Part shown: positions 1 through 64,000 of the stretch, piece after piece
Numbering within the stretch: the first letter of the stretch is position 1
Layout of the letters: the number at the start of each line of letters is the position of its first letter
From: a virus
Reading direction: 5' to 3' (one strand)
Length of the DNA: 64,000 nucleotides
IMG/VR virus record: IMGVR_UViG_3300042010_000106
Coordinates: 62,001 to 126,000 of that record
Made by a program: the position numbers and the translations under genes
Notes under the pieces: model-generated
Told to the model about the DNA's origin: nothing
Databases searched by the model: none
What the model saw: only the letters and a program-made list of their open reading frames with translations

Positions 1-63
1 GGCGCCGACCAAGTTACCGAGTGGGAACTTGAAGGCAAAGATTTGAACGACATTCAGTATTGA
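1..63 (+). CDS. C-terminal end of a hypothetical protein (partial)
   Basis: An open frame enters at base 1 and ends with TGA, giving the 20-residue tail GADQVTEWELEGKDLNDIQY. Nothing can be said about its function. The following gene has its ribosome site (TGAGGGA) overlapping this stop codon, the usual junction style here. Confidence 0.6.
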   Translation, partial: GADQVTEWELEGKDLNDIQY

Positions 64-74
64 GGGAAATCGAA

Positions 75-422
75 ATGAGCAATGACGCTTATTTTCAAAA
101 GAAGTGGGAAGAGTGCCAAAGCAATTTGTGCACCGGCTGCGAATTCTGCAACAACTGCAAGCACGGCACCGACCACAATACGTGCGAAGAGTGCAACCCG
201 CCTGTGGTGCATTTGTGCAAGCACGGCAACGGCGACGATTGCGAAACCTGCGAAGAAATCCAGCAGGCAAAAGACGACGCCGACGCGTACGAAGAATCGG
301 AATGCGAACACGGTGTTTCCGGTAGCTGTTGGGATTGCGCGGCAGAAGACGACCGACTGGCGCAGCACGCTCGCGACCGTGACGATTGGAATCACTTTCA
401 CCCTGTAGGAGATTCGGAATAA
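75..422 (+). CDS. cysteine-rich protein with three CHCC zinc modules
   Basis: 115 aa, acidic, 13 cysteines. Three copies of C-x-H-G-x(4-5)-C-x2-C are visible (CKHGTDHNTCEEC, CKHGNGDDCETC, CEHGVSGSCWDC), preceded by a further cluster CTGCEFC. Each copy could hold one zinc ion, which is an inference from cysteine/histidine spacing. The start is ATG with TGAGGGA eight bases upstream; an in-frame TTG five codons earlier lacks a ribosome site. The role is unknown; zinc modules of this kind usually mediate protein or nucleic-acid contacts. It overlaps the next start (TAATG). Confidence 0.85.
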   Translation: MSNDAYFQKKWEECQSNLCTGCEFCNNCKHGTDHNTCEECNPPVVHLCKHGNGDDCETCEEIQQAKDDADAYEESECEHGVSGSCWDCAAEDDRLAQHARDRDDWNHFHPVGDSE

Positions 423-616
423 TGATTTTTCTGGTCAACGATAAAACGCTGTGCAAAGCAGTGATTCACGGAACGGATGCCAGCGAAGAAATTGCAGCGG
501 GCTACCGTGTGGTAACGACCGAGGAATGGGACGCGTTCAAAACCGGATCGCAACTGAAACGCGAAAAGGTGCAGAAGCCTATTTACAAGCAACGCGCCAA
601 GAAAGAAAAGTCCTGA
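422..616 (+). CDS. small hypothetical protein
   Basis: 64 aa, with a lysine/arginine-rich C-terminal third (ending KQRAKKEKS) that suggests nucleic-acid or ribosome contact. The start overlaps the previous stop (TAATG), with GTAGGAG just upstream. Family not recognised. Confidence 0.8.
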   Translation: MIFLVNDKTLCKAVIHGTDASEEIAAGYRVVTTEEWDAFKTGSQLKREKVQKPIYKQRAKKEKS

Positions 617-628
617 GCCGAACTTCGT

Positions 629-650
629 TGTGCATTCTTGCGAGTGCACA
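629..650 (+). other. intergenic RNA hairpin
   Basis: TGTGCA pairs with TGCACA around a 10-base loop in the 63-base gap before the acyl carrier protein gene. There is no T-run after it, so it is a weak terminator at best. Similar TGCAC stems occur near 3093 and 11180. Confidence 0.5.
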
Positions 651-679
651 GCCGAGACAAAACACAGGAGCAACAAAAC

Positions 680-1411
680 GTGTCTGCAAAAACTAGCCTG
701 CAAAAAGAAGCAGAGAAAACGCACAAACGCATTCTGACAATTCTGTCTGAACAGTTGGGCGTTAAGGAAACCGAGTTGTCGCTAGAAAGCACCATGGCAG
801 ACCACGGCGGTGATTCCCTCGACGCTGTTGAAATCATCATGGCGCTTGAGGAAGAATTCGAAGTCGAAATCACCGACTGCGAAATGGACAAGATCAAAAC
901 GCCGCGCCAAGTAGTCGCGTTGATTCTGCCAAAGATTCACCTGCCAAGTCTTTCGTTCGATGACGCGTATATAGCTGCCTCCGAGCTGGAAGACATAAAG
1001 CCAACGAAGAAAAAACCGGCAGATAAAAAACCAGCACTGAAGAAAGTGGTACTCGCTGACGGTGCAACGTTGGTTCCCGGCGAGTCACGCAAACGGCACC
1101 TCGACGATTTGTTCGAATACACCATGAGCGATTCCGCCATGATGGAATTCGTGAAAGCCTTCAACACGGTTTTCAGCAATTCGGAATCTGCTTACCTGTA
1201 CGCTAGCAGAACGCCGAACGACAGCGATGCGTGGCGGATTCAAATGACAACCCGTCTGTCTGGTGAAGCCGTGGACGCAATTGCGCGCTTTGTAGAAGAC
1301 GCCGGTTTCTCTTTCGTCAAATCCACCGAACACACGGTGCGATTGCACGGCAGTAACCACGTCGGCATTGTCACAGCGATTCACCTGTCACTGACAACGT
1401 ACGGCCTCTAA
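680..1411 (+). CDS. acyl carrier protein fused to an unknown C-terminal domain
   Basis: 243 aa. Residues ~10-85 form an acyl carrier protein (ACP) domain: helix I (HKRILTILSEQLGV), the phosphopantetheine site GGDSLDAVEI with Ser46, then the acidic helix MALEEEFEVEI and a closing ValAlaLeu helix. ACPs carry acyl or aminoacyl groups as thioesters and are normally ~78 aa. Here a Lys/Pro linker (~105-125) leads into ~110 residues I do not recognise. No synthase, thioesterase or phosphopantetheinyl transferase is nearby, so host enzymes would have to load it. GTG start chosen because AGGAG lies 9 bases upstream; the upstream TTG has no ribosome site. The domain call is firm; the function is open. 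Confidence 0.85.
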   Translation: MSAKTSLQKEAEKTHKRILTILSEQLGVKETELSLESTMADHGGDSLDAVEIIMALEEEFEVEITDCEMDKIKTPRQVVALILPKIHLPSLSFDDAYIAASELEDIKPTKKKPADKKPALKKVVLADGATLVPGESRKRHLDDLFEYTMSDSAMMEFVKAFNTVFSNSESAYLYASRTPNDSDAWRIQMTTRLSGEAVDAIARFVEDAGFSFVKSTEHTVRLHGSNHVGIVTAIHLSLTTYGL

Positions 1412-1422
1412 GGAAAGAAATC

Positions 1423-1758
1423 ATGGTTCGCGAAAAACTTTACATCGGCTCCAAAGTTATCGTCTGGAAAAACAAAAACACGTGGGACGACGACGCTGTA
1501 CAGTTCATGGTTCCTCAAACTGCAATTCTGTTTGAGCGCGACCGGGACACATTGTCTGACGACGGGTACGGCGAACACTACGGCGTACTGTTTTTGAACG
1601 ACGACGGCAGCGCCTCACATTTCGAATGGTGGGTTGAGGGTGACGAATGCGTGTTGGTCGATAACGAGCTGATCGCGAACCAAGATTTCATTTACGCAAA
1701 TCGCGGTTTGCTGGAAACGTGCGACGGCGAAGACGAACCGGACGAAGACGAATTGTAA
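1423..1758 (+). CDS. hypothetical acidic protein
   Basis: 111 aa, strongly acidic C-terminus (EDEPDEDEL). The middle (VQFMVPQTAILFERDRD...YGVLFLNDDGSASHFEWW) looks like alternating beta strands, possibly an SH3- or OB-like barrel, but no family is recognised. TAAGGAAAG from the ACP gene stop provides its ribosome site, so the two are probably coupled. Confidence 0.85.
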   Translation: MVREKLYIGSKVIVWKNKNTWDDDAVQFMVPQTAILFERDRDTLSDDGYGEHYGVLFLNDDGSASHFEWWVEGDECVLVDNELIANQDFIYANRGLLETCDGEDEPDEDEL

Positions 1759-1787
1759 TCCACGAATTTTGCTAAGGACACATTGAC

Positions 1788-2735
1788 ATGACTATCAAAC
1801 TGAAAGATTTGCGCGCTCGCTTTCCGCAGTACCACGTAAACAAATCGGCCATCGGCGACGATTTCTGTTTCAGCATGAAAGGCATTCGCGCAGACGAAGC
1901 CGACTACGCGTACCTGTCGATTCGCAACAACGAATACAAAAGCGCAGCACGGCTTTTCCTGTTCCCAACGAAAAACAAACCGTGTGTTCCGTTCGCCGAA
2001 CAGGCCAGCTACAAATCGTACCACGCACTGAAAAAAGAATTGGTGCGCAACGGTGCGAAGTCGAAAGACATCACGAAAGACGACCTGCGCAAAAAGATGG
2101 ATGACGTTCTGGAAGAGGACGCCATGGAAATGCTCGACGTTCTGGAAGCGCATATGGCTGACGTGCTTTACAAACAGGATTGGTTGCACGTTTTCCTGTT
2201 GCCGAAACACAAAGCGCGGTTCGGTTATGACGACGGCACCATTGCAACCCGACGCGCCGCAGAGTTCGGTAACGATGTCGAAGCCAAAGCCCCTGTAAGC
2301 GTGTGTGAGACGGAATCGGCAGAAACCTGTGTCGGCGTTGATCCTGCCCGCGCTCGCTTCGTGGCTGACTTCACACGCGGTCTGGCGAAGGTTGATACGG
2401 TCGGGCCTACTGCCTACGATACAGCGCGTTGCATTCTGGAAGCGGTACGCGTTTACGAATCGTCTTACGATCACGAAGGCGCCGACGCCGAAACAAAACG
2501 TGTGTCCGACGCAAACGTCGCACTGCGCGCCGAAGCTGCACTGACTGGTCGTGAATTGAAACTGAGTGAAATGCAGTGGGGCTTTTACGAAAAGTATCAG
2601 CGCCTCACAATTCGCGAAGCGGTTGAAGCTGTCGTTCCTGAAAACTTTGTGCAGCCGGTTTACCTGCTGATCAAATACACGTGGAACGAATCGCTCGATT
2701 GGGCAAAAGAAATCATTTCTCACGAAGGGGAATAA
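1788..2735 (+). CDS. hypothetical protein
   Basis: 315 aa, soluble, no membrane segment. Residues ~70-115 are charged helices (KSKDITKDDLRKKMDDVLEE). The C-terminal half is also helix-rich. No motif recognised. ATG follows CTAAGGACAC. It is among the larger unknowns in this block and sits directly upstream of a 114-aa gene (one-base gap). Confidence 0.9.
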   Translation: MTIKLKDLRARFPQYHVNKSAIGDDFCFSMKGIRADEADYAYLSIRNNEYKSAARLFLFPTKNKPCVPFAEQASYKSYHALKKELVRNGAKSKDITKDDLRKKMDDVLEEDAMEMLDVLEAHMADVLYKQDWLHVFLLPKHKARFGYDDGTIATRRAAEFGNDVEAKAPVSVCETESAETCVGVDPARARFVADFTRGLAKVDTVGPTAYDTARCILEAVRVYESSYDHEGADAETKRVSDANVALRAEAALTGRELKLSEMQWGFYEKYQRLTIREAVEAVVPENFVQPVYLLIKYTWNESLDWAKEIISHEGE

Positions 2736-2736
2736 A

Positions 2737-3081
2737 ATGCAACGTCCACCGGAACAAATCGCTTTCGAAACGATGGCAAAGAATGGCGGGTTTCTTCTGA
2801 ATCAACACCCGCTGCATTATTTGTTCAGCGACGAAAAAACCGCAGCGCTGCGCACCGGCTGGAACAAAGGCCGTGCGTACGAACAGCGTAGTGAAGAGCG
2901 CAATTTCCTGTTCACCATTCGTTGGAACGAATACGACGAACGCGGCCAAGTATCGCGCCCGCACGAAACCGAATACCAAGTGACTGCATTGACCGAAGGC
3001 AAAGCGTGGTTCATGGTCGGACAAGTGTTCAACAATATCGGCATCGACTACGAAATTTCGCTGGCGCTGAATCTCGGTTAG
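2737..3081 (+). CDS. hypothetical protein
   Basis: 114 aa, mixed alpha/beta, with several aromatic residues. GAAGGGG in the end of the previous gene supplies the ribosome site. No known domain. It is followed by a 7-bp hairpin, so it may end a small transcription unit. Confidence 0.85.
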   Translation: MQRPPEQIAFETMAKNGGFLLNQHPLHYLFSDEKTAALRTGWNKGRAYEQRSEERNFLFTIRWNEYDERGQVSRPHETEYQVTALTEGKAWFMVGQVFNNIGIDYEISLALNLG

Positions 3082-3092
3082 ATAAGCTGCTG

Positions 3093-3118
3093 ATGCACAT
3101 TCGAAACTGAGTGTGCAT
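3093..3118 (+). terminator. hairpin, possible weak terminator
   Basis: ATGCACA pairs with TGTGCAT around a 12-base loop in the gap between two genes. There is no clear T-tract downstream, so termination is uncertain; RNA processing or stability are alternatives. Confidence 0.45.
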
Positions 3119-3146
3119 TGGAGTAAAATCAAATCGGAGAATTATC

Positions 3147-3428
3147 ATGGCTTCTGCAACAGTAAAAAGTAGTGCTGCACTGGAAGACGAAACCGAAATT
3201 CGTTTTTCGCTCGACGACGAAGGCCGACCGGTTACGCACCTGTCTACGCAAATGAGCATCGACGCGCAATTGCAGGAATTGTTTCGCACGCACATGTACG
3301 GTTATCGTCGCCAGTTCGACGGAATGAAACTTGTGCATAAATTCACGATTCAGCGCGAAGATCCTTGTTCGCCTGTGCTGCTGGAAGGTGCATATTTGGT
3401 AATCGAGACTACATTCTCGCCGTCCTAG
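3147..3428 (+). CDS. small hypothetical protein
   Basis: 93 aa. ATG chosen because CGGAGAATT is placed correctly upstream; the in-frame TTG further upstream lies in the hairpin. The sequence reads as a beta-rich small domain (VHKFTIQRED...LLEGAYLVIETTF). Family not recognised. An ~80-base spacer with no clear element follows before the next start. Confidence 0.85.
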   Translation: MASATVKSSAALEDETEIRFSLDDEGRPVTHLSTQMSIDAQLQELFRTHMYGYRRQFDGMKLVHKFTIQREDPCSPVLLEGAYLVIETTFSPS

Positions 3429-3508
3429 AACGTCCACGCTGCACGCAAACGCTTGTATGAGCAAGTTTTCAACGGCCCAATAGGTTGTATTTGAAAAGGA
3501 GTTTTGTT

Positions 3509-3883
3509 GTGTCTTACGGAATTTATTTGAATCAAATCCCCGGCATCATGTACACGACTGGAAGCGACAGTTTGCAATTCCAGTACGTGAAAGACGGGCG
3601 CACCTACAACATTCAAACCGGTCACACCACAATCGACAAACTGAGTGCGCTGGAAAGCTGGCGCAGCGCGGTGTGGATGTACAAGGGTGAAACACCGGAA
3701 GGCGTTTTGGTATTTGAGTACAACGCACCGAATCCAGAAAATCTGGTAGACGTTGAACCGATGCTGCATACGCTCTACCCTGAAAGCTTTATGTGGATCA
3801 CTCCGAAAGGTCTGCCACGTCCACAACCCACGCTGTGGGCGCCGCTGACCGCACCAGCGAAGCGCTACGCGGCTGAACTGTAA
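3509..3883 (+). CDS. hypothetical protein
   Basis: 124 aa, GTG start with a strong AAAAGGAG eight bases upstream. Beta-rich and aromatic-rich, with no membrane segment. The stop lies in AACTGTAAAC, a near match to the recurring decamer AACTGTAAAG. No family recognised. Confidence 0.85.
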   Translation: MSYGIYLNQIPGIMYTTGSDSLQFQYVKDGRTYNIQTGHTTIDKLSALESWRSAVWMYKGETPEGVLVFEYNAPNPENLVDVEPMLHTLYPESFMWITPKGLPRPQPTLWAPLTAPAKRYAAEL

Positions 3884-3905
3884 ACTACAACGAAAGGGAT
3901 AACGT

Positions 3906-4109
3906 ATGCAGAGCATTGAACAGTTCGAAAACATCATTGGCATGGATTTGTGCGCGGCCATTGCCGAAGTGACGCACACGGCGATTTGCACCAAGCGTTT
4001 GCCGCACAACGTGCCCGACTACAGCAAGCACGACAAAACCGTTTTGCTCGACGCGCTGATTGCCCGTCTGGAAAACGTGAAGACCCGCATCAATTTGGAG
4101 ATTGCATAA
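3906..4109 (+). CDS. small hypothetical protein
   Basis: 67 aa, mostly helical. The sequence resembles nothing I know. AAAGGGATAACGT precedes the ATG. Its TAA abuts the next ATG (TAAATG), implying coupled translation. Confidence 0.8.
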   Translation: MQSIEQFENIIGMDLCAAIAEVTHTAICTKRLPHNVPDYSKHDKTVLLDALIARLENVKTRINLEIA

Positions 4110-4694
4110 ATGTACGTTGATTTGTCCACGTCGCAATATATTCCGTTCGGCAAAATGCTCGGCCATCTGTATTACCAAAACCAAGCGCTGCTTGCGCTGG
4201 CACCGGGCCGCAACGGTTATCCACACAACGGCGGTGAACACACGCTGAGCCTGTGCGGCACCAAAGAAGACATCAATGCGTTTCTGGATTTGGTTACTGA
4301 AAAATATCCGTACGTGTTGTGCGAAGCTACCAAGATTCAAATGGCTGTGCGTGAATGGAAAGAAGGCGACCCCATTCTGAAAGCGAAGAAACTTTTCTCG
4401 CAACACATTTACGACTACCACAAAACGTATCAGTACAAAGTGCTTGAAGACATCGTGCACTTTTACCCACGGCCCGGTTTCACACATCAAGAATTCGCGC
4501 TTGAAGCGATTTGCCATCTGGAATTGATCACGGGTTGGGCCATCGACGATTTGCAAATCGACACCGCTGGCATCGTGCACTTCGACGATTTCATGACCGT
4601 TGAAATTTTCCGCCGTGACACAACGGAAAGTTATCGCGCTCGCATTCAAAAGGAACACGCGGGCATCGCTGCGCTTTATGGTGACAGTGAATGA
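4110..4694 (+). CDS. hypothetical protein
   Basis: 194 aa, rich in Tyr and His, no membrane segment or recognised motif. The start abuts the previous stop and its own stop overlaps the next start (ATGA), so it lies within a translationally coupled group of four. Confidence 0.9.
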   Translation: MYVDLSTSQYIPFGKMLGHLYYQNQALLALAPGRNGYPHNGGEHTLSLCGTKEDINAFLDLVTEKYPYVLCEATKIQMAVREWKEGDPILKAKKLFSQHIYDYHKTYQYKVLEDIVHFYPRPGFTHQEFALEAICHLELITGWAIDDLQIDTAGIVHFDDFMTVEIFRRDTTESYRARIQKEHAGIAALYGDSE

Positions 4695-5062
4695 GTTTTG
4701 AACTGACCCGCATAACCCACTGGAAAGATCGCGGCTACGGTTATTGCGGCGTAATCACTTGTGTTGGCCTTACCGTTCCTGAATCGCTCGACATGGAATT
4801 GCCTGTACTGCCTGAAGGTTGGGAGTGGGGCCAGTTCATGCGAATGCGTAACGCGAAAGAAGGCCCGCCACGCAAAGTGATTTTCTGGCGCAGTGACACA
4901 ATCATTCATTTCGATTGTCATTGCAGCAAAGAGGTTTGGGAAACCCGTGAAGAAAATTGCCCGATCAAAATCATTAAAGCAGCCGCTGAAGAACATGCAA
5001 AGAATGGCAAGCTCAAAGGTAATGACTGGCTTGAGCAGTGGATCAATTTACTCGACCGTTAA
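4691..5062 (+). CDS. hypothetical protein
   Basis: 123 aa. Two cysteines lie in a FDCHCSKEVW stretch (~residues 76-85) that might bind a metal, but no full zinc motif is present. C-terminal third helical and lysine-rich. ATGA overlap with the gene before; TAAGGGG precedes the next gene. Confidence 0.85.
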   Translation: MSFELTRITHWKDRGYGYCGVITCVGLTVPESLDMELPVLPEGWEWGQFMRMRNAKEGPPRKVIFWRSDTIIHFDCHCSKEVWETREENCPIKIIKAAAEEHAKNGKLKGNDWLEQWINLLDR

Positions 5063-5071
5063 GGGGAATGT

Positions 5072-5926
5072 ATGAAAACTGAAGAAAAGAAAATCAAATT
5101 CGGCCCCGGCCATTTTCCAATCGGCACCATCGCCCGCGTTCAAGTGATGGAAGAACCTTACGACTTTCGCGTGGATCGAATTTTCGAACAAAGCGCGCAG
5201 GGTTGGATTCTGGAATCGGATCTAAACCCGAGTGAAGTCACAGGCAAACGCTGCATCAACGTCGGTTGGGTTATCGGTATCGTTTCGCGTGGCACCGGTC
5301 ATTGCAATGTCGTGCCGTATCACGAACCTGTGAAGTTCACGCAGAAGCGTTTCGAAAAACAGGAACCGTATGCAGAACGTTGTGCAGCGTACGGCGTAGG
5401 TAAAAACGAATATCTGTTCGATGACGTCATTAGCGACATTCGTTCAATCGTTTACCACTACCCGCAGTACGCGCACCTCGGCCAGCAGCACCTGTACGAC
5501 TTCAATGCAATTGCTGGCGAAGTCTTGCGGCATGCGCGCCAGCAAACGTGGTACGCCGTAATCATCAACAAAAAGAAATTCCATCGCGTGCTGAAAGCTG
5601 CGCTGGCTCGCTTCAAAGAATCCCGCGCCAAATGCGAAAAGCTGTATCGTGAAGAACAGCAGCGTTGGGGCGATGAACTGATGCGCGACATGTACGATCA
5701 CGACGACGATATGTTGGACGACGAAGAACGAAAAGTTCTGGCCGAACAACACGAACAAGAAGAAAACATTTTTCAGAATGACGGTCTGGACGACGCGCAT
5801 TTTGAGTGTATGTTGGGTGGCGAAGAGCCGTTGCATGACACACCTGAAGATTTGGCGGAATCGTACAACCCGCACGGTGAATCGAACACCATCGTTATGG
5901 ACAACACTTACATGGTACGCAAATGA
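5072..5926 (+). CDS. hypothetical acidic protein
   Basis: 284 aa. Residues ~185-270 are very acidic (DHDDDMLDDEER..., EQHEQEENIF) and probably disordered or DNA-mimicking; the N-terminal half appears globular. No family recognised. TAAGGGGAATGT of the preceding gene provides the ribosome site. The end overlaps the next start (ATGA). Confidence 0.88.
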   Translation: MKTEEKKIKFGPGHFPIGTIARVQVMEEPYDFRVDRIFEQSAQGWILESDLNPSEVTGKRCINVGWVIGIVSRGTGHCNVVPYHEPVKFTQKRFEKQEPYAERCAAYGVGKNEYLFDDVISDIRSIVYHYPQYAHLGQQHLYDFNAIAGEVLRHARQQTWYAVIINKKKFHRVLKAALARFKESRAKCEKLYREEQQRWGDELMRDMYDHDDDMLDDEERKVLAEQHEQEENIFQNDGLDDAHFECMLGGEEPLHDTPEDLAESYNPHGESNTIVMDNTYMVRK

Positions 5927-6411
5927 CAATTCAACGTTCCGAAACATTTAACGCATTCATTGAAACCCTAGTTGGCATTTACCAAAGCAACGAAACGTCT
6001 CGATGTATCTGTAGTGTGCGTATGTTCGAAACGCTTTTCTATCAGCACACGAAAGAAAAGATGGAACGTCACACCCGGCAAATCATCCGCAACGAAATGA
6101 AACGTCGCGGGTACAAAGTCGTTATCGGCCTCGACGTGAGCATTACAAAATTGCCCGTCGTCGAAGTGCCGGTTAAACAATGGCCGATGTTGATTGAAAC
6201 TCTGGTCAACCGGCTGCAAATAAAAGCCAAAGCATCGCCGACACACCGCATGCGTTTCACCCTCAAGCAGTTTCAGGACTTCGCCACCATCTGGCCGACT
6301 GCAAAAGAGTTTGAAGCAAAAGTGGTTGCGGAACTGCGCAAGGTTCGATTGATCGTTTACTTCCATTCGAACCATGTAATCGTTGTGAAGGAAACCCCAT
6401 GTACCCCGTGA
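5923..6411 (+). CDS. hypothetical basic protein
   Basis: 162 aa, basic, with an amphipathic helix-rich middle (TKEKMERHTRQIIRNEMKR). No domain recognised. Coupled to the acidic protein before it by an ATGA overlap; an acidic/basic pair encoded together could interact, which is speculation. Confidence 0.88.
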   Translation: MTIQRSETFNAFIETLVGIYQSNETSRCICSVRMFETLFYQHTKEKMERHTRQIIRNEMKRRGYKVVIGLDVSITKLPVVEVPVKQWPMLIETLVNRLQIKAKASPTHRMRFTLKQFQDFATIWPTAKEFEAKVVAELRKVRLIVYFHSNHVIVVKETPCTP

Positions 6412-6884
6412 TGATTTTAACCATCGTGTTCGGCGCTCTGGCGCACGTACACGGCGCGTTCTGGTTCGCACTGGTGCCGTGCCTTGTCTTGCTGGCGTTC
6501 TACGCTCACACGTACGTATACGGCGACTGGACGCACGAAGGTTGGTACGACCGGTTGTATGTGCGGGCAAAGATTACCGATAGTGATTATTTCGTCATTG
6601 ATCGCAAAGGCAGCAAGCGCGTTCAGTGGGTTGAAATCGGTACGGTACATCAAAAAGAAAAATCGCTGTTCACATTCACGCTTGGCTGCTTCACGTTTCA
6701 AGTGGGTATGCAGCCTGCGTGGATGACTCACGATTTCATGAACGAGAAAAAAGAAAAAGTTTTCCGTACAGAAACCAAACGGGAAATGAACCCGGAGGAA
6801 CTGGCGGCGTTTCACGAAGGCTTCAGTCATTTCGATAAAGCCTTTAAAAGCTTCGGCAAGATTTGGGGAAGGGACGGAAAATGA
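6399..6884 (+). CDS. membrane protein, two N-terminal segments
   Basis: 161 aa. Two hydrophobic stretches, ~2-17 and ~20-39, are followed by a soluble, charged C-terminal part. Likely inserted in the host inner membrane with a ~120-residue domain. The ATG has AAGGAA at proper distance; ATG at 6411 is an alternative that would remove the 13-base overlap with the gene before. Family unknown. Confidence 0.85.
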   Translation: MYPVMILTIVFGALAHVHGAFWFALVPCLVLLAFYAHTYVYGDWTHEGWYDRLYVRAKITDSDYFVIDRKGSKRVQWVEIGTVHQKEKSLFTFTLGCFTFQVGMQPAWMTHDFMNEKKEKVFRTETKREMNPEELAAFHEGFSHFDKAFKSFGKIWGRDGK

Positions 6885-7279
6885 AACTTTCGTACGAAGA
6901 AATAATTGAGCTGGACAAAAACCTGCTGCACATTGACGACGAAACTTTCAGCGAATCTTTACGTGCTGAAGTGCGCCGCCATCTGAACGAGCTGTTCACC
7001 GATCACGGCAATTTCAAGCAGCGCAATTTCGACTCGCACCGCAACTATCGCCATGGTTACAACGAAGCTGTTCTGCCATGGCAAATGGAGTGCAGACGTT
7101 TGCACGAATTCCTGTTCGACGACGTTGGCAATCTGCGTGAAATCATTGCGCACCAACTGCCTAGCGTAATTGACGAACGCGGTTTCAGTTGGAAGAGCAA
7201 AGCGGTGCATCTGCATTACGCCGACATGCACGGCCAGCAAACCAGCGGTTCCTATCCGGCAACGTGGATGGATAAATAA
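6881..7279 (+). CDS. hypothetical protein
   Basis: 132 aa, His-rich middle (DSHRNYRHGYNE) and predominantly helical. ATG overlaps the previous stop (ATGA) with GGAAGGGACGG upstream, which rules out the earlier in-frame TTG. No known family. Confidence 0.85.
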   Translation: MKLSYEEIIELDKNLLHIDDETFSESLRAEVRRHLNELFTDHGNFKQRNFDSHRNYRHGYNEAVLPWQMECRRLHEFLFDDVGNLREIIAHQLPSVIDERGFSWKSKAVHLHYADMHGQQTSGSYPATWMDK

Positions 7280-7280
7280 A

Positions 7281-7556
7281 ATGGCAATGTTAAATATTGA
7301 AGTGAGTGGCCCCGAACAATATCTGCTGAATGTGTACGGCAACGAGATTTCGGAAATTCGTGAAGCTATCGAAGCACGAATCAAAAGCAGTCGTTTTTCT
7401 ACCGAAGACGACGGCGACCGTTATCTGGAATTGGGCGTGTACATCCCAAGCTATCTGGAAAAAATGTTTGAGCGTCTGTACGTGACTGAGGCCGGTTGGT
7501 CGCACCTGCATACGGGTTACGAAACGGCGCGATTGTATCCGCCTGCGTTGCGCTAA
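7281..7556 (+). CDS. small hypothetical protein
   Basis: 91 aa, alpha/beta mix, no motif recognised. The ATG is one base after the previous stop; longer in-frame readings would run through the neighbour's coding sequence. Stop overlaps the next start (TAATG). Confidence 0.82.
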   Translation: MAMLNIEVSGPEQYLLNVYGNEISEIREAIEARIKSSRFSTEDDGDRYLELGVYIPSYLEKMFERLYVTEAGWSHLHTGYETARLYPPALR

Positions 7557-7777
7557 TGCGTAAGGTCATAAAGCCCGCAGACGATCCTAGCGGCCTGTTA
7601 GAAGTTGATTCGACTACGGGCCAGCATTATTGGATGGGGAGCCGTATAAGCGCGTGTGAGGCTTGCGGCGTTGTCGTAACGAACGTTGATGATTGCGGCC
7701 ACTTCGGCGACCCGACTTGTCCTGTGTTCGGGCGCGGTGTTGATCCAGACGAAGAGCCGCGCAAATTGAAAGGATAG
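7556..7777 (+). CDS. small zinc-ribbon-like protein
   Basis: 73 aa with a cysteine/histidine cluster CEACG...DDCGHFGDPTCP (~residues 35-60) consistent with one zinc site. Overlaps the previous stop (TAATG). Function unknown; small zinc ribbons in phages are often adaptors of host enzymes. Confidence 0.8.
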   Translation: MRKVIKPADDPSGLLEVDSTTGQHYWMGSRISACEACGVVVTNVDDCGHFGDPTCPVFGRGVDPDEEPRKLKG

Positions 7778-7785
7778 GAGGCTGT

Positions 7786-8439
7786 ATGTTGTCTAATATC
7801 GAAATCAGTGATTTTAAACTTCAGCAAAAGATCGAAGCTTTGCTGGAAGAACTCAACATGGAAGCCCGTCACCACTCCTACAACGGTTACTGTAAATACC
7901 GGGAAGTGGCCGAGGTTCAAAAGGAACTGCATACAGTCATTATGCAGAGCCTGCTTGATCGTGATTTGGAAATCGAGCGTCTGCAAAAAGAACTCGTTCC
8001 ATACCACCGGCGCGATAGTGTGGAAGCACACAACGCAAAACAAAAAGCAAAAGTCGAATTCGTTTTGGATTTGCTTTTCCCGCATGACAGTTACGACAAA
8101 GGCGGTGTGCCGCGTGAGCTTCGCCATCCTGAAAAATACTGGTGGTGGAATGGCTGGTCGCTTCTTGAAGAAAGTGACCCGAACGAAGTAACCGGCAATA
8201 TCAGTGTGGAAGTTGAAAGCTACATTGGTGGCGGTGAAAACGAAAAATTCTCTTTCGATATTCTCGGCGAATGGATCGAACCGGACGACCACGAAGAAAT
8301 CAAAGCGCGTGTGCATGCGTGGTGTCGTACAAGCTACGCAGAAAGGCAGCAAGCCGATCAGGCTAAGCAGCGCAAAGATGCACAGCGCCAAATCGAAGAA
8401 GCCCAACGCACCATCGACCGCCTGAGTGGGAAAGCGTAA
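7786..8439 (+). CDS. hypothetical coiled-coil protein
   Basis: 217 aa. Heptad-like charged helices occupy ~1-85 (LQQKIEALLEELNME..., RLQKELVPY) and ~180-217 (RQQADQAKQRKDAQRQIEE), flanking a globular middle. Probably oligomeric. GATAGGAGG lies upstream of the ATG. No family recognised. Its TAA abuts the next ATG. Confidence 0.88.
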   Translation: MLSNIEISDFKLQQKIEALLEELNMEARHHSYNGYCKYREVAEVQKELHTVIMQSLLDRDLEIERLQKELVPYHRRDSVEAHNAKQKAKVEFVLDLLFPHDSYDKGGVPRELRHPEKYWWWNGWSLLEESDPNEVTGNISVEVESYIGGGENEKFSFDILGEWIEPDDHEEIKARVHAWCRTSYAERQQADQAKQRKDAQRQIEEAQRTIDRLSGKA

Positions 8440-8691
8440 ATGCCCCGCGTAGCAAACTACCTGATTCATGCGTCCGGCTCGCTGACTAAGCTGGCTCAAG
8501 AATTGGAAACACGTAAACGTTTCTTGAGTGACGACGAAGTAAAAAGTCTGGCGTTGCTCGCGTATGAGGTTTCGCAATTGCGTGATAACTGCATACGGCG
8601 TTTACGTGCCGAGGGTAAGACCCACGAAGAAATCGCAAAGCTGTTCAAAATTAGCGCAAGCCGCGTATGTCAAATCAACGCAAGTAAATAA
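8440..8691 (+). CDS. small helix-turn-helix protein, sigma region-4-like
   Basis: 83 aa. The C-terminal third (RAEGKTHEEIAKLFKISASR followed by VCQI) is a helix-turn-helix of the sigma-70 region 4 / response-regulator type; the rest is helical. Likely a DNA-binding regulator. It sits just upstream of the 667-aa gene and may control it; this is inference from position only. Confidence 0.8.
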   Translation: MPRVANYLIHASGSLTKLAQELETRKRFLSDDEVKSLALLAYEVSQLRDNCIRRLRAEGKTHEEIAKLFKISASRVCQINASK

Positions 8692-8705
8692 CTAGGAAGC
8701 AACAA

Positions 8706-10709
8706 ATGAAAAACTTTTCTGTTTTCGGTAAAGCAGTTCACAGCGCCTACGCCACCATTCTGCAAAACGACGCAGGCCGTAAGGATTCCGTTTTCGTGGT
8801 GGACATTACCGGCGACGAATTGTGGGCGCACTATCTCGCATCTTTCCCGGAAGGCACCAACCCGATTTTCCGCACGCGCACTGAATACGATTGTTCGTGC
8901 TGCCGCAACTTCATCAAAAACATCGGCGCGGTTGTCAGTATCAAAGACGGCAAGTTGCAATCGGTTTGGGATATCGAAATCGACGACGAACTTTTCCAGA
9001 CCATCGCCGATTCCATGTCGAAGCTCGTAAAGTCGCTGAACATTGCTGCACCTTTCATGGTGAGCGAACCGGCGTACGGCGCTGAAGTGACCCACCACAA
9101 AGACGAAACGTGGCACCACTTCCACGCAAAAGTGCCAACCATTTTCATGTGGAAGCACAACGAAAGCAATTACATTGGCGAGCGCAAAAACGACTTCGAA
9201 GGTTTGAAGCGTTCGATCAAAGAAATCGACAACGATGCAATTGAACAAGTGGCCGATTTGATCGACCAAGATTCGCTGCACAAAGGCCCGGAATACAAAG
9301 GCAAAGTTGACCTGCTGCGTAAGCTGAAAGCGGCGTACGAGAAACTGAAAACCAAACGCGCACGTGAACTGTTTCTGTGGGCGAACGCCAAGCCGGGTAC
9401 GCGTATTCACAGCACCGTTATCGGTACGCTGTTGGTTGATCTTTCGACCGGTGAAGACCTCGAAATCGCCGTGAAGAAATTCGAAGACAAAGTGAGCGGC
9501 ACCAACTTCAAACGTTCGAAAGCGCTGGTCACTCAAAAGATGATCGACGAAGCGCAAAAGCTCGTTGAAAAGTTGGGCATCGAAGATTCGCTCGCACGTC
9601 GTTTTGCAGTGCGCGAAGATATCAGCGTTAACGACGTTCTGTTCGTTGATGGTTCGGTGAAAAAGAAACTGCTGGGCGGTGCGTTCGACTCGATCAAACC
9701 AACCAAGAAAAACGTTCCTGTTCTGACGGACTTGATCGAAGATATCAGCATCAAAGATTTCCTGAGCAAAGTTCTGCCGAAAGCGGATACGGTCGAAGTG
9801 TTTGTGCAGAATGAACATCAACCAACTTTCGTTTCGCTGATTGCCCCGGTGAATGCCGATTCGAAACCGCTGTTCAAATGGGATAACGGTTTTTCGTGGG
9901 CGTACACTGGTGACGCTACTGAATCCATCCGTGAGCGTGTGAAGAAAGCAGGCGGCAAAGTTGACGGCGATATTCGTATTTCGCTGTCGTGGCACAACGC
10001 AACCGACCTCGATCTGAGCCTGCACAAAAACGGCGCGCACATTTACTACCACAACCGTAATGAGTTCGGCGCTACGCTCGACCTCGACATGAACGGTATC
10101 GACAAGAAAGATTCCGTTGCACCGGTAGAAAACATTGTGTGGCCGCGTCTGGCAAATGCACAACCGGGTACGTACTCGATTGTTGTGCACAACTATGCCA
10201 CACGTGCGACCGCCAACGTCGGCTTTGAAGTTGAAGTCGAAGTGATGGGCAAGCTGTACAGCTACGAAAATGCGAAAGGTTTGCGCGACAACGAGAAAGT
10301 GAAAATCGGCGAAGTAATTATCGCGAAAGGTGGCGAAGTTACTGTCGTTGGTTTGACCGAAGGTGGAGCGTCCAATGAGAAATGGGGCGTGCACACCGAG
10401 ACTTGGACGCCGGTTGATTTGATCACCCGTTCGCCAAACTTCTGGAACGATCAGAAGATCGGTCACGAACACATTTTCTTCATGCTGAAAAATTGCGTAC
10501 GTGATGATAGCGCACGCGGTTTCTACAACGAATACCTGCGTGATGATTTGAATACGCATCGCAAAGTGTTCGAAGTAGTTGGTGCGCAAATGCGTGTGGC
10601 TCCGAACGACCAGCAACTGAGCGGCCTTGGTTTCTCGATCACCAAGCGTGACGAAATCAAAGTGCGCGTGAAGGGTGCGACTAACCGCGTTCTGAACGTG
10701 AAGTTTTAA
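8706..10709 (+). CDS. conserved phage/bacterial protein with C-terminal DUF2135/YfaP-like domain
   Basis: 667 aa, the largest product here. The N-terminal region contains a conserved stretch DELWAHYLASFPEGTNPIFR followed by a CSCC cysteine cluster (~residues 62-65). Residues ~418-520 (RISLSWHNATDLDLSLHKNG...HIYYHNR...LDLDMNG...VENIVWP) match the beta-sandwich pattern of DUF2135/YfaP-like proteins. I recall relatives of the whole protein in other phages and bacteria, without known function. Clean start with AGGAAGC upstream. The recurring decamer AACTGTAAAG overlaps its stop. It is followed by a coiled-coil gene, likely its partner, then a terminator. Confidence 0.9.
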   Translation: MKNFSVFGKAVHSAYATILQNDAGRKDSVFVVDITGDELWAHYLASFPEGTNPIFRTRTEYDCSCCRNFIKNIGAVVSIKDGKLQSVWDIEIDDELFQTIADSMSKLVKSLNIAAPFMVSEPAYGAEVTHHKDETWHHFHAKVPTIFMWKHNESNYIGERKNDFEGLKRSIKEIDNDAIEQVADLIDQDSLHKGPEYKGKVDLLRKLKAAYEKLKTKRARELFLWANAKPGTRIHSTVIGTLLVDLSTGEDLEIAVKKFEDKVSGTNFKRSKALVTQKMIDEAQKLVEKLGIEDSLARRFAVREDISVNDVLFVDGSVKKKLLGGAFDSIKPTKKNVPVLTDLIEDISIKDFLSKVLPKADTVEVFVQNEHQPTFVSLIAPVNADSKPLFKWDNGFSWAYTGDATESIRERVKKAGGKVDGDIRISLSWHNATDLDLSLHKNGAHIYYHNRNEFGATLDLDMNGIDKKDSVAPVENIVWPRLANAQPGTYSIVVHNYATRATANVGFEVEVEVMGKLYSYENAKGLRDNEKVKIGEVIIAKGGEVTVVGLTEGGASNEKWGVHTETWTPVDLITRSPNFWNDQKIGHEHIFFMLKNCVRDDSARGFYNEYLRDDLNTHRKVFEVVGAQMRVAPNDQQLSGLGFSITKRDEIKVRVKGATNRVLNVKF

Positions 10710-10717
10710 CTGTAAAG
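10708..10717 (+). promoter_or_regulatory. AACTGTAAAG decamer, intergenic copy
   Basis: Exact copy of a strand-biased decamer, at the start of a 51-base gap that also contains an A/T-rich stretch (CTTAAATAAATAGG) before the next gene. A promoter or processing role is possible but unproven. Confidence 0.4.
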
Positions 10718-10760
10718 ATCAACCGCAACACAAACACTCTCTTAAATAAATAGGTGCTTT

Positions 10761-11165
10761 ATGACTACCGTAACTACCAACATTTTCGAACAAGCTTCGC
10801 GTACCAAACTGCGTATCAATACCACTATCGGCAACCTGAGCGTTGAAGACCTGTGGGAACTGCCACTGACCAGCGCGAACAAAGTAAACCTCGATGCAAT
10901 CGCGGTTGACCTGAATCGCCAAATCAAGGCCACCGCAGAAGAAAGCTTCGTGAAGTCGGCGAAGAAAGACGAAGTGCTGCAACTGCGTTTCGACATCGTG
11001 AAGCACATCATCGAAACCCGCGTTGAAGAAAACAAAGCGAAGACCGAACTGAAACAACGCGAATCGCAACTGAGCAAAATCGACGATATCATCGCCAAGA
11101 AGAAAGACGCGGCGCTGGAAAATCTGTCGCTGGAAGAGCTGGAAAAACTGCGCGCTGGTGTTTAA
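10761..11165 (+). CDS. hypothetical coiled-coil protein
   Basis: 134 aa, almost entirely helical; ~75-125 is a charged coiled coil (ETRVEENKAKTELKQRE...LEELEKLR). Preceded by AATAGGTGCTTT. Closed by an intrinsic terminator. Encoded directly after the 667-aa protein with codon choice like it, suggesting high expression and a joint role; function unknown. Confidence 0.9.
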   Translation: MTTVTTNIFEQASRTKLRINTTIGNLSVEDLWELPLTSANKVNLDAIAVDLNRQIKATAEESFVKSAKKDEVLQLRFDIVKHIIETRVEENKAKTELKQRESQLSKIDDIIAKKKDAALENLSLEELEKLRAGV

Positions 11166-11179
11166 CGCGTAAAACAGTT

Positions 11180-11215
11180 TGCACGTTCTGTTCAAAGACG
11201 TGCACCTTTATTTTC
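11180..11215 (+). terminator. intrinsic terminator
   Basis: TGCACGT pairs with ACGTGCA (7 bp, 11-base loop), followed by CCTTTATTTTC. Ends the unit carrying the 667-aa and coiled-coil genes. Confidence 0.75.
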
Positions 11216-11245
11216 TGTACCCTCCCTTTTATTTTGAGGCGCATC

Positions 11246-11485
11246 ATGGAATTACCAAATGCTTACGGCCCTAATGTGTTCATGCACGATGGTGAAGAAC
11301 ATACGATGGAACGCACGCCGGGTTCGTTCAAAATCTGGACGAACAAAGACGGCGACGATACGTTTCACATGGTTGATTTTTCCGATGGCTGCTATCGCGC
11401 AGACATGCCTGTAAGTCTGGAAACGCTGAAAGCCATGCGAGCTGAAATTGACCGCTACGTTACCGAGGCAGAAAAGAATGGCTGA
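11246..11485 (+). CDS. small hypothetical protein
   Basis: 79 aa, beta-rich first half (EHTMERTPGSFKIWTNKDG) and a helical C-terminus. ATG chosen because GAGGC sits five bases upstream; the in-frame TTG four codons earlier overlaps that site. First gene after a terminator, so a promoter is expected in the preceding ~40 bases, but none is clear. Family unknown. Confidence 0.82.
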   Translation: MELPNAYGPNVFMHDGEEHTMERTPGSFKIWTNKDGDDTFHMVDFSDGCYRADMPVSLETLKAMRAEIDRYVTEAEKNG

Positions 11486-11960
11486 GTTCATTCACAAGAT
11501 TGACGAAATGAAACTGAAGTTCATGCGCCAGAAATTGGGTGACGTGACTTTGGAAGATTGTGTAGCGTTGGCACAACAAGCTGAAGGTTATTTAGAATTC
11601 ATGCCTGTCACTGACCCGGCTTGGCAGCACTTCACCGCCGAGCGCTATCAGTGGTGGCGTTATGCGTGGTTGATTTCCAGCGAGACGGGATTAGTAGACC
11701 TCACGTCTCCGCACGTAAAGTTTCGCACTTTCCTTGTGGGGTTTCCGAAGAAGCAACCAAATCTCGATGATTGCATTTACCGCGATTGGTTGAGGGCGAA
11801 AGAGGAAACAGAAATCACGGTGGAGTTCGCGGTTTATATGCCGGTGTATCTGCGTGACAATGAAATTGTTAGCTACGCCATCGACATGTACCACAAGTGC
11901 TGCAACATTAACGGTCGCCTGCAAAATATCGAAATGCTGGAAACCGAAACTGAAAACTAA
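11478..11960 (+). CDS. hypothetical protein
   Basis: 160 aa, Trp/Tyr-rich centre (WQHFTAERYQWWRYAW), soluble. Start overlaps the previous gene by 8 bases; TAAGGACAATG follows its stop. No family recognised. Confidence 0.87.
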   Translation: MAEFIHKIDEMKLKFMRQKLGDVTLEDCVALAQQAEGYLEFMPVTDPAWQHFTAERYQWWRYAWLISSETGLVDLTSPHVKFRTFLVGFPKKQPNLDDCIYRDWLRAKEETEITVEFAVYMPVYLRDNEIVSYAIDMYHKCCNINGRLQNIEMLETETEN

Positions 11961-11970
11961 GGACAATGAT

Positions 11971-12249
11971 ATGTATCGCGACGAAGTAGGTGAACACGAA
12001 GAATTTTTCATCAACGTGTTTTGCAGCCGTGGGCAAATTCGCACTGACAATGGAACACAGGGCATCGACGATTTCAAATCGTTGTTCGACGCAGAAGGCG
12101 CGTTGAAACCTGAATACATGGAATGTATCGGGCGTTACATGATTCGCATGACCCCGGCCTGTTACACGGACGCATGCCGTTTGTTTTACGGTAGCGAAAT
12201 GCAACGCATCACCGGCACACCTGCCACCAAAATGTGGAGCAGCAAATGA
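11971..12249 (+). CDS. small hypothetical protein
   Basis: 92 aa, alpha/beta, no motif. ATG after TAAGGACAATGAT; a longer in-frame reading would start deep inside the neighbour and lacks a ribosome site. Overlaps the next start (ATGA). Confidence 0.85.
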   Translation: MYRDEVGEHEEFFINVFCSRGQIRTDNGTQGIDDFKSLFDAEGALKPEYMECIGRYMIRMTPACYTDACRLFYGSEMQRITGTPATKMWSSK

Positions 12250-13019
12250 GCGCGCATTGTGTTGAACGTCACGGCAACGTTTTCTATTACGAAGGCACTC
12301 CCGGCGACCACGTTAGCAATAACATCAAGCAAGTGATTGCAGACCTGCAAGAAAAGCACGCTGCAATGCTTTTGAAATTCGTGATGGTCAAAGGTTCTGC
12401 TGAGCCTGTCGATTTGACCGGCATTCTGAAGTTCAACGGTAAAGAAATTCCCATGACGCGTATGTCGAATTGGGAACACGTGGAACAAGAATGGCACCGC
12501 CTGTGTGATGAAGAATCGGAACGCTGGCGCGCAAGCCCCGAGGGCATCGCCTACGCCGCCGAACGCGAAGCAGCGCGGGTAGCACGTCAAGAAGAAATGA
12601 ACGTGCTGTGGCCGAAGCTACAGGCGGTGCTACAGGAATATATCGACCTGAAGCCCGACGAAGGTGTGCAGCCGACCGGCACCGTCGCCGTTGCCCTGTT
12701 CGATTTGCTGGCCCCGTACATTCTGCTTTCCGATTGGAGCAACATCGAAACGTACCGGAAAGAATGCGTGGAATTGCTGAAGCAGTGCAATTACAAATCC
12801 GGTGAATATATCGGCCCTGCTGAATTGATCGACAGCGGTTACAAACAACGCGCTTTCATTGCCGGTCGATTGATCAGCGATTTCGAACAAGCGGGTTGCT
12901 TCCAACCGATTCTGGAACACATGATCATCAAAGCGCAGTTGAATACGCACAATCCAATTCCGTACAAACCTGCTGTTCGACCACCGCGTGGCAAAAGCCC
13001 TTTCGACACGGAACAATAA
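12246..13019 (+). CDS. hypothetical protein
   Basis: 257 aa. Central helix rich in Glu/Arg/Ala (ERWRASPEGIAYAAEREAAR) followed by a long helical region; C-terminus basic and Pro-rich (PAVRPPRGKSPF). No known domain. ATGA overlap with the gene before; one base separates it from the next. Confidence 0.87.
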   Translation: MSAHCVERHGNVFYYEGTPGDHVSNNIKQVIADLQEKHAAMLLKFVMVKGSAEPVDLTGILKFNGKEIPMTRMSNWEHVEQEWHRLCDEESERWRASPEGIAYAAEREAARVARQEEMNVLWPKLQAVLQEYIDLKPDEGVQPTGTVAVALFDLLAPYILLSDWSNIETYRKECVELLKQCNYKSGEYIGPAELIDSGYKQRAFIAGRLISDFEQAGCFQPILEHMIIKAQLNTHNPIPYKPAVRPPRGKSPFDTEQ

Positions 13020-13020
13020 A

Positions 13021-13308
13021 ATGATTCACTCTAGCCTGAAACGCGCAAGCATTGCCGACGCCTTGCAAGCGATCAAGACCGCAATTAACGGTCGCATTAT
13101 TTCGCACATGTCCGAGGCTGATTTGCGACCGAGCGAAATGGCGCAAACAATGATGACGGATTTGATTACGATCCAACGTCTGACTGCTTATCAGCTCGAC
13201 GGCTACACCGTTGACGATATGGTTGCTTACGTAATGCGTCTCGGCTACGTTGCGCAAACCGCCTGTGACCAAGACGGAAAATTGACCTTCACTTTCTCCA
13301 AGGCGTAA
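13021..13308 (+). CDS. small hypothetical protein
   Basis: 95 aa, helical, ending in two beta strands (GKLTFTFSKA). Start directly after the previous stop. No family recognised. Confidence 0.85.
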   Translation: MIHSSLKRASIADALQAIKTAINGRIISHMSEADLRPSEMAQTMMTDLITIQRLTAYQLDGYTVDDMVAYVMRLGYVAQTACDQDGKLTFTFSKA

Positions 13309-13310
13309 TC

Positions 13311-13652
13311 ATGAAATTCAATATGGATGCAGCACGCGCCAAATTCGGCCAGTGGCTGATTGTTTCGATTATCTCCGGCAATACCAAAGCAGACCCGGAA
13401 GCAGAACAACGCTTTGACCAGTTGATCAACGCGCCGGGTTACGACAGCTCCAAGCTCGACCTGAAGTTGATGGTCAACGGTCTGCCATTCGATTTGATGG
13501 ACGACACCCTTGAGGCAGTCGAAAAACATATCGACGACGAAATTGAAGAGCGTTCGCGGGCTTCGGCGTTAGCCATCAAGAAAATGGAAGCGCTGAAAAT
13601 TCTGCTGGACATGGGCGAAGAGGATATCGAGGAATTCCTCAATGGCGCTTGA
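13311..13652 (+). CDS. hypothetical protein
   Basis: 113 aa, acidic helical C-terminus (MGEEDIEEFLNGA). Two bases after the previous stop; AAGGCG is the likely ribosome site. It overlaps the MqsA-like gene by 11 bases. An antitoxin-type regulator next to a ~110-aa partner invites a toxin/antitoxin reading, but I see no MqsR/RelE feature in it. Confidence 0.85.
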   Translation: MKFNMDAARAKFGQWLIVSIISGNTKADPEAEQRFDQLINAPGYDSSKLDLKLMVNGLPFDLMDDTLEAVEKHIDDEIEERSRASALAIKKMEALKILLDMGEEDIEEFLNGA

Positions 13653-13872
13653 TGAACTGTCGCGAAAACGGAACGCTAACATTGTTAGAACCGTTCGCGA
13701 AGAATTGAAAATCACACAGCAACAAGCAACGGCAATTTTCGGTGGTGGGCCTAACGCATTCTACCGGTATGAGAAAGGGCAAGAAGCCGTACCGCAACCC
13801 CTGTTAATTCTCATGCAGCTTTTGCAAAAACATCCTGAGCTTTTCTATCAAATAAAACTCCAACGTGTGTAG
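13642..13872 (+). CDS. MqsA/HigA-type helix-turn-helix protein (orphan antitoxin-like)
   Basis: 76 aa. Residues ~14-66 (VRTVREELKITQQQATAIFG, then GPNAFYRYEKGQ and LLQKHPEL) match the C-terminal DNA-binding domain of MqsA-family antitoxins: a helix-turn-helix in which Asn and Arg contact DNA. The N-terminal zinc domain of true MqsA that binds the toxin is absent. Known role of the family: operator binding and toxin-gene repression. Here it could regulate phage genes or act on host MqsRA operators; both are inference. Confidence 0.85.
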   Translation: MALDELSRKRNANIVRTVREELKITQQQATAIFGGGPNAFYRYEKGQEAVPQPLLILMQLLQKHPELFYQIKLQRV

Positions 13873-13881
13873 GTGATGACC

Positions 13882-14187
13882 ATGGCAATCAGTATGGTGG
13901 CGACCGACGCGGAAGGGAACGAAATTGATTACGGCCTGCTGTTCGAACGGACTGGCGGTGAAATCAAATACGATCCTTGGTACACCGATGTAAACAACGA
14001 AGAGGTTCAGAATATTCTGCGCCAGTTCTTCGACGGTAGCGGCAGTGTGACTCCGATTGTTTCTGCAACTCTGAAAGCTTTCATTGAGCGTCACGATTTC
14101 AAATTCGATGACGACATTGTGAAGCTGTACTACGGCATCATTGCCCGTGGTGCCGGTGGTGAACCTGTCGAAGCAATGTGGCGATGA
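13882..14187 (+). CDS. hypothetical protein
   Basis: 101 aa, mixed alpha/beta. Three possible starts lie close together (GTG 13873, ATG 13876, ATG 13882); the last is best spaced from TAGGTG. No family recognised. Stop overlaps the next start (ATGA). Confidence 0.78.
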   Translation: MAISMVATDAEGNEIDYGLLFERTGGEIKYDPWYTDVNNEEVQNILRQFFDGSGSVTPIVSATLKAFIERHDFKFDDDIVKLYYGIIARGAGGEPVEAMWR

Positions 14188-14402
14188 TGCGTGACGTGGT
14201 TGTCTTGGATTCTGTTAGCGGGGAGCTGAAAGAAACCAAAGTTTGTGTCAACCCTTCTACGCAACTCTCAAACATTTGCAATCCGATTATCATCCGTGCC
14301 GACGTGCACGGCTTAGCAATGCCTCAACTGCTTTTGAAAAAACCGAAAACGAATTTTCATGCAGGCACGCGGAACGGCATGCCGCTGAAACGTCGGAAAT
14401 AA
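14184..14402 (+). CDS. small hypothetical basic protein
   Basis: 72 aa, lysine/arginine-rich tail (NGMPLKRRK), with central beta strands. Coupled by ATGA. Followed by a 107-base gap, so it probably ends a unit. No known family. Confidence 0.78.
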   Translation: MMRDVVVLDSVSGELKETKVCVNPSTQLSNICNPIIIRADVHGLAMPQLLLKKPKTNFHAGTRNGMPLKRRK

Positions 14403-14509
14403 AAGGTCATTCAATCCTGTCAGCGAATTATTTGGACTGACAACGTACATGGGGTACACAACCAAAACACTAACCTGTTTAACGAGCCTACGGGCTTAAA
14501 GAGAAAAGT
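14403..14509 (+). other. 107-base intergenic region with two short hairpins
   Basis: TGTCAG (14418-14423) can pair with CTGACA (14437-14442). AGCC/GGCT around TACG (14485-14496) lies just before the next gene. No T-tract, so not a clear terminator. GAGAAAAG precedes the ATG. A promoter is expected here but no convincing -35/-10 pair is seen. Confidence 0.4.
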
Positions 14510-14707
14510 ATGATTCTTCTACTCGACAAAGAAATGGAAGACTACCTAAAAGCTGCATACGATGCGGGAGTCACGGCTGGTCTGTATGATGATGCGTATG
14601 ACATCGGCACACGGGACAAGTCAATTGCACCGCTCATGGAAACCATCAAGTCTAGATCGGTAATTATTGATGTTCACGTATCTACTCAACACAAAAAGAA
14701 AAGCTAA
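14510..14707 (+). CDS. small hypothetical protein
   Basis: 65 aa, helical and acidic at the N-terminus. The sequence DAGVTAGLYDDAYDIGTRD is the most structured part; family unknown. Its end overlaps the next gene by ~38 bases. Confidence 0.75.
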   Translation: MILLLDKEMEDYLKAAYDAGVTAGLYDDAYDIGTRDKSIAPLMETIKSRSVIIDVHVSTQHKKKS

Positions 14708-14909
14708 ATGGTTGATCTTCACGTCAGCCATTTACGTACTGGTTTCGTTCTATTTTGTTTTCTTCGTAGAGAGCGGCTGGTACGACAACAAAGAAATAAT
14801 CCAGATAGTCTGGCTCGCCATCACGTCAACGCCTCTGTGGATTCGTCCGCTTGGCAATTGGGTTTTTGAGAGAGGTGTAAAATGTTCAAATTCGACTACG
14901 AAAAATTAG
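14670..14909 (+). CDS. small membrane protein
   Basis: 79 aa with a clear transmembrane stretch (~14-33, WLIFTSAIYVLVSFYFVFF) and a second hydrophobic run (~44-58). The start is uncertain: ATG 14670 has no good ribosome site, and ATG/TTG choices all overlap the upstream gene. An out-of-frame reading from ATG 14708 gives an Arg-rich, non-hydrophobic peptide and is less likely. Confidence 0.65.
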   Translation: MFTYLLNTKRKAKWLIFTSAIYVLVSFYFVFFVESGWYDNKEIIQIVWLAITSTPLWIRPLGNWVFERGVKCSNSTTKN

Positions 14910-15286
14910 CGGAGTTTCTACCCGGCTCGTTCATGCCGACTGACGAAACCCTGACCCGCATCGAACAGTACATGAACGAAGCGCACGTGCACACGTTGCC
15001 TGTATACCCGGATGCACCTGAAAAGGTCTACTTCAATCCGCAAAAGTTCCGCAAAATGACGTTCGCGGATTTGGTTGAGTGTGCTGGCAAATACGTGCTG
15101 CAACGTCAAGTGTGGATTCCAATCGACGGCAGCAAGTTTTCCAATTCGTGGTACGCCGCAGAATCCACGTATGCGTTGTCTGAAGAAGTACGCGCTGACC
15201 ACGCAAAGCTAGGCGTAAAACTGGTTCGTTACGAATGCGAAAACGATCCTGCTTTTGAATTCAACAACTGCATGAGGTTGCCATGA
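14882..15286 (+). CDS. hypothetical protein
   Basis: 134 aa, soluble. GAGAGGTGTAAA upstream gives a strong start inside the end of the previous gene. Mixed alpha/beta; no motif. Stop overlaps the next start (ATGA). Confidence 0.88.
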   Translation: MFKFDYEKLAEFLPGSFMPTDETLTRIEQYMNEAHVHTLPVYPDAPEKVYFNPQKFRKMTFADLVECAGKYVLQRQVWIPIDGSKFSNSWYAAESTYALSEEVRADHAKLGVKLVRYECENDPAFEFNNCMRLP

Positions 15287-15519
15287 CAACTACTGTTGAA
15301 CAAATAGAAGACATGATCGGAAAGCAGATTCAAGAAGTCATTTGGTTCAAAGCGCCGGGTGACACTGTTGTTGACGTGAGCCTGTCGGTTATCACGAAAG
15401 CAATTGAAGCTGCCGAAACGTATCACGATCTAAACGAAATTCTCGACACGCTCGACATTCCATATTGCTATGTGAATGTGCTGGGCGCTGTTGGACATCT
15501 GAACCGCTGGAGTACCTAA
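15283..15519 (+). CDS. small hypothetical protein
   Basis: 78 aa, acidic, helical N-terminus (VEQIEDMIGKQIQEVIW). Coupled on both sides. No recognised family. Confidence 0.82.
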   Translation: MTTTVEQIEDMIGKQIQEVIWFKAPGDTVVDVSLSVITKAIEAAETYHDLNEILDTLDIPYCYVNVLGAVGHLNRWST

Positions 15520-15520
15520 A

Positions 15521-15787
15521 ATGGCCCGCGCATTTTTCGACAAAGACCCGAACGCTAATCTGGAAAACGGTGTGCTGTATCACGCTGCCGGTTTGGTAGA
15601 TAGCAACCACATGATCAACGATGAACCGTCGATCAGCGGCAAAGACTACGCCGTTACGTTCATTGATCCTTGGGGCCAGTTGCAACACGCTTGGCGCGCC
15701 AAAGGTGACATCGTTACGTACGAACTGTGCGAAGGTGATGCACAGATTCTACAAGCCGCTTTTGACGCACTGGAAACAAAACCATGA
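15521..15787 (+). CDS. small hypothetical protein
   Basis: 88 aa, beta-rich centre (SGKDYAVTFIDPWGQLQHAW). One base after the previous stop, ATGA overlap with the next. No known family. Confidence 0.82.
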   Translation: MARAFFDKDPNANLENGVLYHAAGLVDSNHMINDEPSISGKDYAVTFIDPWGQLQHAWRAKGDIVTYELCEGDAQILQAAFDALETKP

Positions 15788-16170
15788 TTGACTTTGAAAG
15801 ACTGCATTCGTTTCTGCCGGTCTATGCGTACGAATACGAAACCATTGGTGAGACGGTAGACGAAATCACCTATTGGTATCCGCACCAACATCCGGTGGGA
15901 ACGAAACCGCCTGAAGGTTGGACGCGCATTGACCGTGCCGACGAATTCACCCCTGCGCAGTATGCAGCGTTGAAAGCGTTCGAAGAATCGCAATGGTTTC
16001 CGGCAACCGTGGAACCAGAAGAGGAAGCCACTTATATCGTGGAGCTGAATGGCGTTGCAACGAGTGCGTATTTCCGCAAACAAATTCTGTTTGATAGTTG
16101 GGATCAAGGTTGGATCAAGCTCGGAAAATCCGTAGCACCAACACGCTGGCGCCATTTCCCGAAACTGTAA
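15784..16170 (+). CDS. hypothetical protein
   Basis: 128 aa, Trp/Tyr-rich, acidic middle, basic C-terminus (GKSVAPTRWRHFPKL). The stop codon lies inside an exact AACTGTAAAG decamer (16163-16172) that also supplies AAAGG to the next gene. Family unknown. Confidence 0.85.
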   Translation: MIDFERLHSFLPVYAYEYETIGETVDEITYWYPHQHPVGTKPPEGWTRIDRADEFTPAQYAALKAFEESQWFPATVEPEEEATYIVELNGVATSAYFRKQILFDSWDQGWIKLGKSVAPTRWRHFPKL

Positions 16171-16182
16171 AGGTTACTCACG

Positions 16183-16383
16183 ATGTCGTACACCAGAATA
16201 CTTTGCATGTTCGTAGTGCCGTTTTTCATTATCCAGATGATGGCAACCGCTTCAACCGTTCCAAGACCGTGGGTGCTGGAATATTTCGGCACTCACACAA
16301 ATTTCGCATTGGTTAGTACCGTGATGTTGCTCGTTTTAGCATTTTCCACGAACTGGCTTTGCCGACGATACAAAAAGCGATAA
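16183..16383 (+). CDS. small two-helix membrane protein
   Basis: 66 aa with hydrophobic stretches at ~5-22 and ~40-57 and a positively charged tail (CRRYKKR), so both ends are probably cytoplasmic. AAAGGTT upstream. Holin-like size and topology, but no lysis gene is nearby; function unknown. Confidence 0.8.
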   Translation: MSYTRILCMFVVPFFIIQMMATASTVPRPWVLEYFGTHTNFALVSTVMLLVLAFSTNWLCRRYKKR

Positions 16384-16411
16384 CCAAAAATTTAGGACAA
16401 GGAAATATCCC

Positions 16412-17044
16412 ATGCGCACTATCGAAGCAGCACGCCGCGTTACCAAGACCGAAGAAAATTGCGATGACATTCCGCATCTGGATCGCGCTATCGCCCGGCT
16501 GTTTGAAATCGACAGTATCGAATACAATCCGAAGTGGGGTAACTGGTCTGGTGAATATCCAGAACGTGCCCGCCTGAAAGGCTATTGGATTAACAAGTGG
16601 ATGTGCACCGATACGCACGTGGGTGAAATGGCGTATTTCCTTGATGATGAACTGGTGTTTACTTGCGAACAAACCGCACGTAAAGACAATGCGTACCTGT
16701 ACTTCGTTGATCAGGCCGCGTACGACAAAGTAAAAGTTTTCATCGACCAATACCGTCTGCCTGACGAACTGGATGCGCCTGAATTTATCGGCGACCAAGA
16801 AACGAAAGACGAAATCAAACACAAATATGCTGATAGCTGCCTGCATCGTGTTGGCATGTATCAAGATCGCGAAGTTAAAGTCGGTCACATTCCGTACGAC
16901 ATTCGCCGCGATCTGAATCTGCCCGGTTGCGAATCTGATTTTTTCTACAGCCTGTTCCCGTACGTTTATATTTATGACAACGACGTTCGCTCGATTGTAA
17001 ATATCAGCGAACTCACTTTCTGTCTGCACATCGACGGTAAATAA
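16412..17044 (+). CDS. hypothetical protein
   Basis: 210 aa, soluble, aromatic-rich. TTTAGGACAAGGAA upstream. No recognised motif despite five scattered cysteines. Followed by the next gene after two bases. Confidence 0.88.
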   Translation: MRTIEAARRVTKTEENCDDIPHLDRAIARLFEIDSIEYNPKWGNWSGEYPERARLKGYWINKWMCTDTHVGEMAYFLDDELVFTCEQTARKDNAYLYFVDQAAYDKVKVFIDQYRLPDELDAPEFIGDQETKDEIKHKYADSCLHRVGMYQDREVKVGHIPYDIRRDLNLPGCESDFFYSLFPYVYIYDNDVRSIVNISELTFCLHIDGK

Positions 17045-17046
17045 TC

Positions 17047-17442
17047 ATGAAAGGTAAAATCAGTATTTCACGCCGCAACGATGGTGTGATTACGTTAAGC
17101 GTTATTGACAACGCATGCGGGCGCACCATTGTGGCGGTTGAAATGAGTCCGCAAACCCTCGGCGAATGTTTGACCGGGGCCGCACGTCTTGACGTAGATT
17201 TCGAACTGTCGAATCTCGAATTCATGGGCAAGACAAAAGAACTCAAAACCGTATGGTTGAAAGATCGCGGTAAGAAAGGCCCGCGCCTGTCCAAAGCCGA
17301 CGTGGCTGAAGGATGGGAAGCGTGGAGCGGTTACGGTAATCACCATTACAGCGAAGAGCGCAACGGCGTTGCAGGCTACAAGGTTTCGCTTGCACGTTAC
17401 GTTGAAACTCCCGATGTTTTCGAAATGGAAGAAGAGCAATGA
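17047..17442 (+). CDS. hypothetical protein
   Basis: 131 aa, beta-rich N-terminal half, basic loop (WLKDRGKKGPRLSKADV), acidic tail (EMEEEQ). No family recognised. ATGA overlap with the following gene. Confidence 0.87.
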   Translation: MKGKISISRRNDGVITLSVIDNACGRTIVAVEMSPQTLGECLTGAARLDVDFELSNLEFMGKTKELKTVWLKDRGKKGPRLSKADVAEGWEAWSGYGNHHYSEERNGVAGYKVSLARYVETPDVFEMEEEQ

Positions 17443-17924
17443 AACAGCAAGAAGAAAAGAAATCGAAACTTTGCTACGAAGACCAACAGGCCGTTGCATA
17501 TGCTTTGTACGACGCAGGGTTTCCGCCTGAGTGGAGTAGCAACATTGCAGAAATGCTGACCGCTGGTTACACCTGCAACGAATATGGTTCGTTTGTTTAT
17601 CCTCTTTCTCTGTACGATGACGGCACCGTTGTCGAGTGGGAAAAGGTGAAGGCTGCAAACAAACAAATCGCACTTGAAAACGACGCACCGAATTTCTATG
17701 AAGCCGATTTGGAAAACATGGCGTTCGGCGATTACGTGCGCTTCAACAGCACGGTTTTCGAAGCAGTTGCCGTACCGAAAAACAGCCGTGAAAACAACAT
17801 CGGTTTCGTTTCGATGGATCAGCAATACTGCATCGCTACGCCGACCTACTCTTCGTGCAGTCTGGAAATGTGGAAGACTGTGCAAGAATTCAAAAACGCT
17901 ATCGTCAAAGATTTGCGGGGCTAA
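17439..17924 (+). CDS. hypothetical protein
   Basis: 161 aa, soluble, with a repeated pattern of acidic loops; no motif recognised. Last soluble product before the membrane set that follows. Confidence 0.87.
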   Translation: MKQQEEKKSKLCYEDQQAVAYALYDAGFPPEWSSNIAEMLTAGYTCNEYGSFVYPLSLYDDGTVVEWEKVKAANKQIALENDAPNFYEADLENMAFGDYVRFNSTVFEAVAVPKNSRENNIGFVSMDQQYCIATPTYSSCSLEMWKTVQEFKNAIVKDLRG

Positions 17925-17930
17925 ATTTCC

Positions 17931-18971
17931 ATGATGGATATTCTGCTGTATTGCTGCGTGGCTTTGTTGGGAGGTTACGCCGCTTACAAATACACTAACC
18001 ATGTGCAGCTCGCATGGATCGTTAGTGCTGCTGGTTCAATCGTTGCCGTTATCTTTTTCTACGTGGCCCTGTGGCTGTCTGCGTCTTCGTACGAAATCAT
18101 TAGCGGCACCGTGACAGACAAAGAAGTTGTTTACGATCCGACAACCGAATCATATTCGTGTGGTACGGATTCCAAAGGCAACAGCAAAACCTGTACGCGA
18201 ACCGTGCCGCGCTGGCGCTTTGACGTAGAAGCCGACGTAGGCAGTTGGTACGATTATTCCTACAGCCGCTGGAACGTGCCAAGCATTTATGAGAATGCAA
18301 AAATTGGCGAACCGTTCGCGAAAGAAAAAATGTTCATGAACTATCAGTACGTGAACGATGAAACGGTTTTGGTGAACAAGCTCGACGCGTACGAAGGCTG
18401 GTTGCCTGAATACCCAAGCGTTTACGAAGGCTACAAAGTTCATCGCGCTTTTTCGAATGTGGTCAACGTATCCGAACTGAATGCTGCGCTGGCGAAAGCC
18501 GAACAAGTGTGGGGCAAGAAATTCGGCGTGAACGTAATCGTCAACGTCGTGCCTGAAAAAGAAGCAGGTTTCGCCAATGCCCTGCGCAACAAATGGGTAG
18601 GCGGCAAAAAGAACGATGTTGTTTTGACTCTCTACGTCAACGCAGAACACCGCGTTACGAAAGCAAACGTTTTCAGCCGGTCTACCTCGACCAAGCGCAC
18701 GGATACGTTCGCCGATTTCAATACAACGCTTCGTGAAAACGCACAACGAATTGACACGCTCGCTACGCAGAAAATCATTGGCGTTATCGACGCAGCTTTG
18801 CCACTGTTCGAACGTGAAGACTTAGCAGAGCATGACTTCGGCGCCACGTCGTATAGCGCTGCGTGGTACATAAACGCATTGGGCATATTCGTTGTTTTGC
18901 TCACCTGTTTCGGAACTGTAAAGTGGTTGGGCGGGCAACGTAGTTTCCGCCGTAGCTCATGGGCACGCTGA
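17931..18971 (+). CDS. membrane protein with large soluble loop, LemA-neighbour
   Basis: 346 aa. Two N-terminal transmembrane segments (~3-18 and ~28-50), a ~260-residue soluble part, and a C-terminal segment (~313-335). The loop begins with a beta-rich CGTDSKGNSKTC disulfide-like pair; residues ~165-270 (VNVSELNAALAKAEQVWGKK...VVLTLYVNAEHRV) could resemble a TPM/YgcG-like fold, low confidence. It is the first of three overlapping or adjacent membrane genes, ahead of a prepilin-like peptide and a LemA-like protein, so a shared envelope role is likely. Start could be either of two adjacent ATGs. Confidence 0.85.
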   Translation: MMDILLYCCVALLGGYAAYKYTNHVQLAWIVSAAGSIVAVIFFYVALWLSASSYEIISGTVTDKEVVYDPTTESYSCGTDSKGNSKTCTRTVPRWRFDVEADVGSWYDYSYSRWNVPSIYENAKIGEPFAKEKMFMNYQYVNDETVLVNKLDAYEGWLPEYPSVYEGYKVHRAFSNVVNVSELNAALAKAEQVWGKKFGVNVIVNVVPEKEAGFANALRNKWVGGKKNDVVLTLYVNAEHRVTKANVFSRSTSTKRTDTFADFNTTLRENAQRIDTLATQKIIGVIDAALPLFEREDLAEHDFGATSYSAAWYINALGIFVVLLTCFGTVKWLGGQRSFRRSSWAR

Positions 18972-19066
18972 TGAAAAAGCAAAAAGGTTTTACCCTGATT
19001 GAACTGCTGATTGTGGTCGCCTTCTTGTTGGTTGTTGGCACCTCGATCTACAAAGCAACTCACTAA
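18971..19066 (+). CDS. 31-aa prepilin-like peptide (type IV pilin N-terminus only)
   Basis: The product begins MKKQKG and continues FTLIELLIVVAFLLVVG, ending after SIYKATH. KG|FTLIE is the textbook prepilin peptidase (PilD) site: Gly at -1, Phe at +1 (methylated in pilins), Glu at +5, followed by a hydrophobic helix. Normal pilins and pseudopilins have 100 or more further residues; here the mature peptide would be 25 aa, only the helix that anchors a pilin in the inner membrane. The ATG overlaps the previous stop (ATGA), the neighbours are membrane genes, and the frame is intact. The ribosome site is weak, consistent with coupling. Probable location: inner membrane. Function unknown; interference with type IV pili or type II secretion is a hypothesis. 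Confidence 0.75.
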   Translation: MKKQKGFTLIELLIVVAFLLVVGTSIYKATH

Positions 19067-19091
19067 TTACCCACGCAAGGAAAATGAAGTA

Positions 19092-19646
19092 ATGTTCAGC
19101 AAATACAAAGGTTGGATCGCTGCTGGTGTTATCGCCGTTTTGGCACTGATGGCAATCAGCATCAACAACACCGTGGTAACGCAAGAAAGCGGAATCATCG
19201 GAGCCAACAAAGCACGTCAAGCCACGCTTTCGAATATCAGTCAGAAAGTGAAGGAAGTTATCGGCGTCAAAAACATGAACGTCGAGGACATCCAGAAAAC
19301 CGTCAACGAGCAAATCAAATTGCGCGCTGGTGCGGACGGCATGAAAAACATGGTGCTGATGTTGAAAGAACACAACATTGCCCCGTCGCAAGAAGCCGTG
19401 ATCAAGATCATGAACATCATCGACACAGGGCGTGAAACTTTCCTGAAGCAAGAAAACATGATGACTGATCGTAAGACTGCTGCCTGTATGTTCCGCAGCC
19501 GTTTCCCGAACAATTTCATCATCAACATTATGGGCAGTGCCAAACTGAACATTGGTTGCTTCGACGGCCAAGACGATTACGCGCCTTTGATGAACGACAA
19601 GGCAACAGAATCGTTCAAGTCCGGCGTTGATGGCGGTCTGTACTAA
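19092..19646 (+). CDS. LemA-like membrane-anchored protein
   Basis: 184 aa. One N-terminal transmembrane helix (~8-26), then a helical domain with the LemA layout: NNTVVTQESGIIGANKARQA (LemA: pairs with YN.LV...) and, near the C-terminus, DTGRETFLKQENMM...FRSRFPNNFIINIMG (LemA: R..YN..V..fP.n...). LemA proteins are helical membrane-anchored proteins of unclear function found in bacteria and some large phages. CAAGGAAAATGAAGTA upstream. Followed by a terminator, so it closes the membrane set. Confidence 0.7.
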   Translation: MFSKYKGWIAAGVIAVLALMAISINNTVVTQESGIIGANKARQATLSNISQKVKEVIGVKNMNVEDIQKTVNEQIKLRAGADGMKNMVLMLKEHNIAPSQEAVIKIMNIIDTGRETFLKQENMMTDRKTAACMFRSRFPNNFIINIMGSAKLNIGCFDGQDDYAPLMNDKATESFKSGVDGGLY

Positions 19647-19654
19647 TCGGTAAA

Positions 19655-19682
19655 AAGTGGGGAGACTTTGGTTTCCCCACTT
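19655..19682 (+). terminator. intrinsic terminator
   Basis: AAGTGGGGA pairs perfectly with TCCCCACTT (9 bp, 10-base loop), followed by CCCGTTTG. Nine bases after the LemA-like gene stop. The T-tract is short, so efficiency is uncertain. Confidence 0.7.
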
Positions 19683-19701
19683 CCCGTTTGAGGGCAAGAA
19701 A

Positions 19702-19929
19702 ATGAACGTGAAAGAAGAGCTGCAAAAACGTGGCATCGTAATGACGGAATTGGAAACGTACCGTTGGGGTGATGGGCCATCCGGTTGTTCGAAAGAAGAG
19801 GGCTATAGCATCGCTCTTTCGGAATGCACGAAACAAGTAATTCTTCCATTGCTGGAACAAATCAAGGCGCTGGAAACTGGCCTGAATCGTTTGGCCGATG
19901 CTGCCCGTGTTGCGGGTGACAGACTATGA
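19702..19929 (+). CDS. small coiled-coil protein
   Basis: 75 aa, C-terminal heptad helix (LEQIKALETGLNRLADAAR). GAGGGCAAG upstream of ATG; the in-frame TTG earlier lies in the terminator. Family unknown. Confidence 0.8.
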   Translation: MNVKEELQKRGIVMTELETYRWGDGPSGCSKEEGYSIALSECTKQVILPLLEQIKALETGLNRLADAARVAGDRL

Positions 19930-20369
19930 CGATTTACGCCGCTGCATTTTCCATGAAAGAATTGTCCTACGATGATTTCTTTTTCGTGATGGCCCACTAT
20001 CCTGACAGCGGTGTGAAAAGTTTCAGCGGTTCGATTGATTTCATCCGCATGCGTAGTGCTGACGGTACGTTCGCCTACGTGTTCCGTGCGCTGGACGATA
20101 CAAACGATTTGAAAAACATGCCGATTGTTTTGATGCTCGCGAACGATATGGAAGAACGCGAAGCCGATGCAAACGTGCACCTGATGAACAAGTACGAAGA
20201 AGCGATTTCGATTTTCATCACCACGCTCGCCGTACTGGCTGAGCCTAACGATTTGGAAACCTACACGACCCGAAACGGTAATGGGGTTTCGTTGCTGAAA
20301 GATATCAACGTTAAAAACGTCGCAAACCTTTTCATCAACAGTGCAAGATCGGAAATACGTTCGGTCTAA
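19926..20369 (+). CDS. hypothetical protein
   Basis: 147 aa, mixed alpha/beta, soluble. ATGA overlap with the gene before. Its stop precedes the GGAG that serves the next start. No motif recognised. Confidence 0.85.
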   Translation: MTIYAAAFSMKELSYDDFFFVMAHYPDSGVKSFSGSIDFIRMRSADGTFAYVFRALDDTNDLKNMPIVLMLANDMEEREADANVHLMNKYEEAISIFITTLAVLAEPNDLETYTTRNGNGVSLLKDINVKNVANLFINSARSEIRSV

Positions 20370-20381
20370 TTGGAGAAATTT

Positions 20382-21011
20382 ATGAGCATTGGTTCCGTTT
20401 ATTATTTCGATTACAAGCTTACTTCAGCTATGGCCGAAATGGTGGAAGCATGGGAAAACTCACTCGAAGCAAATCACGATGAATTCGTTGTAGTTGACAA
20501 CGAAGAAGGTGACTACGGAATCATTCGCTACATGGATACGAACGGCGTTGAAATGCTGACCAAGGTTGTGCAGGGCGGCGACATCGAAAATACGTATTTC
20601 ACTGACGCTGGTGTGATCGCCATGCGCAAATTGATGCAGGACAATTTCACCAATATGTTGGAAGAGGCTTTGATCGCAGGCCAGCCAACCGCAGGCGATT
20701 TGAAAGCGCACATCAAACCCGAAGTCGTTATCATTGATTTGAACAAACGTGAACTGCCTGACGTATTTGGTCGCTTCGATTTGGTTCTGTTCGACAACAA
20801 CTACTACATGCCGTTTCCTGACCCTGATAACGCGGGCCACTATCTGCTGTGGTGTAACGAAGAAAACGAATACATGCGTGCCGGTACAGATTTGTACGCC
20901 ACCATTGAAACGTGGAATGCGTGCTTGCGTGCGGGCATCGTGACTGCCGGTGTGCATAACAAAGGTCTGTACGATTTGATCCAGTGTTTCAAACGGCGTG
21001 GTGAAGAATGA
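20382..21011 (+). CDS. hypothetical protein
   Basis: 209 aa, acidic. The N-terminal part alternates helix and strand. ATG chosen because TTGGAG lies just upstream; that TTG is itself in frame but lacks a site. No family recognised. ATGA overlap with the next gene. Confidence 0.87.
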   Translation: MSIGSVYYFDYKLTSAMAEMVEAWENSLEANHDEFVVVDNEEGDYGIIRYMDTNGVEMLTKVVQGGDIENTYFTDAGVIAMRKLMQDNFTNMLEEALIAGQPTAGDLKAHIKPEVVIIDLNKRELPDVFGRFDLVLFDNNYYMPFPDPDNAGHYLLWCNEENEYMRAGTDLYATIETWNACLRAGIVTAGVHNKGLYDLIQCFKRRGEE

Positions 21012-21211
21012 GCATTACGTTCACGCAAGAATTTTTAGTGTGGGTCAGCTTCTTTGTGGTGCTGCTGATTCACGCCGGGATTGCAGGAGTGTGCCGTCTG
21101 TGCAAAAACCGTAACGACGCGGTATACGCAGGCGCTGTCATGCACGCAATCGTCACCCTGCTTTACGCGGCCTTCTATCCAATTTGGTTTCCACAAGGAA
21201 TTGCGTCATGA
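21008..21211 (+). CDS. small two-helix membrane protein
   Basis: 67 aa with hydrophobic stretches ~8-28 and ~42-60 separated by a charged CRLCKNRND loop, giving a hairpin topology. Holin-like in size only. ATGA overlaps on both sides. Confidence 0.8.
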   Translation: MSITFTQEFLVWVSFFVVLLIHAGIAGVCRLCKNRNDAVYAGAVMHAIVTLLYAAFYPIWFPQGIAS

Positions 21212-22068
21212 AATATTTAGTCTTTCGTATCCTGACTGTCGGTGATCTGTACGTTCATTCGCACATGAGCTTTCACGACCATCTGTGTCATATCGACGTT
21301 GCCGAAGGCAACAAACAAGTGATGGCGACCGCGTTCGGTTCTACGCCAAACAATGTCGAAGTTATCGGCGCAGGTTTTATCGAATTCGACGCGATTGGTC
21401 AGCCAGTTTGCTACGGTTATTCCGACAGTCTGAACATTAACAGCCGGGGCAAACTGGATAGCGAAATCATCCGTGCGAGCATGCTGCAACTGAGTGAATA
21501 CAATCCAAACAAACTGGATGAATTGTTTGGGCAGTTCGATCAATGCCGCCGCGCCAACGAAGAAATTTTGACTGCGTTGAAAGACAAAGAATTCGTGCTG
21601 ACCCAACGCGCTGGCGTACTGGTGCCAAGCAACAGTATCGAAATGGATATGCGCGCCGATTGCATCAAGCCTTTCAATATCGTGAAATTCCGTAACATCG
21701 TTGCAGTGAACGGTCAGACGTACTTTGTTTTCGACGTGAACGGTGACGACTACCTGTTCAAATACGGTGTGCTGTCTACGCTGATCAAGCACGATCAAAT
21801 GACCGCCGTTCTGGTACGTAATGATGATCCGTACGACATTGCAAAATTCAACGGCATCACGTTCACATGCAACGTTCCAGATTACGATATCCCGAAAGGC
21901 GCGTTCTGTTTTGTACGTGAAATCGTGTTCGAAGAATTCCACGACCCTGACTTCGTAAGCGCCGCCGTGGGCACAGTGAAATTAACTGTAAATGACGAAG
22001 AGCGCACAATCGAAATGAAGCTGATCGACTTGTGCCATATGGTTCACACAGGACAGGAAGAAGAATGA
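21208..22068 (+). CDS. hypothetical protein
   Basis: 286 aa, soluble, largely beta with no recognised domain. CACAAGGAATTGCGTC upstream of ATG rather than the longer ORF start. ATGA overlaps at both ends place it in a run of six tightly coupled genes. Confidence 0.87.
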   Translation: MKYLVFRILTVGDLYVHSHMSFHDHLCHIDVAEGNKQVMATAFGSTPNNVEVIGAGFIEFDAIGQPVCYGYSDSLNINSRGKLDSEIIRASMLQLSEYNPNKLDELFGQFDQCRRANEEILTALKDKEFVLTQRAGVLVPSNSIEMDMRADCIKPFNIVKFRNIVAVNGQTYFVFDVNGDDYLFKYGVLSTLIKHDQMTAVLVRNDDPYDIAKFNGITFTCNVPDYDIPKGAFCFVREIVFEEFHDPDFVSAAVGTVKLTVNDEERTIEMKLIDLCHMVHTGQEEE

Positions 22069-22415
22069 ACGTAATTGCAATTTTCACCAACCCGCGTGCG
22101 CTCGCTTACATCGCTACCGACTTCGCCAACAAGGCCAGCGGCAAAGCGATTGTGACGCAAGAAAAAATCACACAGCTTTCGCAAATTCTGGCGAACCACA
22201 CTTACCGCATTCAAGGTGTGTTCGTGCTGAAGCTGCAATGTGAAAGCGTGCCTGCATCTGTGAAGACCAGCGCCGTCGCAATCTACCGTGACGAACTGCC
22301 TGAACTGGTTGCAATCGAAGAACCAAACGCAATCTATCGCGCAATCGCGGTCGAAGCACAAATGCCAATCTACGATTATCTGGTCATGTACCGGAAAGAG
22401 GCTTTGAAGAAATGA
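22065..22415 (+). CDS. hypothetical protein
   Basis: 116 aa, alpha/beta. AGGAAGAAG upstream at good spacing. No motif recognised. Confidence 0.85.
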   Translation: MNVIAIFTNPRALAYIATDFANKASGKAIVTQEKITQLSQILANHTYRIQGVFVLKLQCESVPASVKTSAVAIYRDELPELVAIEEPNAIYRAIAVEAQMPIYDYLVMYRKEALKK

Positions 22416-22759
22416 AATATTTGGTAGGCGCAACCGGCAACATGATTTCCACAATGGCAAAAGCCAGTGTGAACGCCGAGAACCGTGGCAGCGATGCAGC
22501 CGCATACAATCGTGCTGACGAATTCCTGTCGTGCAGCATGCAGCAGGCGGAACTGCGTTGGATGAAATTCGACGTACCAAGTTTGCCGCGTTTCATTCGT
22601 GAATTTGCTGACGTGGTTTACGAACAACACGAAGATGGCACCATGCACAAAACGAAAGATCGCGAAGCTGTTTTGGTGACTGCTGCCGACGCGCAAATCG
22701 TTTCGATTTCTGACGTGCCTTGGTACACCCGCAAATTCACTTACCACGAAGGAAACTGA
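22412..22759 (+). CDS. hypothetical protein
   Basis: 115 aa, helical, with a mid-region rich in Asn/Ala (KASVNAENRGSDAAAYN). Two bases separate it from the next gene. Family unknown. Confidence 0.85.
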   Translation: MKYLVGATGNMISTMAKASVNAENRGSDAAAYNRADEFLSCSMQQAELRWMKFDVPSLPRFIREFADVVYEQHEDGTMHKTKDREAVLVTAADAQIVSISDVPWYTRKFTYHEGN

Positions 22760-22761
22760 TC

Positions 22762-23529
22762 ATGGAACAACGTCGCGAAATCTTTGAAGCAATCAGCCAA
22801 CAACTGAATGTGCGTACTCTGTTTGTGTCGGACACTGGCCCAACTGCATTCGGCACCCTCGGCGAAGAAAAACCTGCGTACGCCGTTGTCGGTTTCGACC
22901 TGAAGCCAGACGTGTACAAATTCCCGCGCAATTCGCACGTGGATACTGTGCTGATCGACGGCAAACACATTCACACTCGTTTCTATTCGCCAGAAAAATT
23001 CCTGCGTATGGCAATGAACAGCGCGGTCGGTGCACTGGAAATCGTTTCGAGTCCAAAGCAGTTTTCTGTTAGCGAATATGGCAAGTATTTGCAGGAAGCG
23101 GTTGCGCACTATTTCAACCCTTCGCTGATGTGGGAATCCGTAACCGGTACGATCCTGAGCATGACCCATCGTCGCGGTGGTGAAATGGCAGACATTACCG
23201 CTACCCGTGCGGTTCACATTGCACGCCTGTACATGATTCGCGCAATGCTGGAAGACGGTATGTTGCCAACGACATTTTCCATGGCACATTACATGGGCAA
23301 TCGCCTCGACGCGCCATCATTCGAAAAAGTTCGTAGTGTTTACGAATGGGCAATCATCGACTCCGAGTTTGATACCAATCCACAAGCAACCACGCTCTGT
23401 GCAGAACTGACGTTCGAAGCGCTGCGCACTGCAAACCCGGTAGCGAATGTACATCCGCTGCAAAAGAACAAACCGGGTTTCTCCGACTTCGCAAACGAAA
23501 CCCTCGCAAAATTCATGGCGGCTCTCTAA
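22762..23529 (+). CDS. nucleotidyltransferase-like protein, catalytic site apparently degenerate
   Basis: 255 aa. The N-terminal layout (RTLFVSDTGPTAFGTLGEE, AVVGFDLKPDVYKF, then YSPEKFLRMAMNSAVGALEI) follows that of COG3541-type predicted nucleotidyltransferases (GS..YGT....DYDVRG..., then F..L....P...E). The DxD metal ligands of active members are not seen, so it may be inactive or the call may be wrong. C-terminal half helical. GAAGGAAACTGATC upstream. Confidence 0.85.
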   Translation: MEQRREIFEAISQQLNVRTLFVSDTGPTAFGTLGEEKPAYAVVGFDLKPDVYKFPRNSHVDTVLIDGKHIHTRFYSPEKFLRMAMNSAVGALEIVSSPKQFSVSEYGKYLQEAVAHYFNPSLMWESVTGTILSMTHRRGGEMADITATRAVHIARLYMIRAMLEDGMLPTTFSMAHYMGNRLDAPSFEKVRSVYEWAIIDSEFDTNPQATTLCAELTFEALRTANPVANVHPLQKNKPGFSDFANETLAKFMAAL

Positions 23530-24096
23530 ATGTTTTCGTACAAATACAGAAACTACGCGCTGCGTATGCTCCTCGACATTCCGCTCGACGCCGAAATTCC
23601 ACCAGCGGCGATTGAAGTGTGGGAACGTTTCAATGACCGTCGGCTGGCGCAAAACGCTTTGCACAATCGCCGTATGGCAAAAACCCGTGCACACGTTGTG
23701 AAGCTGGAAGCAAAGCTCGCCGAACGTCGCGATGAATTCGTACAGACCTTCGTTATCGGCCTGATTATCTCGCATGACAAACGTTTCATCATGGCGCAGG
23801 AACGTGAAGGGCAATTGTTCTTCCCCGGCACCAAAGCAGAAGAACACGAAACTGCCGGTGAAGCATTTGCGTTGATCCTGAATGCTGTCGGTGTTATCAC
23901 CGCTGCACCACGTGAACTGGCTGTTCAACGTGAAGAACAACACGGTGTGAATCTGCGCACGGTTTTCATGGGCGGTTTTCAGCAGAAGGGCGGCAAACTT
24001 GCTGATTACCCAAATGCTGTAGGCTGGTTCAACATTGGCGACACTCGTTTCTCCGAAGTGGAACGCCGTCTCATTCAATCTCTTCAGGAATCCTGA
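23530..24096 (+). CDS. degenerate Nudix-like protein
   Basis: 188 aa. An N-terminal helical region (~1-65) precedes a Nudix-like fold: FVIGLIISHDKRFIMAQER, FFPGTKAEEHETAGEAFALI, VGWFNIGDTRFSEVE. The position of the Nudix box (GX5EX7REUXEEXGU) is recognisable at ~98-121, but the catalytic REUXEE is missing, so hydrolysis is unlikely. It could be a binding or regulatory remnant. Directly after the nucleotidyltransferase-like gene with no gap. Confidence 0.82.
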   Translation: MFSYKYRNYALRMLLDIPLDAEIPPAAIEVWERFNDRRLAQNALHNRRMAKTRAHVVKLEAKLAERRDEFVQTFVIGLIISHDKRFIMAQEREGQLFFPGTKAEEHETAGEAFALILNAVGVITAAPRELAVQREEQHGVNLRTVFMGGFQQKGGKLADYPNAVGWFNIGDTRFSEVERRLIQSLQES

Positions 24097-24097
24097 C

Positions 24098-24358
24098 ATG
24101 CGTAAATTTTCCGCAAGCAATCTCCCCGATCCAAAAGATCAAACCCCGAATACCCCTGCAATCATTTTGAGCGCAGACGAAGCTGTTTCGATTTACAACG
24201 ACACGGCAGGCGTTGATGTCCTGTCTTACAAATCGCGTGTAGACGAAATCGTCGCAAAGCATATTGCTGAATTCATGCTGACGTTGGGTTGGTCTAGCGT
24301 GAAACAATACGGCACCACCTTTTTGCTGGTGGCTGATGTCACACTGACGCAATTGTAA
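24098..24358 (+). CDS. small hypothetical protein
   Basis: 86 aa, helical, with a C-terminal strand (GTTFLLVADVTLTQL). TCAGGAATCCTGAC upstream. No family recognised. Confidence 0.83.
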   Translation: MRKFSASNLPDPKDQTPNTPAIILSADEAVSIYNDTAGVDVLSYKSRVDEIVAKHIAEFMLTLGWSSVKQYGTTFLLVADVTLTQL

Positions 24359-24372
24359 AAAACGAGGTTCGT

Positions 24373-24648
24373 ATGCGACAGAACAAACTTGAACGCAATC
24401 TGGTTTTCAACGTAATGCGGAAAGCTGAATTGCTGGCAACGCAACGGGGTTTCATTGCATCCGTTACAGACGCGGGCAACTCAATGACCTTACACGTTTG
24501 GAATCGTGGTTCGCTTGTTCTGTCGTGCGAACTTCAAAAGGATGGTTCCTGCTTTAGCCGTATGCACGACGGCGACACAATCACCCGTACCCTGACGGGC
24601 GGGCCAGATAGCGCCGTAGACCTTCTAGGCTGGGCCTACACGGCTTGA
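24373..24648 (+). CDS. small hypothetical protein
   Basis: 91 aa, beta-rich. ACGAGGTTCGT upstream. Its stop codon overlaps the TTGACA that begins a 90-base leader. Family unknown. Confidence 0.83.
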   Translation: MRQNKLERNLVFNVMRKAELLATQRGFIASVTDAGNSMTLHVWNRGSLVLSCELQKDGSCFSRMHDGDTITRTLTGGPDSAVDLLGWAYTA

Positions 24649-24734
24649 CACGGTATGCCCGGTTCTGTAGCCTTGGAGTCCGGGCTTTACTGTGCCCGCT
24701 ATTTAGACCATCACGCATCTAAGGAAGTTTGACC
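24645..24734 (+). promoter_or_regulatory. 90-base leader, copy 1
   Basis: Starts with TTGACACG, contains a hairpin GCCCGG (24657-24662) / CCGGGC (24680-24685), and ends with a ~38-base block finishing ATCTAAGGAAGTTT before the ATG. A second leader at 43713-43802 has the same TTGAC start, the same 90-base length, a hairpin, and ~30 of 38 identical bases in the last block. Likely a promoter plus structured 5' untranslated region; no clear -10 box is visible. Confidence 0.6.
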
Positions 24735-25334
24735 ATGGGTACAAAAGCTAACCGTATCGTTTACGCAGCGCTCGTTTCTGCATTGGACGAAATCGGTATC
24801 GTAAAGGTGGCTGAGCTGTTCGCTGAAGCTGTTGACGATAACGGTTCGTTGGAAGACGGTTTGGACGACGTTAGTGCCAAACGCGAAAAGCAATTCCGTG
24901 ATGGCATTGCGAAAGTTATCAAGGCCCGTAAAGGTGCCGAACGCGACGAACGCGACGAACGCGAAGACAGCGACGAATGCGATTGCGTCATTAATGAATG
25001 CTGCCGTCGTTGCAGTTCGTACGTTGACCACTTTCCGGCTGAAGAAAAACGTATCAGCGAGTCGGTGAAAGATTTTCTGATCCGCATGCAACACTGGACT
25101 GGTTTGCATTTCAGCGTAAACATGGCGCTGGCTGAAATCATGCACGTCGATTACAGCGTTAAAAAGCTGAAGAAGAAAATGCGCAAGTGCCAATGCGTCG
25201 AAGAACTGGCAACCCTGCTTTCCAAAAAGGCCGGTGCGCGTGTAATTGTTCGCGAATCGGTACGCGGCAAAATTCTTCCCGGTGCAATCCGTCTGACTGC
25301 ATCGTCCTCCGCCTACGTTATTTGCCTCGCGTAA
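24735..25334 (+). CDS. hypothetical protein with cysteine cluster
   Basis: 199 aa. A very acidic/basic stretch (KGAERDERDEREDSDECDC) leads into CDCVINECCRRC, six cysteines in 15 residues, probably metal-binding. Helical C-terminal half ends in beta strands. Served by TAAGGAAG of the leader, so likely well expressed. Family unknown. Confidence 0.88.
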   Translation: MGTKANRIVYAALVSALDEIGIVKVAELFAEAVDDNGSLEDGLDDVSAKREKQFRDGIAKVIKARKGAERDERDEREDSDECDCVINECCRRCSSYVDHFPAEEKRISESVKDFLIRMQHWTGLHFSVNMALAEIMHVDYSVKKLKKKMRKCQCVEELATLLSKKAGARVIVRESVRGKILPGAIRLTASSSAYVICLA

Positions 25335-25346
25335 TAAGGGTTTCAA

Positions 25347-25622
25347 ATGTCCGAAGAAAAAATGTCCACACTCGGCGAAGTTGAAGAAGCCGTTTTCAAG
25401 CAGGAAGGTATTCGTATTGTTTTCCGTGCACCGCCTTCAATGGAGTGCAAAGAGTACAAACACGAATACGGCCTGAACACGCAAGCGAAGGTTGAACACC
25501 TGATGTATCGCGTGGGCCTGAGTACCAAAATGCCGTTCGTAATTGTGGATGGCACCGCCAACACCGTGCACGCAAAAGATCGCACCCTACAAAATCTTGT
25601 TCGTACCTATCAGCGGTTCTAA
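25347..25622 (+). CDS. small hypothetical protein
   Basis: 91 aa, alpha/beta, with a beta-hairpin-like centre; no motif recognised. TAAGGGTTTCAA upstream. Last gene before a strong terminator, so it closes the unit begun by the leader. Confidence 0.83.
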   Translation: MSEEKMSTLGEVEEAVFKQEGIRIVFRAPPSMECKEYKHEYGLNTQAKVEHLMYRVGLSTKMPFVIVDGTANTVHAKDRTLQNLVRTYQRF

Positions 25623-25644
25623 ATCCGCTGTTTGTACAGGACAA

Positions 25645-25685
25645 TGAAAAGCGGCCTCAAATAGAACGGGCCGCTTTCACTTTTA
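25645..25685 (+). terminator. strong intrinsic terminator
   Basis: AAAGCGGCC pairs with GGCCGCTTT (9 bp, 12-base loop), followed by CACTTTTAAT. One of the clearest terminators in the window. Confidence 0.85.
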
Positions 25686-25703
25686 ATCAGGAGCAACACC
25701 CGC

Positions 25704-26165
25704 ATGAACACCCATATCGTCCTCAAAGTAGGCCATCAAGCTGCATTGGCAATTATCCCGATGGATAAAGTAATCATTGCCGATTTGACGTTGGCGCTCA
25801 TTGGCCCTATCCGTCGTTTGCATTTGATGGTGAAGGGCGGCGCACAACATTTCGACATGACCATTCTCGGTCACAAGCTGGACGCAGACAAAGCAGAAAC
25901 CCAAGACGCGTTTCTCGTTACCACAATTATTTCTCGCGTGCTGGATTACGCAGAATTCATCGGCCACGATCATATCGGCGTTTACGCGGTATCGAATCTG
26001 ATGGGCTACGTGGAATCGCATGAAAACCGTTTGGCCCTGACCTACAGCAAAGCGGATTCGTACGGTGTCGGCATGATCGCGGCATTCTCCAATGAAATGG
26101 CACGTATCCAGCGCGTGAAGGATGCGATTGTCGAAGGCATCAATCAGCCAGACATTTTCTGGTGA
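25704..26165 (+). CDS. hypothetical protein
   Basis: 153 aa, alpha/beta, no membrane segment. First gene after a terminator; TCAGGAGCAACACCCGC upstream. Nothing recognised. Confidence 0.88.
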   Translation: MNTHIVLKVGHQAALAIIPMDKVIIADLTLALIGPIRRLHLMVKGGAQHFDMTILGHKLDADKAETQDAFLVTTIISRVLDYAEFIGHDHIGVYAVSNLMGYVESHENRLALTYSKADSYGVGMIAAFSNEMARIQRVKDAIVEGINQPDIFW

Positions 26166-26168
26166 CGT

Positions 26169-26459
26169 ATGGGAACCAAATTCGCACCAGACCAAAAAAT
26201 CATCCTGTGCACGATTGCCGGGGTGATTGCTTTCGCATTGATTGCCCTTGCCCTGCTGGGCGGTTTCGAAAAGCGCCTGACTGAAGAGCGCGTGAAAGAA
26301 CTTGCGCGGCCCTATGTTGAAATGGCAGTGGCCCGCAAAGTGGAAGAACTGAAACCGAAAGTTAACGCAATCGCTGACGCAATGATCTACAACGATTTTG
26401 TCAGCGCCGAAAGTTTAACGTGGGAATTATCTTCCTACCTTGATTCAGAGGAACAATGA
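26169..26459 (+). CDS. small membrane-anchored protein
   Basis: 96 aa. One transmembrane helix (~11-32, IILCTIAGVIAFALIALALL), then a helical cytoplasmic or periplasmic tail (EERVKELARPYVEMAVARKV). Overlaps the next membrane gene by ATGA, suggesting a pair. Family unknown. Confidence 0.85.
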   Translation: MGTKFAPDQKIILCTIAGVIAFALIALALLGGFEKRLTEERVKELARPYVEMAVARKVEELKPKVNAIADAMIYNDFVSAESLTWELSSYLDSEEQ

Positions 26460-26926
26460 AAATGCTCGATACCAATCTTTTACCCTACCCGTGGCACATA
26501 ATCATTCTGTCTTTGGTCGGTCTGGTTGTTGTGTGCGCAGTTGCCTACTACGTTTTGCAAATCGTGTGGGCGTTCGTGAAGGCCACCATTCAGGCTTTCA
26601 TCTACCAACTGTTTTCCTACAAGAAAGCCAAGATCAACGGACGCCCGTTGAAATGGAATCTCTTTTGGGAGTCCTACCGGGAAATGTGGTTCTTCTTGCT
26701 CGGTTCCGATTACAGTAAAGATCCTATCCGCCGTGGCAATTCGTATTTCTACGGCTGGACGTTCACCGTTCGTAAGGATTCACAATTCGTTCCGACTGAC
26801 GAAGTGCCTGACCCGAACGATTACGATCCGAATGATCCCGACGACGAAGACGACGATTTAGCGTTCACCGACGCTGAATATTCCGAAGTCCAAACCCCTG
26901 TTCAAATCGAACACGACAAAAAGTAA
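26456..26926 (+). CDS. membrane protein with acidic tail
   Basis: 156 aa. Long hydrophobic region ~11-48 (one or two membrane helices), a basic interface (YKKAKINGRPLKW), and an acidic tail (DPNDPDDEDDDLAF). Encoded with the preceding one-helix protein. Function unknown. Confidence 0.85.
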   Translation: MKMLDTNLLPYPWHIIILSLVGLVVVCAVAYYVLQIVWAFVKATIQAFIYQLFSYKKAKINGRPLKWNLFWESYREMWFFLLGSDYSKDPIRRGNSYFYGWTFTVRKDSQFVPTDEVPDPNDYDPNDPDDEDDDLAFTDAEYSEVQTPVQIEHDKK

Positions 26927-26935
26927 GGCGTCACC

Positions 26936-27607
26936 ATGAAAACCAAATATTCGCCGTATCTCCTTTCTCGTATCGCCGTGCGCTGGGCAGGAAATCTTAG
27001 CGGCATTAGTGAAGTCTGCTATTACGATTACATGGGCGCGGCTGAATACGAATTCGGTAGCGTGCCTACCAGCCTTGCGCGCATGCGCCGTACCTGTGCC
27101 GAAGACATCATGGTCATTTGGGAACTGGACGTGGCGCCCCGTGGTGGCTGGAAGCAGGGAGACGACAAACTTTATGCACTGGTGGCGCCGTCCTACGTTA
27201 AATCGCTGGAGAAAGGCGCACAGAGCCTCACAGACGGTATCAGGCGCGTCATGAATGCAGGCGGTTGCAAAATGGCGCCGATGTTCGACGCTGACTTTGC
27301 AGGCTGGCACGATATCGAAAACGATATTTTCTTCACGCCGAACGAAACGTTTGCCCAACTGCTTTATTCCGTATTGAGCCGTGACGTGGAATACACGAAA
27401 ACGATTGATAAGGAATTGAAGATTCGCGACCGCGTTGGATTGGCGACAGTGCTGAATGGCAAAAGTCTTTCCAGCGTGAAAAAGATGGGCCTGAAAGAAG
27501 GCGTGGTAACTTCGATTCTGGAAGACACGCTGAGCATCAAGGATTACAAAACCTACCGGATGCCTTTCGCATTCATTATCAGCCGTACTGCCGAGGTGGT
27601 GAAATGA
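26936..27607 (+). CDS. conserved phage protein with MGAAEYEFG motif
   Basis: 223 aa. Residues ~28-40 (YYDYMGAAEYEFGS) match a motif I recall from many phage hypothetical proteins (DYMG.AE.E.GA). The family has no established function. The C-terminal half is helical and basic. TAAGGCGTCACC upstream; ATGA overlap with the next gene. Confidence 0.88.
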   Translation: MKTKYSPYLLSRIAVRWAGNLSGISEVCYYDYMGAAEYEFGSVPTSLARMRRTCAEDIMVIWELDVAPRGGWKQGDDKLYALVAPSYVKSLEKGAQSLTDGIRRVMNAGGCKMAPMFDADFAGWHDIENDIFFTPNETFAQLLYSVLSRDVEYTKTIDKELKIRDRVGLATVLNGKSLSSVKKMGLKEGVVTSILEDTLSIKDYKTYRMPFAFIISRTAEVVK

Positions 27608-28206
27608 AAAAGCTTGATCGTCGTGAAGAGTTCGAAAAAGATTTCTTGTACGTGCACGAAAATACGTTGTCCTACAGCAAAAACGATTTGCTGCATTTCC
27701 GTTCTGACGACTACGACCTCAATTCGTACAGCGATGTCCGGTTGGCCGCTACGTACGACGGTTGGTGTCTGGCGAAAGATGCAGACAACAAACGCCACGA
27801 AGAATACGCCGCTTCGTTGATCGTGAAAGCTGATAAAAATCCTGTTGTGCAGACGTACAAAGAAATTCGTACACAAACCGGTGAATACATTCCTGCGCCA
27901 ACCGGTTTCTCATGGGGTGTGAATTTCGTTACGTCGAGGCAGTGGCCTGAAAGCGTTAAAATGATTCCCGGCGTGACCTACACGCTGAATGATGGCTGCG
28001 CAGTTGAATACGTGGACGTGATTCTGTTTCAAGTGCTGCACACTGCTGAACCTGAAGACAAGGCGCGTGCGAAAAATACGTACAAACAATTGTCCGATGG
28101 TTTCCACGTCAAAACGCATTTCGATTACGAAGACGGCGAGCTGCGTCATGAGCTGACCCGTCTCACTATCTACCACAAAGATTTCGTGGAGCTGCAAAAT
28201 GTATAA
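27604..28206 (+). CDS. hypothetical protein
   Basis: 200 aa, acidic N-terminus, alpha/beta, no motif recognised. Coupled to the gene before by ATGA and overlaps the next by 8 bases. Confidence 0.87.
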   Translation: MKKLDRREEFEKDFLYVHENTLSYSKNDLLHFRSDDYDLNSYSDVRLAATYDGWCLAKDADNKRHEEYAASLIVKADKNPVVQTYKEIRTQTGEYIPAPTGFSWGVNFVTSRQWPESVKMIPGVTYTLNDGCAVEYVDVILFQVLHTAEPEDKARAKNTYKQLSDGFHVKTHFDYEDGELRHELTRLTIYHKDFVELQNV

Positions 28207-28552
28207 GACAGTTCGTGAAATGTTTATGGCGGTGTACAAAGCAAAGTACGCCAACACCGAAACCAAAGTCGCAAACATCTTTGCGTATGCCGACGACAAA
28301 TTCACTAACCCGAGTGTGCAGGTTGAGTGGGTTGCTTTCCAGAAAGTTTTGCACGCCGATTACATTTCCATCAAAGACGTGTGGGAAGCAGCAGGCGGCA
28401 ATCCCGGCATTAAAGCGTGCCGCGAAGAAGTGTTGTCCGTGTTGAAACAGCTCGACGAAATTTGCGACGATCATGAAGCGTTGCAGACTTCGCTGACCAG
28501 TTCCGAAAAACACATTGCTGTACACGGGGTGAATTATGCAGTCGGTTCCTGA
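28199..28552 (+). CDS. hypothetical protein
   Basis: 117 aa, helical, acidic (VLSVLKQLDEICDDHEALQT). Overlaps its neighbours by 8 and 17 bases. Family unknown. Confidence 0.85.
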   Translation: MYKTVREMFMAVYKAKYANTETKVANIFAYADDKFTNPSVQVEWVAFQKVLHADYISIKDVWEAAGGNPGIKACREEVLSVLKQLDEICDDHEALQTSLTSSEKHIAVHGVNYAVGS

Positions 28553-28985
28553 ATCCGAAGAAAAAATTCAAATTCTGTACACGGGTGATTTCGTCGATGG
28601 CACTGGCGTAAAGCTGGATGAAATCAGCAAACAGCTTTGCGAGAAATTGGGCCTGTCTGTTGAATTCCTGACTGGCGATGTTCATTACGCTGCGTACGCC
28701 GATAAACTGTACGAAGAAAACCAAAAGTTCAAAGACTGGATTGGTGGTTTGCAAAAACAAATCGGCGACCGTATGTGCACTACCATCAAACGCGCCGATA
28801 ATGGTTTGCTTGGTGTAGAACGTCACAATTCAATTAAAGCCATGCGAAAAGGAAAGTACACGTGCATACGCAAAAACCCGCGCATGAGAGGATTATTATC
28901 GTCGGCGGGGATTACATGGGGGAACTTGGCCGACGGTGGGCACGGGAACAAATCGCAAGAATGGTTGCTCAACAAATACGTATGA
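28536..28985 (+). CDS. hypothetical protein with unusual C-terminal overlap
   Basis: 149 aa. The first ~105 residues have normal codon use and end with ERHNSIKAMRKGK. The last ~41 residues use rarer codons (CGA, AGA, TTA) and lie over the next ORF in another frame, as if the original stop had been lost. A near-copy of the ERHxxIKAMRKGK stretch occurs 200 bases downstream in the next ORF. Family not recognised. Confidence 0.75.
   Translation: MQSVPESEEKIQILYTGDFVDGTGVKLDEISKQLCEKLGLSVEFLTGDVHYAAYADKLYEENQKFKDWIGGLQKQIGDRMCTTIKRADNGLLGVERHNSIKAMRKGKYTCIRKNPRMRGLLSSAGITWGNLADGGHGNKSQEWLLNKYV
28834..28857 (+). repeat. direct repeat, copy 1
   Basis: TTAAAGCCATGCGAAAAGGA matches TCAAAGCCATGAGGAAAGGA exactly 200 bases downstream. 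Both copies encode IKAMRKGK and both supply AAAGGAAA to the following start. Confidence 0.65.
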
Positions 28986-29113
28986 AACGTTTGCACGCGG
29001 GTCTGCTTTATCCTAAAGAGCGACACGCATTGATCAAAGCCATGAGGAAAGGAAAACCATGTCGGTTCGAACCAATTCCGAGATTGTGCCGCGAAGAACT
29101 GGTAATCTGGTAA
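28862..29113 (+). CDS. small hypothetical basic protein
   Basis: 83 aa, Arg-rich helix (GRRWAREQIARMVAQQIRMK), with ERHALIKAMRKGKPC near residues 53-67. GTG start with AAAGGAAAG at proper distance. Overlaps the previous ORF by 124 bases and the next by 55. Probably arose with its neighbour by local duplication of a gene junction. Function unknown. Confidence 0.65.
   Translation: MHTQKPAHERIIIVGGDYMGELGRRWAREQIARMVAQQIRMKRLHAGLLYPKERHALIKAMRKGKPCRFEPIPRLCREELVIW
29034..29057 (+). repeat. direct repeat, copy 2
   Basis: Second copy of the IKAMRKGK-encoding segment. It carries the ribosome site (AGGAAAGGAAAA) of the next start. Confidence 0.65.
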
Positions 29114-29292
29114 AACGTTTTCAACGTGTGCCGGGTGTGCCTATGTTGTTCGATTGGAACCTGTTGTGTTTCTATCGTGGCGTAGTTATCAACTCGCCTA
29201 AATCTGAATATCTGTACATGACATTTCGCAGTCTGCGCACGGCCCGCGTGTACATCAAAAAGGAACGCCGAAATGACCGTCAGCAAAATTGA
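29059..29292 (+). CDS. small hypothetical protein
   Basis: 77 aa, basic. Starts inside the end of the previous ORF and overlaps the next by 20 bases. No family recognised. Confidence 0.72.
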   Translation: MSVRTNSEIVPRRTGNLVKRFQRVPGVPMLFDWNLLCFYRGVVINSPKSEYLYMTFRSLRTARVYIKKERRNDRQQN

Positions 29293-29953
29293 AGAACGGG
29301 AACGCGACCTGTTTAGCACACCGCTTTGGTTCAGTCGTCCGAACATCCGTTTCGCATTCAACGCCAAGGCATATCAGAACGGCACGTTTGGAACGCGTGT
29401 GGGGCCGTCTGACAGTCTTTTGGAAGCGGGCCTACACGAACTGGCGCACTGCATTGATTTCGAGCTGACAGGCAAGCCTACGCGCCTTCAGTACGAAGCG
29501 TTAGAATTCAAACGGCCTTATGCACACGCGTTGTTTGCGTACGGACGCTGGCACGATGATTTCCCGCTGACCACGCGGGGCAGTTGGGCAGAGATTCGCA
29601 CGAATGCAATTCAAGCGCTTTTGATGATGAAAGCGTTCGGCACCTGCTACCGCTATTCGTATGATGCGATGATTGATGACATCGTAGAATGCAGCGTTGA
29701 AGAAATGTTGCTGAAGAGTGCAAAGTCATTGTGGGTTCTCGACGACGCAATCAATTTCAAAACTGAAGTGCTGGGCAGCAATCCAATCGGTGCGCCCGTC
29801 GAAGAATTGTATTTGAACGCGATGATGAAATACTACAATCAGATTGATACGCCTTTCGGCACACAGAGAATTGTGCGGGCGTTGGATCGTGTAAACCTTC
29901 GTTTGGGGAAGTTGCATGCAGCGCATGAATCTGTCAACGGTGCAAAAAGCTGA
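29273..29953 (+). CDS. putative zinc metallopeptidase-like protein (HExxH)
   Basis: 226 aa. LHELAHCIDFELTG (~54-67) carries HELAH at 55-59, the zinc-binding and catalytic motif of zincin proteases (two His ligands, one catalytic Glu); a Glu ligand could be supplied by CSVEEMLL (~141-148), inferred. No signal peptide, so it would act in the host cytoplasm. The family is not identified; HExxH occurs by chance in some proteins, but the hydrophobic context H-E-L-A-H is typical. AAAGGAACGCCGAA upstream. Confidence 0.85.
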   Translation: MTVSKIEERERDLFSTPLWFSRPNIRFAFNAKAYQNGTFGTRVGPSDSLLEAGLHELAHCIDFELTGKPTRLQYEALEFKRPYAHALFAYGRWHDDFPLTTRGSWAEIRTNAIQALLMMKAFGTCYRYSYDAMIDDIVECSVEEMLLKSAKSLWVLDDAINFKTEVLGSNPIGAPVEELYLNAMMKYYNQIDTPFGTQRIVRALDRVNLRLGKLHAAHESVNGAKS

Positions 29954-30497
29954 AATCGCTTTAGACAATTATTTGTACAAATCTGGATGGGCCATGTACG
30001 TCATGTACAGGCATGCAATTCGGTTTCCACAAATGTACAGAATTGAATTGCACGAAGAAAATGGACGCTACGTAGCGGCGATGGCCGTTAAGGTGCGCAG
30101 CAGTCCCACGCGCAAATCGAACAAGTACACCGTTGCCGTTTTTGTAGACCTTACTTATCGTCGCAAAGGCATAGGCACAAAACTGCTGGCCCTTTTGGGC
30201 GACGACATCCGTAAATGCAAAGCAGGCAGCGGCGTTTCAGGTTCGCTAGATTTCTGGCGAGCCAACAACGTTACGTGTTTCACCGATCAGGATCATGCAG
30301 ATTGGGAAACCACTCTGACCGACATTGAAATAGACCAAAGGGAATTGGAAAAATGTTCCACAAACCAAAAGCCAAACTTGCTATCGAACGTTTCCTGCAT
30401 CGCTACGAAGTCCGCCACACGGTTGAAAGAAACCCTAGTGAAGTCGTGCACACGTACACGTTCCTCGCCAAAGGAAAACAGTTACCAATCCATGTAA
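29916..30497 (+). CDS. GNAT-family acetyltransferase, C-terminus read through into next gene
   Basis: 193 aa. VAVFVDLTYRRKGIGTKLLA (~73-92) is the acetyl-CoA-binding motif A (R-x-x-G-x-G) of GNAT acetyltransferases, which move an acetyl group to amines on proteins or small molecules. The core ends near residue 145 (ELEK). The remaining ~48 residues are the +1-frame shadow of the next gene: at the junction the sequence reads AAAATGTTC, where neighbours have AAAATGA, so a stop codon may have been lost. Starts 38 bases inside the previous gene. Confidence 0.78.
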   Translation: MQRMNLSTVQKAEIALDNYLYKSGWAMYVMYRHAIRFPQMYRIELHEENGRYVAAMAVKVRSSPTRKSNKYTVAVFVDLTYRRKGIGTKLLALLGDDIRKCKAGSGVSGSLDFWRANNVTCFTDQDHADWETTLTDIEIDQRELEKCSTNQKPNLLSNVSCIATKSATRLKETLVKSCTRTRSSPKENSYQSM

Positions 30498-30661
30498 CTG
30501 TAAAGGAAAGACAGGAACGCGGTTTCTTCTTTCCTCGCAATACCCGCTACGAATGCAAAAGCAACAACACGCTGCACACGCGCCATTTCAGCACACTAGA
30601 AAAACTGGTGTGTCATTTGGTTGTCCTTCAAGAAAAGAAAGATAGGATGGGCATAAAATGA
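30353..30661 (+). CDS. hypothetical basic protein
   Basis: 102 aa, Arg/Lys/His-rich throughout, possibly nucleic-acid binding. ATG preceded by AAAGGGAATTGG. Lies over the 3' end of the GNAT reading frame by 145 bases. Contains an exact AACTGTAAAG decamer (30496-30505). Family unknown. Confidence 0.8.
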   Translation: MFHKPKAKLAIERFLHRYEVRHTVERNPSEVVHTYTFLAKGKQLPIHVTVKERQERGFFFPRNTRYECKSNNTLHTRHFSTLEKLVCHLVVLQEKKDRMGIK

Positions 30662-30984
30662 TTGGTTTCTATTCTTCGTACATGGCTGGTTTCCTACGCC
30701 TGAATATCAAGAATCGGCGCGTGGTGCACACAGTTCTAAAACGTCCGTTCGCGCCAGACTATCGCGGGCACATGTACGAATTGTTCGACGGCGATGTGAT
30801 GACCAGCATTGTCACGGAACACGTACGTGGGCCTCGCTGGGGTTTGAAGACGCGGACGTATGTTGTCGATGTCATTTCGCACAACCACATTGCCAGTCGC
30901 AAAGAATTCAACGACAGCCAAATTGAAGACGCTGTTATGGTTCTCAAAATCCACAACGAACCTCAAGTCGTTTATCACGCATAA
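30658..30984 (+). CDS. hypothetical protein
   Basis: 108 aa, beta-rich, basic. ATGA overlap with the gene before; its stop is in CATAAGGTG, the ribosome site of the next. No motif recognised. Confidence 0.85.
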   Translation: MIGFYSSYMAGFLRLNIKNRRVVHTVLKRPFAPDYRGHMYELFDGDVMTSIVTEHVRGPRWGLKTRTYVVDVISHNHIASRKEFNDSQIEDAVMVLKIHNEPQVVYHA

Positions 30985-30993
30985 GGTGTTGCC

Positions 30994-31575
30994 ATGATTA
31001 CCGTCACTTACATTGTTGAAGCGTCAACGTTCGGCTGTAATCTTGCGCTGAATGATTCGCAGGCCATTCGGATTTTTAACCAACTGGAAGGCAAGACCGA
31101 AGGCAACATAACTATTGCCAACGAATTCGCCTTCGACGTTTTGCGCACGTTGATTGGTGAAGACAAAATCAGTTTTGAACACGTCGAATTGGTTTTGCAC
31201 CTCAAGGACAAAATCACGCGCCATCGTTTCAACACGTTCGGCAATCTGCTGACCGAAGACGGCACCGGGCCTTTCCACTTCGAAACGCCTAGCGACATGA
31301 TCATGCACCGCCGCTGGCACGCAATCGCCGCCAAACAGCGTGTACGGCGTTTAGAGCGCGATAAGCGATTGCAGGCAGAGAAGGAGGCGCGTTTAGGGCT
31401 AACGATCCCTGAGCCTATACTACAGGCCGTTCTGGCTGAAGACGCGGAGTGTCGTAAACGCTTGGGCCTAACTGAATGCACAGAACAGCTCATGACGCCC
31501 GGTGCCGATGTTGACGCCGCGTTAGCGCATGCGTCTACGGTTTTGGGATTGCCCACCACCGAATCAAAACTGTAA
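30994..31575 (+). CDS. hypothetical protein
   Basis: 193 aa. N-terminal beta-rich half; C-terminal half helical with an Arg/Lys/Glu-rich stretch (QRVRRLERDKRLQAEKEARL). Codon use changes in the C-terminal ~70 residues (more AGG, CTA), hinting at a later extension. The stop lies in an exact AACTGTAAAG decamer (31568-31577). Confidence 0.87.
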   Translation: MITVTYIVEASTFGCNLALNDSQAIRIFNQLEGKTEGNITIANEFAFDVLRTLIGEDKISFEHVELVLHLKDKITRHRFNTFGNLLTEDGTGPFHFETPSDMIMHRRWHAIAAKQRVRRLERDKRLQAEKEARLGLTIPEPILQAVLAEDAECRKRLGLTECTEQLMTPGADVDAALAHASTVLGLPTTESKL

Positions 31576-31583
31576 AGGGGTAC

Positions 31584-31886
31584 ATGAAAATGTTCCATCC
31601 TATCCTTGAAGAAATGTTGAAAAACGATTTGGAATTCACCGTACGTAAAAAGGACGATGAATACTACTACGACATCAACGCAGGTACACGCGGCGGGCCG
31701 TTGGTTGCAGTTGTGCGCAACGATAGTTCGCTGACCGTCACGATGCGTTACGACACGAAAACGGTTGTGTCGAATTTCGATCAGCTTTGCTACATGGTCA
31801 ACGAATCGCGCTTCGGTGGCCCCAACCTGAATTTTGATTGGCGCCGCGTTCTGGTTGAGCGTGACATTATGAGTGAACACGAATGA
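31584..31886 (+). CDS. hypothetical protein
   Basis: 100 aa, beta-rich core (SLTVTMRYDTKTVVSNF). TAAAGGGGTAC upstream. ATGA overlap with the next gene. Family unknown. Confidence 0.85.
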   Translation: MKMFHPILEEMLKNDLEFTVRKKDDEYYYDINAGTRGGPLVAVVRNDSSLTVTMRYDTKTVVSNFDQLCYMVNESRFGGPNLNFDWRRVLVERDIMSEHE

Positions 31887-32476
31887 GCCAGTACGAAAAG
31901 AAACCACGCTGGATCGAAGTTGACCTGAGCATGTACGTTGCGCACTGGACAACGAAAAGCGTAATCGAAAACGAAGACATGGCAATTCTGTACATGCTGC
32001 TGAAAGGCGTGCTGGATCGCTGCACTGTGCGCGTAGCAGAATGCGAAAAACAGTTGCTGGAATTGGGCGAGCAATTCGACAAGCCTATGCGTGTAATTGA
32101 TTCGCGCAATCCTGAAGCACGCATGCAATATGTTCTCGCCAAGCGTCACCAAATCCTGTTGCGGCATGCGTTTGAAAATCTGCGCCGCACTGCACAAGAC
32201 AACGGGTTAGTGCATTACCGTTTCAGCGTTTATCTTTCGGTTCCGCTCAAAGATGCAGAGTGGTCTATTCGTCACACGATGCTTTCTGACATTTTCGAAT
32301 TGGTTGGGTACTACGCCGACAACCTGCTGGACAAAAAGCAGATTGAAGAGGAAGAAAACGGCCCGCTGAATCACGAACGTGAAATGTATTACATGCACCT
32401 ACATGGTGTTCGTAGTTCCATGGAACGTTTGGTGCGCGGGCACGATCAGTGGAACAACTTCAAAGTTCACATTTAA
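31883..32476 (+). CDS. hypothetical helical protein
   Basis: 197 aa, helix-rich, with an acidic patch (KKQIEEEENGPL). No recognised domain. TAAGGA at the stop serves the next gene. Confidence 0.87.
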   Translation: MSQYEKKPRWIEVDLSMYVAHWTTKSVIENEDMAILYMLLKGVLDRCTVRVAECEKQLLELGEQFDKPMRVIDSRNPEARMQYVLAKRHQILLRHAFENLRRTAQDNGLVHYRFSVYLSVPLKDAEWSIRHTMLSDIFELVGYYADNLLDKKQIEEEENGPLNHEREMYYMHLHGVRSSMERLVRGHDQWNNFKVHI

Positions 32477-32487
32477 GGAATTCGGTC

Positions 32488-32874
32488 ATGACTGAAGACA
32501 GAGCGTTGTTTCGGGATTTCACCTACACGCAATTTCGCGACGATTCCGCTTTCCGCGATATGAACGGTTTGATCGCCATTCACAATCCGCCTAAAAATCT
32601 GGTTCATTCGTGGCGCTATCGTGTGCGCACTGAAGACAAGCCGGATGAAATTGCGTACGACATCTGGATTTACGTTTATGATATGTCAGTTTATCCGACG
32701 TTCATTGCAGATAGCGGCGTGCCTCGTTTTATTTACGAAGCCGAAGTGCACATTCAACGCGATTCTGACGAAGGCCCTTCTGTTAATTTAAAGTATGCGG
32801 TTAAATCCCCGATGGAAGCACGGGAAACCGCGTTCGCAGTTTGGCAAGCACTGGACTGCCCTACCCACACATAA
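32488..32874 (+). CDS. hypothetical protein
   Basis: 128 aa, beta-rich middle. ATG after TTTAAGGAATTCGGTC. Last of the tiny genes before the 396-aa gene. Family unknown. Confidence 0.87.
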   Translation: MTEDRALFRDFTYTQFRDDSAFRDMNGLIAIHNPPKNLVHSWRYRVRTEDKPDEIAYDIWIYVYDMSVYPTFIADSGVPRFIYEAEVHIQRDSDEGPSVNLKYAVKSPMEARETAFAVWQALDCPTHT

Positions 32875-32888
32875 AGGGCTAGAAACAA

Positions 32889-34079
32889 ATGAAAGTCAAT
32901 TTTGACATTGCACAAGGAACATACAAAAAGAAAACAGAAGCGAAGTGGATTGTTGACCCAAGCGTTGCGTGGGTTTCCTACACAATCAACGGGCGGGCGC
33001 CGACGCTCGCTCAATACATTGCTTATGATCAGTTGCAGCCGCCGAATCCGTTTCTGGCAGTGACACAAGATGGTCGCGGCAATGCTGTTTTCGATGGTGG
33101 TTTTCCAAAGTTTTACAACGTGTATGCGCCGCCAGCCGGTTCAGGTTTTGCTCAACTGAATGGCAGTTTCAAGTTCCTGTTTAACGCGCTCAATTTCTGC
33201 GCGAAGCCGGGTAAAGCTCGAAACGTTTTGTTCCTCGGCGATGCGCCGGACGATGCAGCAAACTACACGCTGAAAGGTTCACGCGGTACAGACTTCGCAA
33301 TCAGTATGCAGCGCGTTTGTGCGGCTGCTGGTTTCAACGCTTCGTTCCTTTCGGTTACGGACTACGGCGGCGTTCTGAATCCAAGCATGGCAACGCTTGA
33401 TCAGTTCTGCTGTGTGGTTCTGATGTCTTCGAATTATCCGGGTGTTCCACTGATTACGAAAGAAGCTGTGCAAGCATTTGTGCAGTATCGTGAAGCTGGC
33501 AACGGTGTAATAATTATCACTGACCACGGCGTTCCTGATATCGACGATATTGACGAAGCCGTTGACGGTTCTTATTCCGCTTTCTACCGAACGGCTAACA
33601 TGGTCGCGGCAGAATTCGGTGTGTTCTTCACAGGACTTTACGACCGGCAACCTGTGAACGTTGGTTTCATTCGTGCGAACTACGGCGACCATCCGTTGTA
33701 CGCAGGTATCACCAACGAAGAATCAATTCAGGCGGGCGCATCCGAATCGAAGGTTGTAGTTTTCGACTTCCGAAAATATGCACCGGGGGATTTGCCGCCA
33801 CTCGCATTCGTTGACGGATGTTATTTCGTGCAAGTCATGGCGTATTCGCACGACGGCACGGTCGAGTTCAGCCGGTTCATGTTTTGCATTGATCAAAACG
33901 CCGTTGTACACGTTCGTCGTTTGTACGTTCGTGAAAACAGCAACGCGCCGTGGGTGGTCAACTTCGACAAAGGCGGCTGGCGCGTTTACGACGCTCCAAG
34001 CAGTCAGTTCATCCAAATGAAAAGTTCCAATACTTTGTTGTGGGATAAGGACAACAAGGAATGGGTAAACGTAAAATAA
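32889..34079 (+). CDS. protein with GATase1-like (flavodoxin-type) domain, possibly virion- or glycan-related
   Basis: 396 aa. Residues ~108-215 alternate strand and helix like a class I amidotransferase/ThuA-type fold (NVLFLGDAPDD..., CCVVLMSSNYPGVPL, EAGNGVIIITDHG), a fold also used by glycan-acting and structural proteins. N-terminal ~100 residues and C-terminal ~130 are beta-rich; the C-terminus (VNFDKGGWRVYDAPSS...LLWDKDNKEWVNV) resembles binding modules of phage fibres. Codon use differs slightly from neighbours (more TTC/GTT). Adjacent to the alginate lyase, which suggests a cassette. Confidence 0.87.
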   Translation: MKVNFDIAQGTYKKKTEAKWIVDPSVAWVSYTINGRAPTLAQYIAYDQLQPPNPFLAVTQDGRGNAVFDGGFPKFYNVYAPPAGSGFAQLNGSFKFLFNALNFCAKPGKARNVLFLGDAPDDAANYTLKGSRGTDFAISMQRVCAAAGFNASFLSVTDYGGVLNPSMATLDQFCCVVLMSSNYPGVPLITKEAVQAFVQYREAGNGVIIITDHGVPDIDDIDEAVDGSYSAFYRTANMVAAEFGVFFTGLYDRQPVNVGFIRANYGDHPLYAGITNEESIQAGASESKVVVFDFRKYAPGDLPPLAFVDGCYFVQVMAYSHDGTVEFSRFMFCIDQNAVVHVRRLYVRENSNAPWVVNFDKGGWRVYDAPSSQFIQMKSSNTLLWDKDNKEWVNVK

Positions 34080-34092
34080 ACGGAAAGAAATA

Positions 34093-34332
34093 ATGAGCCG
34101 GGGCATAACAAAAGGGCAAGTGTTGATCGACGATATCAGCACAACACTCAAAGAAAAAATTGGCGCCGAAATTGTGCGCCGTGGTTTGACCCAAGTAGAC
34201 GTGACGAAGAAATTCGGCATTTCGAAAATCGACCTGTACAATTTGATTTCGGGTAAGGGCAGCGTCCCACTGGCGCGGGTGATCATGCTCGCCGCCGACC
34301 TCGACATCAAAATGGATTTCAAAATCGGCTAA
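34093..34332 (+). CDS. XRE-type helix-turn-helix protein
   Basis: 79 aa. Residues ~25-70 (EIVRRGLTQVDVTKKFGISK, DLYNLISGKGSVPLARVIML) form a five-helix Cro/XRE DNA-binding domain. Likely a transcriptional regulator or antitoxin-like protein. It sits between the GATase1-like and lyase genes and could control that cassette; inference from position. Confidence 0.85.
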   Translation: MSRGITKGQVLIDDISTTLKEKIGAEIVRRGLTQVDVTKKFGISKIDLYNLISGKGSVPLARVIMLAADLDIKMDFKIG

Positions 34333-34342
34333 CTGGAGACAA

Positions 34343-35053
34343 ATGATTAATCTCGATTTGTTGAATCTCACAACACCAGAACCAAAGTATCCGGGTAGTA
34401 CGGTAAGCATCATTTACCCGCCCGGTTCTTTCCCACAAAACGAATTCTTTTCGGTGTTGCCGAACGGTGATTTGAAATTGTGGGCACCGACTAAAGGCGT
34501 GTCGTCAAAGTCTACCAGCCGTACGCGTACTGAGCTGCGCGAGTGCATCGAAAACGGTATCGTCTACAACTGGCGCTATCCTGTCTTTGCACACCACTGG
34601 CTGCGAGTGGCAATGACCGTGCTGCAAGTTCCGAAAAAAGGTGAAACGGTTATCGGGCAAATCCACGTACACGGAAATACCCGACCGCCTGTAAAACTTT
34701 CGTTCGATAAAGCTGCTGACGGCATCGGCCAATTGACTGTGGGTTTCCGCACAACATTCGATCAGGTAAATCCTGTCGATTACGTGCTGATGCGTGACAT
34801 TCCAGTCGGTACGCGGTTCACGTTCAACATTCACGTGACTGCATCTGGAGCTGTTTTGTTTTCGTCGAGTTTCACCGACGCGAACGGACAGAAACAAACT
34901 GGAAATATCACGCTGCCTTTTGACGAAAGTTGGAAGGCGCAAGGTTTGTACTTCAAGGCTGGTGTTTACAACCAAGAAGATCCAACCGAATTTACCCTCG
35001 ACACTGAAGGTAGCGCAGCACTGATTCACAAGCTGGAAATAACACACGATTAA
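34343..35053 (+). CDS. alginate lyase, polysaccharide lyase family 7
   Basis: 236 aa, the usual size of a single PL7 catalytic domain. All three family signatures are present: RTELRE (62-67), QIH (106-108) and YFKAGVYNQ (203-211), giving the active-site set Arg66, Gln106, His108, Tyr209. PL7 enzymes cut alginate by beta-elimination; Ile in QIH is generally linked to preference for guluronate-containing substrate. There is no signal peptide and no obvious attachment domain, so it is either a virion component docked by another protein or released at lysis. Cleanly closed by a UUCG terminator. Start has CTGGAGAC upstream. Confidence 0.92.
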   Translation: MINLDLLNLTTPEPKYPGSTVSIIYPPGSFPQNEFFSVLPNGDLKLWAPTKGVSSKSTSRTRTELRECIENGIVYNWRYPVFAHHWLRVAMTVLQVPKKGETVIGQIHVHGNTRPPVKLSFDKAADGIGQLTVGFRTTFDQVNPVDYVLMRDIPVGTRFTFNIHVTASGAVLFSSSFTDANGQKQTGNITLPFDESWKAQGLYFKAGVYNQEDPTEFTLDTEGSAALIHKLEITHD

Positions 35054-35060
35054 CAGAAAT

Positions 35061-35095
35061 AAAGGTGGCGGACTTCGGTTCGCCATTTCTCTTTG
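35061..35095 (+). terminator. intrinsic terminator with UUCG tetraloop
   Basis: GGTGGCGGAC pairs with GTTCGCCATT (10 bp including G-U pairs) around TTCG, followed by TCTCTTTG. Closes the alginate lyase cassette. Confidence 0.85.
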
Positions 35096-35107
35096 TGGGC
35101 GCAGAAA

Positions 35108-35272
35108 ATGCACAAGAAAGAACCAAAACAAAGTAAACAGATTGTGACCTGCGTTCGTGGACACACCGGGCGTTTTGTTGAAACGTGGAACAGCAAATAC
35201 AAACTCTGGTACATGGCCTGCGCAGAATGCAAATGCGCCGTGTATTGGTCTGGAGGAAGCAATGTTTCGTAG
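35108..35272 (+). CDS. 54-aa zinc-ribbon-like protein
   Basis: Short gene between the terminator and the next ORF. The product has C15...H19 and a CAECKC cluster near residues 40-45 (MACAECKCAVYW), consistent with one zinc site. Basic N-terminus (MHKKEPKQSK). TGGGCGCAGAAA precedes ATG; weak ribosome site. Stop overlaps the next start by 11 bases. Function unknown. Confidence 0.65.
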   Translation: MHKKEPKQSKQIVTCVRGHTGRFVETWNSKYKLWYMACAECKCAVYWSGGSNVS

Positions 35273-35684
35273 TGTGAAATTCATCAACACTTTGACGCAA
35301 GAACAGTGGGCCGAACTTGGGGAACTTCGTAGGGCCTGTGGCCGATTCAACCAACGTCGCATACACGGCTATAGCCTCACTAACGAAGATCGCGAAAAGT
35401 TTGCAGAAGACAAACCCAAGCTCGCTGCGATGAACGAAGCATTCGGCATCACGGGTGTGTCGATCTACGTCACTATGAAAAATGTAAACGATGAATATCT
35501 TTACGACATCGTAGAGGCGCCGCCGTTCCTGCACAAAGACTGCATGCTGCCCGCGTTGATTGAATTCATCATTAGCACAATCGACGACCGACACAACGCG
35601 CCTTCGGCTTTCAACGCAGAACGCCCGTGGGAATTCTGGAATATTCAAATGCCTGCAAATAAAGGCATTCTTCGGAGACTGTAA
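35262..35684 (+). CDS. hypothetical protein
   Basis: 140 aa, helical. Strong TGGAGGAAGC upstream fixes the start. Ends in GGAGACTGTAAAGTGG, where the stop, the recurring decamer (GACTGTAAAG variant) and the next GTG start lie together. Family unknown. Confidence 0.87.
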   Translation: MFRSVKFINTLTQEQWAELGELRRACGRFNQRRIHGYSLTNEDREKFAEDKPKLAAMNEAFGITGVSIYVTMKNVNDEYLYDIVEAPPFLHKDCMLPALIEFIISTIDDRHNAPSAFNAERPWEFWNIQMPANKGILRRL

Positions 35685-35685
35685 A

Positions 35686-36018
35686 GTGGTTGAGCATCCA
35701 ATTCTGAAAGGTAACGTCTTTGGCATAAGTGCAGAAGACGCGCTGGAATATTTGTTGGCGGGCAAGCCGTTACCGCACGGATATTCGTGGATTCTTCGCA
35801 CGGCAAATAAAACGCTTGGCGAATACGTTTTGCATCCGCTGAAATGCGGCCAGCGTGACGCACACGTGGCGTACACTGACGGCAAGACACGTCTGCAAGG
35901 CATGGCGTATTTGCACTGCACCGCGCATCAAGCTTTGTTGCTCGACGACGATGCAATGGAAGCACTAAAAATGTGGGGGCCGCAGCGCCTCGACCAATGG
36001 GACATTCGGAGAATTTAA
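35686..36018 (+). CDS. hypothetical protein
   Basis: 110 aa. GTG start, eight bases after GGAG, one base after the previous stop. Mixed alpha/beta with HPLKCGQRDAHVAY-type loops; nothing recognised. Confidence 0.8.
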   Translation: MVEHPILKGNVFGISAEDALEYLLAGKPLPHGYSWILRTANKTLGEYVLHPLKCGQRDAHVAYTDGKTRLQGMAYLHCTAHQALLLDDDAMEALKMWGPQRLDQWDIRRI

Positions 36019-36020
36019 CA

Positions 36021-36374
36021 ATGATTCCTTTGGGTCAAGGCCAGAATCCGCTGAGCATTATGAAATCCGTAAAACTCGGCCCACCAATGAATCAGACGAC
36101 GTATGATCTGATTCGCAATTTCAATAACGGTTGGGTTAAAGAAGACCAGCCGGAATACGCGGAACAGGAAAAAATTGTTGCGCAGCACGAAGCCGCTCTC
36201 GGTCATGTTTTTGTGCAGGTTAAAATACATGATAGCGATTTCATTTACTACGCTGCTGACGTTTATCCGGCTTGTCGTTGTATGAGTGTGCGAAGAGAAT
36301 TACTGCACACACTTGATCGTCTTGTATCACAGCAGGACGTCACCTACGCCATTTATGCAATCCATTTGATTTAA
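36021..36374 (+). CDS. hypothetical protein
   Basis: 117 aa, soluble, mixed alpha/beta. ATG follows the previous stop by two bases. TTTAAGGAATT serves the next gene. Family unknown. Confidence 0.85.
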   Translation: MIPLGQGQNPLSIMKSVKLGPPMNQTTYDLIRNFNNGWVKEDQPEYAEQEKIVAQHEAALGHVFVQVKIHDSDFIYYAADVYPACRCMSVRRELLHTLDRLVSQQDVTYAIYAIHLI

Positions 36375-36383
36375 GGAATTACC

Positions 36384-36887
36384 ATGTCGATTACTTCTGA
36401 AACTTTGCTGACTATCGAAGAACGTACCCTTGTCGGTATGTCGCTGCTGCACGACATCGTGAACGCACGCGAATACGTAACCGATATTGCGCACGGTGTT
36501 TTCGACAAAGAATTGCGACTCGGTTTGTTCTACGCAATTCACGACCGCTATGCCACCAATGCCGAAGAATGCAGCACGCCATTGATCGACAATCAGATGG
36601 ATGTTTTCAAACTCAAGGCCGCTGGCATTTCGCACGACCAACAACGCACGGAATCCCTGTTCGCTGCACTGGACGCATACGACCGTCGTATGGTGGGCCG
36701 TAACGGCAAAGGTGGTGCACCGGATCAACAGGCCCGCGTGATGGAAATGCGCCGCAAAGAATTCGTTGCACAAACGCAGCCGCACGCCGAAGGCACAGTG
36801 AAAGAAATTGCTGCGAAATACAACCTGTCGCTTTCCGAAGTTCGTCGCCGTAAAGCTGCTGGTATTCCGTTCAATCAGGAAGCGTAA
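36384..36887 (+). CDS. hypothetical protein with C-terminal helix-turn-helix-like region
   Basis: 167 aa, helical. The C-terminal ~30 residues (GTVKEIAAKYNLSLSEVRRR) read as a helix-turn-helix, suggesting DNA binding. N-terminal part unknown. High use of preferred codons. Confidence 0.85.
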   Translation: MSITSETLLTIEERTLVGMSLLHDIVNAREYVTDIAHGVFDKELRLGLFYAIHDRYATNAEECSTPLIDNQMDVFKLKAAGISHDQQRTESLFAALDAYDRRMVGRNGKGGAPDQQARVMEMRRKEFVAQTQPHAEGTVKEIAAKYNLSLSEVRRRKAAGIPFNQEA

Positions 36888-36888
36888 A

Positions 36889-37170
36889 ATGGAACAGTAC
36901 GCCATTGCATTTGCTGTGACATTTACGTCTGTGTTTCTCAAAGGGATTCAGCACAAAAATGTTCAGCACGATATGATTTGGTCTATCGGCGCCACAAGCT
37001 TTTGCATGGCGGCACTGGACTTTGCAATCATCAAATTCATTGCAGGCACCACAACGTGGACAATGGTTTTCGCGTGTGGTGCAGGCGGGGCTTTCGGTAT
37101 GATGTCTGCCGTGGTCGCCCATAAACGTTGGATCATGAGGAAAAAGAAAAGTGTTGTCATTTCTGGTTAA
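36889..37170 (+). CDS. small membrane protein, paralogue of the 42123 gene product
   Basis: 93 aa, three hydrophobic segments (~3-18, ~29-50, ~58-78) and a basic tail (HKRWIMRKKK). Shares the pattern F-L-[KR]-G-x-Q-x-[KR]-N-V...VAH-[KE]-R-x-M-R with the protein encoded at 42123-42509. I recall relatives as small membrane proteins in other phages, function unknown. Confidence 0.83.
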   Translation: MEQYAIAFAVTFTSVFLKGIQHKNVQHDMIWSIGATSFCMAALDFAIIKFIAGTTTWTMVFACGAGGAFGMMSAVVAHKRWIMRKKKSVVISG

Positions 37171-37483
37171 AGCTTATGTGGTTCTAGGTTTTTCGTGGGC
37201 GCTGCTGAAGATTTATTTCGAATGCTGCAACATGCGTGACGCCATACACGGAAAGCGGGTGGTTCTGTACGGTATGACGCAAGCGCACGCAGAAGCCCGT
37301 GTGCAAATGTTCAAACGTTTTGTGGTGACTGTACAGCGCAACTATCTGCCTGCACCTGTCGTGTGCATGGTCATTGCGGTGACGGTTGTTTGTTTCTCGT
37401 TGTGGCAAGGCGTTATCTGGCCGCGTTCGGTGTGGCGCCTGTATCATTACAAAGGCCGTGCAATTGTGGAGGCTACAAAATGA
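37151..37483 (+). CDS. small membrane protein
   Basis: 110 aa with hydrophobic stretches ~2-19 and ~68-86 and a basic loop between. GTG start with ATGAGGAAAAAG upstream, overlapping the previous gene by 20 bases. Probably functions with it. Family unknown. Confidence 0.8.
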   Translation: MLSFLVKAYVVLGFSWALLKIYFECCNMRDAIHGKRVVLYGMTQAHAEARVQMFKRFVVTVQRNYLPAPVVCMVIAVTVVCFSLWQGVIWPRSVWRLYHYKGRAIVEATK

Positions 37484-38001
37484 ACGTCGATTATCAAGAT
37501 AGCGATAGCATTTCCCGTGCGCTGGAAGACGCAAACGCACTGGTAAATAATCTTTCCGTAATTGCACAGGCAGGTATCGGTTTAACGCCGAAGCAATATC
37601 GCCTGCTTTCCGAAATGGTTCCGTCGCTGAATCGTCTGCGTTCTGTTCACGTGAAAGACTGCGTGATCAACAATCGCAAAACGTCTGTAGAACTGGAAAC
37701 GATGTGGAACGTACCGAAAGATTGGGTAAGCACGTTCAAGGCGATTCACGTTCCGCATAAACGCTATCGCTACATCGGTATAGATTTAAATATTTACGCT
37801 GGCACCAATTACATAGCGTTCGACAGCGAAGGCACCATTTGGGCGTTTGGTATCAAGCCAGAAATCATCGACGGCATTTGGCAAAGTCGCGGTGACAGTT
37901 ACGAACTTACACGAATCCAAGCCGTGCCGCGTGAGGATTGGGCAAGCTCATTGCGTGCGGTCGCTGACTTGGAAGAGGTTGTGCACCATGACTACCCATA
38001 A
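37480..38001 (+). CDS. hypothetical protein, paralogue of next gene in C-terminal half
   Basis: 173 aa. Residues ~95-170 (RYIGIDLNIYAGTNYIAFDS...IWAFGIKPEI...LRAVADLEEV) align with nearly the whole following protein. The first ~90 residues are an extra helical region. GTGGAGGCTACAAA upstream. Function unknown. Confidence 0.85.
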   Translation: MNVDYQDSDSISRALEDANALVNNLSVIAQAGIGLTPKQYRLLSEMVPSLNRLRSVHVKDCVINNRKTSVELETMWNVPKDWVSTFKAIHVPHKRYRYIGIDLNIYAGTNYIAFDSEGTIWAFGIKPEIIDGIWQSRGDSYELTRIQAVPREDWASSLRAVADLEEVVHHDYP

Positions 38002-38236
38002 GCGTGTGGTTTACATGAACGCAATTATCACGATTCCGCCCGGTACAAAATATCTGGCGCATGACAAAAACCGAATCGTAAAAGCGTTCGGCACTGAACC
38101 TAAAATCGGTGCGCACGGTTGGGTTGTTCGTGAAGGCTTCAGTCAGGAGGTTGCGAAAATCCTGATTGACGATCCGCAATACTGGCTGCACTCGAAACGT
38201 GCTGTAGCAGATTTGCAGGAAGTGAAAGATGCCTGA
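37988..38236 (+). CDS. hypothetical protein, short paralogue of previous gene
   Basis: 82 aa. Aligns with the C-terminal half of the preceding protein (VVYMNAIITIPPGTKYLAHD...KAFGTEPKI...RAVADLQEV). The start overlaps that gene by 14 bases. Looks like a tandem partial duplication. Confidence 0.83.
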   Translation: MTTHKRVVYMNAIITIPPGTKYLAHDKNRIVKAFGTEPKIGAHGWVVREGFSQEVAKILIDDPQYWLHSKRAVADLQEVKDA

Positions 38237-38489
38237 ATATGACGCACGTTTGTTGAAGCGCAGAAACCGCACACAGCGCCGCGTAGACGAAGATCGCAAC
38301 CACGTGCGTGCAATGGTCAAAGCGTTGAATGAAAAGACGCGGTTAGAAATCGCGTTGATCAAGTACCTTGAGAAAAAGGGTGTGAGTGTCGAGGAAACTA
38401 GGGCCGCGCTGGAAAGTGTAAAGACAGCTCAAGCCGATGAACACTTTCACCTTTTGTGGAACCTGTTGGAGAAACCGTATGTCACCTGA
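38229..38489 (+). CDS. small hypothetical basic protein
   Basis: 86 aa. Arg-rich N-terminus (RLLKRRNRTQRRVDEDRNH) followed by helices. Possible nucleic-acid contact. Overlaps both neighbours by 8-11 bases. Confidence 0.83.
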   Translation: MPEYDARLLKRRNRTQRRVDEDRNHVRAMVKALNEKTRLEIALIKYLEKKGVSVEETRAALESVKTAQADEHFHLLWNLLEKPYVT

Positions 38490-38715
38490 TGAACTGAAAG
38501 ATTTCGACAAGAAGCGCGCAATCACATGGCCGGACGATTGCATTAGCCTGTGTAAGCAAGCCTCGGAGTTGTACGCAACGCGTGGCCGTCCAATCCGTTT
38601 TGATGTTCTGAACGATGTAGAAAAACAGGACATTGAAAATACCATGAAACGTTTGTACCCAGCCGTACCGTTTCACTTCACGCTGTCGGATGAAATGCCA
38701 GAAGAGGCGTATTGA
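38479..38715 (+). CDS. small hypothetical protein
   Basis: 78 aa, helical, ending acidic. GTTGGAGAAACCGT upstream. No motif recognised. Confidence 0.82.
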   Translation: MSPDELKDFDKKRAITWPDDCISLCKQASELYATRGRPIRFDVLNDVEKQDIENTMKRLYPAVPFHFTLSDEMPEEAY

Positions 38716-38718
38716 GTC

Positions 38719-39243
38719 ATGGACATCCTGAACAGTTTGGTAAGTTTTGAACGCCTACGCGATTTCGTAGAAAAATACGAAGGGCAAAAAGGCGTGGCGC
38801 GTATCGTACAGAAACTCGGTATGTGTGACGACATGTGTTTGGTCTTTCTGAAAAACGAACACCGCTACCATCATTTGGAAATCAGCAGTAGCCAAATCTT
38901 GGAACTGTCACACACGGTGCCCGGTCTTCAGTATCGTGCGCCGGGTTTCGAAAACGAACCGCTGCATTATCACAGTGACCGCGTGAAAGCATACGTTATG
39001 ACACACGGTTATTACGTGTGGGGATCAGGCAACGATTTTGCTGAATGGGTTTGTTTTGTTCGTGCCGATGAACTGGACGATACCGCTACTCATTACAGCG
39101 TGCCTCAAGATACCATTGACATGTTTTTGCGAAAGCCGCGCTGCATGACGCACGGATATAAAGGTGCGAGAACGGGAAGAACAAGTGCAAAAATGCCGTT
39201 TGTTCCTCCCGGTAGTGAAGCGAACAAGGATTCTGACCAATGA
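38719..39243 (+). CDS. hypothetical protein
   Basis: 174 aa, His/Tyr-rich, basic Ser/Gly C-terminus (GYKGARTGRTSAKM). No family recognised. ATGA overlap with the next gene. Confidence 0.87.
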   Translation: MDILNSLVSFERLRDFVEKYEGQKGVARIVQKLGMCDDMCLVFLKNEHRYHHLEISSSQILELSHTVPGLQYRAPGFENEPLHYHSDRVKAYVMTHGYYVWGSGNDFAEWVCFVRADELDDTATHYSVPQDTIDMFLRKPRCMTHGYKGARTGRTSAKMPFVPPGSEANKDSDQ

Positions 39244-39509
39244 TTCGTGTTGACCCACCAAAAGTAGAAGCAGCCGATACGTCTGAGTGGACTGACGCAG
39301 ATTGGAATCGTGCAATGCTTGAAACGGCAATGCAGATTGAAGCGGAAAAACAATCTGGTTTCATCAAAGATCCAGACTACGTACCAAACACCAATGGATG
39401 TACACACCCTGCGCATAACATTCGTGGGATCGTAGTCATTCCGCGTGGTAAGTTGTACCGCCACGTTTGCCCCGGCTGCAAAGAAACCTCTTACTGGAAG
39501 CCCTACTAA
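39240..39509 (+). CDS. small zinc-ribbon-like protein
   Basis: 89 aa. The C-terminal part has C-x3-H (CTHPAH) and, ~22 residues on, HVCPGC, consistent with a four-ligand zinc site. N-terminal half acidic and helical. Function unknown. TAATG overlap with the next gene. Confidence 0.83.
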   Translation: MIRVDPPKVEAADTSEWTDADWNRAMLETAMQIEAEKQSGFIKDPDYVPNTNGCTHPAHNIRGIVVIPRGKLYRHVCPGCKETSYWKPY

Positions 39510-39874
39510 TGGAACAGGAATTGCAACGCCCGCAAATTCTGCGCGTGAATAAAGAAGATTATATTCACGGAACTTTGGCCGGTACGTTCGACCTCAACAA
39601 GCTTGCGAAATACACGCACGTTGTGTGCCGGTCTACTGACTACTACGGCCAGACGTACAGGCAGTTGGATCATCACGAAACGTTTGAAACCATTTACATG
39701 GAATACGAAAATCCCAACGGCACGCTGGAACTGTCGATTTCGTTTGAACTGACTGACGAATTCATTTTGTTTTTCTCGCACGAAGCGTACGTGGAAATTC
39801 AAAAGGCTGATGGTTGGTTCGACATTTCGCAGCACTGCCGTTTCAAGGAGAATCCATGCTATCGCCCGCAATGA
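39509..39874 (+). CDS. hypothetical protein
   Basis: 121 aa, beta-rich (ELSISFELTDEFILFFSHEAYVEI). Nothing recognised. Overlaps the next start by 19 bases. Confidence 0.85.
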   Translation: MEQELQRPQILRVNKEDYIHGTLAGTFDLNKLAKYTHVVCRSTDYYGQTYRQLDHHETFETIYMEYENPNGTLELSISFELTDEFILFFSHEAYVEIQKADGWFDISQHCRFKENPCYRPQ

Positions 39875-40107
39875 AAATTCCAGCAATCGCGTGGAAATGT
39901 GTTTCTGAAAACTCCACGTTGTTTGCGAGCATTATTTTGCTGAGCCACAACCTGCTTTGGTGTTTCCATAAGCCTACCGTTTTCACGACGGTGACATACT
40001 GCGCCGCAGCTACTTTGTTGGCACACCTTGCAACGCGCAAGTGTCTTATGTGGGCATGGCTCTTACTGATGCTGGTTGTTGGCTCAATTCATTCTGCATA
40101 TATCTGA
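39856..40107 (+). CDS. small membrane protein
   Basis: 83 aa with three hydrophobic stretches (~20-35, ~40-57, ~62-80). CAAGGAGAATCC upstream. Adjacent to a second small membrane gene; the pair may act together. Family unknown. Confidence 0.8.
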   Translation: MLSPAMKIPAIAWKCVSENSTLFASIILLSHNLLWCFHKPTVFTTVTYCAAATLLAHLATRKCLMWAWLLLMLVVGSIHSAYI

Positions 40108-40119
40108 TAGGGAAATCCC

Positions 40120-40383
40120 ATGGCTTTCGTAAAACGTAATTGGTTTTTGTTCTGCGTCATTTCCGGCCTCGCTATCACCACCGCGAAGATTATTGTTGGC
40201 CCGAGCGTGTTCCTGCAAGTTTGCTACCTCGCCACGTTGGTTCTGGCACCTGCTTTTATCGCCAATCGTTGGTTGGTGACTGTGTGCATCGCGTGTGCAC
40301 TTTTGTCAGCGGCTGTTCACATGCACATGGATTTAGAAAATCGTGTCGTTGTCGTGACTGTCAAAACAATTTCTGGAGAATGA
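40120..40383 (+). CDS. small membrane protein
   Basis: 87 aa, hydrophobic stretches ~8-24, ~30-48 and ~52-68, acidic end. TAGGGAAATCCC upstream. Function unknown. Confidence 0.8.
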   Translation: MAFVKRNWFLFCVISGLAITTAKIIVGPSVFLQVCYLATLVLAPAFIANRWLVTVCIACALLSAAVHMHMDLENRVVVVTVKTISGE

Positions 40384-40384
40384 A

Positions 40385-41368
40385 ATGAAAATCGTGACTT
40401 CTGCTGATTCGTTGAACGCTGTTGAATCCATGGTGCGGATGCTGGAAGAACGCGAATGGGCAGAGCATGCAGGCGTGTGTCCTTTGACGCAGCGTCTGGA
40501 AACTTGCATCACCACAATGCACAACGAAATTGCTACAAAGAATGTCGAGTGCGAAAACTACGAACGTGACAACGCACAGGCCGTTGATTTCCTCGGCGGT
40601 CAACGTGATGGCCTTGGCGATTTGTGCAGCCAGTACCGCGACGAAATCTGGCGTTTGCGCGACGGTATCAATTCCCTGTTGAATGGCATTACGCTTGGCT
40701 CAACGGAAACCACGTTGGTTGCACTGCGTGATTTAGCAACGTCGAATATTCAGTGCTGCCCGCCGTTGCCCGGTCAAGTGGTTGTTGGTATGAACGTCCG
40801 TTCGTTTGTGGAGCGCTACGCAAATGCGTTCGACGCGCTGATTGACGATCCGGCAGAACGTGAAGACTTGAAAGAGCGTTCGCGTATCATGCGAGTTATC
40901 CGTAACGCAGTCACCGAACGTTACGGCAAGAAAGAATATACGTGGCTCACTAACACCCTCGGTTTTTCGCAAACTATTTGGCAAGCGTTGTACGAAGGAC
41001 ACATCGACGAATTGGAGCTGGACACCCTGACAAGAATTGCAGAACTGTTGGGCATTCCGACCGATGAAAGTTTGAAGCCGATTCATCCTCACGAATTGAT
41101 TGAAGACGAAAACGATCTGGCCCGCATCGCGCACGAATGGGCACGGGCAATTGTTGTGCATGCACGTGCCATGAATCAAACTGGTGTGGCTGAGCGTTAC
41201 ATGGTTCCGCAATTTCGTGAGCGTTTCAAAATCACCACGGAAGAATGGTTGATTCTGGAAGTGATGCACAGACAATCGTGGGCAACTGACGCGTTGTCGA
41301 TTTCGCGCCTGATTCAAATTGCAAACGATGGTGGTGTGAACCTTCCTGTAATTGATCTGGACAAATAA
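40385..41368 (+). CDS. hypothetical protein with possible helix-turn-helix region
   Basis: 327 aa, helical, acidic. Residues ~178-228 (YTWLTNTLGFSQTIWQALYE...LDTLTRIAELLGIPTDE) read like a Cro/XRE-type domain. N-terminal ~90 residues resemble a coiled coil. No family recognised. GGAGAATGAA upstream. Confidence 0.87.
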   Translation: MKIVTSADSLNAVESMVRMLEEREWAEHAGVCPLTQRLETCITTMHNEIATKNVECENYERDNAQAVDFLGGQRDGLGDLCSQYRDEIWRLRDGINSLLNGITLGSTETTLVALRDLATSNIQCCPPLPGQVVVGMNVRSFVERYANAFDALIDDPAEREDLKERSRIMRVIRNAVTERYGKKEYTWLTNTLGFSQTIWQALYEGHIDELELDTLTRIAELLGIPTDESLKPIHPHELIEDENDLARIAHEWARAIVVHARAMNQTGVAERYMVPQFRERFKITTEEWLILEVMHRQSWATDALSISRLIQIANDGGVNLPVIDLDK

Positions 41369-41370
41369 CC

Positions 41371-41700
41371 ATGAAGCCTAGCAAATACGTAATCGCGTGC
41401 GGTGGTGTGCTGGCTGTATTTGCGGCCCTAGCTTTGTGGGGCCTTTCCGCCAGTATCGGGCGACTCAACGCAGCATCGAACGCAACGAACCTTGCACAGA
41501 ATGAAGCGGTGCCTGAAGTCGTGGTTATTTCAACGTTCTTTTCTGGCGAGATTCGCGGCCAGTCGTTCTACGTGAAAAGCACCGACAAGCTTTGTCACCT
41601 GACCACAACAAACGTTTTGATTTCCGGCGCGCTCGACTGCAAACAACCTTCGATGACTGACTATCGCAAGATCGCTGCTGTCGTCGGTATCAAACTGTAA
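41371..41700 (+). CDS. membrane-anchored or exported protein
   Basis: 109 aa. N-terminal hydrophobic helix (~7-27, VIACGGVLAVFAALALWGL) without a clear cleavage site, followed by a soluble part with two cysteines that could pair outside the cytoplasm. The stop lies in an exact AACTGTAAAG decamer (41693-41702). Function unknown. Confidence 0.83.
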   Translation: MKPSKYVIACGGVLAVFAALALWGLSASIGRLNAASNATNLAQNEAVPEVVVISTFFSGEIRGQSFYVKSTDKLCHLTTTNVLISGALDCKQPSMTDYRKIAAVVGIKL

Positions 41701-41709
41701 AGGTGATAC

Positions 41710-42114
41710 ATGTTCCGTGATAAAGAACTCGACGCACACCACAAACGTCGGTTGAATGCGTTTGTCGGTGACTTCGAAAACACAATCAAAAATGAAGCCG
41801 TGCATCCTGCCACACGTTTGAAAGAACTCGACCGTATCTATCGTGAATTGGAAAAGGTTCGCGATGAACGTGTTTCGGTTCTCGACAAACTACAAGGTAA
41901 CGGCGACCGTGGCCCGCGTGGAGAATATTACTTCCCCACTGTGCAGCATGCAGTGAACGGCATTCGTAATATGCGAAACAAGATCATCGACATCAACCAA
42001 GAAATTGCGTTGGAAGAAATCAGAGTCAAACGTCGTACGTACAACCAGTTTGTGGAAGACGAAATAAACGACATCTGCTCTAGCTACAAAATTGAGGGCT
42101 TGAAAACTCTCTAG
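41710..42114 (+). CDS. hypothetical helical protein
   Basis: 134 aa, charged, helical, with long coiled-coil-like stretches (IYRELEKVRDERVSVLDKL). AAAGGTGATAC upstream. CTCTAGGAGACT at the stop serves the next gene. Family unknown. Confidence 0.85.
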   Translation: MFRDKELDAHHKRRLNAFVGDFENTIKNEAVHPATRLKELDRIYRELEKVRDERVSVLDKLQGNGDRGPRGEYYFPTVQHAVNGIRNMRNKIIDINQEIALEEIRVKRRTYNQFVEDEINDICSSYKIEGLKTL

Positions 42115-42122
42115 GAGACTCA

Positions 42123-42509
42123 ATGGAAATATTCGCGCCATACACACATTTGCTGTACGTGGTCGGCACTGTGCTGGCGCTATTCACCACAACATTTTTG
42201 CGTGGGTTTCAAAGTCGTAACGTTGCAGGCGGGCACAAACGTCTAGCCTTCGTTTTCGGTACGGCGATGAACCTGTGCGACCTTTCGATCATCGTTATGG
42301 TTGCCGCAAATCCAAGCGTTTATGTTTTGCTGTTCGGTAGCGTTTCCAGTGGCCTCGGTTGGGTTGCTGGTATGATTGCTCACGAACGCTTGATGCGTGC
42401 ACGCACAGAACGCGAGCGCATCGAAAAGAAACAGAAGCGCAAAAAACAAATTCGCAGTTTGGCTAAAGACGAAATCGACGCTCGCCTAAAGGAACATGGA
42501 CTTTTATGA
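42123..42509 (+). CDS. small membrane protein, paralogue of the 36889 gene product
   Basis: 128 aa. Three hydrophobic segments (~10-28, ~42-60, ~65-82) and a long basic helix (RTERERIEKKQKRKKQIR) absent from its paralogue. Shared pattern: FLRGFQSRNV and IAHERLMR. The extra helix may reach into the cytoplasm and bind nucleic acid or a partner, an inference from charge. Confidence 0.83.
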   Translation: MEIFAPYTHLLYVVGTVLALFTTTFLRGFQSRNVAGGHKRLAFVFGTAMNLCDLSIIVMVAANPSVYVLLFGSVSSGLGWVAGMIAHERLMRARTERERIEKKQKRKKQIRSLAKDEIDARLKEHGLL

Positions 42510-43216
42510 CTGACGTAAAAATTCAATACCCCACGCTGTTTCGTGTGGTCACGTCTGCTGACGATTTACTCGACGACAATGAAAGCTCCAAACTTCAGTA
42601 TGTAATGAATGCTGAATTCCGGGGCCAGATGGTTACGAAACAGCGCGTACTGAAAGCTTTCATTTCCAGCATGCACGAAGCGGTGATCAGCAACAATCGT
42701 CACCACGGCAGTTTTGGTTTCGGCAGTAGCTTTAGTTGGCTACGTGGTTTGAGCCGTGCCGCCCGTGACGAACTGTACGAACGTAACGTAAATGTTGTGA
42801 GCCTGCATCCCGGTTTAGGCCCGATGTGTAGCAGCCACGTTGTGCGCGAAGACATCCATTTGATCAACCTTGTTTCCATGGTTACGGTTGTGGAACATTT
42901 GGTAGGCATTTTAGACAGCCAACATTTCCGTGACGGTATGCTTAATGGGCATCCGTACGATTGGGTACTAGCTGTCGTTGATGATGCTTTGCTTCGTGCG
43001 CTGTATTTCTTGCAAAGCCACCATTTGGTTTCACCTACGGGCGTGATCAACAAGTTTGAATTTGTACGCAACGAAGACAACCATATGGCTTTGACCATTG
43101 GCGGTCTGTACGTACTGATTCAAGTGGACAAATATTTGCAAGTGCACATTACGTACGATCAACGCACACGCGGAATGGTGTGGGATAACTACGGCGCCGA
43201 TTTCGTTTACGCTTGA
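42506..43216 (+). CDS. hypothetical protein
   Basis: 236 aa, soluble, mixed alpha/beta, no recognised motif. ATGA overlap with the gene before. A 37-base gap follows. Confidence 0.87.
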   Translation: MTDVKIQYPTLFRVVTSADDLLDDNESSKLQYVMNAEFRGQMVTKQRVLKAFISSMHEAVISNNRHHGSFGFGSSFSWLRGLSRAARDELYERNVNVVSLHPGLGPMCSSHVVREDIHLINLVSMVTVVEHLVGILDSQHFRDGMLNGHPYDWVLAVVDDALLRALYFLQSHHLVSPTGVINKFEFVRNEDNHMALTIGGLYVLIQVDKYLQVHITYDQRTRGMVWDNYGADFVYA

Positions 43217-43253
43217 TCGCAGTTCACAATTCAAATTCAGTAAGGGCTAAAAT

Positions 43254-43703
43254 ATGACTCTCCAAGTTCGCGAATGCAGTGGTTGTGTAATCCTCAACGA
43301 AGCAGCCACCGAAGTTTATTTGGTCACGTCTTCGAAAGATCGCACCAAGTGGGTTTTTCCAAAGGGCGGAATCGAAGCCGGTTTGACCGCTGAAGAAAAT
43401 GCGCAAAAGGAAACCCGCGAAGAAGCAGGCGTAGCCGTTACGATTGTGCAGAAGCTGGATACGCAAGATTCCGAACGCGACCACCACGACGACAATGCAG
43501 AACCCGGCCCATACATTTCCCGCGATACGTATTTCCTCGCTCACTTCCTTTCGTTCGTGGATTGGGAAGAGTACACAAAGCGCAATCGCGGTTGGATCAA
43601 GGTAAGCGAAGCGCAAGCCTTGCTTAATGGGCGTGGCGGTAACGTTTTGGAACTCGCCATTGCTGCGCAGAAGGCTATCACCGCAGGGGCTAACCCCTTG
43701 TAA
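43254..43703 (+). CDS. Nudix hydrolase
   Basis: 149 aa. WVFPKGGIEAGLTAEENAQK followed by ETREEAGV (~33-60) is a Nudix box with the catalytic E..xEE present (E53, E56, E57); the first Glu of GX5E is replaced by Thr. Nudix enzymes split a nucleoside diphosphate linked to another group (nucleotides, sugar nucleotides, dinucleoside polyphosphates). GGWIKVSEAQALL near the C-terminus fits this family. Substrate unknown; a diadenosine-polyphosphate-type enzyme is plausible. TAAGGGCTAAAAT upstream. Confidence 0.88.
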   Translation: MTLQVRECSGCVILNEAATEVYLVTSSKDRTKWVFPKGGIEAGLTAEENAQKETREEAGVAVTIVQKLDTQDSERDHHDDNAEPGPYISRDTYFLAHFLSFVDWEEYTKRNRGWIKVSEAQALLNGRGGNVLELAIAAQKAITAGANPL

Positions 43704-43712
43704 GCCAAGGAC

Positions 43713-43802
43713 TTGACGCGCTGGGGTGATGCTGGCACTATGTATCACCTCGGCACTCGGCTGCCTGTAATTCAGTCCCTCACGGATCTAAGGAAGTTTC
43801 CC
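43713..43802 (+). promoter_or_regulatory. 90-base leader, copy 2
   Basis: Begins TTGACGCG, has a hairpin GGTGAT (43725-43730) / ATCACC (43744-43749), and ends TCACGGATCTAAGGAAGTTT before the ATG. Length, 5' end and last ~38 bases match the leader at 24645-24734, while the hairpin sequence differs, suggesting that structure rather than sequence is kept. Probable promoter and 5' untranslated region. Confidence 0.6.
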
Positions 43803-44021
43803 ATGACGGCTACAACCCGTAACTACATGATCGCGCTGCTAACCTTGCTAGGCACTGCTGTACTGGTGCTGCAATCGTTTGGCGGTGAACACGTTTACCG
43901 TCTGACTATCGGCGGCTGCATCCTTATGGGTTGCGCTTACCGTATCGTCGATAATCGCGGGATGAAAATTGCCTGCGCCATTTGCATTGTCGTTCTAATC
44001 GTTCGGGGTGTACTCCAATGA
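43803..44021 (+). CDS. small membrane protein
   Basis: 72 aa, two to three hydrophobic helices (~8-27, ~30-46, ~52-70). First of three overlapping tiny membrane genes under the second leader. Strong TAAGGAAG site. Function unknown. Confidence 0.8.
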   Translation: MTATTRNYMIALLTLLGTAVLVLQSFGGEHVYRLTIGGCILMGCAYRIVDNRGMKIACAICIVVLIVRGVLQ

Positions 44022-44275
44022 ACATAGGGACAATGAAAATTGATACGACGTTTCTAACCCGGCCCCATGCGTTTGTGGTGTACGGTCTGATTGTGCTGGC
44101 GTGTATCGTCGTGTTTGAACCTTCCTTACGTAATGCGTGTGTAGCGATTGCGTTGGTATTCGTCATTACCATGCTGACCCGCGTGGGGCAGAATTGCGAC
44201 AGGGCCACACGCACAATTGAGTTTTTGAATTGTGGGTTGTGCATCCTGCTGCTTATAGGGGTAATCCTGAAATGA
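44018..44275 (+). CDS. small membrane protein
   Basis: 85 aa, hydrophobic stretches ~19-38, ~42-57 and ~68-84. ATGA overlaps at both ends bind it to its neighbours. Function unknown. Confidence 0.8.
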   Translation: MNIGTMKIDTTFLTRPHAFVVYGLIVLACIVVFEPSLRNACVAIALVFVITMLTRVGQNCDRATRTIEFLNCGLCILLLIGVILK

Positions 44276-44520
44276 CTTTACGTGCGCTGTGGATGGCGTT
44301 TCTTTTCATGCTCATTGGTTATCGTGTTCGGCTGGCCTTTGATCGTCGGTTGAATTACGGGCCAATGAAAATTTATATCCACCTTGGCTTTATGGGCATC
44401 GAGCCTGTTAGCGTCATTGTGAAGAAAAACAGCTACACCGTTGTTAGCGAGAAAGAAACCGATTTCGTTAGCCGTCGTGCTACGTTTGTTAAAGCCCTTG
44501 TTGAACTGGAGAAATACTGA
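44272..44520 (+). CDS. small membrane-anchored protein
   Basis: 82 aa. One N-terminal membrane helix (~4-22), then a soluble beta-rich part (KIYIHLGFMGIEPVSVIVKK) ending acidic. Coupled to the previous gene by ATGA and to the next by TGATG. Confidence 0.8.
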   Translation: MTLRALWMAFLFMLIGYRVRLAFDRRLNYGPMKIYIHLGFMGIEPVSVIVKKNSYTVVSEKETDFVSRRATFVKALVELEKY

Positions 44521-44888
44521 TGGAAATTATCTACAATGAAGAAATGGAATCTGCGATCAGTTTCGTACAATCGCAATTGCCGCGTCTCGGAAATTTCCGT
44601 GCGCTTGACGATTTCCTTGATGACCGTGAGGAAGGCGAAGAATACGAACCTACCGAAGTCACCCTGACCATTCAGGACATGGACAGCGCCGTTATCATCC
44701 TAGGCAAACAAATCGGCAAGCGTTCCAAATTGCTGAAAGATCCAACGCTGTACGAAAGCGTGTTGCCTCGCCTGCATTCGTACAACCTGCTTTTCAGTGT
44801 GATGATTGAAGCACTGGCGAAAGGCGAATCGCTGACGTTCATTGAAGAGCCAAGCGACATCGACCCGTCCGGCCCTTTGACCGTTTAA
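44520..44888 (+). CDS. hypothetical acidic protein
   Basis: 122 aa, acidic, helical (LDDFLDDREEGEEYEPTEV). Nothing recognised. Overlaps the previous stop (TGATG). A 43-base gap follows. Confidence 0.85.
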   Translation: MEIIYNEEMESAISFVQSQLPRLGNFRALDDFLDDREEGEEYEPTEVTLTIQDMDSAVIILGKQIGKRSKLLKDPTLYESVLPRLHSYNLLFSVMIEALAKGESLTFIEEPSDIDPSGPLTV

Positions 44889-44931
44889 TTCCCCGCTGTA
44901 AAAACCCAACTCCTAAAAAGGAAAGCATCAA

Positions 44932-45411
44932 ATGACTAACGCCGCCGTTCCACAAATCGCCGTCAAGCCTCTGAACAAATACGCGACCTCGCTGATGTCC
45001 GATCATCAAAGCGAAACTCTGTTGGGTTGCATGATGGCTGACCCGGAAAAGCTGGAAGCGCTGGATAAAGACATGCAGGAAAAACGCAATTTCCTGTGGA
45101 TGGTTTTCACCACGCGTGCAAAGTCTGTCGGTTTGAATCTGGAATTGAATCTGGTCGCGTTCGTGGTTTTCGGTCTGCTGAAAAACCCGGCACAGAGTAC
45201 GCAAGTCGTGCACGCCATTTATCACGATGCAAAACGCCGTGATACGCTTGGCACCGTCTACACGCTGAACGATTTCGTTATGATGTTCCCCAACGGTTTC
45301 CCAACCGAAGCGGCGTATGAATCGGCGTGGAACGAACAGAAGCGTGACAACACAGACGGTGGCCCTGACAACAAATTGGACACCGACCTTTTCGCCGCAG
45401 TTTGGCAATAA
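44932..45411 (+). CDS. hypothetical protein
   Basis: 159 aa, helical, high use of preferred codons (GAA, CTG, CGT), which suggests strong expression. AAAAAGGAAAGCATCAA upstream. No family recognised. Confidence 0.88.
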   Translation: MTNAAVPQIAVKPLNKYATSLMSDHQSETLLGCMMADPEKLEALDKDMQEKRNFLWMVFTTRAKSVGLNLELNLVAFVVFGLLKNPAQSTQVVHAIYHDAKRRDTLGTVYTLNDFVMMFPNGFPTEAAYESAWNEQKRDNTDGGPDNKLDTDLFAAVWQ

Positions 45412-45430
45412 TTGAAGTAAGGGAATACGC

Positions 45431-45733
45431 ATGGCACTCAAGTATCGCGATGGCGGCAAAGGCACACCGTTAGAAAGGACGCTCGGCAATAATTCTGCAA
45501 TGCGTTACGACTACCGTTTTGTTTTCAGTACCCGGAATGACAGCACGTTCACGAAATTAGAAGTGTTCGTGAAAGCACTGACCTTGGAAGAAGCTTTGTA
45601 TCTGGTGAAAACCAATCACAAAGATTTTTGGGTCATGCTGGAACAGGAATGTTTGGGGAAGAACCGCGATTGGCTTACTGGTGGCCGTGCGTATAAACCA
45701 AAATCACAAATTAAATCGGTAAGGGTGTGCTGA
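45431..45733 (+). CDS. small hypothetical protein
   Basis: 100 aa, basic ends. GTAAGGGAATACGC upstream. Predicted alpha/beta with no motif. Confidence 0.83.
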   Translation: MALKYRDGGKGTPLERTLGNNSAMRYDYRFVFSTRNDSTFTKLEVFVKALTLEEALYLVKTNHKDFWVMLEQECLGKNRDWLTGGRAYKPKSQIKSVRVC

Positions 45734-45753
45734 CCTAAACAATCGAGGTGCAA

Positions 45754-45969
45754 ATGAGTTTGTTTGGTAAAGCAGAACTCCGCGTGCGCATTAAGGAAGA
45801 GGTTAGCTTTGCTGGCCCATTCATTTTCTGCGTGCAGGTTAAAGGTGGTGACTACGGTTGCCTTTTCTGGCGAACGTTGCCGGGTATGAATTCGATGGAA
45901 CACAACGACGCCTACAAGGTCGCCATAGACTTCGCCCTAAAACATAAATGCCGTTTTGTGCCGCGTTAA
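45754..45969 (+). CDS. small hypothetical protein
   Basis: 71 aa, beta-rich. ATG with CGAGGTGCAA upstream; the GTG two codons earlier lies in that site. Family unknown. Confidence 0.8.
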   Translation: MSLFGKAELRVRIKEEVSFAGPFIFCVQVKGGDYGCLFWRTLPGMNSMEHNDAYKVAIDFALKHKCRFVPR

Positions 45970-45997
45970 ATGCGCTGCGCAATATGAGGGTTATAAA

Positions 45998-46195
45998 ATG
46001 TACAGGTTCGGTCGTTTCAATACATTGATCAAATACAAGGGTGCCAGCCTGTTACGTTTTGGCGACCACATTACCAACAAAGCAAATTTCGTGTGGTGGT
46101 GGCCGGTGAATTGGGTTGTTCTGCCCATCGCTCAAATCGTGATTGACTACCGCCACACAATCCAAGAATTGGAGGATCAAAGAAATGGACTTTAA
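45998..46195 (+). CDS. small hypothetical protein
   Basis: 65 aa, with a hydrophobic Trp-rich stretch (FVWWWPVNWVVLPIAQIVI, ~28-46) that may be a membrane-interacting helix. TGAGGGTTATAAA upstream. Family unknown. Confidence 0.78.
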   Translation: MYRFGRFNTLIKYKGASLLRFGDHITNKANFVWWWPVNWVVLPIAQIVIDYRHTIQELEDQRNGL

Positions 46196-46592
46196 TGCGT
46201 TGATGGCGCTACACGGTGACAAGCTTTCGCTATTGCCGTTCCCCGAATTGAATCGCAGCCTGCGCGACACGTTCACAACGATTCCCGAGGCGGAACACTT
46301 GTGGATCATTTCGCACGTGACGCAGACGGTCATTACGGTGTGGTCTGAGGCGTTTATTAACGCTTCCCGCATCAATGCCATTGCCGTTGTGAAAGAATCG
46401 CTTGGCGGTGCCGTAGAGAGCGCCCTAGACGAAAAGGAACGTGCTGACATAGCACAGGGCTACGTATCGTTCCGAACGCACGAATGGTTGCGTGCCTGTT
46501 TCACCGAATACCGCAACATCACGAACGGGCGTTGGGCACTGACTGCCGACGAAAAAGCTTTTTACAAAACTCTACCAATCCATTTAGGTTAA
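46185..46592 (+). CDS. hypothetical protein
   Basis: 135 aa, helical, soluble. TTGGAGGATCAAAGAA upstream; overlaps the previous gene by 11 bases. GGTTAAGGAATCATC serves the next gene. Family unknown. Confidence 0.85.
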   Translation: MDFNALMALHGDKLSLLPFPELNRSLRDTFTTIPEAEHLWIISHVTQTVITVWSEAFINASRINAIAVVKESLGGAVESALDEKERADIAQGYVSFRTHEWLRACFTEYRNITNGRWALTADEKAFYKTLPIHLG

Positions 46593-46601
46593 GGAATCAT
46601 C

Positions 46602-48080
46602 ATGGCTATCAAACGCAAACGCAGTTTCGTCAGCTACGTCAAAGGCGATCTGCCAAATCACAACGCGCAGCAGTACGCAAAGAAAATCAATCTGACCAAA
46701 GCTGAAAAAGATTTGCTGGTCGAGTATCTGAATGGTTACGTGGCAATCACTGCACTGACCGCGCCGTTGCTGGCAAAAATGCGCGTGTACACGAACCACA
46801 AATATCAGTTCGACCGTACGTACGCGTTGGAACTGGTTGCACTCAATTTGTCGGAGCGTAATCAGGAAACGCTGGCAAAGATGTACAAAGAAAGCACGTT
46901 GAAAGGTTGGCTGACTGAATTCAGTTTGATCAGCAACGATATGCAGCACGTGTACGCGGATGAATTCGGCGTTTCGATTTTCGAAAACAGCCAACTGCCA
47001 ACCGTGACCGGGATTGTACAACGCAACAAAGGCAAAGGCCGCAAAGCTGCCGAAGTTGTGAAAGAAGTTCAAGGTGCAAAAGAATTGAAGATGCTGCGTG
47101 AACACGTCGCACCGGTAATGGCACCACCGGGTTTGTCACACGAAGAAATGGAAGAAGGCGACGAAGAAACCGGCACCTCTTTACTCCCGTACCAAAAGAA
47201 AGAGCCGCCACTGGACGAAGCCGACGTTGCATCGTATTTCAGCAAACACGCGATGAAACGCACGGGCAAGAAATTGACCGAGTGCTTCGACGAAATGCTG
47301 GCGTACCACAACGACAACGTTCCGTATCTGTTCAAGGAATTCGCCAAATCGCCGCTGGCCGGAATCATGGCTGACTTCTGGTCGCAGTCGTTCGAATTCG
47401 ATTGCATCGAACACAAAGGCAACGACAATGTTTTGCGTGTGTCGTGCCGTCACTTCGACGTTATCATTTCCCGCAATGAAATGACGTTCGTTGATAAGTG
47501 GGATTTGGGCGAAGTCGCTTACACGATTCCAGTGTCGGAAGATCAACCATCCCGTATGGAACAGGCCGAATACTTTTTCCAGACGTGGGATATTCGCCGT
47601 GCAAAATCCGTGCTGCAAGCAATCGGTTTCCGCTACGAAGATGAACTGATGTTGGCGGGCAAACCACTGTATTTGAAATCCGTTGCAAGTGGCCCTCAAG
47701 CGATTTTGTGCATGGACATCAAAGCGCGTCCGTGTTCGTGGGATGGTGCCGAATACACGATCTACAGCACGTTGTGTCATATGCTGGACGGCGTACGCGG
47801 CTGCTTGATGAACACTGATTCATCTGGCGAAATGATTCTGGACATTAACGGCGTGTCTTACGAAACCGTGCGTGTTTCCAATGGTGGCGTAATTCGTTAC
47901 GTAATGCGTGGTGATGACGCTGTAAGTTTTATGGAAGAGTACACAGACCATATGGGATGGCATGACAGCGCCGACGAATTGCGCGAACGTGGTTTTGCAC
48001 TCGACCTGAACAAAGAGCGCGCCGTTCTAACCTTCAACAACGATCAAGAAAGGCCGTGCGAGATTATCGTCTACTGCTGA
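46602..48080 (+). CDS. hypothetical protein (492 aa)
   Basis: The second-longest protein here. Helical N-terminal ~110 residues, an Arg/Lys- then Glu-rich linker (~145-205, EEMEEGDEETGTSLL), and an alpha/beta C-terminal part (~220-492). No catalytic motif seen. Preferred codons suggest strong expression. Followed by AACTGTAAAG and a hairpin, as for the 667-aa block. Function unknown. Confidence 0.9.
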   Translation: MAIKRKRSFVSYVKGDLPNHNAQQYAKKINLTKAEKDLLVEYLNGYVAITALTAPLLAKMRVYTNHKYQFDRTYALELVALNLSERNQETLAKMYKESTLKGWLTEFSLISNDMQHVYADEFGVSIFENSQLPTVTGIVQRNKGKGRKAAEVVKEVQGAKELKMLREHVAPVMAPPGLSHEEMEEGDEETGTSLLPYQKKEPPLDEADVASYFSKHAMKRTGKKLTECFDEMLAYHNDNVPYLFKEFAKSPLAGIMADFWSQSFEFDCIEHKGNDNVLRVSCRHFDVIISRNEMTFVDKWDLGEVAYTIPVSEDQPSRMEQAEYFFQTWDIRRAKSVLQAIGFRYEDELMLAGKPLYLKSVASGPQAILCMDIKARPCSWDGAEYTIYSTLCHMLDGVRGCLMNTDSSGEMILDINGVSYETVRVSNGGVIRYVMRGDDAVSFMEEYTDHMGWHDSADELRERGFALDLNKERAVLTFNNDQERPCEIIVYC

Positions 48081-48104
48081 CGCCAAACCAAACACGGAAT
48101 TTTA

Positions 48105-48114
48105 AACTGTAAAG
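48105..48114 (+). promoter_or_regulatory. AACTGTAAAG decamer, intergenic copy
   Basis: Exact copy placed 25 bases after the 492-aa gene and just ahead of a hairpin. The flank (GGAATTTTAA) resembles that of the copy at 10708 (GAAGTTTT). Role unknown. Confidence 0.4.
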
Positions 48115-48117
48115 AAT

Positions 48118-48144
48118 GAGGGACAGTTTCATTGTCCCTCGTTT
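48118..48144 (+). terminator. hairpin, probable terminator
   Basis: GAGGGACA pairs with TGTCCCTC (8 bp, 7-base loop) and is followed by GTTT. The short T-tract leaves some doubt; it may instead shape the ribosome site of the next gene. Confidence 0.65.
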
Positions 48145-48154
48145 AAGGAGCTTT

Positions 48155-48796
48155 ATGATATTCAAACATTCGATGCGCAAGGCAGCGGGTCAGTATTTTT
48201 CGATCCGCGATTACGCAAGCACCCGCAAGATTTCAGAAGAACAAGCAAAGGCCGAATTGTTGGCATTCGCAACAGGGAAATATTTTCCTGATTACAACGT
48301 CATGCTGATGGCGTTCGTGGGGCAGAAAGATTTGCACAACGAATGGAAACGGGCGTTGGTTGCCTACTACGCCACCACCCGCAAGAAAGAACTGCGCGCA
48401 GCCGGTTTCACGCTGAGTAAGATTGCCCGGTGGTCGCAAGAAATGGTTATGCCGAATAAGGAGAGCAACGCTATCCTGAAGGCCGCAGGATTCGATTTCA
48501 GCGTCGTTCCTGAAGAAGCGCGCTATGTGTACGTCGAAACGCCTAAACAGCTTGTGAGCTTCGACAGCCGCCGTAACAAGCTGGTGCTGTGTGGGCGTTC
48601 GTACGTGCTGACACAGCTTTGGCATGGTGTGCACATTCTGACGTTTGACAGCACGTGCCCCGGTATCGGGTTTCACTTGCAAGACGACATCAAAGAAAGC
48701 GGCCTGCAATTTGTAAATGAAGGCCAGTTCCTACGCGCTGTAATTCCAGCAACAGAGGTGATTATTTATATGTACAACCATGAGCATAAAACGTAA
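48155..48796 (+). CDS. hypothetical protein
   Basis: 213 aa. Helical, basic N-terminal half with a possible helix-turn-helix (AAGFTLSKIARWSQEMVM, ~93-110); beta-rich C-terminal half. TTTAAGGAGCTTT upstream. Overlaps the next gene by 17 bases. Family unknown. Confidence 0.87.
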   Translation: MIFKHSMRKAAGQYFSIRDYASTRKISEEQAKAELLAFATGKYFPDYNVMLMAFVGQKDLHNEWKRALVAYYATTRKKELRAAGFTLSKIARWSQEMVMPNKESNAILKAAGFDFSVVPEEARYVYVETPKQLVSFDSRRNKLVLCGRSYVLTQLWHGVHILTFDSTCPGIGFHLQDDIKESGLQFVNEGQFLRAVIPATEVIIYMYNHEHKT

Positions 48797-49160
48797 CGAC
48801 TCCGATAACGGCTGGTGCGCAACCTACGACGTTGAGGCGGTTTATCTTGATGAAGATTTCGGCGACTCTGTGAAAGCTTTTCGAGCAATCAAAGAAGACG
48901 CCGACAAACGCCCGCGAAGAAAAACGGAAACCGCACCACGCAGCAACAAACAAAGTCCTACACCGGTAGGCATCACGCATTACACCGTGAAAGACAAGCG
49001 AGAGATTAAGCACCGTTTCGCTGTCTGCAATCCAAACACTGGCCGTCCTCAAATGGTTCACATAGGAAACGACAATACCTATGAAGCCAATTGGGAACGT
49101 AAATTAGCCGAAGCCATAGAACTACGAAATCGTTTCCTACAGGAATATAACGAATCATGA
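48780..49160 (+). CDS. hypothetical basic protein
   Basis: 126 aa. Central basic stretch (KRPRRKTETAPRSNKQSP), probably disordered; acidic N-terminus. Possible nucleic-acid binding. ATGA-type overlap with a tiny membrane gene after it. Confidence 0.82.
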   Translation: MSIKRNDSDNGWCATYDVEAVYLDEDFGDSVKAFRAIKEDADKRPRRKTETAPRSNKQSPTPVGITHYTVKDKREIKHRFAVCNPNTGRPQMVHIGNDNTYEANWERKLAEAIELRNRFLQEYNES

Positions 49161-49330
49161 TGTCCGCCGTAATTGTTTTTGTTGTGTGCTTAATTATCAC
49201 TGTTATTCGCTGGTTCCAAATTCATCGCGACATTAACAAGCGCGGCGCTTCGGCACACGTGGTGTGTGGCTGGTATTTTTGGGGCGCTATCATAAGTGCC
49301 CTGTACTTTTTTCAAGGGCCGGTCGCATGA
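49157..49330 (+). CDS. 57-aa two-helix membrane protein
   Basis: Tiny gene fitted between two others by ATGA overlaps at both ends. Hydrophobic stretches ~3-17 (SAVIVFVVCLIITVI) and ~38-53 (WYFWGAIISALYFF) flank a basic loop (HRDINKRGASAH), a hairpin topology. The tight overlaps argue for a real gene. Function unknown. Confidence 0.75.
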   Translation: MMSAVIVFVVCLIITVIRWFQIHRDINKRGASAHVVCGWYFWGAIISALYFFQGPVA

Positions 49331-49581
49331 GTGACTTTCGCGAAATGGCCGACGTTGTATTCATGTGGCAGCATTCCAAATCTAACGAGGATCGCATGAT
49401 AACCATGAACATTCCAAAAGGCCGTGAGAAGACGCACAGCTTCAATGCAAAAGCGTTTTACGATTCTGCTTCCATGTCGTTTAGCGTAGAGCCGACCGAC
49501 ACGCACAAACCGCAACTGAACCCGGTGTTCGAACTGCCGTACGTCGGCAACCCTCCTGCCATCGTCAAAGAAAGCAAATAA
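49327..49581 (+). CDS. small hypothetical protein
   Basis: 84 aa, with a Pro-rich C-terminal half. ATGA overlap with the membrane gene before. AATAAGGAATTCGG serves the next gene. Family unknown. Confidence 0.82.
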   Translation: MSDFREMADVVFMWQHSKSNEDRMITMNIPKGREKTHSFNAKAFYDSASMSFSVEPTDTHKPQLNPVFELPYVGNPPAIVKESK

Positions 49582-49592
49582 GGAATTCGGAA

Positions 49593-49940
49593 ATGCAACG
49601 CGAAATCAAAAAACACATGACCTACGATGAACAGATGCAAATTCTGAACATGGTAGAAGTGCTGGTGACGCAGTACCCGGAAATGCAGACGCGTGTGATT
49701 GAGCGTTGCACCCGAGGCATGCAGAACCGTTACGAAAGCGTGAACGAAATGCGCACCGATGCGGAAACCGCTGTGGTGATGCTGCTGGATTTGGTGCCGA
49801 AGTCGAAGCAGACGCAGGAAAAACATCAATACGCTTTGACGCTGGCAAAACGCGCTGTCGTTCGTTCCGGTATGTTCGCCGGTTCTGTGATGGCGAATAA
49901 TCTGGAAGCTGAATTGAAGGCAGAACCTCATGGAGCATAA
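49593..49940 (+). CDS. hypothetical helical protein
   Basis: 115 aa, all helical, with regularly spaced charged residues. Overlaps the next start by 11 bases. Nothing recognised. Confidence 0.85.
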   Translation: MQREIKKHMTYDEQMQILNMVEVLVTQYPEMQTRVIERCTRGMQNRYESVNEMRTDAETAVVMLLDLVPKSKQTQEKHQYALTLAKRAVVRSGMFAGSVMANNLEAELKAEPHGA

Positions 49941-50370
49941 TTGCCCATACTGCAACGAAGAAATTCCACCGGCTGCTATGGCTGAACCGTGGTTTGCTTC
50001 GCCTTGCTGTCAAAAGGTTGTGATGTGTCGTGATTTCTCTGAGCTGGAATACGCGCTGCGTCCGGCTACTGACAATGAAATGGTTAAGCTCGAAATCAGC
50101 GGATTCACTAACACCGATCCTGACGCGCTACACACGCACAAACGCAAAACCGAACCGCGTTGGGCACACGTTTATAGCAATGGCGCTCATTGGTTCGTGC
50201 GTATTATCCCGCCTACTGATTTGCAGGAACACGGGCGCGGTCACGGTGTATCGCTCGGCAACAAATACACCACGAAGGCCGAAGCGAACAAATTCGCTGA
50301 CAGCATGGAATCGTATTTCGGTGATGCCGAAAAACAATTGGTTGAGGAAAGCAAAGATGCAAGCCTTTGA
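49930..50370 (+). CDS. hypothetical protein with N-terminal zinc ribbon
   Basis: 146 aa. CPYCNEE...ASPCCQKVVMC (~5-33) gives CxxC plus CC and a fifth Cys, a likely zinc ribbon, followed by a basic alpha/beta region. Function unknown. Overlaps the next gene by 14 bases. Confidence 0.85.
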   Translation: MEHNCPYCNEEIPPAAMAEPWFASPCCQKVVMCRDFSELEYALRPATDNEMVKLEISGFTNTDPDALHTHKRKTEPRWAHVYSNGAHWFVRIIPPTDLQEHGRGHGVSLGNKYTTKAEANKFADSMESYFGDAEKQLVEESKDASL

Positions 50371-51418
50371 AGAGTTTTACGACATTCGTTTGAACGTTCC
50401 TGAAAACGAACTGCCGTCTTTCGCTTACACCCGTGTTGATGCGTACGCACGAATTTACCCGCGTGAATACGGCACCATCGTTCCGCGTGAAGTTGATTCG
50501 GTCGAAACCTACGATCCTGATACGCTGGCATATATGCTGGCTGATTATCTGGCAGAGGTTCGCAACGAATACAAAATCGTTGACGTTGTGGTGATCATGA
50601 AACCCGATGCGCAATTCCGGGAACAATCGTTGCTCGCTTTCTTCGAAAAACGAATTTCCATGCTCTGCGTTCGTGGCGGTCTGGCAATCAACGTGGATGG
50701 TGAACCGCAAACGGTTTGTGATCCGTTCCCGTCGAGTAGTCTTTCCGATTGGGATTGCGAAATTCTCGGCGAACTGGAAAACGGCCTGAACATGGAAGAC
50801 CCGGAACGTGCGTTGTACGATTTCAAAACGCGTTTCCCTTCGGCCATGGTTGGTTACGTTGCGCCGGACGTAAACGACGAACCGCCACCGCCTGTAAAAA
50901 GTTTCCGTGAACAGGCAAACGAACAAGTGCGTGAAGTGATTAACTACTTCAGCAAAAGACCGTATAGCGAAATCCACGGGCCTAAAGCGACCGTGTACGA
51001 TTTCCACAACGGTTCCAAAATCACGGTTAACGCAACTCGCCTCACTGTGCGAAACAGCAAAGGCGAAAGCAACTGGCGAACCAAACTCGACAGCACGAAA
51101 GACCTTGTGATTGATTTGCTGCGCGACGTACGCCCGGTGCAAGGCCCGTTTGTTGGCGAGCGTATGTTCCGTTCGATTGCACAGCAACTTGATTCGTCCG
51201 TGCATGACATCGAAATTGAAGGTGACGTGCTTGTTGCATTCAAACTCGACAGCAAAATCAGCGTGCACTTCGTAGAACGCAGCGTCGTTGCCAACTTTGA
51301 TTTGGGCGGCAAACTTGTCACCGCAACGCTTCAGGCTGTGCGTGATTTTGATGCGTTCGTTGTGTATCTCGAAAAAATGCTTAACGCAACCAAAGCCACT
51401 GTCTGGAAGCCGGAGTAA
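50357..51418 (+). CDS. hypothetical protein (353 aa)
   Basis: Two globular halves separated by a Pro-rich linker (VNDEPPPPVKSF, ~174-185). N-terminal half alpha/beta with acidic patches; C-terminal half beta-rich. ATG fixed by TTGAGGAAAGCAAAG; the longer open frame upstream overlaps the neighbour. No family recognised. Confidence 0.88.
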   Translation: MQAFEEFYDIRLNVPENELPSFAYTRVDAYARIYPREYGTIVPREVDSVETYDPDTLAYMLADYLAEVRNEYKIVDVVVIMKPDAQFREQSLLAFFEKRISMLCVRGGLAINVDGEPQTVCDPFPSSSLSDWDCEILGELENGLNMEDPERALYDFKTRFPSAMVGYVAPDVNDEPPPPVKSFREQANEQVREVINYFSKRPYSEIHGPKATVYDFHNGSKITVNATRLTVRNSKGESNWRTKLDSTKDLVIDLLRDVRPVQGPFVGERMFRSIAQQLDSSVHDIEIEGDVLVAFKLDSKISVHFVERSVVANFDLGGKLVTATLQAVRDFDAFVVYLEKMLNATKATVWKPE

Positions 51419-51423
51419 AAACC

Positions 51424-52821
51424 ATGAACCTCAATATTCAGAAAGCAAAAATCTTTGTCGAAGAACGTCTGGCAATCGTTCAATACGCAGGCATGTGGTC
51501 GGAAGTGAAAACCCGCTACGGCACTTCGTTGGTCTACAACAATGAACGCTGGCCCGACACTAAAGTCGTGCGCCGTGATTTCAAAGTTTCGTTCAACACC
51601 AAATCCATTACGATTGCCGAAGAGTTTGCAGGCAAATGGAAAGTGCTTCACGAAATCAACGAAAAACAGTGTGCCGACTGGCTGCACGTGAAAGACATCC
51701 TGACCAACTTCACCCCGGCGCTGTCGCCTGACGAAACCAACCGCGCCGACCGTCGTTTCTCCGAAGCTGTACGCGGCCTGACAGGCTCACAGGGCAGCGA
51801 TGTCGCTGTGACCGTTAGCGCGGGTGCGGCAAAGGCCCCTAGCGGCATTGTGCAACGTGTAGCGGCTCCAAAGCGTGGGAAGAAGTTCAACCCGAAAGAC
51901 GCACCGGTTGAGCTGAAAGAAACCGTGATCGAAAGCGCAGGCACTGCCGTTGTCGAAGGGCAAGAAATCCCGGTGGTTAAATTCACCGAAAACGAATTGC
52001 TGGAAAGTGGCGATATGAGTTTCACGCCACCGAGTTACGAACAAAGTGTTGCCCGTTCGAAACGTGAAAACCCACACAAAGTCACCATGGAAAAAATGTT
52101 GATCGAAAGCGGCCTCGCTTTTGAAAAGACTCCGACCAAACATGGCGTGGCGTATTCGTTCGAAGGCATCACCATTACTTTCAGCGGCACCATGTTGAAA
52201 GTGTCGGCGCTGGTTGAATGGCTTCAAGGCAAGGATGACAAACCGGTTCCATTCTACGCCACGTGGGTTTCCGGCAAATACGAACACGATCAATGCGGCG
52301 TGATTGCTGACGTGTTGGCAATCTGCAAAGAGGTGGCGCGACTGCGTACGATGGCGTGTTTCAACATTCCTGAAATTGCGTTCTCTCATTCGGAATGCAA
52401 TTTCATCACCGACAGAAAAGAGTTGCCGCATTACCGGTCGAGTACCCACTACATTTCGATCAATTATCGCGTGGAAGGTTTCAACCACGACAAAGACGAC
52501 ATGCAGCAAGTCCGTTCCATTCGGTACAGTCGTAACGATCTGATTACGCAGGAAGGTCAAAAACTGCCGAAGAATGTGAACATGTCGGAAAAGCAGTTGA
52601 CCGCCAGCGTAACGTGCCACAAATTGAACGACATCTGGAACAGTCGTTACTGGAACCCGAAAACCCCGACGAAGAGAATGTCGATTGAGTGTGAAGAGGT
52701 TTCGTACACAACCAATCGCGATTTGCTGAATTCGTTCGGCCTGAAAATCGGTGCGGAAACTCGCGAAAAAGAATACCACACCGTCAACGTCCCACTTGAT
52801 CGAGTTCCGGTGAAGTCATGA
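51424..52821 (+). CDS. hypothetical protein (465 aa)
   Basis: N-terminal alpha/beta domain (~1-110), low-complexity Ala/Val/Lys-rich linker (~120-205), and a C-terminal alpha/beta domain (~215-465). Domain layout is similar to the two other large unknowns at 46602 and 50357 (domain, linker, domain), though I see no convincing sequence match. Overlaps the next gene by ATGA. Confidence 0.88.
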   Translation: MNLNIQKAKIFVEERLAIVQYAGMWSEVKTRYGTSLVYNNERWPDTKVVRRDFKVSFNTKSITIAEEFAGKWKVLHEINEKQCADWLHVKDILTNFTPALSPDETNRADRRFSEAVRGLTGSQGSDVAVTVSAGAAKAPSGIVQRVAAPKRGKKFNPKDAPVELKETVIESAGTAVVEGQEIPVVKFTENELLESGDMSFTPPSYEQSVARSKRENPHKVTMEKMLIESGLAFEKTPTKHGVAYSFEGITITFSGTMLKVSALVEWLQGKDDKPVPFYATWVSGKYEHDQCGVIADVLAICKEVARLRTMACFNIPEIAFSHSECNFITDRKELPHYRSSTHYISINYRVEGFNHDKDDMQQVRSIRYSRNDLITQEGQKLPKNVNMSEKQLTASVTCHKLNDIWNSRYWNPKTPTKRMSIECEEVSYTTNRDLLNSFGLKIGAETREKEYHTVNVPLDRVPVKS

Positions 52822-53351
52822 AAGATTTCCTGAAAAGCATCGAAACGTATTTGAGTTTTGCAGAAGGCGAAGGTGAGCCAGCAAACCGTGCTGCATTGCA
52901 CGCACGCGCCAAAGAGCTTTTGGAACAGTTGGAAAGTGGGCGCGCTGAATTCAACGAACTGCGCACCTACTGGTTTTTCTGGAACGGTTCCGGTGACATG
53001 ACAATCAGCACCGGTTCCAGTCCTGAAGACGCTTTTACCAAAGCTGGATACGGCGGCGGGGCTATGCGTGCACTCGACTACTATACAGTTGTGTATTACG
53101 GTCGCGCATTGTTGGACTGCAATTTGGCGTGGCCTGATAAAGCGGGTGATCAACGCAAAGTGTTGGAACACGTCATTGCTGAAATCCCTAAAGCGTTTGC
53201 GGGATTGTCCAAAGAGGAAATGCTGGAACCACTCGACGATTTGTCGTACATGGTGATCAAGGCAGAAGAACGTTTCGGCGCCGAGCATTTCGTTCACGCT
53301 GAGTTGCATACGGCTTACGTGGCCGCGTGGGACAACTACAAAAAACTGTAA
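52818..53351 (+). CDS. hypothetical protein
   Basis: 177 aa, helical, acidic, with a Gly-rich turn (YGGGAMRALDYYTVVYYGRA). The stop lies in an exact AACTGTAAAG decamer (53344-53353). Family unknown. Confidence 0.86.
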   Translation: MKDFLKSIETYLSFAEGEGEPANRAALHARAKELLEQLESGRAEFNELRTYWFFWNGSGDMTISTGSSPEDAFTKAGYGGGAMRALDYYTVVYYGRALLDCNLAWPDKAGDQRKVLEHVIAEIPKAFAGLSKEEMLEPLDDLSYMVIKAEERFGAEHFVHAELHTAYVAAWDNYKKL

Positions 53352-53363
53352 AGTGAGTGTGTT

Positions 53364-53660
53364 ATGTCTGGAAATGAAAAGCCGTGCATGGGTGTGTACA
53401 TTCACGGCGTCGAGTACGTAAAAGCGCCTGAGCAACCTGCTGTATCGGTTGATTGGGATGTCTATTCAGCACGCCGCATGGCGAGTCAAATCAGCCTGCA
53501 TTACGCCGTCGTCGATTTCTCAAGTTGGGACGGTAGCAGTTCCGCGACAATCGTAGATCCACGTTTCCACCAATTGCGTAAACGTTACCTTGAAGCGTTT
53601 GCTGAATTGACGGAATACGTAGACGGCCAACTAACAAAACACGATTTGGAGTTTTCATGA
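53364..53660 (+). CDS. small hypothetical protein
   Basis: 98 aa, alpha/beta. TAAAGTGAGTGTGTT upstream gives a weak ribosome site. ATGA overlap with the P-loop gene. Family unknown. Confidence 0.82.
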   Translation: MSGNEKPCMGVYIHGVEYVKAPEQPAVSVDWDVYSARRMASQISLHYAVVDFSSWDGSSSATIVDPRFHQLRKRYLEAFAELTEYVDGQLTKHDLEFS

Positions 53661-54139
53661 TTCGCTATCCAGAATTGATCGTTAACGGGCATACGCACAG
53701 CGGTAAAACTGCTTCGATTCTTGCGGCAGCGATGGCGCACAAAGAGAAGACCGGACACGAAACAATTTTCGTGAACGACGAAGACAATCTGCTGCAAATT
53801 GCACAGCGTGTTTTGATTGCGAAAGGCATCGACGTTAGCGACGAAAACCTCGACAAAGAAAAAGCAGAAGCTGCGTTGCGTGCTGGCCCGCATCTGACTA
53901 CACCACGTGCTTTGCCACGGCTGCTGGAAAAGCTGAACCCTACCGGTGAAGCTGGAACGAACATCGCAATCTTTCTGGATGCGCCGCTGATGTGTGCCGT
54001 TGAAATGAACACCTTCGGCGCCGGGAATAACGGTAAGCGTTTCCGTATGGGTGTGAACATCAATGACCCACTCGGCGAGACTGTAAAGAACTACAGCATT
54101 CACGCTGTATCCATTCAAAACTACATCATGCCCCAATAA
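53657..54139 (+). CDS. P-loop NTPase-like protein (short)
   Basis: 160 aa. GHTHSGKT (11-18) fits the Walker A motif GxxxxGKT that binds nucleotide phosphates; NIAIFLDAP (~108-116) resembles Walker B. The domain is shorter than most NTPases and could be a minimal or damaged member. Role unknown. Internal GACTGTAAAG variant at 54079-54088. Confidence 0.83.
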   Translation: MIRYPELIVNGHTHSGKTASILAAAMAHKEKTGHETIFVNDEDNLLQIAQRVLIAKGIDVSDENLDKEKAEAALRAGPHLTTPRALPRLLEKLNPTGEAGTNIAIFLDAPLMCAVEMNTFGAGNNGKRFRMGVNINDPLGETVKNYSIHAVSIQNYIMPQ

Positions 54140-54154
54140 GGAAACCTGACGCAC

Positions 54155-54937
54155 ATGTCTCAATACAAATACCCGGAATTCATCTTGGCTCTGAGCCGTG
54201 AAACTTTTCTGCAAATCGGAATTCGCGAAGGCTTCAATCCGCAATTCAATTTCGAAGAGTTTCTGACACTGGTTCAAAGCGGTGTGGTTATTCGCCAGCG
54301 TAACCACCTCGACGAATACCGTCCGTGGGGCGAAAGCCACAAAGGCGACCGCGACTATTCGCAGTGGTTGAATTATTTCGTTGTGGAAAACTACGACGAC
54401 ACGATCAACCCTTACATGCGTTCTCGCGAAGGCAATGGCGAAAGCGATTTGCAAGGCCGTGGCAGCATCGGCGTTGGTGGGCACACCGACTTCGTTGATA
54501 TCGTCGCACACAAAAGCGTAATTGATTTGCGCCAAACCGTTCTGCATAACGTGGTGCGCGAATTCTTCGAAGAATGCGCCGTTTACGTGAATGGCATTCG
54601 TGTCGGCCTGAGCGGCGACGTGGCGACTGATTTGCAGATTTTTGCAAATATTGCCACGCTGCATTTCGAAGGTATCATTTTCGACAACAGCGATCCGGTT
54701 GGCCGTCTGCATTTTGCAATGGCCCTGCGCATCAAGTTGAAAGAAGGCGTGACCGTTTCCAGCGGCGAAGAAGTTATCGACTTCGTTCCGCCTGTACGCA
54801 TTCAAGACATCGGCGCAACTTACCCGAACGTGACTTTCGAAAGCTGGTCGCTGCTGTTTGCTTTCCATCTGTGTAATGCTGATGCTCCAAACCCGAAATA
54901 CGATCTGCTGCGTTACCTGCCCGGTCACGTGGTGTAA
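54155..54937 (+). CDS. Nudix/COG4112-like hydrolase
   Basis: 260 aa. RGSIGVGGHTDFVD (~102-115), then VVREFFEECAV (~133-143, the REUXEE of the Nudix box) and FDNSDPVGRLHFAMALRI match the pattern of predicted MutT-related phosphoesterases of the COG4112 type. Metal-binding Glu residues are kept. Substrate unknown. AATAAGGAAACCTGACGCAC upstream. Closed by a terminator. Confidence 0.85.
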   Translation: MSQYKYPEFILALSRETFLQIGIREGFNPQFNFEEFLTLVQSGVVIRQRNHLDEYRPWGESHKGDRDYSQWLNYFVVENYDDTINPYMRSREGNGESDLQGRGSIGVGGHTDFVDIVAHKSVIDLRQTVLHNVVREFFEECAVYVNGIRVGLSGDVATDLQIFANIATLHFEGIIFDNSDPVGRLHFAMALRIKLKEGVTVSSGEEVIDFVPPVRIQDIGATYPNVTFESWSLLFAFHLCNADAPNPKYDLLRYLPGHVV

Positions 54938-54944
54938 AAACGCG

Positions 54945-54976
54945 GGCGCTTATCAATTTTGGTAGGCGCCTTTTCT
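54945..54976 (+). terminator. strong intrinsic terminator
   Basis: GGCGCTTATC pairs with GGTAGGCGCC along 10 bp (with G-U pairs) around AATTTT, then TTTTCT. Closes the block ending in the COG4112-like gene. Confidence 0.88.
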
Positions 54977-55000
54977 CACATGGGTACATGGAAATAAAAC

Positions 55001-55717
55001 ATGTCTGAATACCACGGTGAAAGTATCATGAGCGGACACAAACACGGTGTACGTTACACGGCTTCTTTTTGGGATCGTTTGTTCGGTCGCGCTCACTGGA
55101 TCGAAGAAGTAAACATCCGCAATGCGTACCTCGAAAGCAAAGAAGAAGATTTGGATCTTCTGCGCCAAGCGGTAAATGATTTGCAACCGGAGAAAGTTCT
55201 GGAGCAAGAAGGAAAGCACCTCGACGAAATCGGTTTGTTGAAAGTTCGTATTCGCGATCTGGAAAGCGAATTGGCTGCTTACAGCATTCAAGAAAATGCG
55301 CGTGAGGATCGACGTAATGCACGCGCAGCGCATTTCACACCGGAACCGGTTCTGATTAAACCGGAACGCGCTCAACAATTGGGCCGTGACGTACAGGGTC
55401 GTGGTCGTGGTTACGTGGCACCGAACAGCGGCGCGCATGCCACTAGCGGGCAAGTCGGCAGTACCCCACAAGACGGCGGTAGCGGCCTTTTGATGCAGGC
55501 GGCAGTTCTGCACACGGTATTGGCGTCTGATAGCGCCCCTACGCGCTCTGAGGCGGCTTGCCATACCTACCGTGAGACGTACAGCACGCCGGAACAACGC
55601 TCTGAGCCTGCATATTGCGCCCCTGAGCCTACCCGGTCGGAGCCGTCCTATAGTTCCCCGGATAGCGGCAGTTACGGCGGTGATTCGGGCGGCGGTGGCG
55701 GCGGTGGTTGTGACTAA
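55001..55717 (+). CDS. hypothetical protein with glycine-rich C-terminal tail
   Basis: 238 aa. Coiled-coil region ~45-95, then a low-complexity Ser/Pro/Glu tail with repeats like TRSEP/QRSEP, ending in GGGGGGGCD. Such poly-Gly-plus-Cys tails are common on bacterial membrane proteins. Start could be the first ATG or ATG 55028 (MSGHKHG); neither has a good ribosome site. TAATG overlap with the NADAR gene. Confidence 0.78.
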   Translation: MSEYHGESIMSGHKHGVRYTASFWDRLFGRAHWIEEVNIRNAYLESKEEDLDLLRQAVNDLQPEKVLEQEGKHLDEIGLLKVRIRDLESELAAYSIQENAREDRRNARAAHFTPEPVLIKPERAQQLGRDVQGRGRGYVAPNSGAHATSGQVGSTPQDGGSGLLMQAAVLHTVLASDSAPTRSEAACHTYRETYSTPEQRSEPAYCAPEPTRSEPSYSSPDSGSYGGDSGGGGGGGCD

Positions 55718-56223
55718 TGAGTAAACAGGTAATTCTGTTTAATTCATACGAGAATGAAATTTTCTCGGCGATGTGGCCTGCGCCTTTTATGTATAAAGGC
55801 ACGGTGTACAAAAGCATCGAAGCGTATTATCAATTCCGAAAGCTGGATAAAACGGAAACAGAATTGCGCGGGAAAATTCTCGCAGCGTTCGATCCGTACA
55901 AAGCCAAGCATTTTGGTAGCAAGAAAGCTGGTGGCAAACCTTCAAGCAAACATGACGTTGAACGTTTCGACATCATGCGTATCGGCATTCGCGAATCGTA
56001 CATGCAAAACCCGTGGCGTTTGATTGCGCTGATGAATACGGGAAAAGCAAAACTTTCGCACCTTGCTGAGTGGGATGATTTTTGGGGCGTGAACGCAGCA
56101 GGTAAAGGCGGTGATCAGTACGGCATTCTGACAACGGAATTTCGTGACAGCATGATTGGCGTAGATATTTGGAAAGCTTGTAAAGCACACAAGCTGACTG
56201 AAAAGAAAAAGAAGAAAAAGTGA
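55717..56223 (+). CDS. NADAR-family protein (YbiA-like)
   Basis: 168 aa. The family pattern is clear: FSAMWPAPFMYKGTVYKSIEAYYQF (cut in two parts: FSAMWPAPF ~16-24 and SIEAYYQF 33-40), FDPYKAKHFGSK (~58-69), ERFDIMRIGI (~82-91), NPWRLIALMNTG (98-109) and EWDDFWG (118-124). NADAR enzymes split N-glycosidic bonds of ADP-ribose- or riboflavin-related compounds, and some remove ADP-ribose from guanine in DNA. In a phage this may undo host DarT-type defence. The usual His after Glu in the first motif is Ala here. Basic tail (EKKKKKK). Followed by a terminator. Confidence 0.9.
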   Translation: MSKQVILFNSYENEIFSAMWPAPFMYKGTVYKSIEAYYQFRKLDKTETELRGKILAAFDPYKAKHFGSKKAGGKPSSKHDVERFDIMRIGIRESYMQNPWRLIALMNTGKAKLSHLAEWDDFWGVNAAGKGGDQYGILTTEFRDSMIGVDIWKACKAHKLTEKKKKKK

Positions 56224-56228
56224 AATAG

Positions 56229-56260
56229 TGCGGTTGGGTGTTCCAGCCGCATTTACTTTG
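56229..56260 (+). terminator. intrinsic terminator
   Basis: TGCGGTTGG pairs with CCAGCCGCA (9 bp, loop GTGTT), followed by TTTACTTTG. Six bases after the NADAR gene. Confidence 0.8.
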
Positions 56261-56269
56261 GAGAATTGT

Positions 56270-56653
56270 ATGGCCCCGGAAAAAGAATTCGCGTTGCAAG
56301 TCCTCGATCTTGGCGCACTGGTTATGACGGCCATGCAGCCGACCGACGCAGGCGCACTGGCTCGCCAAGTGTACGCGTTCGAAGTGAAAGAAAAACTGGT
56401 AGTGTTCAACGCGGGTGACGACGGCACGTTTCAATCTGACAGCATCGTGGAACTGGCCGAGGAAATCGTTCGCCTCACTGAATCCAAAGTCAATGTCAAA
56501 CGGAAAGCGCGTGGCGTGGCTTATATCAACATCATGTTACCTGAGTCGCAGTTCGACAAATACTTCAGGAAAAATCCAAACGGTTCTGTGTCACTGTACG
56601 CCGATACATTCCGTCGTGTGGTCGCGCAACTGCGTAAGGAATTCAAGGTATGA
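56270..56653 (+). CDS. hypothetical protein
   Basis: 127 aa, alpha/beta. ATG with TTGGAGAATTGT upstream; the longer open frame runs through the terminator. Overlaps the next start (ATGA). Family unknown. Confidence 0.85.
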   Translation: MAPEKEFALQVLDLGALVMTAMQPTDAGALARQVYAFEVKEKLVVFNAGDDGTFQSDSIVELAEEIVRLTESKVNVKRKARGVAYINIMLPESQFDKYFRKNPNGSVSLYADTFRRVVAQLRKEFKV

Positions 56654-56871
56654 AAGGCGTAATCAAGGTTACGGTTCTCGACGTGCAAAAATCCATGGTC
56701 ATGTTGGCGAAGAGCGGTAAGACCGCAGCACAAATCATGGCCGCATTGAACATGGAATATGCGAAGGTTGAAATTCGCAAACGCCAAAAGCTTTTCGCTG
56801 ATGCGTCTCGCGCACTGGCAAAGAACGTGGCCCCGGCTGAAGCCAAACTGAAAGCGAAGGCAGCAAAATGA
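56650..56871 (+). CDS. small basic helical protein, possible DNA-binding
   Basis: 73 aa, basic. Helix-turn-helix-like stretch KSGKTAAQIMAALNMEYAKV (~17-36) and lysine-rich tail (KLKAKAAK). Could be a small regulator. ATGA overlaps at both ends. Confidence 0.8.
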   Translation: MKGVIKVTVLDVQKSMVMLAKSGKTAAQIMAALNMEYAKVEIRKRQKLFADASRALAKNVAPAEAKLKAKAAK

Positions 56872-57686
56872 CTTACAAAAGCCGCACCAGAGGTAACGCT
56901 GTTTTGCTGGATAGCGAAGTGCTGGAAGCGAGCAGGAAAGCAACCGGCATTGATCCAATGATCGCCATCCGCGAAAAGTATCCAGACGCAGAACTTGTTT
57001 TCTCCACGCGTGAACAAATCGACCGCGTGCGTGCACCGTTCAACCCATACGAACACCTTGCAGATTTTCGCCGGGGTTTTCATGACGAAATGACGTTTGA
57101 TTATTCGGCTGCTGAAGAGCGTATGCACGCCCTGTTGCCAATTGTTGTAGGCCACGACAACCTGCCGTACATTTTTGAAGGCGAAGTCGCACGCATGCGG
57201 GCAATGAAAGACATGCCACGCTTTGTTCCGCGTCTTTATCCGCATCAAGAAGAAGCGCTGCGTCATGTTCAAACGTTGCCATATGTTGTTATGGAACTCG
57301 ATAGCTGCAAACCGCTCGACCTCGGCATTGGCATTCACGGTGATGTGGCTTTCGACATCGAAGCGCACACTCTGAAAAACTTTCGACCGTTGATTACGAA
57401 TCCGCGTGGCATAAAAATCATGAAGGATAACTATTCTGAAATGATGCGCTCGCATATGGTCATTGACGAAGCGCATGTGTGGGATAGAAACCCTGTACGT
57501 TCTGCGCTGGCTTGGGGCCTCGACATTCGTTACAAGTTTGCACGGGAAGACGGCAAAACCCACGCGCAGATTTGCAAGCAAGAATTGAAGTCGATCAAGA
57601 AGCGCCGTAAGGCAGCAATGAAACAGTTGGATGCGTGCGGTGCCCGGTACGAAGAAGCTCTGAAGGAAAACGAAAATGTACGGTGA
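56868..57686 (+). CDS. hypothetical protein (272 aa)
   Basis: Soluble, mixed alpha/beta, with a basic C-terminal region (KSIKKRRKAAMKQLDACG). No catalytic motif recognised. Overlaps the next gene by 11 bases. Confidence 0.88.
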   Translation: MTYKSRTRGNAVLLDSEVLEASRKATGIDPMIAIREKYPDAELVFSTREQIDRVRAPFNPYEHLADFRRGFHDEMTFDYSAAEERMHALLPIVVGHDNLPYIFEGEVARMRAMKDMPRFVPRLYPHQEEALRHVQTLPYVVMELDSCKPLDLGIGIHGDVAFDIEAHTLKNFRPLITNPRGIKIMKDNYSEMMRSHMVIDEAHVWDRNPVRSALAWGLDIRYKFAREDGKTHAQICKQELKSIKKRRKAAMKQLDACGARYEEALKENENVR

Positions 57687-58263
57687 AGACGAACCAAAGG
57701 TTCCACAAAACTATAAATATTTCGGCTACTATGGCGCACCGTTTTACTGGTTCGTTGCTGCGTGCCTTGCTCTAGCGATTTTCTGCATCGCGCAGGAACG
57801 CGTCAGTTTTTACGAAACGGTTAATACCAAGGCTGTTCGTGATGCAACCATCGTTGACGCATGGCCTTATAACACGGGCAAATACGGAACCGGTCGTGAG
57901 CAGTGGGAAGGCACGTTTCGCGATAATGAAACGGGAAAGTTTTACACGTATGAAATGAGCGGCGGTTTGTACCAAAAATTCCTGCGTGAAAAGAGCGGCC
58001 ATGGCATTCAGGTACAGGTCAACATGCTAGCTTCGCGTGCCGGTGTTCCTGAAGCAGAAGGCATGGAAAACTACAAAGTCTTTTTCGATTTGGTGCGAAT
58101 CTTTTTCGCAATCATTACCTGCGTTATCGCCATGATTTGTTTAGTCAGTCTGCACACGTCGTATTCGTACGTCACTGCACGTGATGCAGAAGAAGCACAG
58201 CGGCAGAAATTGAAAGACGAAGAAGATGCCCGTCACAGACGGCGTATGGCAGCGCGGGAGTAA
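57676..58263 (+). CDS. membrane protein with two helices and a soluble loop
   Basis: 195 aa. Membrane helices ~21-40 and ~136-159 enclose a ~95-residue loop; charged C-terminal coil (EEAQRQKLKDEEDARHRRR). The loop (VDAWPYNTGKYGTGREQWEG) is likely on the far side of the inner membrane. Function unknown; general layout recalls the 346-aa protein at 17931. Confidence 0.86.
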   Translation: MYGEDEPKVPQNYKYFGYYGAPFYWFVAACLALAIFCIAQERVSFYETVNTKAVRDATIVDAWPYNTGKYGTGREQWEGTFRDNETGKFYTYEMSGGLYQKFLREKSGHGIQVQVNMLASRAGVPEAEGMENYKVFFDLVRIFFAIITCVIAMICLVSLHTSYSYVTARDAEEAQRQKLKDEEDARHRRRMAARE

Positions 58264-58268
58264 CAGCC

Positions 58269-58463
58269 ATGGCGAACTGTAAATGGTACGTATGCCGTCT
58301 TGCTGGCGGCGAATACATTCACTCACTTGACGAAACACATACAAAGGTAATGTCGTGCAAAAGCAGAATCCGGGCGCAGCAGTTCACACTTCCCGAAGCC
58401 GAGAAAATCAAAGCAAAGATAGCGTGCGAAATCATACCCGCACATTGGGAACGAATCCCATAG
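58269..58463 (+). CDS. small hypothetical protein
   Basis: 64 aa, no motif. ATG five bases after the previous stop. The 3' half is also open in another frame from GTG 58355, so one or both readings may be real. Confidence 0.65.
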   Translation: MANCKWYVCRLAGGEYIHSLDETHTKVMSCKSRIRAQQFTLPEAEKIKAKIACEIIPAHWERIP

Positions 58464-58525
58464 TTCCAAACGCTGCGCAGTCAAAAGAACTCGACCGCCT
58501 TTTTGGCATGTGGGACAAGCTATAA
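58355..58525 (+). CDS. possible overlapping 56-aa protein
   Basis: GTG start eight bases after AAAGG. Reads through the otherwise empty ~70-base gap and stops in CTATAAGGATT, giving the next gene the TAAGGA junction common here. C-terminus AAQSKELDRLFGMWDKL looks protein-like; the N-terminal part (basic, Ser/Asn-rich) less so. Overlaps the previous gene by 109 bases. Confidence 0.45.
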   Translation: MQKQNPGAAVHTSRSRENQSKDSVRNHTRTLGTNPIVPNAAQSKELDRLFGMWDKL

Positions 58526-58534
58526 GGATTACAT

Positions 58535-58942
58535 ATGAATATTATTATGGATTACGACGACAATCTCGCACGTCGTATTGCAAGCTACGCAGTAAAGAAC
58601 AAGAAAACGTTTGAAGAAGTCGTGTTTGAAACACTGGATAAAGCGCTGCCCGTAGAGCGTACGGTTTGTGTGGCGCTTAAACCGATGACCGACACTGACC
58701 GCGATGAAATGTTTCGCGTCAATTGGGCGTTGAACATTAATCGTTTGTACGAAGCTGTGCAGCGTTTGGAAGTCGGGCAAAAATGTTCCTTCGACTATCT
58801 GCTTACGCCAGAACAACAACGTATGACGAACCGCAAAAAAGCGGCGTGGCGGCGTGCCCTGTATCGCTGGTCAATGGGTAACGAGAATTACACCGTAACA
58901 CTGCTGGTTGATGGCGGTACTACGGTTAAACGCAACAGCTAA
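58535..58942 (+). CDS. hypothetical protein
   Basis: 135 aa. N-terminal ~1-40 (NLARRIASYAVKNKKTFEEVVFET, in two helices) could be a ribbon-helix-helix-like region; basic middle (NRKKAAWRRALYRW). No family recognised. TAAGGATTACAT upstream. Confidence 0.84.
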   Translation: MNIIMDYDDNLARRIASYAVKNKKTFEEVVFETLDKALPVERTVCVALKPMTDTDRDEMFRVNWALNINRLYEAVQRLEVGQKCSFDYLLTPEQQRMTNRKKAAWRRALYRWSMGNENYTVTLLVDGGTTVKRNS

Positions 58943-58956
58943 AAGGAACTGTAAAC

Positions 58957-59253
58957 ATGAAAGAATGGCACGAAGTATTTTCCGCAGCGTTTTCCGCAGC
59001 GATCAAATTCACGATTGCATTGCAGCCGAAGAACGCGCCGACCGTTGAAATCGTTGACGACCCACACGCCGTGCAAGTGGAGTGGGAAACCGACAAATTC
59101 ACCGCGTCTTTCTGGTTCTACGAAAATCGCACGTACGAATATCGCATTGTTTTTCATCCTGAAGGTTTTCAAATTCAGTTGCCAGACCTTGAAGGCGAAG
59201 ACGTTAGCGTTGACGCACCTATCAACGAAGAATTTATCCGTCTGTTGAGGTAG
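58957..59253 (+). CDS. small hypothetical protein
   Basis: 98 aa, beta-rich. AAAAGGAACTGTAAAC upstream holds both the ribosome site and a near match to the decamer. Family unknown. Confidence 0.83.
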   Translation: MKEWHEVFSAAFSAAIKFTIALQPKNAPTVEIVDDPHAVQVEWETDKFTASFWFYENRTYEYRIVFHPEGFQIQLPDLEGEDVSVDAPINEEFIRLLR

Positions 59254-59255
59254 TC

Positions 59256-59492
59256 ATGAACGAAACAGGTTTTCCAAAAGGTTCCGCGCTCGACAACGCT
59301 TTGTGGCCGCTGAAATATGCGACCACTAAAAAGACGTTGGTAGATTTCACGCCGCAGGTAATCGAAAACGCTTCAAAACTGCTGGCTGATTTCGACGCGG
59401 CGTTCCCTGCAATAAAAGCGCTGGCGGATCTTGACCGTGAACAGCGCCACAAAGTTTCCCCTCAACTGCAACAAATTCCCCGGAGCAAATAA
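59256..59492 (+). CDS. small hypothetical protein
   Basis: 78 aa, helical. GTTGAGGTAGTC upstream. Overlaps the next start (AATAATG). No family recognised. Confidence 0.8.
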   Translation: MNETGFPKGSALDNALWPLKYATTKKTLVDFTPQVIENASKLLADFDAAFPAIKALADLDREQRHKVSPQLQQIPRSK

Positions 59493-59728
59493 TGAAATAT
59501 CTCGTAGTTTCTATCGACGGTAAAGAAGCGTCTATGATCATCGGCAAAGGCATCGACGTTGACAAGATCGTTGATGCACTCGGCGCCAAAGTGGTCAGCG
59601 GTGGCGATGCAGTTGTTCACCAAATGTTCATCACGTGCCAAGGGACAATAACTGTAAAGGGTAACGAGGTTGGTAGCCGTGGCATGAAAGACGAAGTGCT
59701 GCTGCGCCACGCGGATTTCATCGAGTAA
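59492..59728 (+). CDS. small hypothetical protein
   Basis: 78 aa, alpha/beta with Gly-rich loops (IIGKGIDVDKIVDALGAKVV); reads like a small ferredoxin-fold domain, unproven. Internal exact AACTGTAAAG decamer (59650-59659). Confidence 0.82.
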   Translation: MKYLVVSIDGKEASMIIGKGIDVDKIVDALGAKVVSGGDAVVHQMFITCQGTITVKGNEVGSRGMKDEVLLRHADFIE

Positions 59729-59741
59729 AAGGTTTCATAAA

Positions 59742-60107
59742 ATGCTTACACGCAGACAGCAACAGCAGCGCAAACAAGCGAGAGAAAAAGAGGCGGCAGA
59801 AATCGCACGCTTGTCCAAGCAGCTAGGCCGCAATCCTGATGGGAAAGCCGTACGAAAAAAGGCAAAGGACAATGATTTATCTGTCGCTTACCGTTCGGAC
59901 GTGTCACCGTACAAAAGTCTCGCTGGCACAGTGTTAGACAAACCCGATACATTCGCGTTCGAAGTTGATGATTTCGAAATGCGCGAGAAGTTGGCTCAAG
60001 TGGAAATCGAACGTAAGAAAAAACGTATTGCGCCGCTCTACAACAAAGGCGGCTTGCAGTACATTACTGACGATATGGACTTAACGACATTAGGACGCAA
60101 GGTATGA
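59742..60107 (+). CDS. hypothetical basic protein
   Basis: 121 aa. Very basic N-terminus (RRQQQQRKQAREKEAAEIAR). Might bind nucleic acid. AAAAGGTTTCATAAA upstream; ATGA overlap with the next gene. Family unknown. Confidence 0.83.
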   Translation: MLTRRQQQQRKQAREKEAAEIARLSKQLGRNPDGKAVRKKAKDNDLSVAYRSDVSPYKSLAGTVLDKPDTFAFEVDDFEMREKLAQVEIERKKKRIAPLYNKGGLQYITDDMDLTTLGRKV

Positions 60108-60709
60108 CGGATTCATTTACACACAGCACAATGCACCAAGTCGGTATGCAGATGATGCCTGTTTCAGAAGTTCGCAAGCTTTTAGAAAGTCGGTGCGAAA
60201 GGCTGACGGTCGATGACATTGCGAAAAAGCGTGTTGCCAATCGCATCATGCAGGCCCGCAAACGTTGCAAATTAACGTGGGATGTTTTGCAGAAGCATTT
60301 CGACGGTGTGCAATATCAGCGCGATTACGATTTGCGCACGTACGCCCGCAGCATTCAGCATTCGATTCTGAACGACAAAGGCCGCTGGTTGCCGAAATAT
60401 ATTTTCCGCGACCGCCCTGCACATTTGTTCTGGATTGAAGGCACCAGCCAAGCAGTTTTGTACAACTTCATTCCGCGCACCGATGCGAATGTGTACCTTG
60501 TAGCGGATACCAGTTTGATCGTTAACTACGACATTCTGTGCAACAAATTGCTGTTCGTGAAAGACATGCCTAATCGTTGTCGTTTCATCTGCGAGAACAC
60601 GGTCGTTTATCCGTGTGACATCGTACAAACCAACGATGCCGCGATTGCAGAACACAACGCCGAAAAAATTGCACACTTCGCCAAGTACAAGGAATTTACC
60701 AATGACTGA
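60104..60709 (+). CDS. hypothetical protein
   Basis: 201 aa. N-terminal ~25-70 basic helices (DIAKKRVANRIMQARKRCKL) with a possible helix-turn-helix; beta-rich C-terminal part. No family recognised. Overlaps the next gene by 8 bases. Confidence 0.85.
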   Translation: MTDSFTHSTMHQVGMQMMPVSEVRKLLESRCERLTVDDIAKKRVANRIMQARKRCKLTWDVLQKHFDGVQYQRDYDLRTYARSIQHSILNDKGRWLPKYIFRDRPAHLFWIEGTSQAVLYNFIPRTDANVYLVADTSLIVNYDILCNKLLFVKDMPNRCRFICENTVVYPCDIVQTNDAAIAEHNAEKIAHFAKYKEFTND

Positions 60710-61556
60710 TCAAGCCACCCGTGACGCCGACCGTGAATTGGATTTGGCGCTGGACGCAGAACTTCGCGCAGACACACAGGCAAGGAACCGCAAAGCTTTT
60801 ATCGAACAAATTGATCGTTCTATTCCTCCTGTATCTGAAGAGGCAAGGAACAATTTAATTGCCGATTACGACGATATAAATCGCACGTGGCAAGGTGATC
60901 GCATTCAACGCGACCCGGCTGATTTGAAAGACATGGGGCGCGATGGTGTCGTGGGCCGTCTCGGCGACTATTCGCGCATTGATGACCCGGAACACCGCGC
61001 CAAGCTCGACGCTGCTTTTGAGAAGCTGCAAACGTCCCTTGAGAATGGCCGCTCAAACGCCGCTGCTGAAGAGCGGGCAAAGAAACGCATGGAAGCCCGC
61101 CAAGCGTTCACACAACGCCTCAAAACGCGTGTACGGGCCTTCCTGTTCGCCGTGTGGTCGCTGGCGTTCCTGTGCATCGTCGGTGCCGGGGTGTGGGGCT
61201 ACTACAACTTCAAAACGATTGTGCCAGCGTGGGACAAATACACGTCGGCGCAAAAGAACTGCATTTTCAAAGTGGGTGAACGAACCGTCACCGGAACGCG
61301 CACCGTTTCGTATCGCTATTATCAGATTCTGAACTGGCGTGCACACGATGAAAGCACGGTTGAAACTGAAACACGTTTGGACATCAACGGTAACGGTATG
61401 ACGGTTATTCAGTACGTCGATGGCAAGGCTGAAAAGCTGGCAATTTCGGACGGTGAAAAATATCGTCCGTTGCTCAAGCCTGCTGAAAAGTATTCGTTCT
61501 TTATGGACAACGGCAAAAACTTTGCAGAGCTGTCGTTCAACGACATTTGCCGGTGA
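60702..61556 (+). CDS. membrane protein, single helix after coiled coil
   Basis: 284 aa. Helical, charged N-terminal ~145 residues, one membrane helix (~146-168, FLFAVWSLAFLCIVGAGVWGYY), and a ~115-residue C-terminal part with two cysteines that likely lies in the periplasm (C195 and the penultimate Cys). Function unknown. Confidence 0.86.
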   Translation: MTDQATRDADRELDLALDAELRADTQARNRKAFIEQIDRSIPPVSEEARNNLIADYDDINRTWQGDRIQRDPADLKDMGRDGVVGRLGDYSRIDDPEHRAKLDAAFEKLQTSLENGRSNAAAEERAKKRMEARQAFTQRLKTRVRAFLFAVWSLAFLCIVGAGVWGYYNFKTIVPAWDKYTSAQKNCIFKVGERTVTGTRTVSYRYYQILNWRAHDESTVETETRLDINGNGMTVIQYVDGKAEKLAISDGEKYRPLLKPAEKYSFFMDNGKNFAELSFNDICR

Positions 61557-61810
61557 AATCCACACCGGGAACAAACTGGTGCCCTCAACAGCATGACCTT
61601 TCGACGGGCGGAATTACCACTGTCGATTGGTATGCTAGGCAACGCAAATTAAAACTGTCGCTTATTCTCGATTTGTTGAACGGTGTTAAATTTAATGGCT
61701 TGGGTATTGTTATAAACCATTACAAAGGTGGCAGGGTTCCATACGAAGCCAGCACCGTTCTAACAGTCGAAGAAATGCGAAAGTTGAATTCGTTCAGGAA
61801 ACGTAAATGA
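61553..61810 (+). CDS. small hypothetical basic protein
   Basis: 85 aa, basic C-terminus (LNSFRKRK). GTG overlaps the previous stop (GTGA); no strong ribosome site, so coupling is assumed. ATGA overlap with the next gene. Family unknown. Confidence 0.72.
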   Translation: MKSTPGTNWCPQQHDLSTGGITTVDWYARQRKLKLSLILDLLNGVKFNGLGIVINHYKGGRVPYEASTVLTVEEMRKLNSFRKRK

Positions 61811-62190
61811 AATGGAAGCACGGCTCTACCAGAAGTGTTTTGCTGATTGGTAAGTACGCGATCAAGTTTCCCATGATTAAGCACTGGCGGAATTTCCTGC
61901 AAGGTATTTTGTGCAATGACACAGAATATTCGTTCAGCCATTTGGATACGCCGCTGCTGGCTCCTGTGCTGTGGCGTTCGTGGGGATGTATCGTTATCGT
62001 CATGCCGCGTGCTGACGTGAAAAGCTACGACGCCGAAGATCGTTTCGCATATGTTGAAGAATTCTGGAAGCTTGTTGAACAAGTCGAAGGACTCAACAAA
62101 GACACGATCAAAAAGATTGTGGAAAACAAAGTGTGTTCCATTGGCATGATTAACGGCAAGCCTGTCGCCATCGACTACGGGATTATCTAA
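61807..62190 (+). CDS. minimal protein-kinase-like fold protein
   Basis: 127 aa. A glycine-poor first strand with VLLIGKYAIKFP (Lys20 at the VAIK position), a hinge VIVMPRA (64-69), and IGMINGKPVAIDYGI with D123-Y-G at the DFG position resemble the core elements of the kinase-like fold; I recall similar phage proteins. The usual HRD catalytic loop is not recognisable, and the size is less than half of a kinase. Probably an inactive or very reduced kinase-like protein. Confidence 0.82.
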   Translation: MKWKHGSTRSVLLIGKYAIKFPMIKHWRNFLQGILCNDTEYSFSHLDTPLLAPVLWRSWGCIVIVMPRADVKSYDAEDRFAYVEEFWKLVEQVEGLNKDTIKKIVENKVCSIGMINGKPVAIDYGII

Positions 62191-62838
62191 ATGAATCGTC
62201 CAACTCCTTACCGCCCACGTGTGCCGGATGACCTGTTTGAAGAGCTGAAAAAATTCAGCGACGGCACATTCAAAGGTTTGCATGAACTGACGCTGCGCTA
62301 CATTCGCGAAGGCATTGAAAAAGATCGCGCTGTGCAGGCTGGCAAAGAACGTAAAGTTCCCGGCAACGGGTATTTCCCATTCAGTGATGTCACGATCAAC
62401 AATTGGGCAAAGTATTACGGCATCGACGTGATGGAAGTTGCAGCCGCTTACCACGCAATGGAACATATCGCGCTCGATAGCGTTGATCGTGTGAACGGTG
62501 AATTCAGTCTGGACGGCCACGACATCAAAGGTTTGAACAAATTCTTTTTCGGCGACAATTGGGAAAAAGACATGCTGTTGCGCCAACTGGCTGCAATCGA
62601 CGCTGCTGCAAATCACGTTGTAGGTGCAGCGACAGAAGAGCGACCGGAAGAAAGATCAGATATTACCGTGGCGATTCTTGCGGAACGTTTGTCTGTTCGT
62701 GCTGCTGAAATCATCAAGTTCATGTTCAAGCGCGGCACACCGGCCACCATGCACCAATTGCTGAGTGATGCAGAAGTCGAACTCGTTACCAACGCAATGC
62801 AGGTCGTTCCAAAACTCGCCAAACGGACAAAGAAATGA
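62191..62838 (+). CDS. protein with C-terminal IF2_N-like domain
   Basis: 215 aa. Residues ~157-205 (DITVAILAERLSVRAAEIIK, MFKRGTPATMHQLLSDAEVE, LVTNAM) match the IF2_N helical module found at the N-terminus of bacterial translation factor IF2 (V.eLA..L.....e.Ik.L...G......q.Ld.e.a..). The rest is helical, with an N-terminal segment like a ribbon-helix-helix. It lacks any GTPase domain. Possible roles: contact with host ribosomes or RNA; inference only. Start abuts previous stop. Confidence 0.86.
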   Translation: MNRPTPYRPRVPDDLFEELKKFSDGTFKGLHELTLRYIREGIEKDRAVQAGKERKVPGNGYFPFSDVTINNWAKYYGIDVMEVAAAYHAMEHIALDSVDRVNGEFSLDGHDIKGLNKFFFGDNWEKDMLLRQLAAIDAAANHVVGAATEERPEERSDITVAILAERLSVRAAEIIKFMFKRGTPATMHQLLSDAEVELVTNAMQVVPKLAKRTKK

Positions 62839-63263
62839 AACCAGTTAAACAAGCCTTGTACAACAGCCGCACCGCTGACAAATTCGTTGTTCGTTTGCCG
62901 GACGGCTGGCGTGAAAAGATTGAAGCTTTTGCGCGTGTAAATCACCGTAGCATGAACAGTCATTTGCTGACCTATATCGAAGCGTGCCTGAAGTTGGAAG
63001 AGGCGGAAAACTTCGGTTTGTTGGAAGCGTTGCTGTCTGATGAACCGGGCGGCGCAATCGTGGTTGCACAAGGCCCACGCGTTCCGTACGCAATCAATAT
63101 TCCGGTAATGTTTGAAGGCCACGTTTGGCTGGTGGTAAAACTCAACGTTGAAGACGGCGCTGTGTGGGCGGATTTGGAGCGTACCGATTCGGAATTCGAA
63201 TACGATAACGGACGCCGTTGTATCACTTGCCTGCATAAACATTTGGAGCCGTTCGGTGCGTGA
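62835..63263 (+). CDS. Arc-type ribbon-helix-helix regulator
   Basis: 142 aa. Residues ~15-56 (DKFVVRLPDGWREKIEAFAR, VNHRSMNSHLLTYIEACLKL) match the Arc repressor family: a DNA-reading strand (KFVVRLP) and two helices with the RSMNS turn. Arc proteins are dimers that repress phage and plasmid promoters. The extra ~85-residue C-terminal part is unknown. ATGA overlap with the previous gene. Confidence 0.88.
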   Translation: MKPVKQALYNSRTADKFVVRLPDGWREKIEAFARVNHRSMNSHLLTYIEACLKLEEAENFGLLEALLSDEPGGAIVVAQGPRVPYAINIPVMFEGHVWLVVKLNVEDGAVWADLERTDSEFEYDNGRRCITCLHKHLEPFGA

Positions 63264-63264
63264 C

Positions 63265-63579
63265 ATGGCGCTGTATGTTATTTGTCCCGGCACCGTGACC
63301 AGTCGCACGGACGGGCAAGAACATTTCGTAGACGAACGTTCGTTGATTTCGTTGTACGGTGTTCACCCTGCACTGTGCGTTGTGTATCCGCGCACAGAAG
63401 CAAATGAACGTGGCTGGCGAAAGCCGCCGCATGCAATGTATTTAGAGCCGCAATACAGCGGTGATTATTCCCTACCAATTTACTACGGGCCAAAATTCCA
63501 ATGGAAACTCAAGTCGCATATACCGGTACTTGCCGCCAAACTGCTTTCGGCATCAACGTTCCTGAGTTTGTTCCAGTAG
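63265..63579 (+). CDS. hypothetical protein
   Basis: 104 aa. The first ~78 residues look like normal coding sequence. The last ~26 lie over the next reading frame and may be a read-through tail, the same pattern as at 29916 and 28536. Start ATG one base after the previous stop. Family unknown. Confidence 0.75.
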   Translation: MALYVICPGTVTSRTDGQEHFVDERSLISLYGVHPALCVVYPRTEANERGWRKPPHAMYLEPQYSGDYSLPIYYGPKFQWKLKSHIPVLAAKLLSASTFLSLFQ

Positions 63580-64000
63580 CAGCCGCTCGCGTTTCGATGG
63601 ACGTAATCAATCTGCCGCATAACTGCGTGCCGTTGAAATACGAAGCCGGTAAAGATTTCTGCAAGGTTCTGCCCGAAGAAAGCATCGACACTTTGTGCTT
63701 TGTTTTCAAACTGGCTGGCGATTATCAGGACATCAACCTTGACGCCATTCGCGATTACATTGCGACTGTGGAAATCGACCACAACAAGTTTCACGTTTCG
63801 GAACGGGCGCTGCTGAACGAAGAAACGAAAATGATTCGGACTTTGTACGTTCGTTTCTACCGCAACGAAGATTTCAAATGCAAAGAACACCCGGAAATGC
63901 TGTTGGGTACGCCGTCCGGTATGTACCACTGCCCGTACTGCTGTGAAATGCAGTTGGCCGGTACTACGCACCTCGATCCAATGTTTGAAGCTGTTGTGGA
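63501..64000 (+). CDS. conserved phage protein with zinc-ribbon, truncated by window end
   Basis: Open to the end of the window, 166 codons seen. The C-terminal part GMYHCPYCCEMQLAG (CxxC plus a further Cys/His) matches a motif I recall from other phage hypothetical proteins. A later ATG at 63598 is an alternative start; neither has a good ribosome site. Function unknown. Confidence 0.78.
   Translation, partial: METQVAYTGTCRQTAFGINVPEFVPVAAARVSMDVINLPHNCVPLKYEAGKDFCKVLPEESIDTLCFVFKLAGDYQDINLDAIRDYIATVEIDHNKFHVSERALLNEETKMIRTLYVRFYRNEDFKCKEHPEMLLGTPSGMYHCPYCCEMQLAGTTHLDPMFEAVV

Follow-up and report, generated by a model that had tools for sequence, protein, structure and literature searches.

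The N-terminal helix of a type IV pilin is the part recognized by the prepilin peptidase, the part that resides in the inner-membrane pilin pool and the part that docks into the filament, aided by Glu5. Among the phage proteins that block type IV pili are Tip of D3112 and Aqs1 of DMS3 (PMC8764522); both bind the cytoplasmic ATPase PilB and, unlike the peptide proposed below, are not pilin mimics. Closer in size is PfsE (PA0721) of the filamentous phage Pf4, a 30-residue, predicted inner-membrane peptide whose N terminus is suggested to be cytoplasmic; through its binding to PilC, it prevents both the extension of pili and superinfection (PMC8764522). Pilins devoid of a globular domain are represented by Geobacter PilA-N (geopilin domain 1), typically 61–90 residues long with its remaining helix, the C-terminal partner being specified by an adjacent gene of its own (PMC5174107). 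Finally, two short proteins of T4-like Aeromonas phages come close in form: Aeh1ORF040c (AAQ17699.1, 28 residues), annotated as 'similar to N-terminal sequence of bacterial secretion protein pilin', and PX29p038 (ADQ52757.1, 31 residues), annotated as 'similar to N-terminal part of fimbrial protein (pilin)'. Mini-prepilins are therefore a kind of gene already annotated; our literature searches found no paper on phage prepilins and no published function for mini-prepilins of the Aeh1ORF040c/PX29p038 type.

The DNA analyzed here, referred to as the window, is a stretch of 64,000 nucleotides belonging to a 312-kb IMG/VR virus record that is distant kin of the Pseudomonas jumbo phages HRDY3, Lu11 and PaBG.

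A 31-codon gene encoding a prepilin-type signal and anchor helix

The window contains an ORF of 31 codons on the plus strand (positions 18971–19066, stop included), which encodes MKKQKGFTLIELLIVVAFLLVVGTSIYKATH and ends with a TAA stop. The peptide is made of (i) a basic leader, MKKQKG (18971–18988), which matches the start of PF07963, ends in Gly-1 and is expected to be cut off after this residue, and (ii) a predicted mature hydrophobic helix of 25 residues, FTLIELLIVVAFLLVVGTSIYKATH (18989–19063), with no globular domain. The layout of a prepilin, namely a basic leader running into Gly-1, Phe+1 and Glu+5 and then a hydrophobic stretch, is entirely present (MKKQKG followed by FTLIELLIVVAFLLVVG), the three key residues being encoded by codons 18986–18988, 18989–18991 and 19001–19003, respectively. 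The helix extension and the C-terminal globular domain of a complete pilin or pseudopilin are absent: the ORF stops after 31 codons, and the next gene begins 25 bases past its end.

Two curated models recognize the peptide well over their cut-offs, Pfam PF07963 N_methyl (34.4 bits, E=1.4e-8; cut-off 21.2) and NCBIfam TIGR02532 (26.0 bits; cut-off 16.3). A home-made profile, built from 98 prepilin heads taken from other loci in viruses and phages, gave it 32.4 bits, compared with 7.2 bits for the second-best ORF of the window and 9.4 bits for the best ORF among 60 randomized (first-order Markov) windows. Its closest counterparts among sequences of solved structure are Geobacter geopilin domain 1 chains (residues 2–22, E=0.0034). 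The peptide is the sole N_methyl match in the 312,325-bp virus record, which thus contains no second pilin; PADLOC returned no match. Altogether, the sequence, both curated models and the randomized windows bear out the 31-residue Gly-1, Phe+1, Glu+5 ORF of the original prediction. The ORF encodes a genuine prepilin-type signal and anchor helix, far above chance, and its product belongs to the prepilin class by its N-terminal domain only, not as a complete pilin.

The stop codon of the upstream gene (TGA, 18969–18971) and the ATG of the mini-prepilin at 18971 overlap by one base, forming a TGATG junction (18969–18973, plus strand) in place of the four-base ATGA overlap initially described; ATGA overlaps do occur at several Aeromonas, Nankokuvirus and PhiXhv prepilin-like genes. 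Note that an in-frame ATG at 18959 is another possible start, which would add MGTL (18959–18970, plus strand; 35-residue ORF, 18959–19066) and leave the prepilin motif unchanged. Since no Shine-Dalgarno sequence is visible at either ATG 18971 or ATG 18959, translation of the mini-prepilin probably depends on coupling to that of the upstream gene, and the TGATG junction is consistent with such coupling.

An accessory insertion between two conserved genes

The upstream neighbor (17931–18971, plus strand) encodes a 346-residue membrane protein of phrog_2087 (E=1.2e-59), possibly TPM-like: a TPM_phosphatase match was obtained with its Lu11 homologue, at a score below the cut-off (E=0.0036). The downstream neighbor (19092–19646, plus strand), which has its own Shine-Dalgarno sequence, encodes a 184-residue protein of phrog_1383 (E=3.3e-40), labeled 'virion structural protein'. 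The claim that this neighbor is LemA-like agrees with the annotation of its homologue in the PaBG record; however, Pfam LemA does not match the protein, and a Foldseek search with its AlphaFold model (mean pLDDT 72) gave no significant fold match, Thermotoga LemA (2etd) coming at rank 9 without significance, so that the LemA label is unproven. No terminator-like site lies on the plus strand between the three genes. Neither neighbor is a gene for a C-terminal pilin domain, as a split pilin would have beside it, and both are kept in relatives that lack any pilin part. The window helix therefore differs from Geobacter PilA-N, with which it shares the lack of a globular domain, in ending at 25 residues with no adjoining partner.

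The flanking pair is found in the same order in all four of the nearest relatives found, i.e. the Pseudomonas phages HRDY3, Lu11 and PaBG and one 314-kb metagenomic record, none of which displays the prepilin motif anywhere in its available sequence. In HRDY3, PaBG and the 314-kb record, no small gene separates the two; in Lu11, the gap is occupied by an unrelated 61-residue gene (L006:5728-5913), so that small accessory genes may tend to insert at the phrog_2087/phrog_1383 junction. Searches of viral contigs, with single sequences and with profiles, recovered Lu11, PaBG and two more contigs (LemA-like identity 47–67%), none of which contains the ORF. At the other prepilin loci tested, no convincing LemA or TPM neighbor was found, the one match being weak (L112, E=0.007). 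Given that the relatives keep both flanking genes without the prepilin motif, the mini-prepilin of the window is an accessory insertion in one phage, and the expected conservation of the ORF beside the LemA-like gene is not supported.

Bare prepilin helices in Aeromonas phages

A tblastn search with the window peptide pointed to a frame of 27 residues, left unannotated, in the Aeromonas phage phiAS5. Frames of 27–28 residues occupy the same place, after nrdB, in phiWae14, Aeh1, AsFcp_1, AsFcp_2, AsFcp_4, Ah1 and avDM12-TAAL, and a frame of 31 residues (29 from the second start codon) in PX29; all these phages are T4-like. The frame is kept but unannotated in phiAS5, phiWae14, AsFcp_2, AsFcp_4, Ah1 and avDM12-TAAL (L128:2004-2087, L136:654-737, L138-L141:637-723, L185 about 602-688), and the AsFcp_1 record is devoid of any annotation. 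Like the window peptide, Aeh1ORF040c and PX29p038 consist of a bare leader and helix of 27–31 residues, score over the N_methyl cut-off and are encoded by large phages; an overlap with the upstream gene is likewise seen for Aeh1ORF040c. Unlike the window gene, they lie after nrdB and not in a phrog_2087/phrog_1383 pair, they are preceded by a Shine-Dalgarno sequence and their leader is MKG or MKMKG. The likeness claimed here is that of the motif, not an alignable similarity extending past it.

Between phiAS5 and Aeh1, pS is 0.72 and pN 0.19, i.e. a dN/dS of about 0.09, a rough value obtained from 27 codons with pS near saturation. The protein has been kept while the DNA has not: in Aeromonas phages, purifying selection acts on the bare form. 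The selection that the original prediction proposed to look for is seen in this Aeromonas set; for the window copy, the four nearest relatives offer no homologue from which to compute a dN/dS. Short prepilin ORFs do recur in other phages, the Aeromonas phages being a case in point, but they are absent from the nearest relatives.

Other prepilin-like genes of viruses

Short prepilin-like proteins are encoded by other viruses as well. A 37-residue mini-prepilin is found in AhSzw-1, a T5-like Aeromonas phage, and bare or nearly bare helices of 28–43 residues in further viral contigs. A 353-kb contig encodes MKKQKGFTLIELMIVLSFVAAAAFAGTAIYVAVHFISKFW (40 residues) behind a clear Shine-Dalgarno sequence. 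Pattern scans of IMG/VR gave 157 prepilin-like proteins, all distinct and complete, of which 15 do not exceed 45 residues, counts that are not frequencies, since the scans favor the leader types searched; two of the 15 have no hydrophobic helix and look like chance matches. Nankokuvirus-type Pseudomonas phages encode longer prepilin-like relatives (59–65 residues, 39 records), with a whole-gene dN/dS of 0.2–0.6 in the pairs compared. Among isolates, prepilin-like genes are present in phages of Pseudomonas, Aeromonas, Vibrio, Acinetobacter, Xanthomonas and Synechococcus, all of which are genera with type IV pili or type II secretion.

Profile comparisons relate the window peptide (E from 4e-6 to 2e-3) to phrog_10597 (the Nankokuvirus family, 59–65 residues), phrog_13280, phrog_11263, phrog_27437, phrog_3433 (a cyanophage pilin) and phrog_11596, which share its N-terminal signal; unlike the window peptide, these families (profiles of 59–187 positions) have C-terminal parts of their own past the helix. 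The Nankokuvirus genes of PAK_P5, Ab04 and Ab17 (L127:2001-2189, L202:401-598, L003:4001-4180) are identical except for the length of the helix, which differs by three or six codons (ILA repeats), yielding proteins of 59, 62 and 65 residues, respectively. Exact internal repeats of the helix also occur in other viral prepilin-like proteins, with IELLITLVIAA present three times in a 62-residue protein and IELLICCAIGG twice in a 74-residue protein (L032:1573-, L093:1421-, L027:3010-).

Several of the longer proteins combine a prepilin start with another module. In Xanthomonas phage PhiXhv-15 and Erwinia phage Ep032, a 99-residue protein called 'type IV pilus subunit' (L002:5001-5300, L130:2001-2300) has a prepilin start and a phrog_902 C-terminal part, giving the impression that a prepilin signal has replaced the anchor of a small phage protein. 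Two proteins of 65 and 74 residues (L104:6367-, L154:5987-) display a second hydrophobic segment after the prepilin start; in these, the signal may have been fused to a small membrane protein of two helices. A recurrent family of 63–75 residues ends with the conserved tail C..GG.W.EG......CTY/CTYN (L012, L028, L036, L037, L105, L034, L027, L008), and two viral contigs of 244,834 and 246,964 bp encode related prepilin-like proteins of 66–67 residues ending with CTPVQ.WDDDF (L226:7432-, L230:1496-).

A putative pilin-mimic decoy

Tentatively, and at somewhat less than an even chance, we propose from these sequence features that the window gene encodes a pilin-mimic peptide, processed by the host, which would disturb, within the inner membrane, the assembly of type IV pili or of the type II secretion system. 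What follows on its expression, processing, target and benefit is inferred. The peptide would enter the inner membrane with its leader inside, and the host prepilin peptidase is predicted to cut it after Gly6 and to N-methylate Phe1; processing would depend on the host because the phage record has no match to Peptidase_A24, the prepilin peptidase family. The 25-residue mature helix would keep Glu5 yet be unable to make a normal filament subunit, and could thus act as a decoy in the host pilin pool. More specifically, it could (i) occupy the platform protein PilC/GspF, (ii) be read by PilS as plentiful pilin and thereby lower pilA transcription, a direct interaction between PilS and PilA being known to serve autoregulation in Pseudomonas (PMC6058289), or (iii) load the prepilin peptidase. 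The expected outcome in infected cells would be fewer type IV pili, or less type II secretion. The role of decoy or poison subunit seems the likeliest, since a helix without its head should still undergo processing yet fail to yield a proper subunit.

By analogy, a block of pili or secretion by such a peptide, with superinfection exclusion as a possible effect, is plausible. PfsE may serve as a functional precedent, with no homology claimed: it depends on an aromatic YxWGW motif (PMC8764522), whereas the window peptide is devoid of Trp and has a prepilin signal in place of that motif. More broadly, bare-helix prepilins might constitute a recurrent counter-pilus strategy of phages that arose more than once, in which the host peptidase would activate a poison subunit, which would either stall the assembly of type IV pili or of type II secretion or cause PilS to turn off pilin synthesis, shielding the infected cell from rival phages; this generalization is less likely than not and somewhat more doubtful than the proposal made for the window peptide.

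Origin of the gene and alternative explanations

Two potential sources of the window gene were considered and rejected. The first is recent capture from a known bacterial pilin. No genome of the collection searched encodes GFTLIELLIVVAFL, and MKKQKGFTLIELLIVVA is encoded by seven genomes (assemblies labeled Acidobacteriota/Acidobacteria, Aminicenantes and Gallionella), in every case within a pilin of 134–184 residues; hence, the window gene does not derive by recent fragmentation from any pilin gene in the collection. The second is tandem duplication of the N terminus of the LemA-like gene. The similarity at the DNA level was reached by 95 of 500 shuffles; at the protein level, it exceeded that of the shuffles for PaBG and Lu11 only, and is uninformative since any layout with a basic start plus a helix would give it.

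The strongest alternative to the pilin mimic, albeit an unlikely one, is that the gene is the captured start of a pilin gene, a non-functional relic sitting between two conserved genes and perhaps transcribed and translated. Its restriction to one phage, with no counterpart in HRDY3, Lu11, PaBG or the 314-kb relative, would fit a relic, as would the missing Shine-Dalgarno sequence and the unrelated small gene in the Lu11 gap, since the junction may simply collect inserts. A relic, however, would hardly be expected to display an intact and exact motif, an in-frame start and a clean stop; besides, no source gene was found, the genes with the same leader being full-length pilins, and purifying selection maintains this minimal form in Aeromonas phages.

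We consider it improbable that the peptide is instead a small membrane partner of the phrog_2087/phrog_1383 pair, prepilin-like only in look and never meeting the pilus machinery. The position of the gene, between the two members of the pair and touching them, and the lack of a plus-strand terminator-like site among the three genes are in keeping with such a role; yet the relatives keep the pair without the mini-prepilin, the other prepilin loci tested have no convincing TPM or LemA neighbor, and the Gly-1, Phe+1, Glu+5 motif would stay unexplained. Very improbable is a role as an envelope-stress trigger, i.e. a truncated pilin that would activate an AlgW/DegS-type protease from the periplasm, like PilA108 in Pseudomonas aeruginosa PAO579, where a truncated PilA with a C-terminal FTF leads to mucoidy via AlgW/AlgU (PMC3684759). 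The Aeromonas mini-prepilins do end in -IF, but neither the -ATH end of the window peptide nor the -LFH end of the PX29 peptide matches the C-terminal F signal, and the window peptide has almost no periplasmic part. Least probable of all is a chance or non-coding ORF, a reading that its shortness and missing Shine-Dalgarno sequence might suggest but that is countered by its profile score relative to the randomized windows, the two curated models and the TGATG junction.

Implications

The known phage inhibitors of type IV pili target PilB (Tip, Aqs1) or PilC (PfsE). A pilin mimic, if the proposal made here is correct, would follow a different route, one that needs processing by the host and that could strike pili and type II secretion together where the peptidase is common to both. 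The Aeromonas set provides a selection signal for a kind of gene that some annotations have missed, and the window gene an independent case, in a jumbo phage. If the proposal holds, such peptides would also constitute a minimal probe for the action of an isolated pilin helix in the membrane.

Follow-up and report, generated by a model that had tools for sequence, protein, structure and literature searches.

How can an alginate lyase encoded by a phage reach alginate if it has neither a signal peptide nor an attachment domain? This question is raised by a gene at 34343..35053 (+) in the 64,000-nucleotide stretch of viral DNA that we analyzed, the window, which comprises positions 62001-126000 of a viral record of 312,325 bases. 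It is the one PL7 gene in that record. Single-gene comparisons place the record nearest the Pseudomonas phages HRDY3 (314 kb), pf16, and Lu11, and from these phage relatives the host is probably a Pseudomonas. No DNA-level match to the 30-42 kb region of the window was found among cultured phages. The window is a mosaic of large-phage lineages, with a phiKZ-family structural homologue at 32889-34079 and a gene at 8706-10709 that is closest to pf16, Lu11, and HRDY3.

Identity and predicted structure of the lyase

The gene runs from ATG to TAA, is preceded by GGAG at 34335..34338 (+), which reads as a likely ribosome binding site, and encodes a single-domain protein of 236 amino acids. The initial annotation had described the product as a phage-encoded PL7 catalytic domain with three intact signatures and had proposed a profile search, and the Pfam result bears this description out. 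PF08787 (Alginate_lyase2) matches residues 3-235 with E = 1.3e-37 and 130 bits, covering positions 2-225 of the 225 in the profile. Since the cut-off for this profile is 29.7 bits, a chance match is ruled out. No model for PL7 was found in NCBIfam. In a phmmer search, the lyase matched PA1167 (1vav) at 5.1e-24 and A1-II' at 6e-12.

The three signatures, RTELRE, QIH, and YFKAGVYNQ, are all found in the sequence. The expected catalytic residues are Arg-62 in RTELRE (codon at 34526..34528, +), Gln-106 and His-108 in the Gln106-Ile107-His108 motif (codons at 34658..34666, +), and Tyr-209 in YFKAGVYNQ (codon at 34967..34969, +). R62, E64, E67, Q106, H108, Y209, and N210 are among the positions that are invariant in all 54 sequences of our alignment. 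We take the catalytic roles of R62, Q106, H108, and Y209 to be established for PL7, and the QIH motif presumably points to an MG- or G-containing substrate, by a published correlation. The dN/dS ratio of the lyase is about 0.09-0.11 against its closest homologues, an approximate value since dS is 1.25-1.6. A ratio of about 0.1 suggests that the product matters and fits a functional gene; by this comparison of sequences, the lyase is shown here to be under purifying selection. The PF08787 match and the dN/dS ratio together rule out a chance ORF.

An AlphaFold model, run on the 54-row alignment, has a pLDDT of 95.4 and a pTM of 0.91, and is nearly all β. VIA-align superimposes it on PA1167 with Z = 33.0 and 1.2 Å over 215 residues, spanning residues 2-236, and on A1-II' with Z = 27-28. 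The model thus has the PL7 β-jelly-roll fold, and since the alignment to PA1167 covers 2-236, the chain would be one catalytic domain and nothing besides. A non-catalytic concanavalin-type family had been named at the outset as the alternative assignment. In a Foldseek search of the PDB, lyases of PL7 type or of PL18 make up the first 41 matches of the model, and lectins rank far lower (PA1167, 3e-20; best lectin, 2e-6). A concanavalin-type lectin in place of PL7 is rejected both by sequence (PF08787) and by fold (Foldseek, VIA-align). On the profile match and the predicted fold, the assignment of the product as a PL7 alginate lyase is confirmed, and it is predicted to be active on alginate.

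Absence of a leader and of an anchor

No signal peptide was found in the lyase. Within the N-terminal 40 residues, hydrophobicity by a crude measure reaches an average of at most 1.04 over any 10 residues, as compared with 2.65-3.0 by the same measure in several secreted relatives, and residues 7-14 already form a strand of the fold in the model. Neither an extra nor a docking domain is present, as PL7 fills the 236-residue chain both in the Pfam match and in the comparison of the model with PA1167. An N-terminal virion anchor and a trimeric β-helix spike architecture are likewise absent from the protein. The description of the lyase as lacking a signal peptide and an attachment domain therefore stands, on the low N-terminal hydrophobicity and on a PL7 domain that is the whole protein. 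What does not stand is the notion that this lack is a peculiarity of phages. Close cellular relatives (about 224-240 aa), including chromosomal copies in Pseudomonas and Azotobacter, are also leaderless and single-domain, and in start-site-aware translations nearly all phage and Pseudomonas-type copies have 222-243 residues and no hydrophobic leader. Leaders or extra domains occur in several distant bacterial PL7 proteins, from Legionellaceae, Solimonas, Panacagrimonas, Paenibacillus, and Hirschia. Because both cellular and phage copies are leaderless, the missing leader is a trait of this broader lineage, not one invented by phages. Two prophage-like IMG/VR contigs, L019 and L043, carry a leaderless PL7 gene amid integrase, repressor-like, ERF-like, and SSB-like genes, and in these it is possibly a lysogeny or early gene.

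Relatives and phylogeny

Among cultured phages, relatives of the lyase were found in 18 of 50,697 phage records (E ≤ 0.01), all at less than 60% identity; 17 of the 18 are Pseudomonas phages. Closer copies, with 69-84% identity, are present in IMG/VR (L005, L006, L007, L008, L013, and L017, together with the fragment L066), along with about 50 more distant relatives. The cellular relatives are mostly from Pseudomonas, at about 30-37% identity, and the closest are from an uncultured gammaproteobacterium, L074 (55%), and Azotobacter chroococcum, L075 (50%). In the tree, the six complete phage copies of the window clade group together (support 97/93), with L074 as their sister (95/94) and Azotobacter next (85/77). 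A large jumbo-phage clade that includes Psa21 is placed instead with chromosomal Pseudomonas genes. The separate placement of the window and Psa21 clades indicates that PL7 has been exchanged between phages and cells more than once. At least five changes between phage and cell are forced by the starred branches, the exact number being unsure because of long branches and possible prophages. The cellular sister gene, L074:4962-5684 (+), adjoins L074:1889-4432 (-), whose product combines a β-helix with RTX repeats and in this resembles a secreted AlgE-type mannuronan epimerase.

Three other Pseudomonas phages share PF08787 with the window phage and encode PL7 proteins with C-terminal extensions, consisting of a proline-rich linker and a helical tail: Nican01 (L123, 5980-6888), QdP_Psa3 (L125, 5845-7023), and AH02 (L121, 8001-8858). 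The additional 60-145 C-terminal residues are absent from the window lyase. These extended proteins are candidates for virion-docked alginate lyases.

Local genes and movement of the lyase gene

The lyase is the last gene of a tight trio. The first, at 32889..34079 (+), encodes a homologue of a virion structural protein of phiKZ-type phages (phrog_11065, 3.7e-98), and its product is 52% identical to an HRDY3 protein annotated as virion structural protein. The second, directly upstream of the lyase at 34093..34332 (+), is a small helix-turn-helix gene (phrog_1373, transcriptional regulator, 1.5e-8); it is not common to other lyase sites and has a homologue elsewhere in HRDY3. No convincing promoter of its own was found upstream of the lyase, which is probably cotranscribed with the helix-turn-helix gene. 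If the lyase were cotranscribed with the structural gene, its expression would presumably be late, a timing compatible with release and docking alike. Just 3' of the lyase, at 35063..35088 (+), is a hairpin with an 11-bp stem and a TTCG loop (-17.8 kcal/mol, z -2.7). This hairpin may be a terminator; it has a weak T-run, and the region contains no more terminator-like sites than expected by chance. The record of the window phage gave no match to PF13472 and none to PF12708, and hence a partner esterase and a pectate-lyase-type spike are both rejected for this phage.

Across different phages, the lyase copies with 69-84% identity are found in at least four contexts that are unrelated to one another. 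In the related phage HRDY3, the interval from the structural gene to the next gene common to both phages is filled by unrelated genes, with no lyase among them. L005, L008, and L013 are HRDY3-like phages in which the lyase lies near a conserved phrog_18980 gene, upstream of a sigma-factor gene; it follows the phrog_18980 gene directly in L008 and L013, and one gene further on in L005. No lyase is present at this place in the record of the window itself. HRDY3 and L013 are 87-88% identical in two genes around this place, where HRDY3 has no lyase, and their blastn alignment breaks off two bases short of the lyase start and picks up again 0.17 kb past its end. L006 is a phage like Cygsa01 (166 kb), and L007 and L017 belong to yet another phage type. 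In the tree, L005 pairs (95/95) with L006, a phage of another type, and not with L013, which has the lyase at the same site. Furthermore, among the HRDY3-like phages, the lyases are 80-83% identical, higher than the 28-71% of the neighboring orthologues. The lyase is thus present or absent among related phages and found at differing sites, and it is single-gene accessory cargo, resembling a moron in this respect.

No partner gene, such as one for a docking protein, is common to all lyase contexts of the window clade, and a conserved docking partner traveling with the lyase is rejected on these grounds. Flanking DNA shared among the sites was rejected as well, since side-by-side reading by eye gave no common block upstream or downstream, in agreement with the unshared neighbors. 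Recent transfer is not supported by composition. In each host phage, the G+C content of the lyase follows that of the phage, and dS is above 1 between most copies, so the transfers are not recent. A GatB/YqeY-like gene directly follows the lyase in L007 (3937-4350) and L017 (6736-7131), and in L005 (12948-13397) it is three to four genes downstream of the lyase; this is possibly a coincidence.

Proposed route to alginate

Since the lyase has neither a leader nor an anchor, lysis of the host is the simplest route to alginate. We propose that the lyase would be made, catalytically competent, in the cytoplasm of the infected, probably Pseudomonas, cell, and that with no export signal and no virion anchor it would accumulate until the lysis proteins of the phage burst the cell. 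Spilled as a free, diffusible enzyme, it would then cut the alginate around the burst cell by β-elimination, and the thinned matrix would allow the progeny to reach new cells. The lineage probably originated as a gene of an alginate-making gammaproteobacterium, of the Azotobacter or Pseudomonas type, that moves between phages as an accessory gene. We consider it probable, with some reserve, that the lyase is cytoplasmic, becomes free when the cell lyses, and removes the alginate surrounding that cell. Enzymatic activity, alginate as the substrate, the host, the timing, the free release, and the benefit to the phage are what we infer here.

Several observations argue for release. The lyase is kept in at least four contexts whose neighboring genes vary, so that no docking partner is constant either. 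The PL7 gene of AH02 is located just before a lipase-like gene and a holin gene. In the temperate-prophage-like contigs, by our reading of gene content, leaderless PL7 genes are in early regions and not among structural genes. Alginate as the substrate fits with carriers that are Pseudomonas phages in 17 of 18 cases and with a sister cellular copy beside an AlgE-type epimerase-like gene. Against free release, the lyase is co-oriented behind a virion structural protein homologue, which would suit a virion role too. Indeed, the lyase might be a minor virion protein, docked noncovalently to a head or tail protein and opening a path through alginate on entry. In QdP_Psa3, the gene for the long PL7 protein comes after that for the major head protein, and binding to the virion may therefore occur for some phage PL7 proteins; the Nican01 protein has its helical tail. 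Phage exopolysaccharide depolymerases known so far are also mostly virion-bound (PMC5380687). However, the window lyase has no extra domain or tail for docking, no constant neighbor or structural partner travels along with it in the other contexts, and leaderless single-domain PL7 proteins are found in cells, where there is no virion at all. Docking is therefore unlikely for this protein, and the anatomy of the lyase and its gene contexts favor release over docking, without amounting to proof.

Since the cellular relatives are leaderless too, the lyase could have inherited a role before lysis, in the cell or its envelope, for example on periplasmic alginate or after nonclassical export by the host. 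Because alginate is polymerized at the inner membrane and leaves by way of the periplasm, a cytoplasmic enzyme would not meet it, and no secretion partner or signal was seen for the lyase; we regard action before lysis as improbable. About equally improbable is that the gene is a passenger of little use to the phage, or that this PL7 enzyme acts on another polyuronate. PL7 does include a β-glucuronan lyase (7nde), and the absence of the gene from the related HRDY3 makes it dispensable, but dN/dS near 0.1 is not expected of a passenger. The closest structure by far is the alginate lyase PA1167, which, like the epimerase-type neighbor of the sister copy and the nearly exclusive occurrence in Pseudomonas phages, disfavors a different substrate. 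Free release at lysis remains the reading that we prefer.

Comparison with known enzymes

PA1167 (PDB 1vav), the PL7 alginate lyase of P. aeruginosa, resembles the window lyase in its whole-chain fold, single domain, similar length, and motifs, but it is chromosomal, not phage-borne, and only 31% identical. The PL7 proteins of Psa21 and the vB_PpuM phages (Amme-1 and others) are also free-standing and leaderless, with 224-226 residues, and come from large Pseudomonas phages. They are 34-40% identical to the window lyase and have QVH or QCH and NFHAG/QFHGG motifs, and that of Psa21 belongs, as above, to a separate clade nearer the chromosomal genes. PL7 is already annotated in Psa21, phiK7A1, and AH02; our literature search found no paper studying such an annotated phage PL7 protein.

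Phage alginate lyases have been known as activities since the work of Davidson in 1977 on an Azotobacter vinelandii phage (30-35 kDa), followed by that of Glonti in 2010 on phage PT-6 (37 kDa), in both cases with the gene not determined (PMC5380687), and these classical enzymes have been termed "unsequenced" (PMC12772287). They are phage-derived like the window lyase, which is predicted from sequence, whereas they were observed as activities, and they are larger than the approximately 26 kDa expected of it. Azotobacter, the host genus of the 1977 phage, is among the nearest cellular relatives of the window clade. The P. putida phages phi15 and AF have virion tail-spike exopolysaccharide depolymerases of 78-79 kDa and of the pectin-lyase type (PMC5380687). 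The presumed job, exopolysaccharide clearing, is the same, but the window lyase is one small PL7 domain.

Reviews cite phage alginate lyases as tools against mucoid Pseudomonas biofilms, with the activities cited lacking a gene (PMC5380687, PMC10621286). The compact PL7 family, assigned with high confidence and represented in dozens of phage contigs as well as in the cultured Psa21 and vB_PpuM group, provides test sequences for such enzymes and candidates for those known only as activities since 1977. The pattern at the family level is leaderless, mobile, and widespread in large Pseudomonas phages. It poses the question of whether phages use unattached, lysis-released depolymerases, which neighbors could share, beside virion-bound ones. 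We suggest, tentatively and with more doubt than for the window lyase itself, that leaderless single-domain PL7 proteins form a widespread mobile class of lysis-released, nonvirion depolymerases, and that the never-sequenced phage alginate lyases, known as activities since 1977, are among them or their longer relatives.

Genes near PL7 in other phages

At five loci in four phage types, PL7 has an SGNH/GDSL lipase-like gene of a single family (phrog_6102, PF13472) no more than a few genes away: AH02 (L121, 8001-10289), QdP_Psa3 (L125, 5845-10074), Amme-1 (L002, 9887-16038), Peetri (L127, 5887-12194), and L007:3208-8725. Since bacterial alginate carries O-acetyl groups, a deacetylase partner for PL7 is conceivable; SGNH/GDSL lipase-like genes are common in Pseudomonas phages generally. 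One large-phage lineage (L020, L030, L047, L049-L051, L053, L058, L059, L063, L064, and L073) has a conserved neighborhood in which PL7 is kept with genes for a virion structural protein, a terminase-like protein, an HslV-like peptidase, and a PhuZ-type tubulin.
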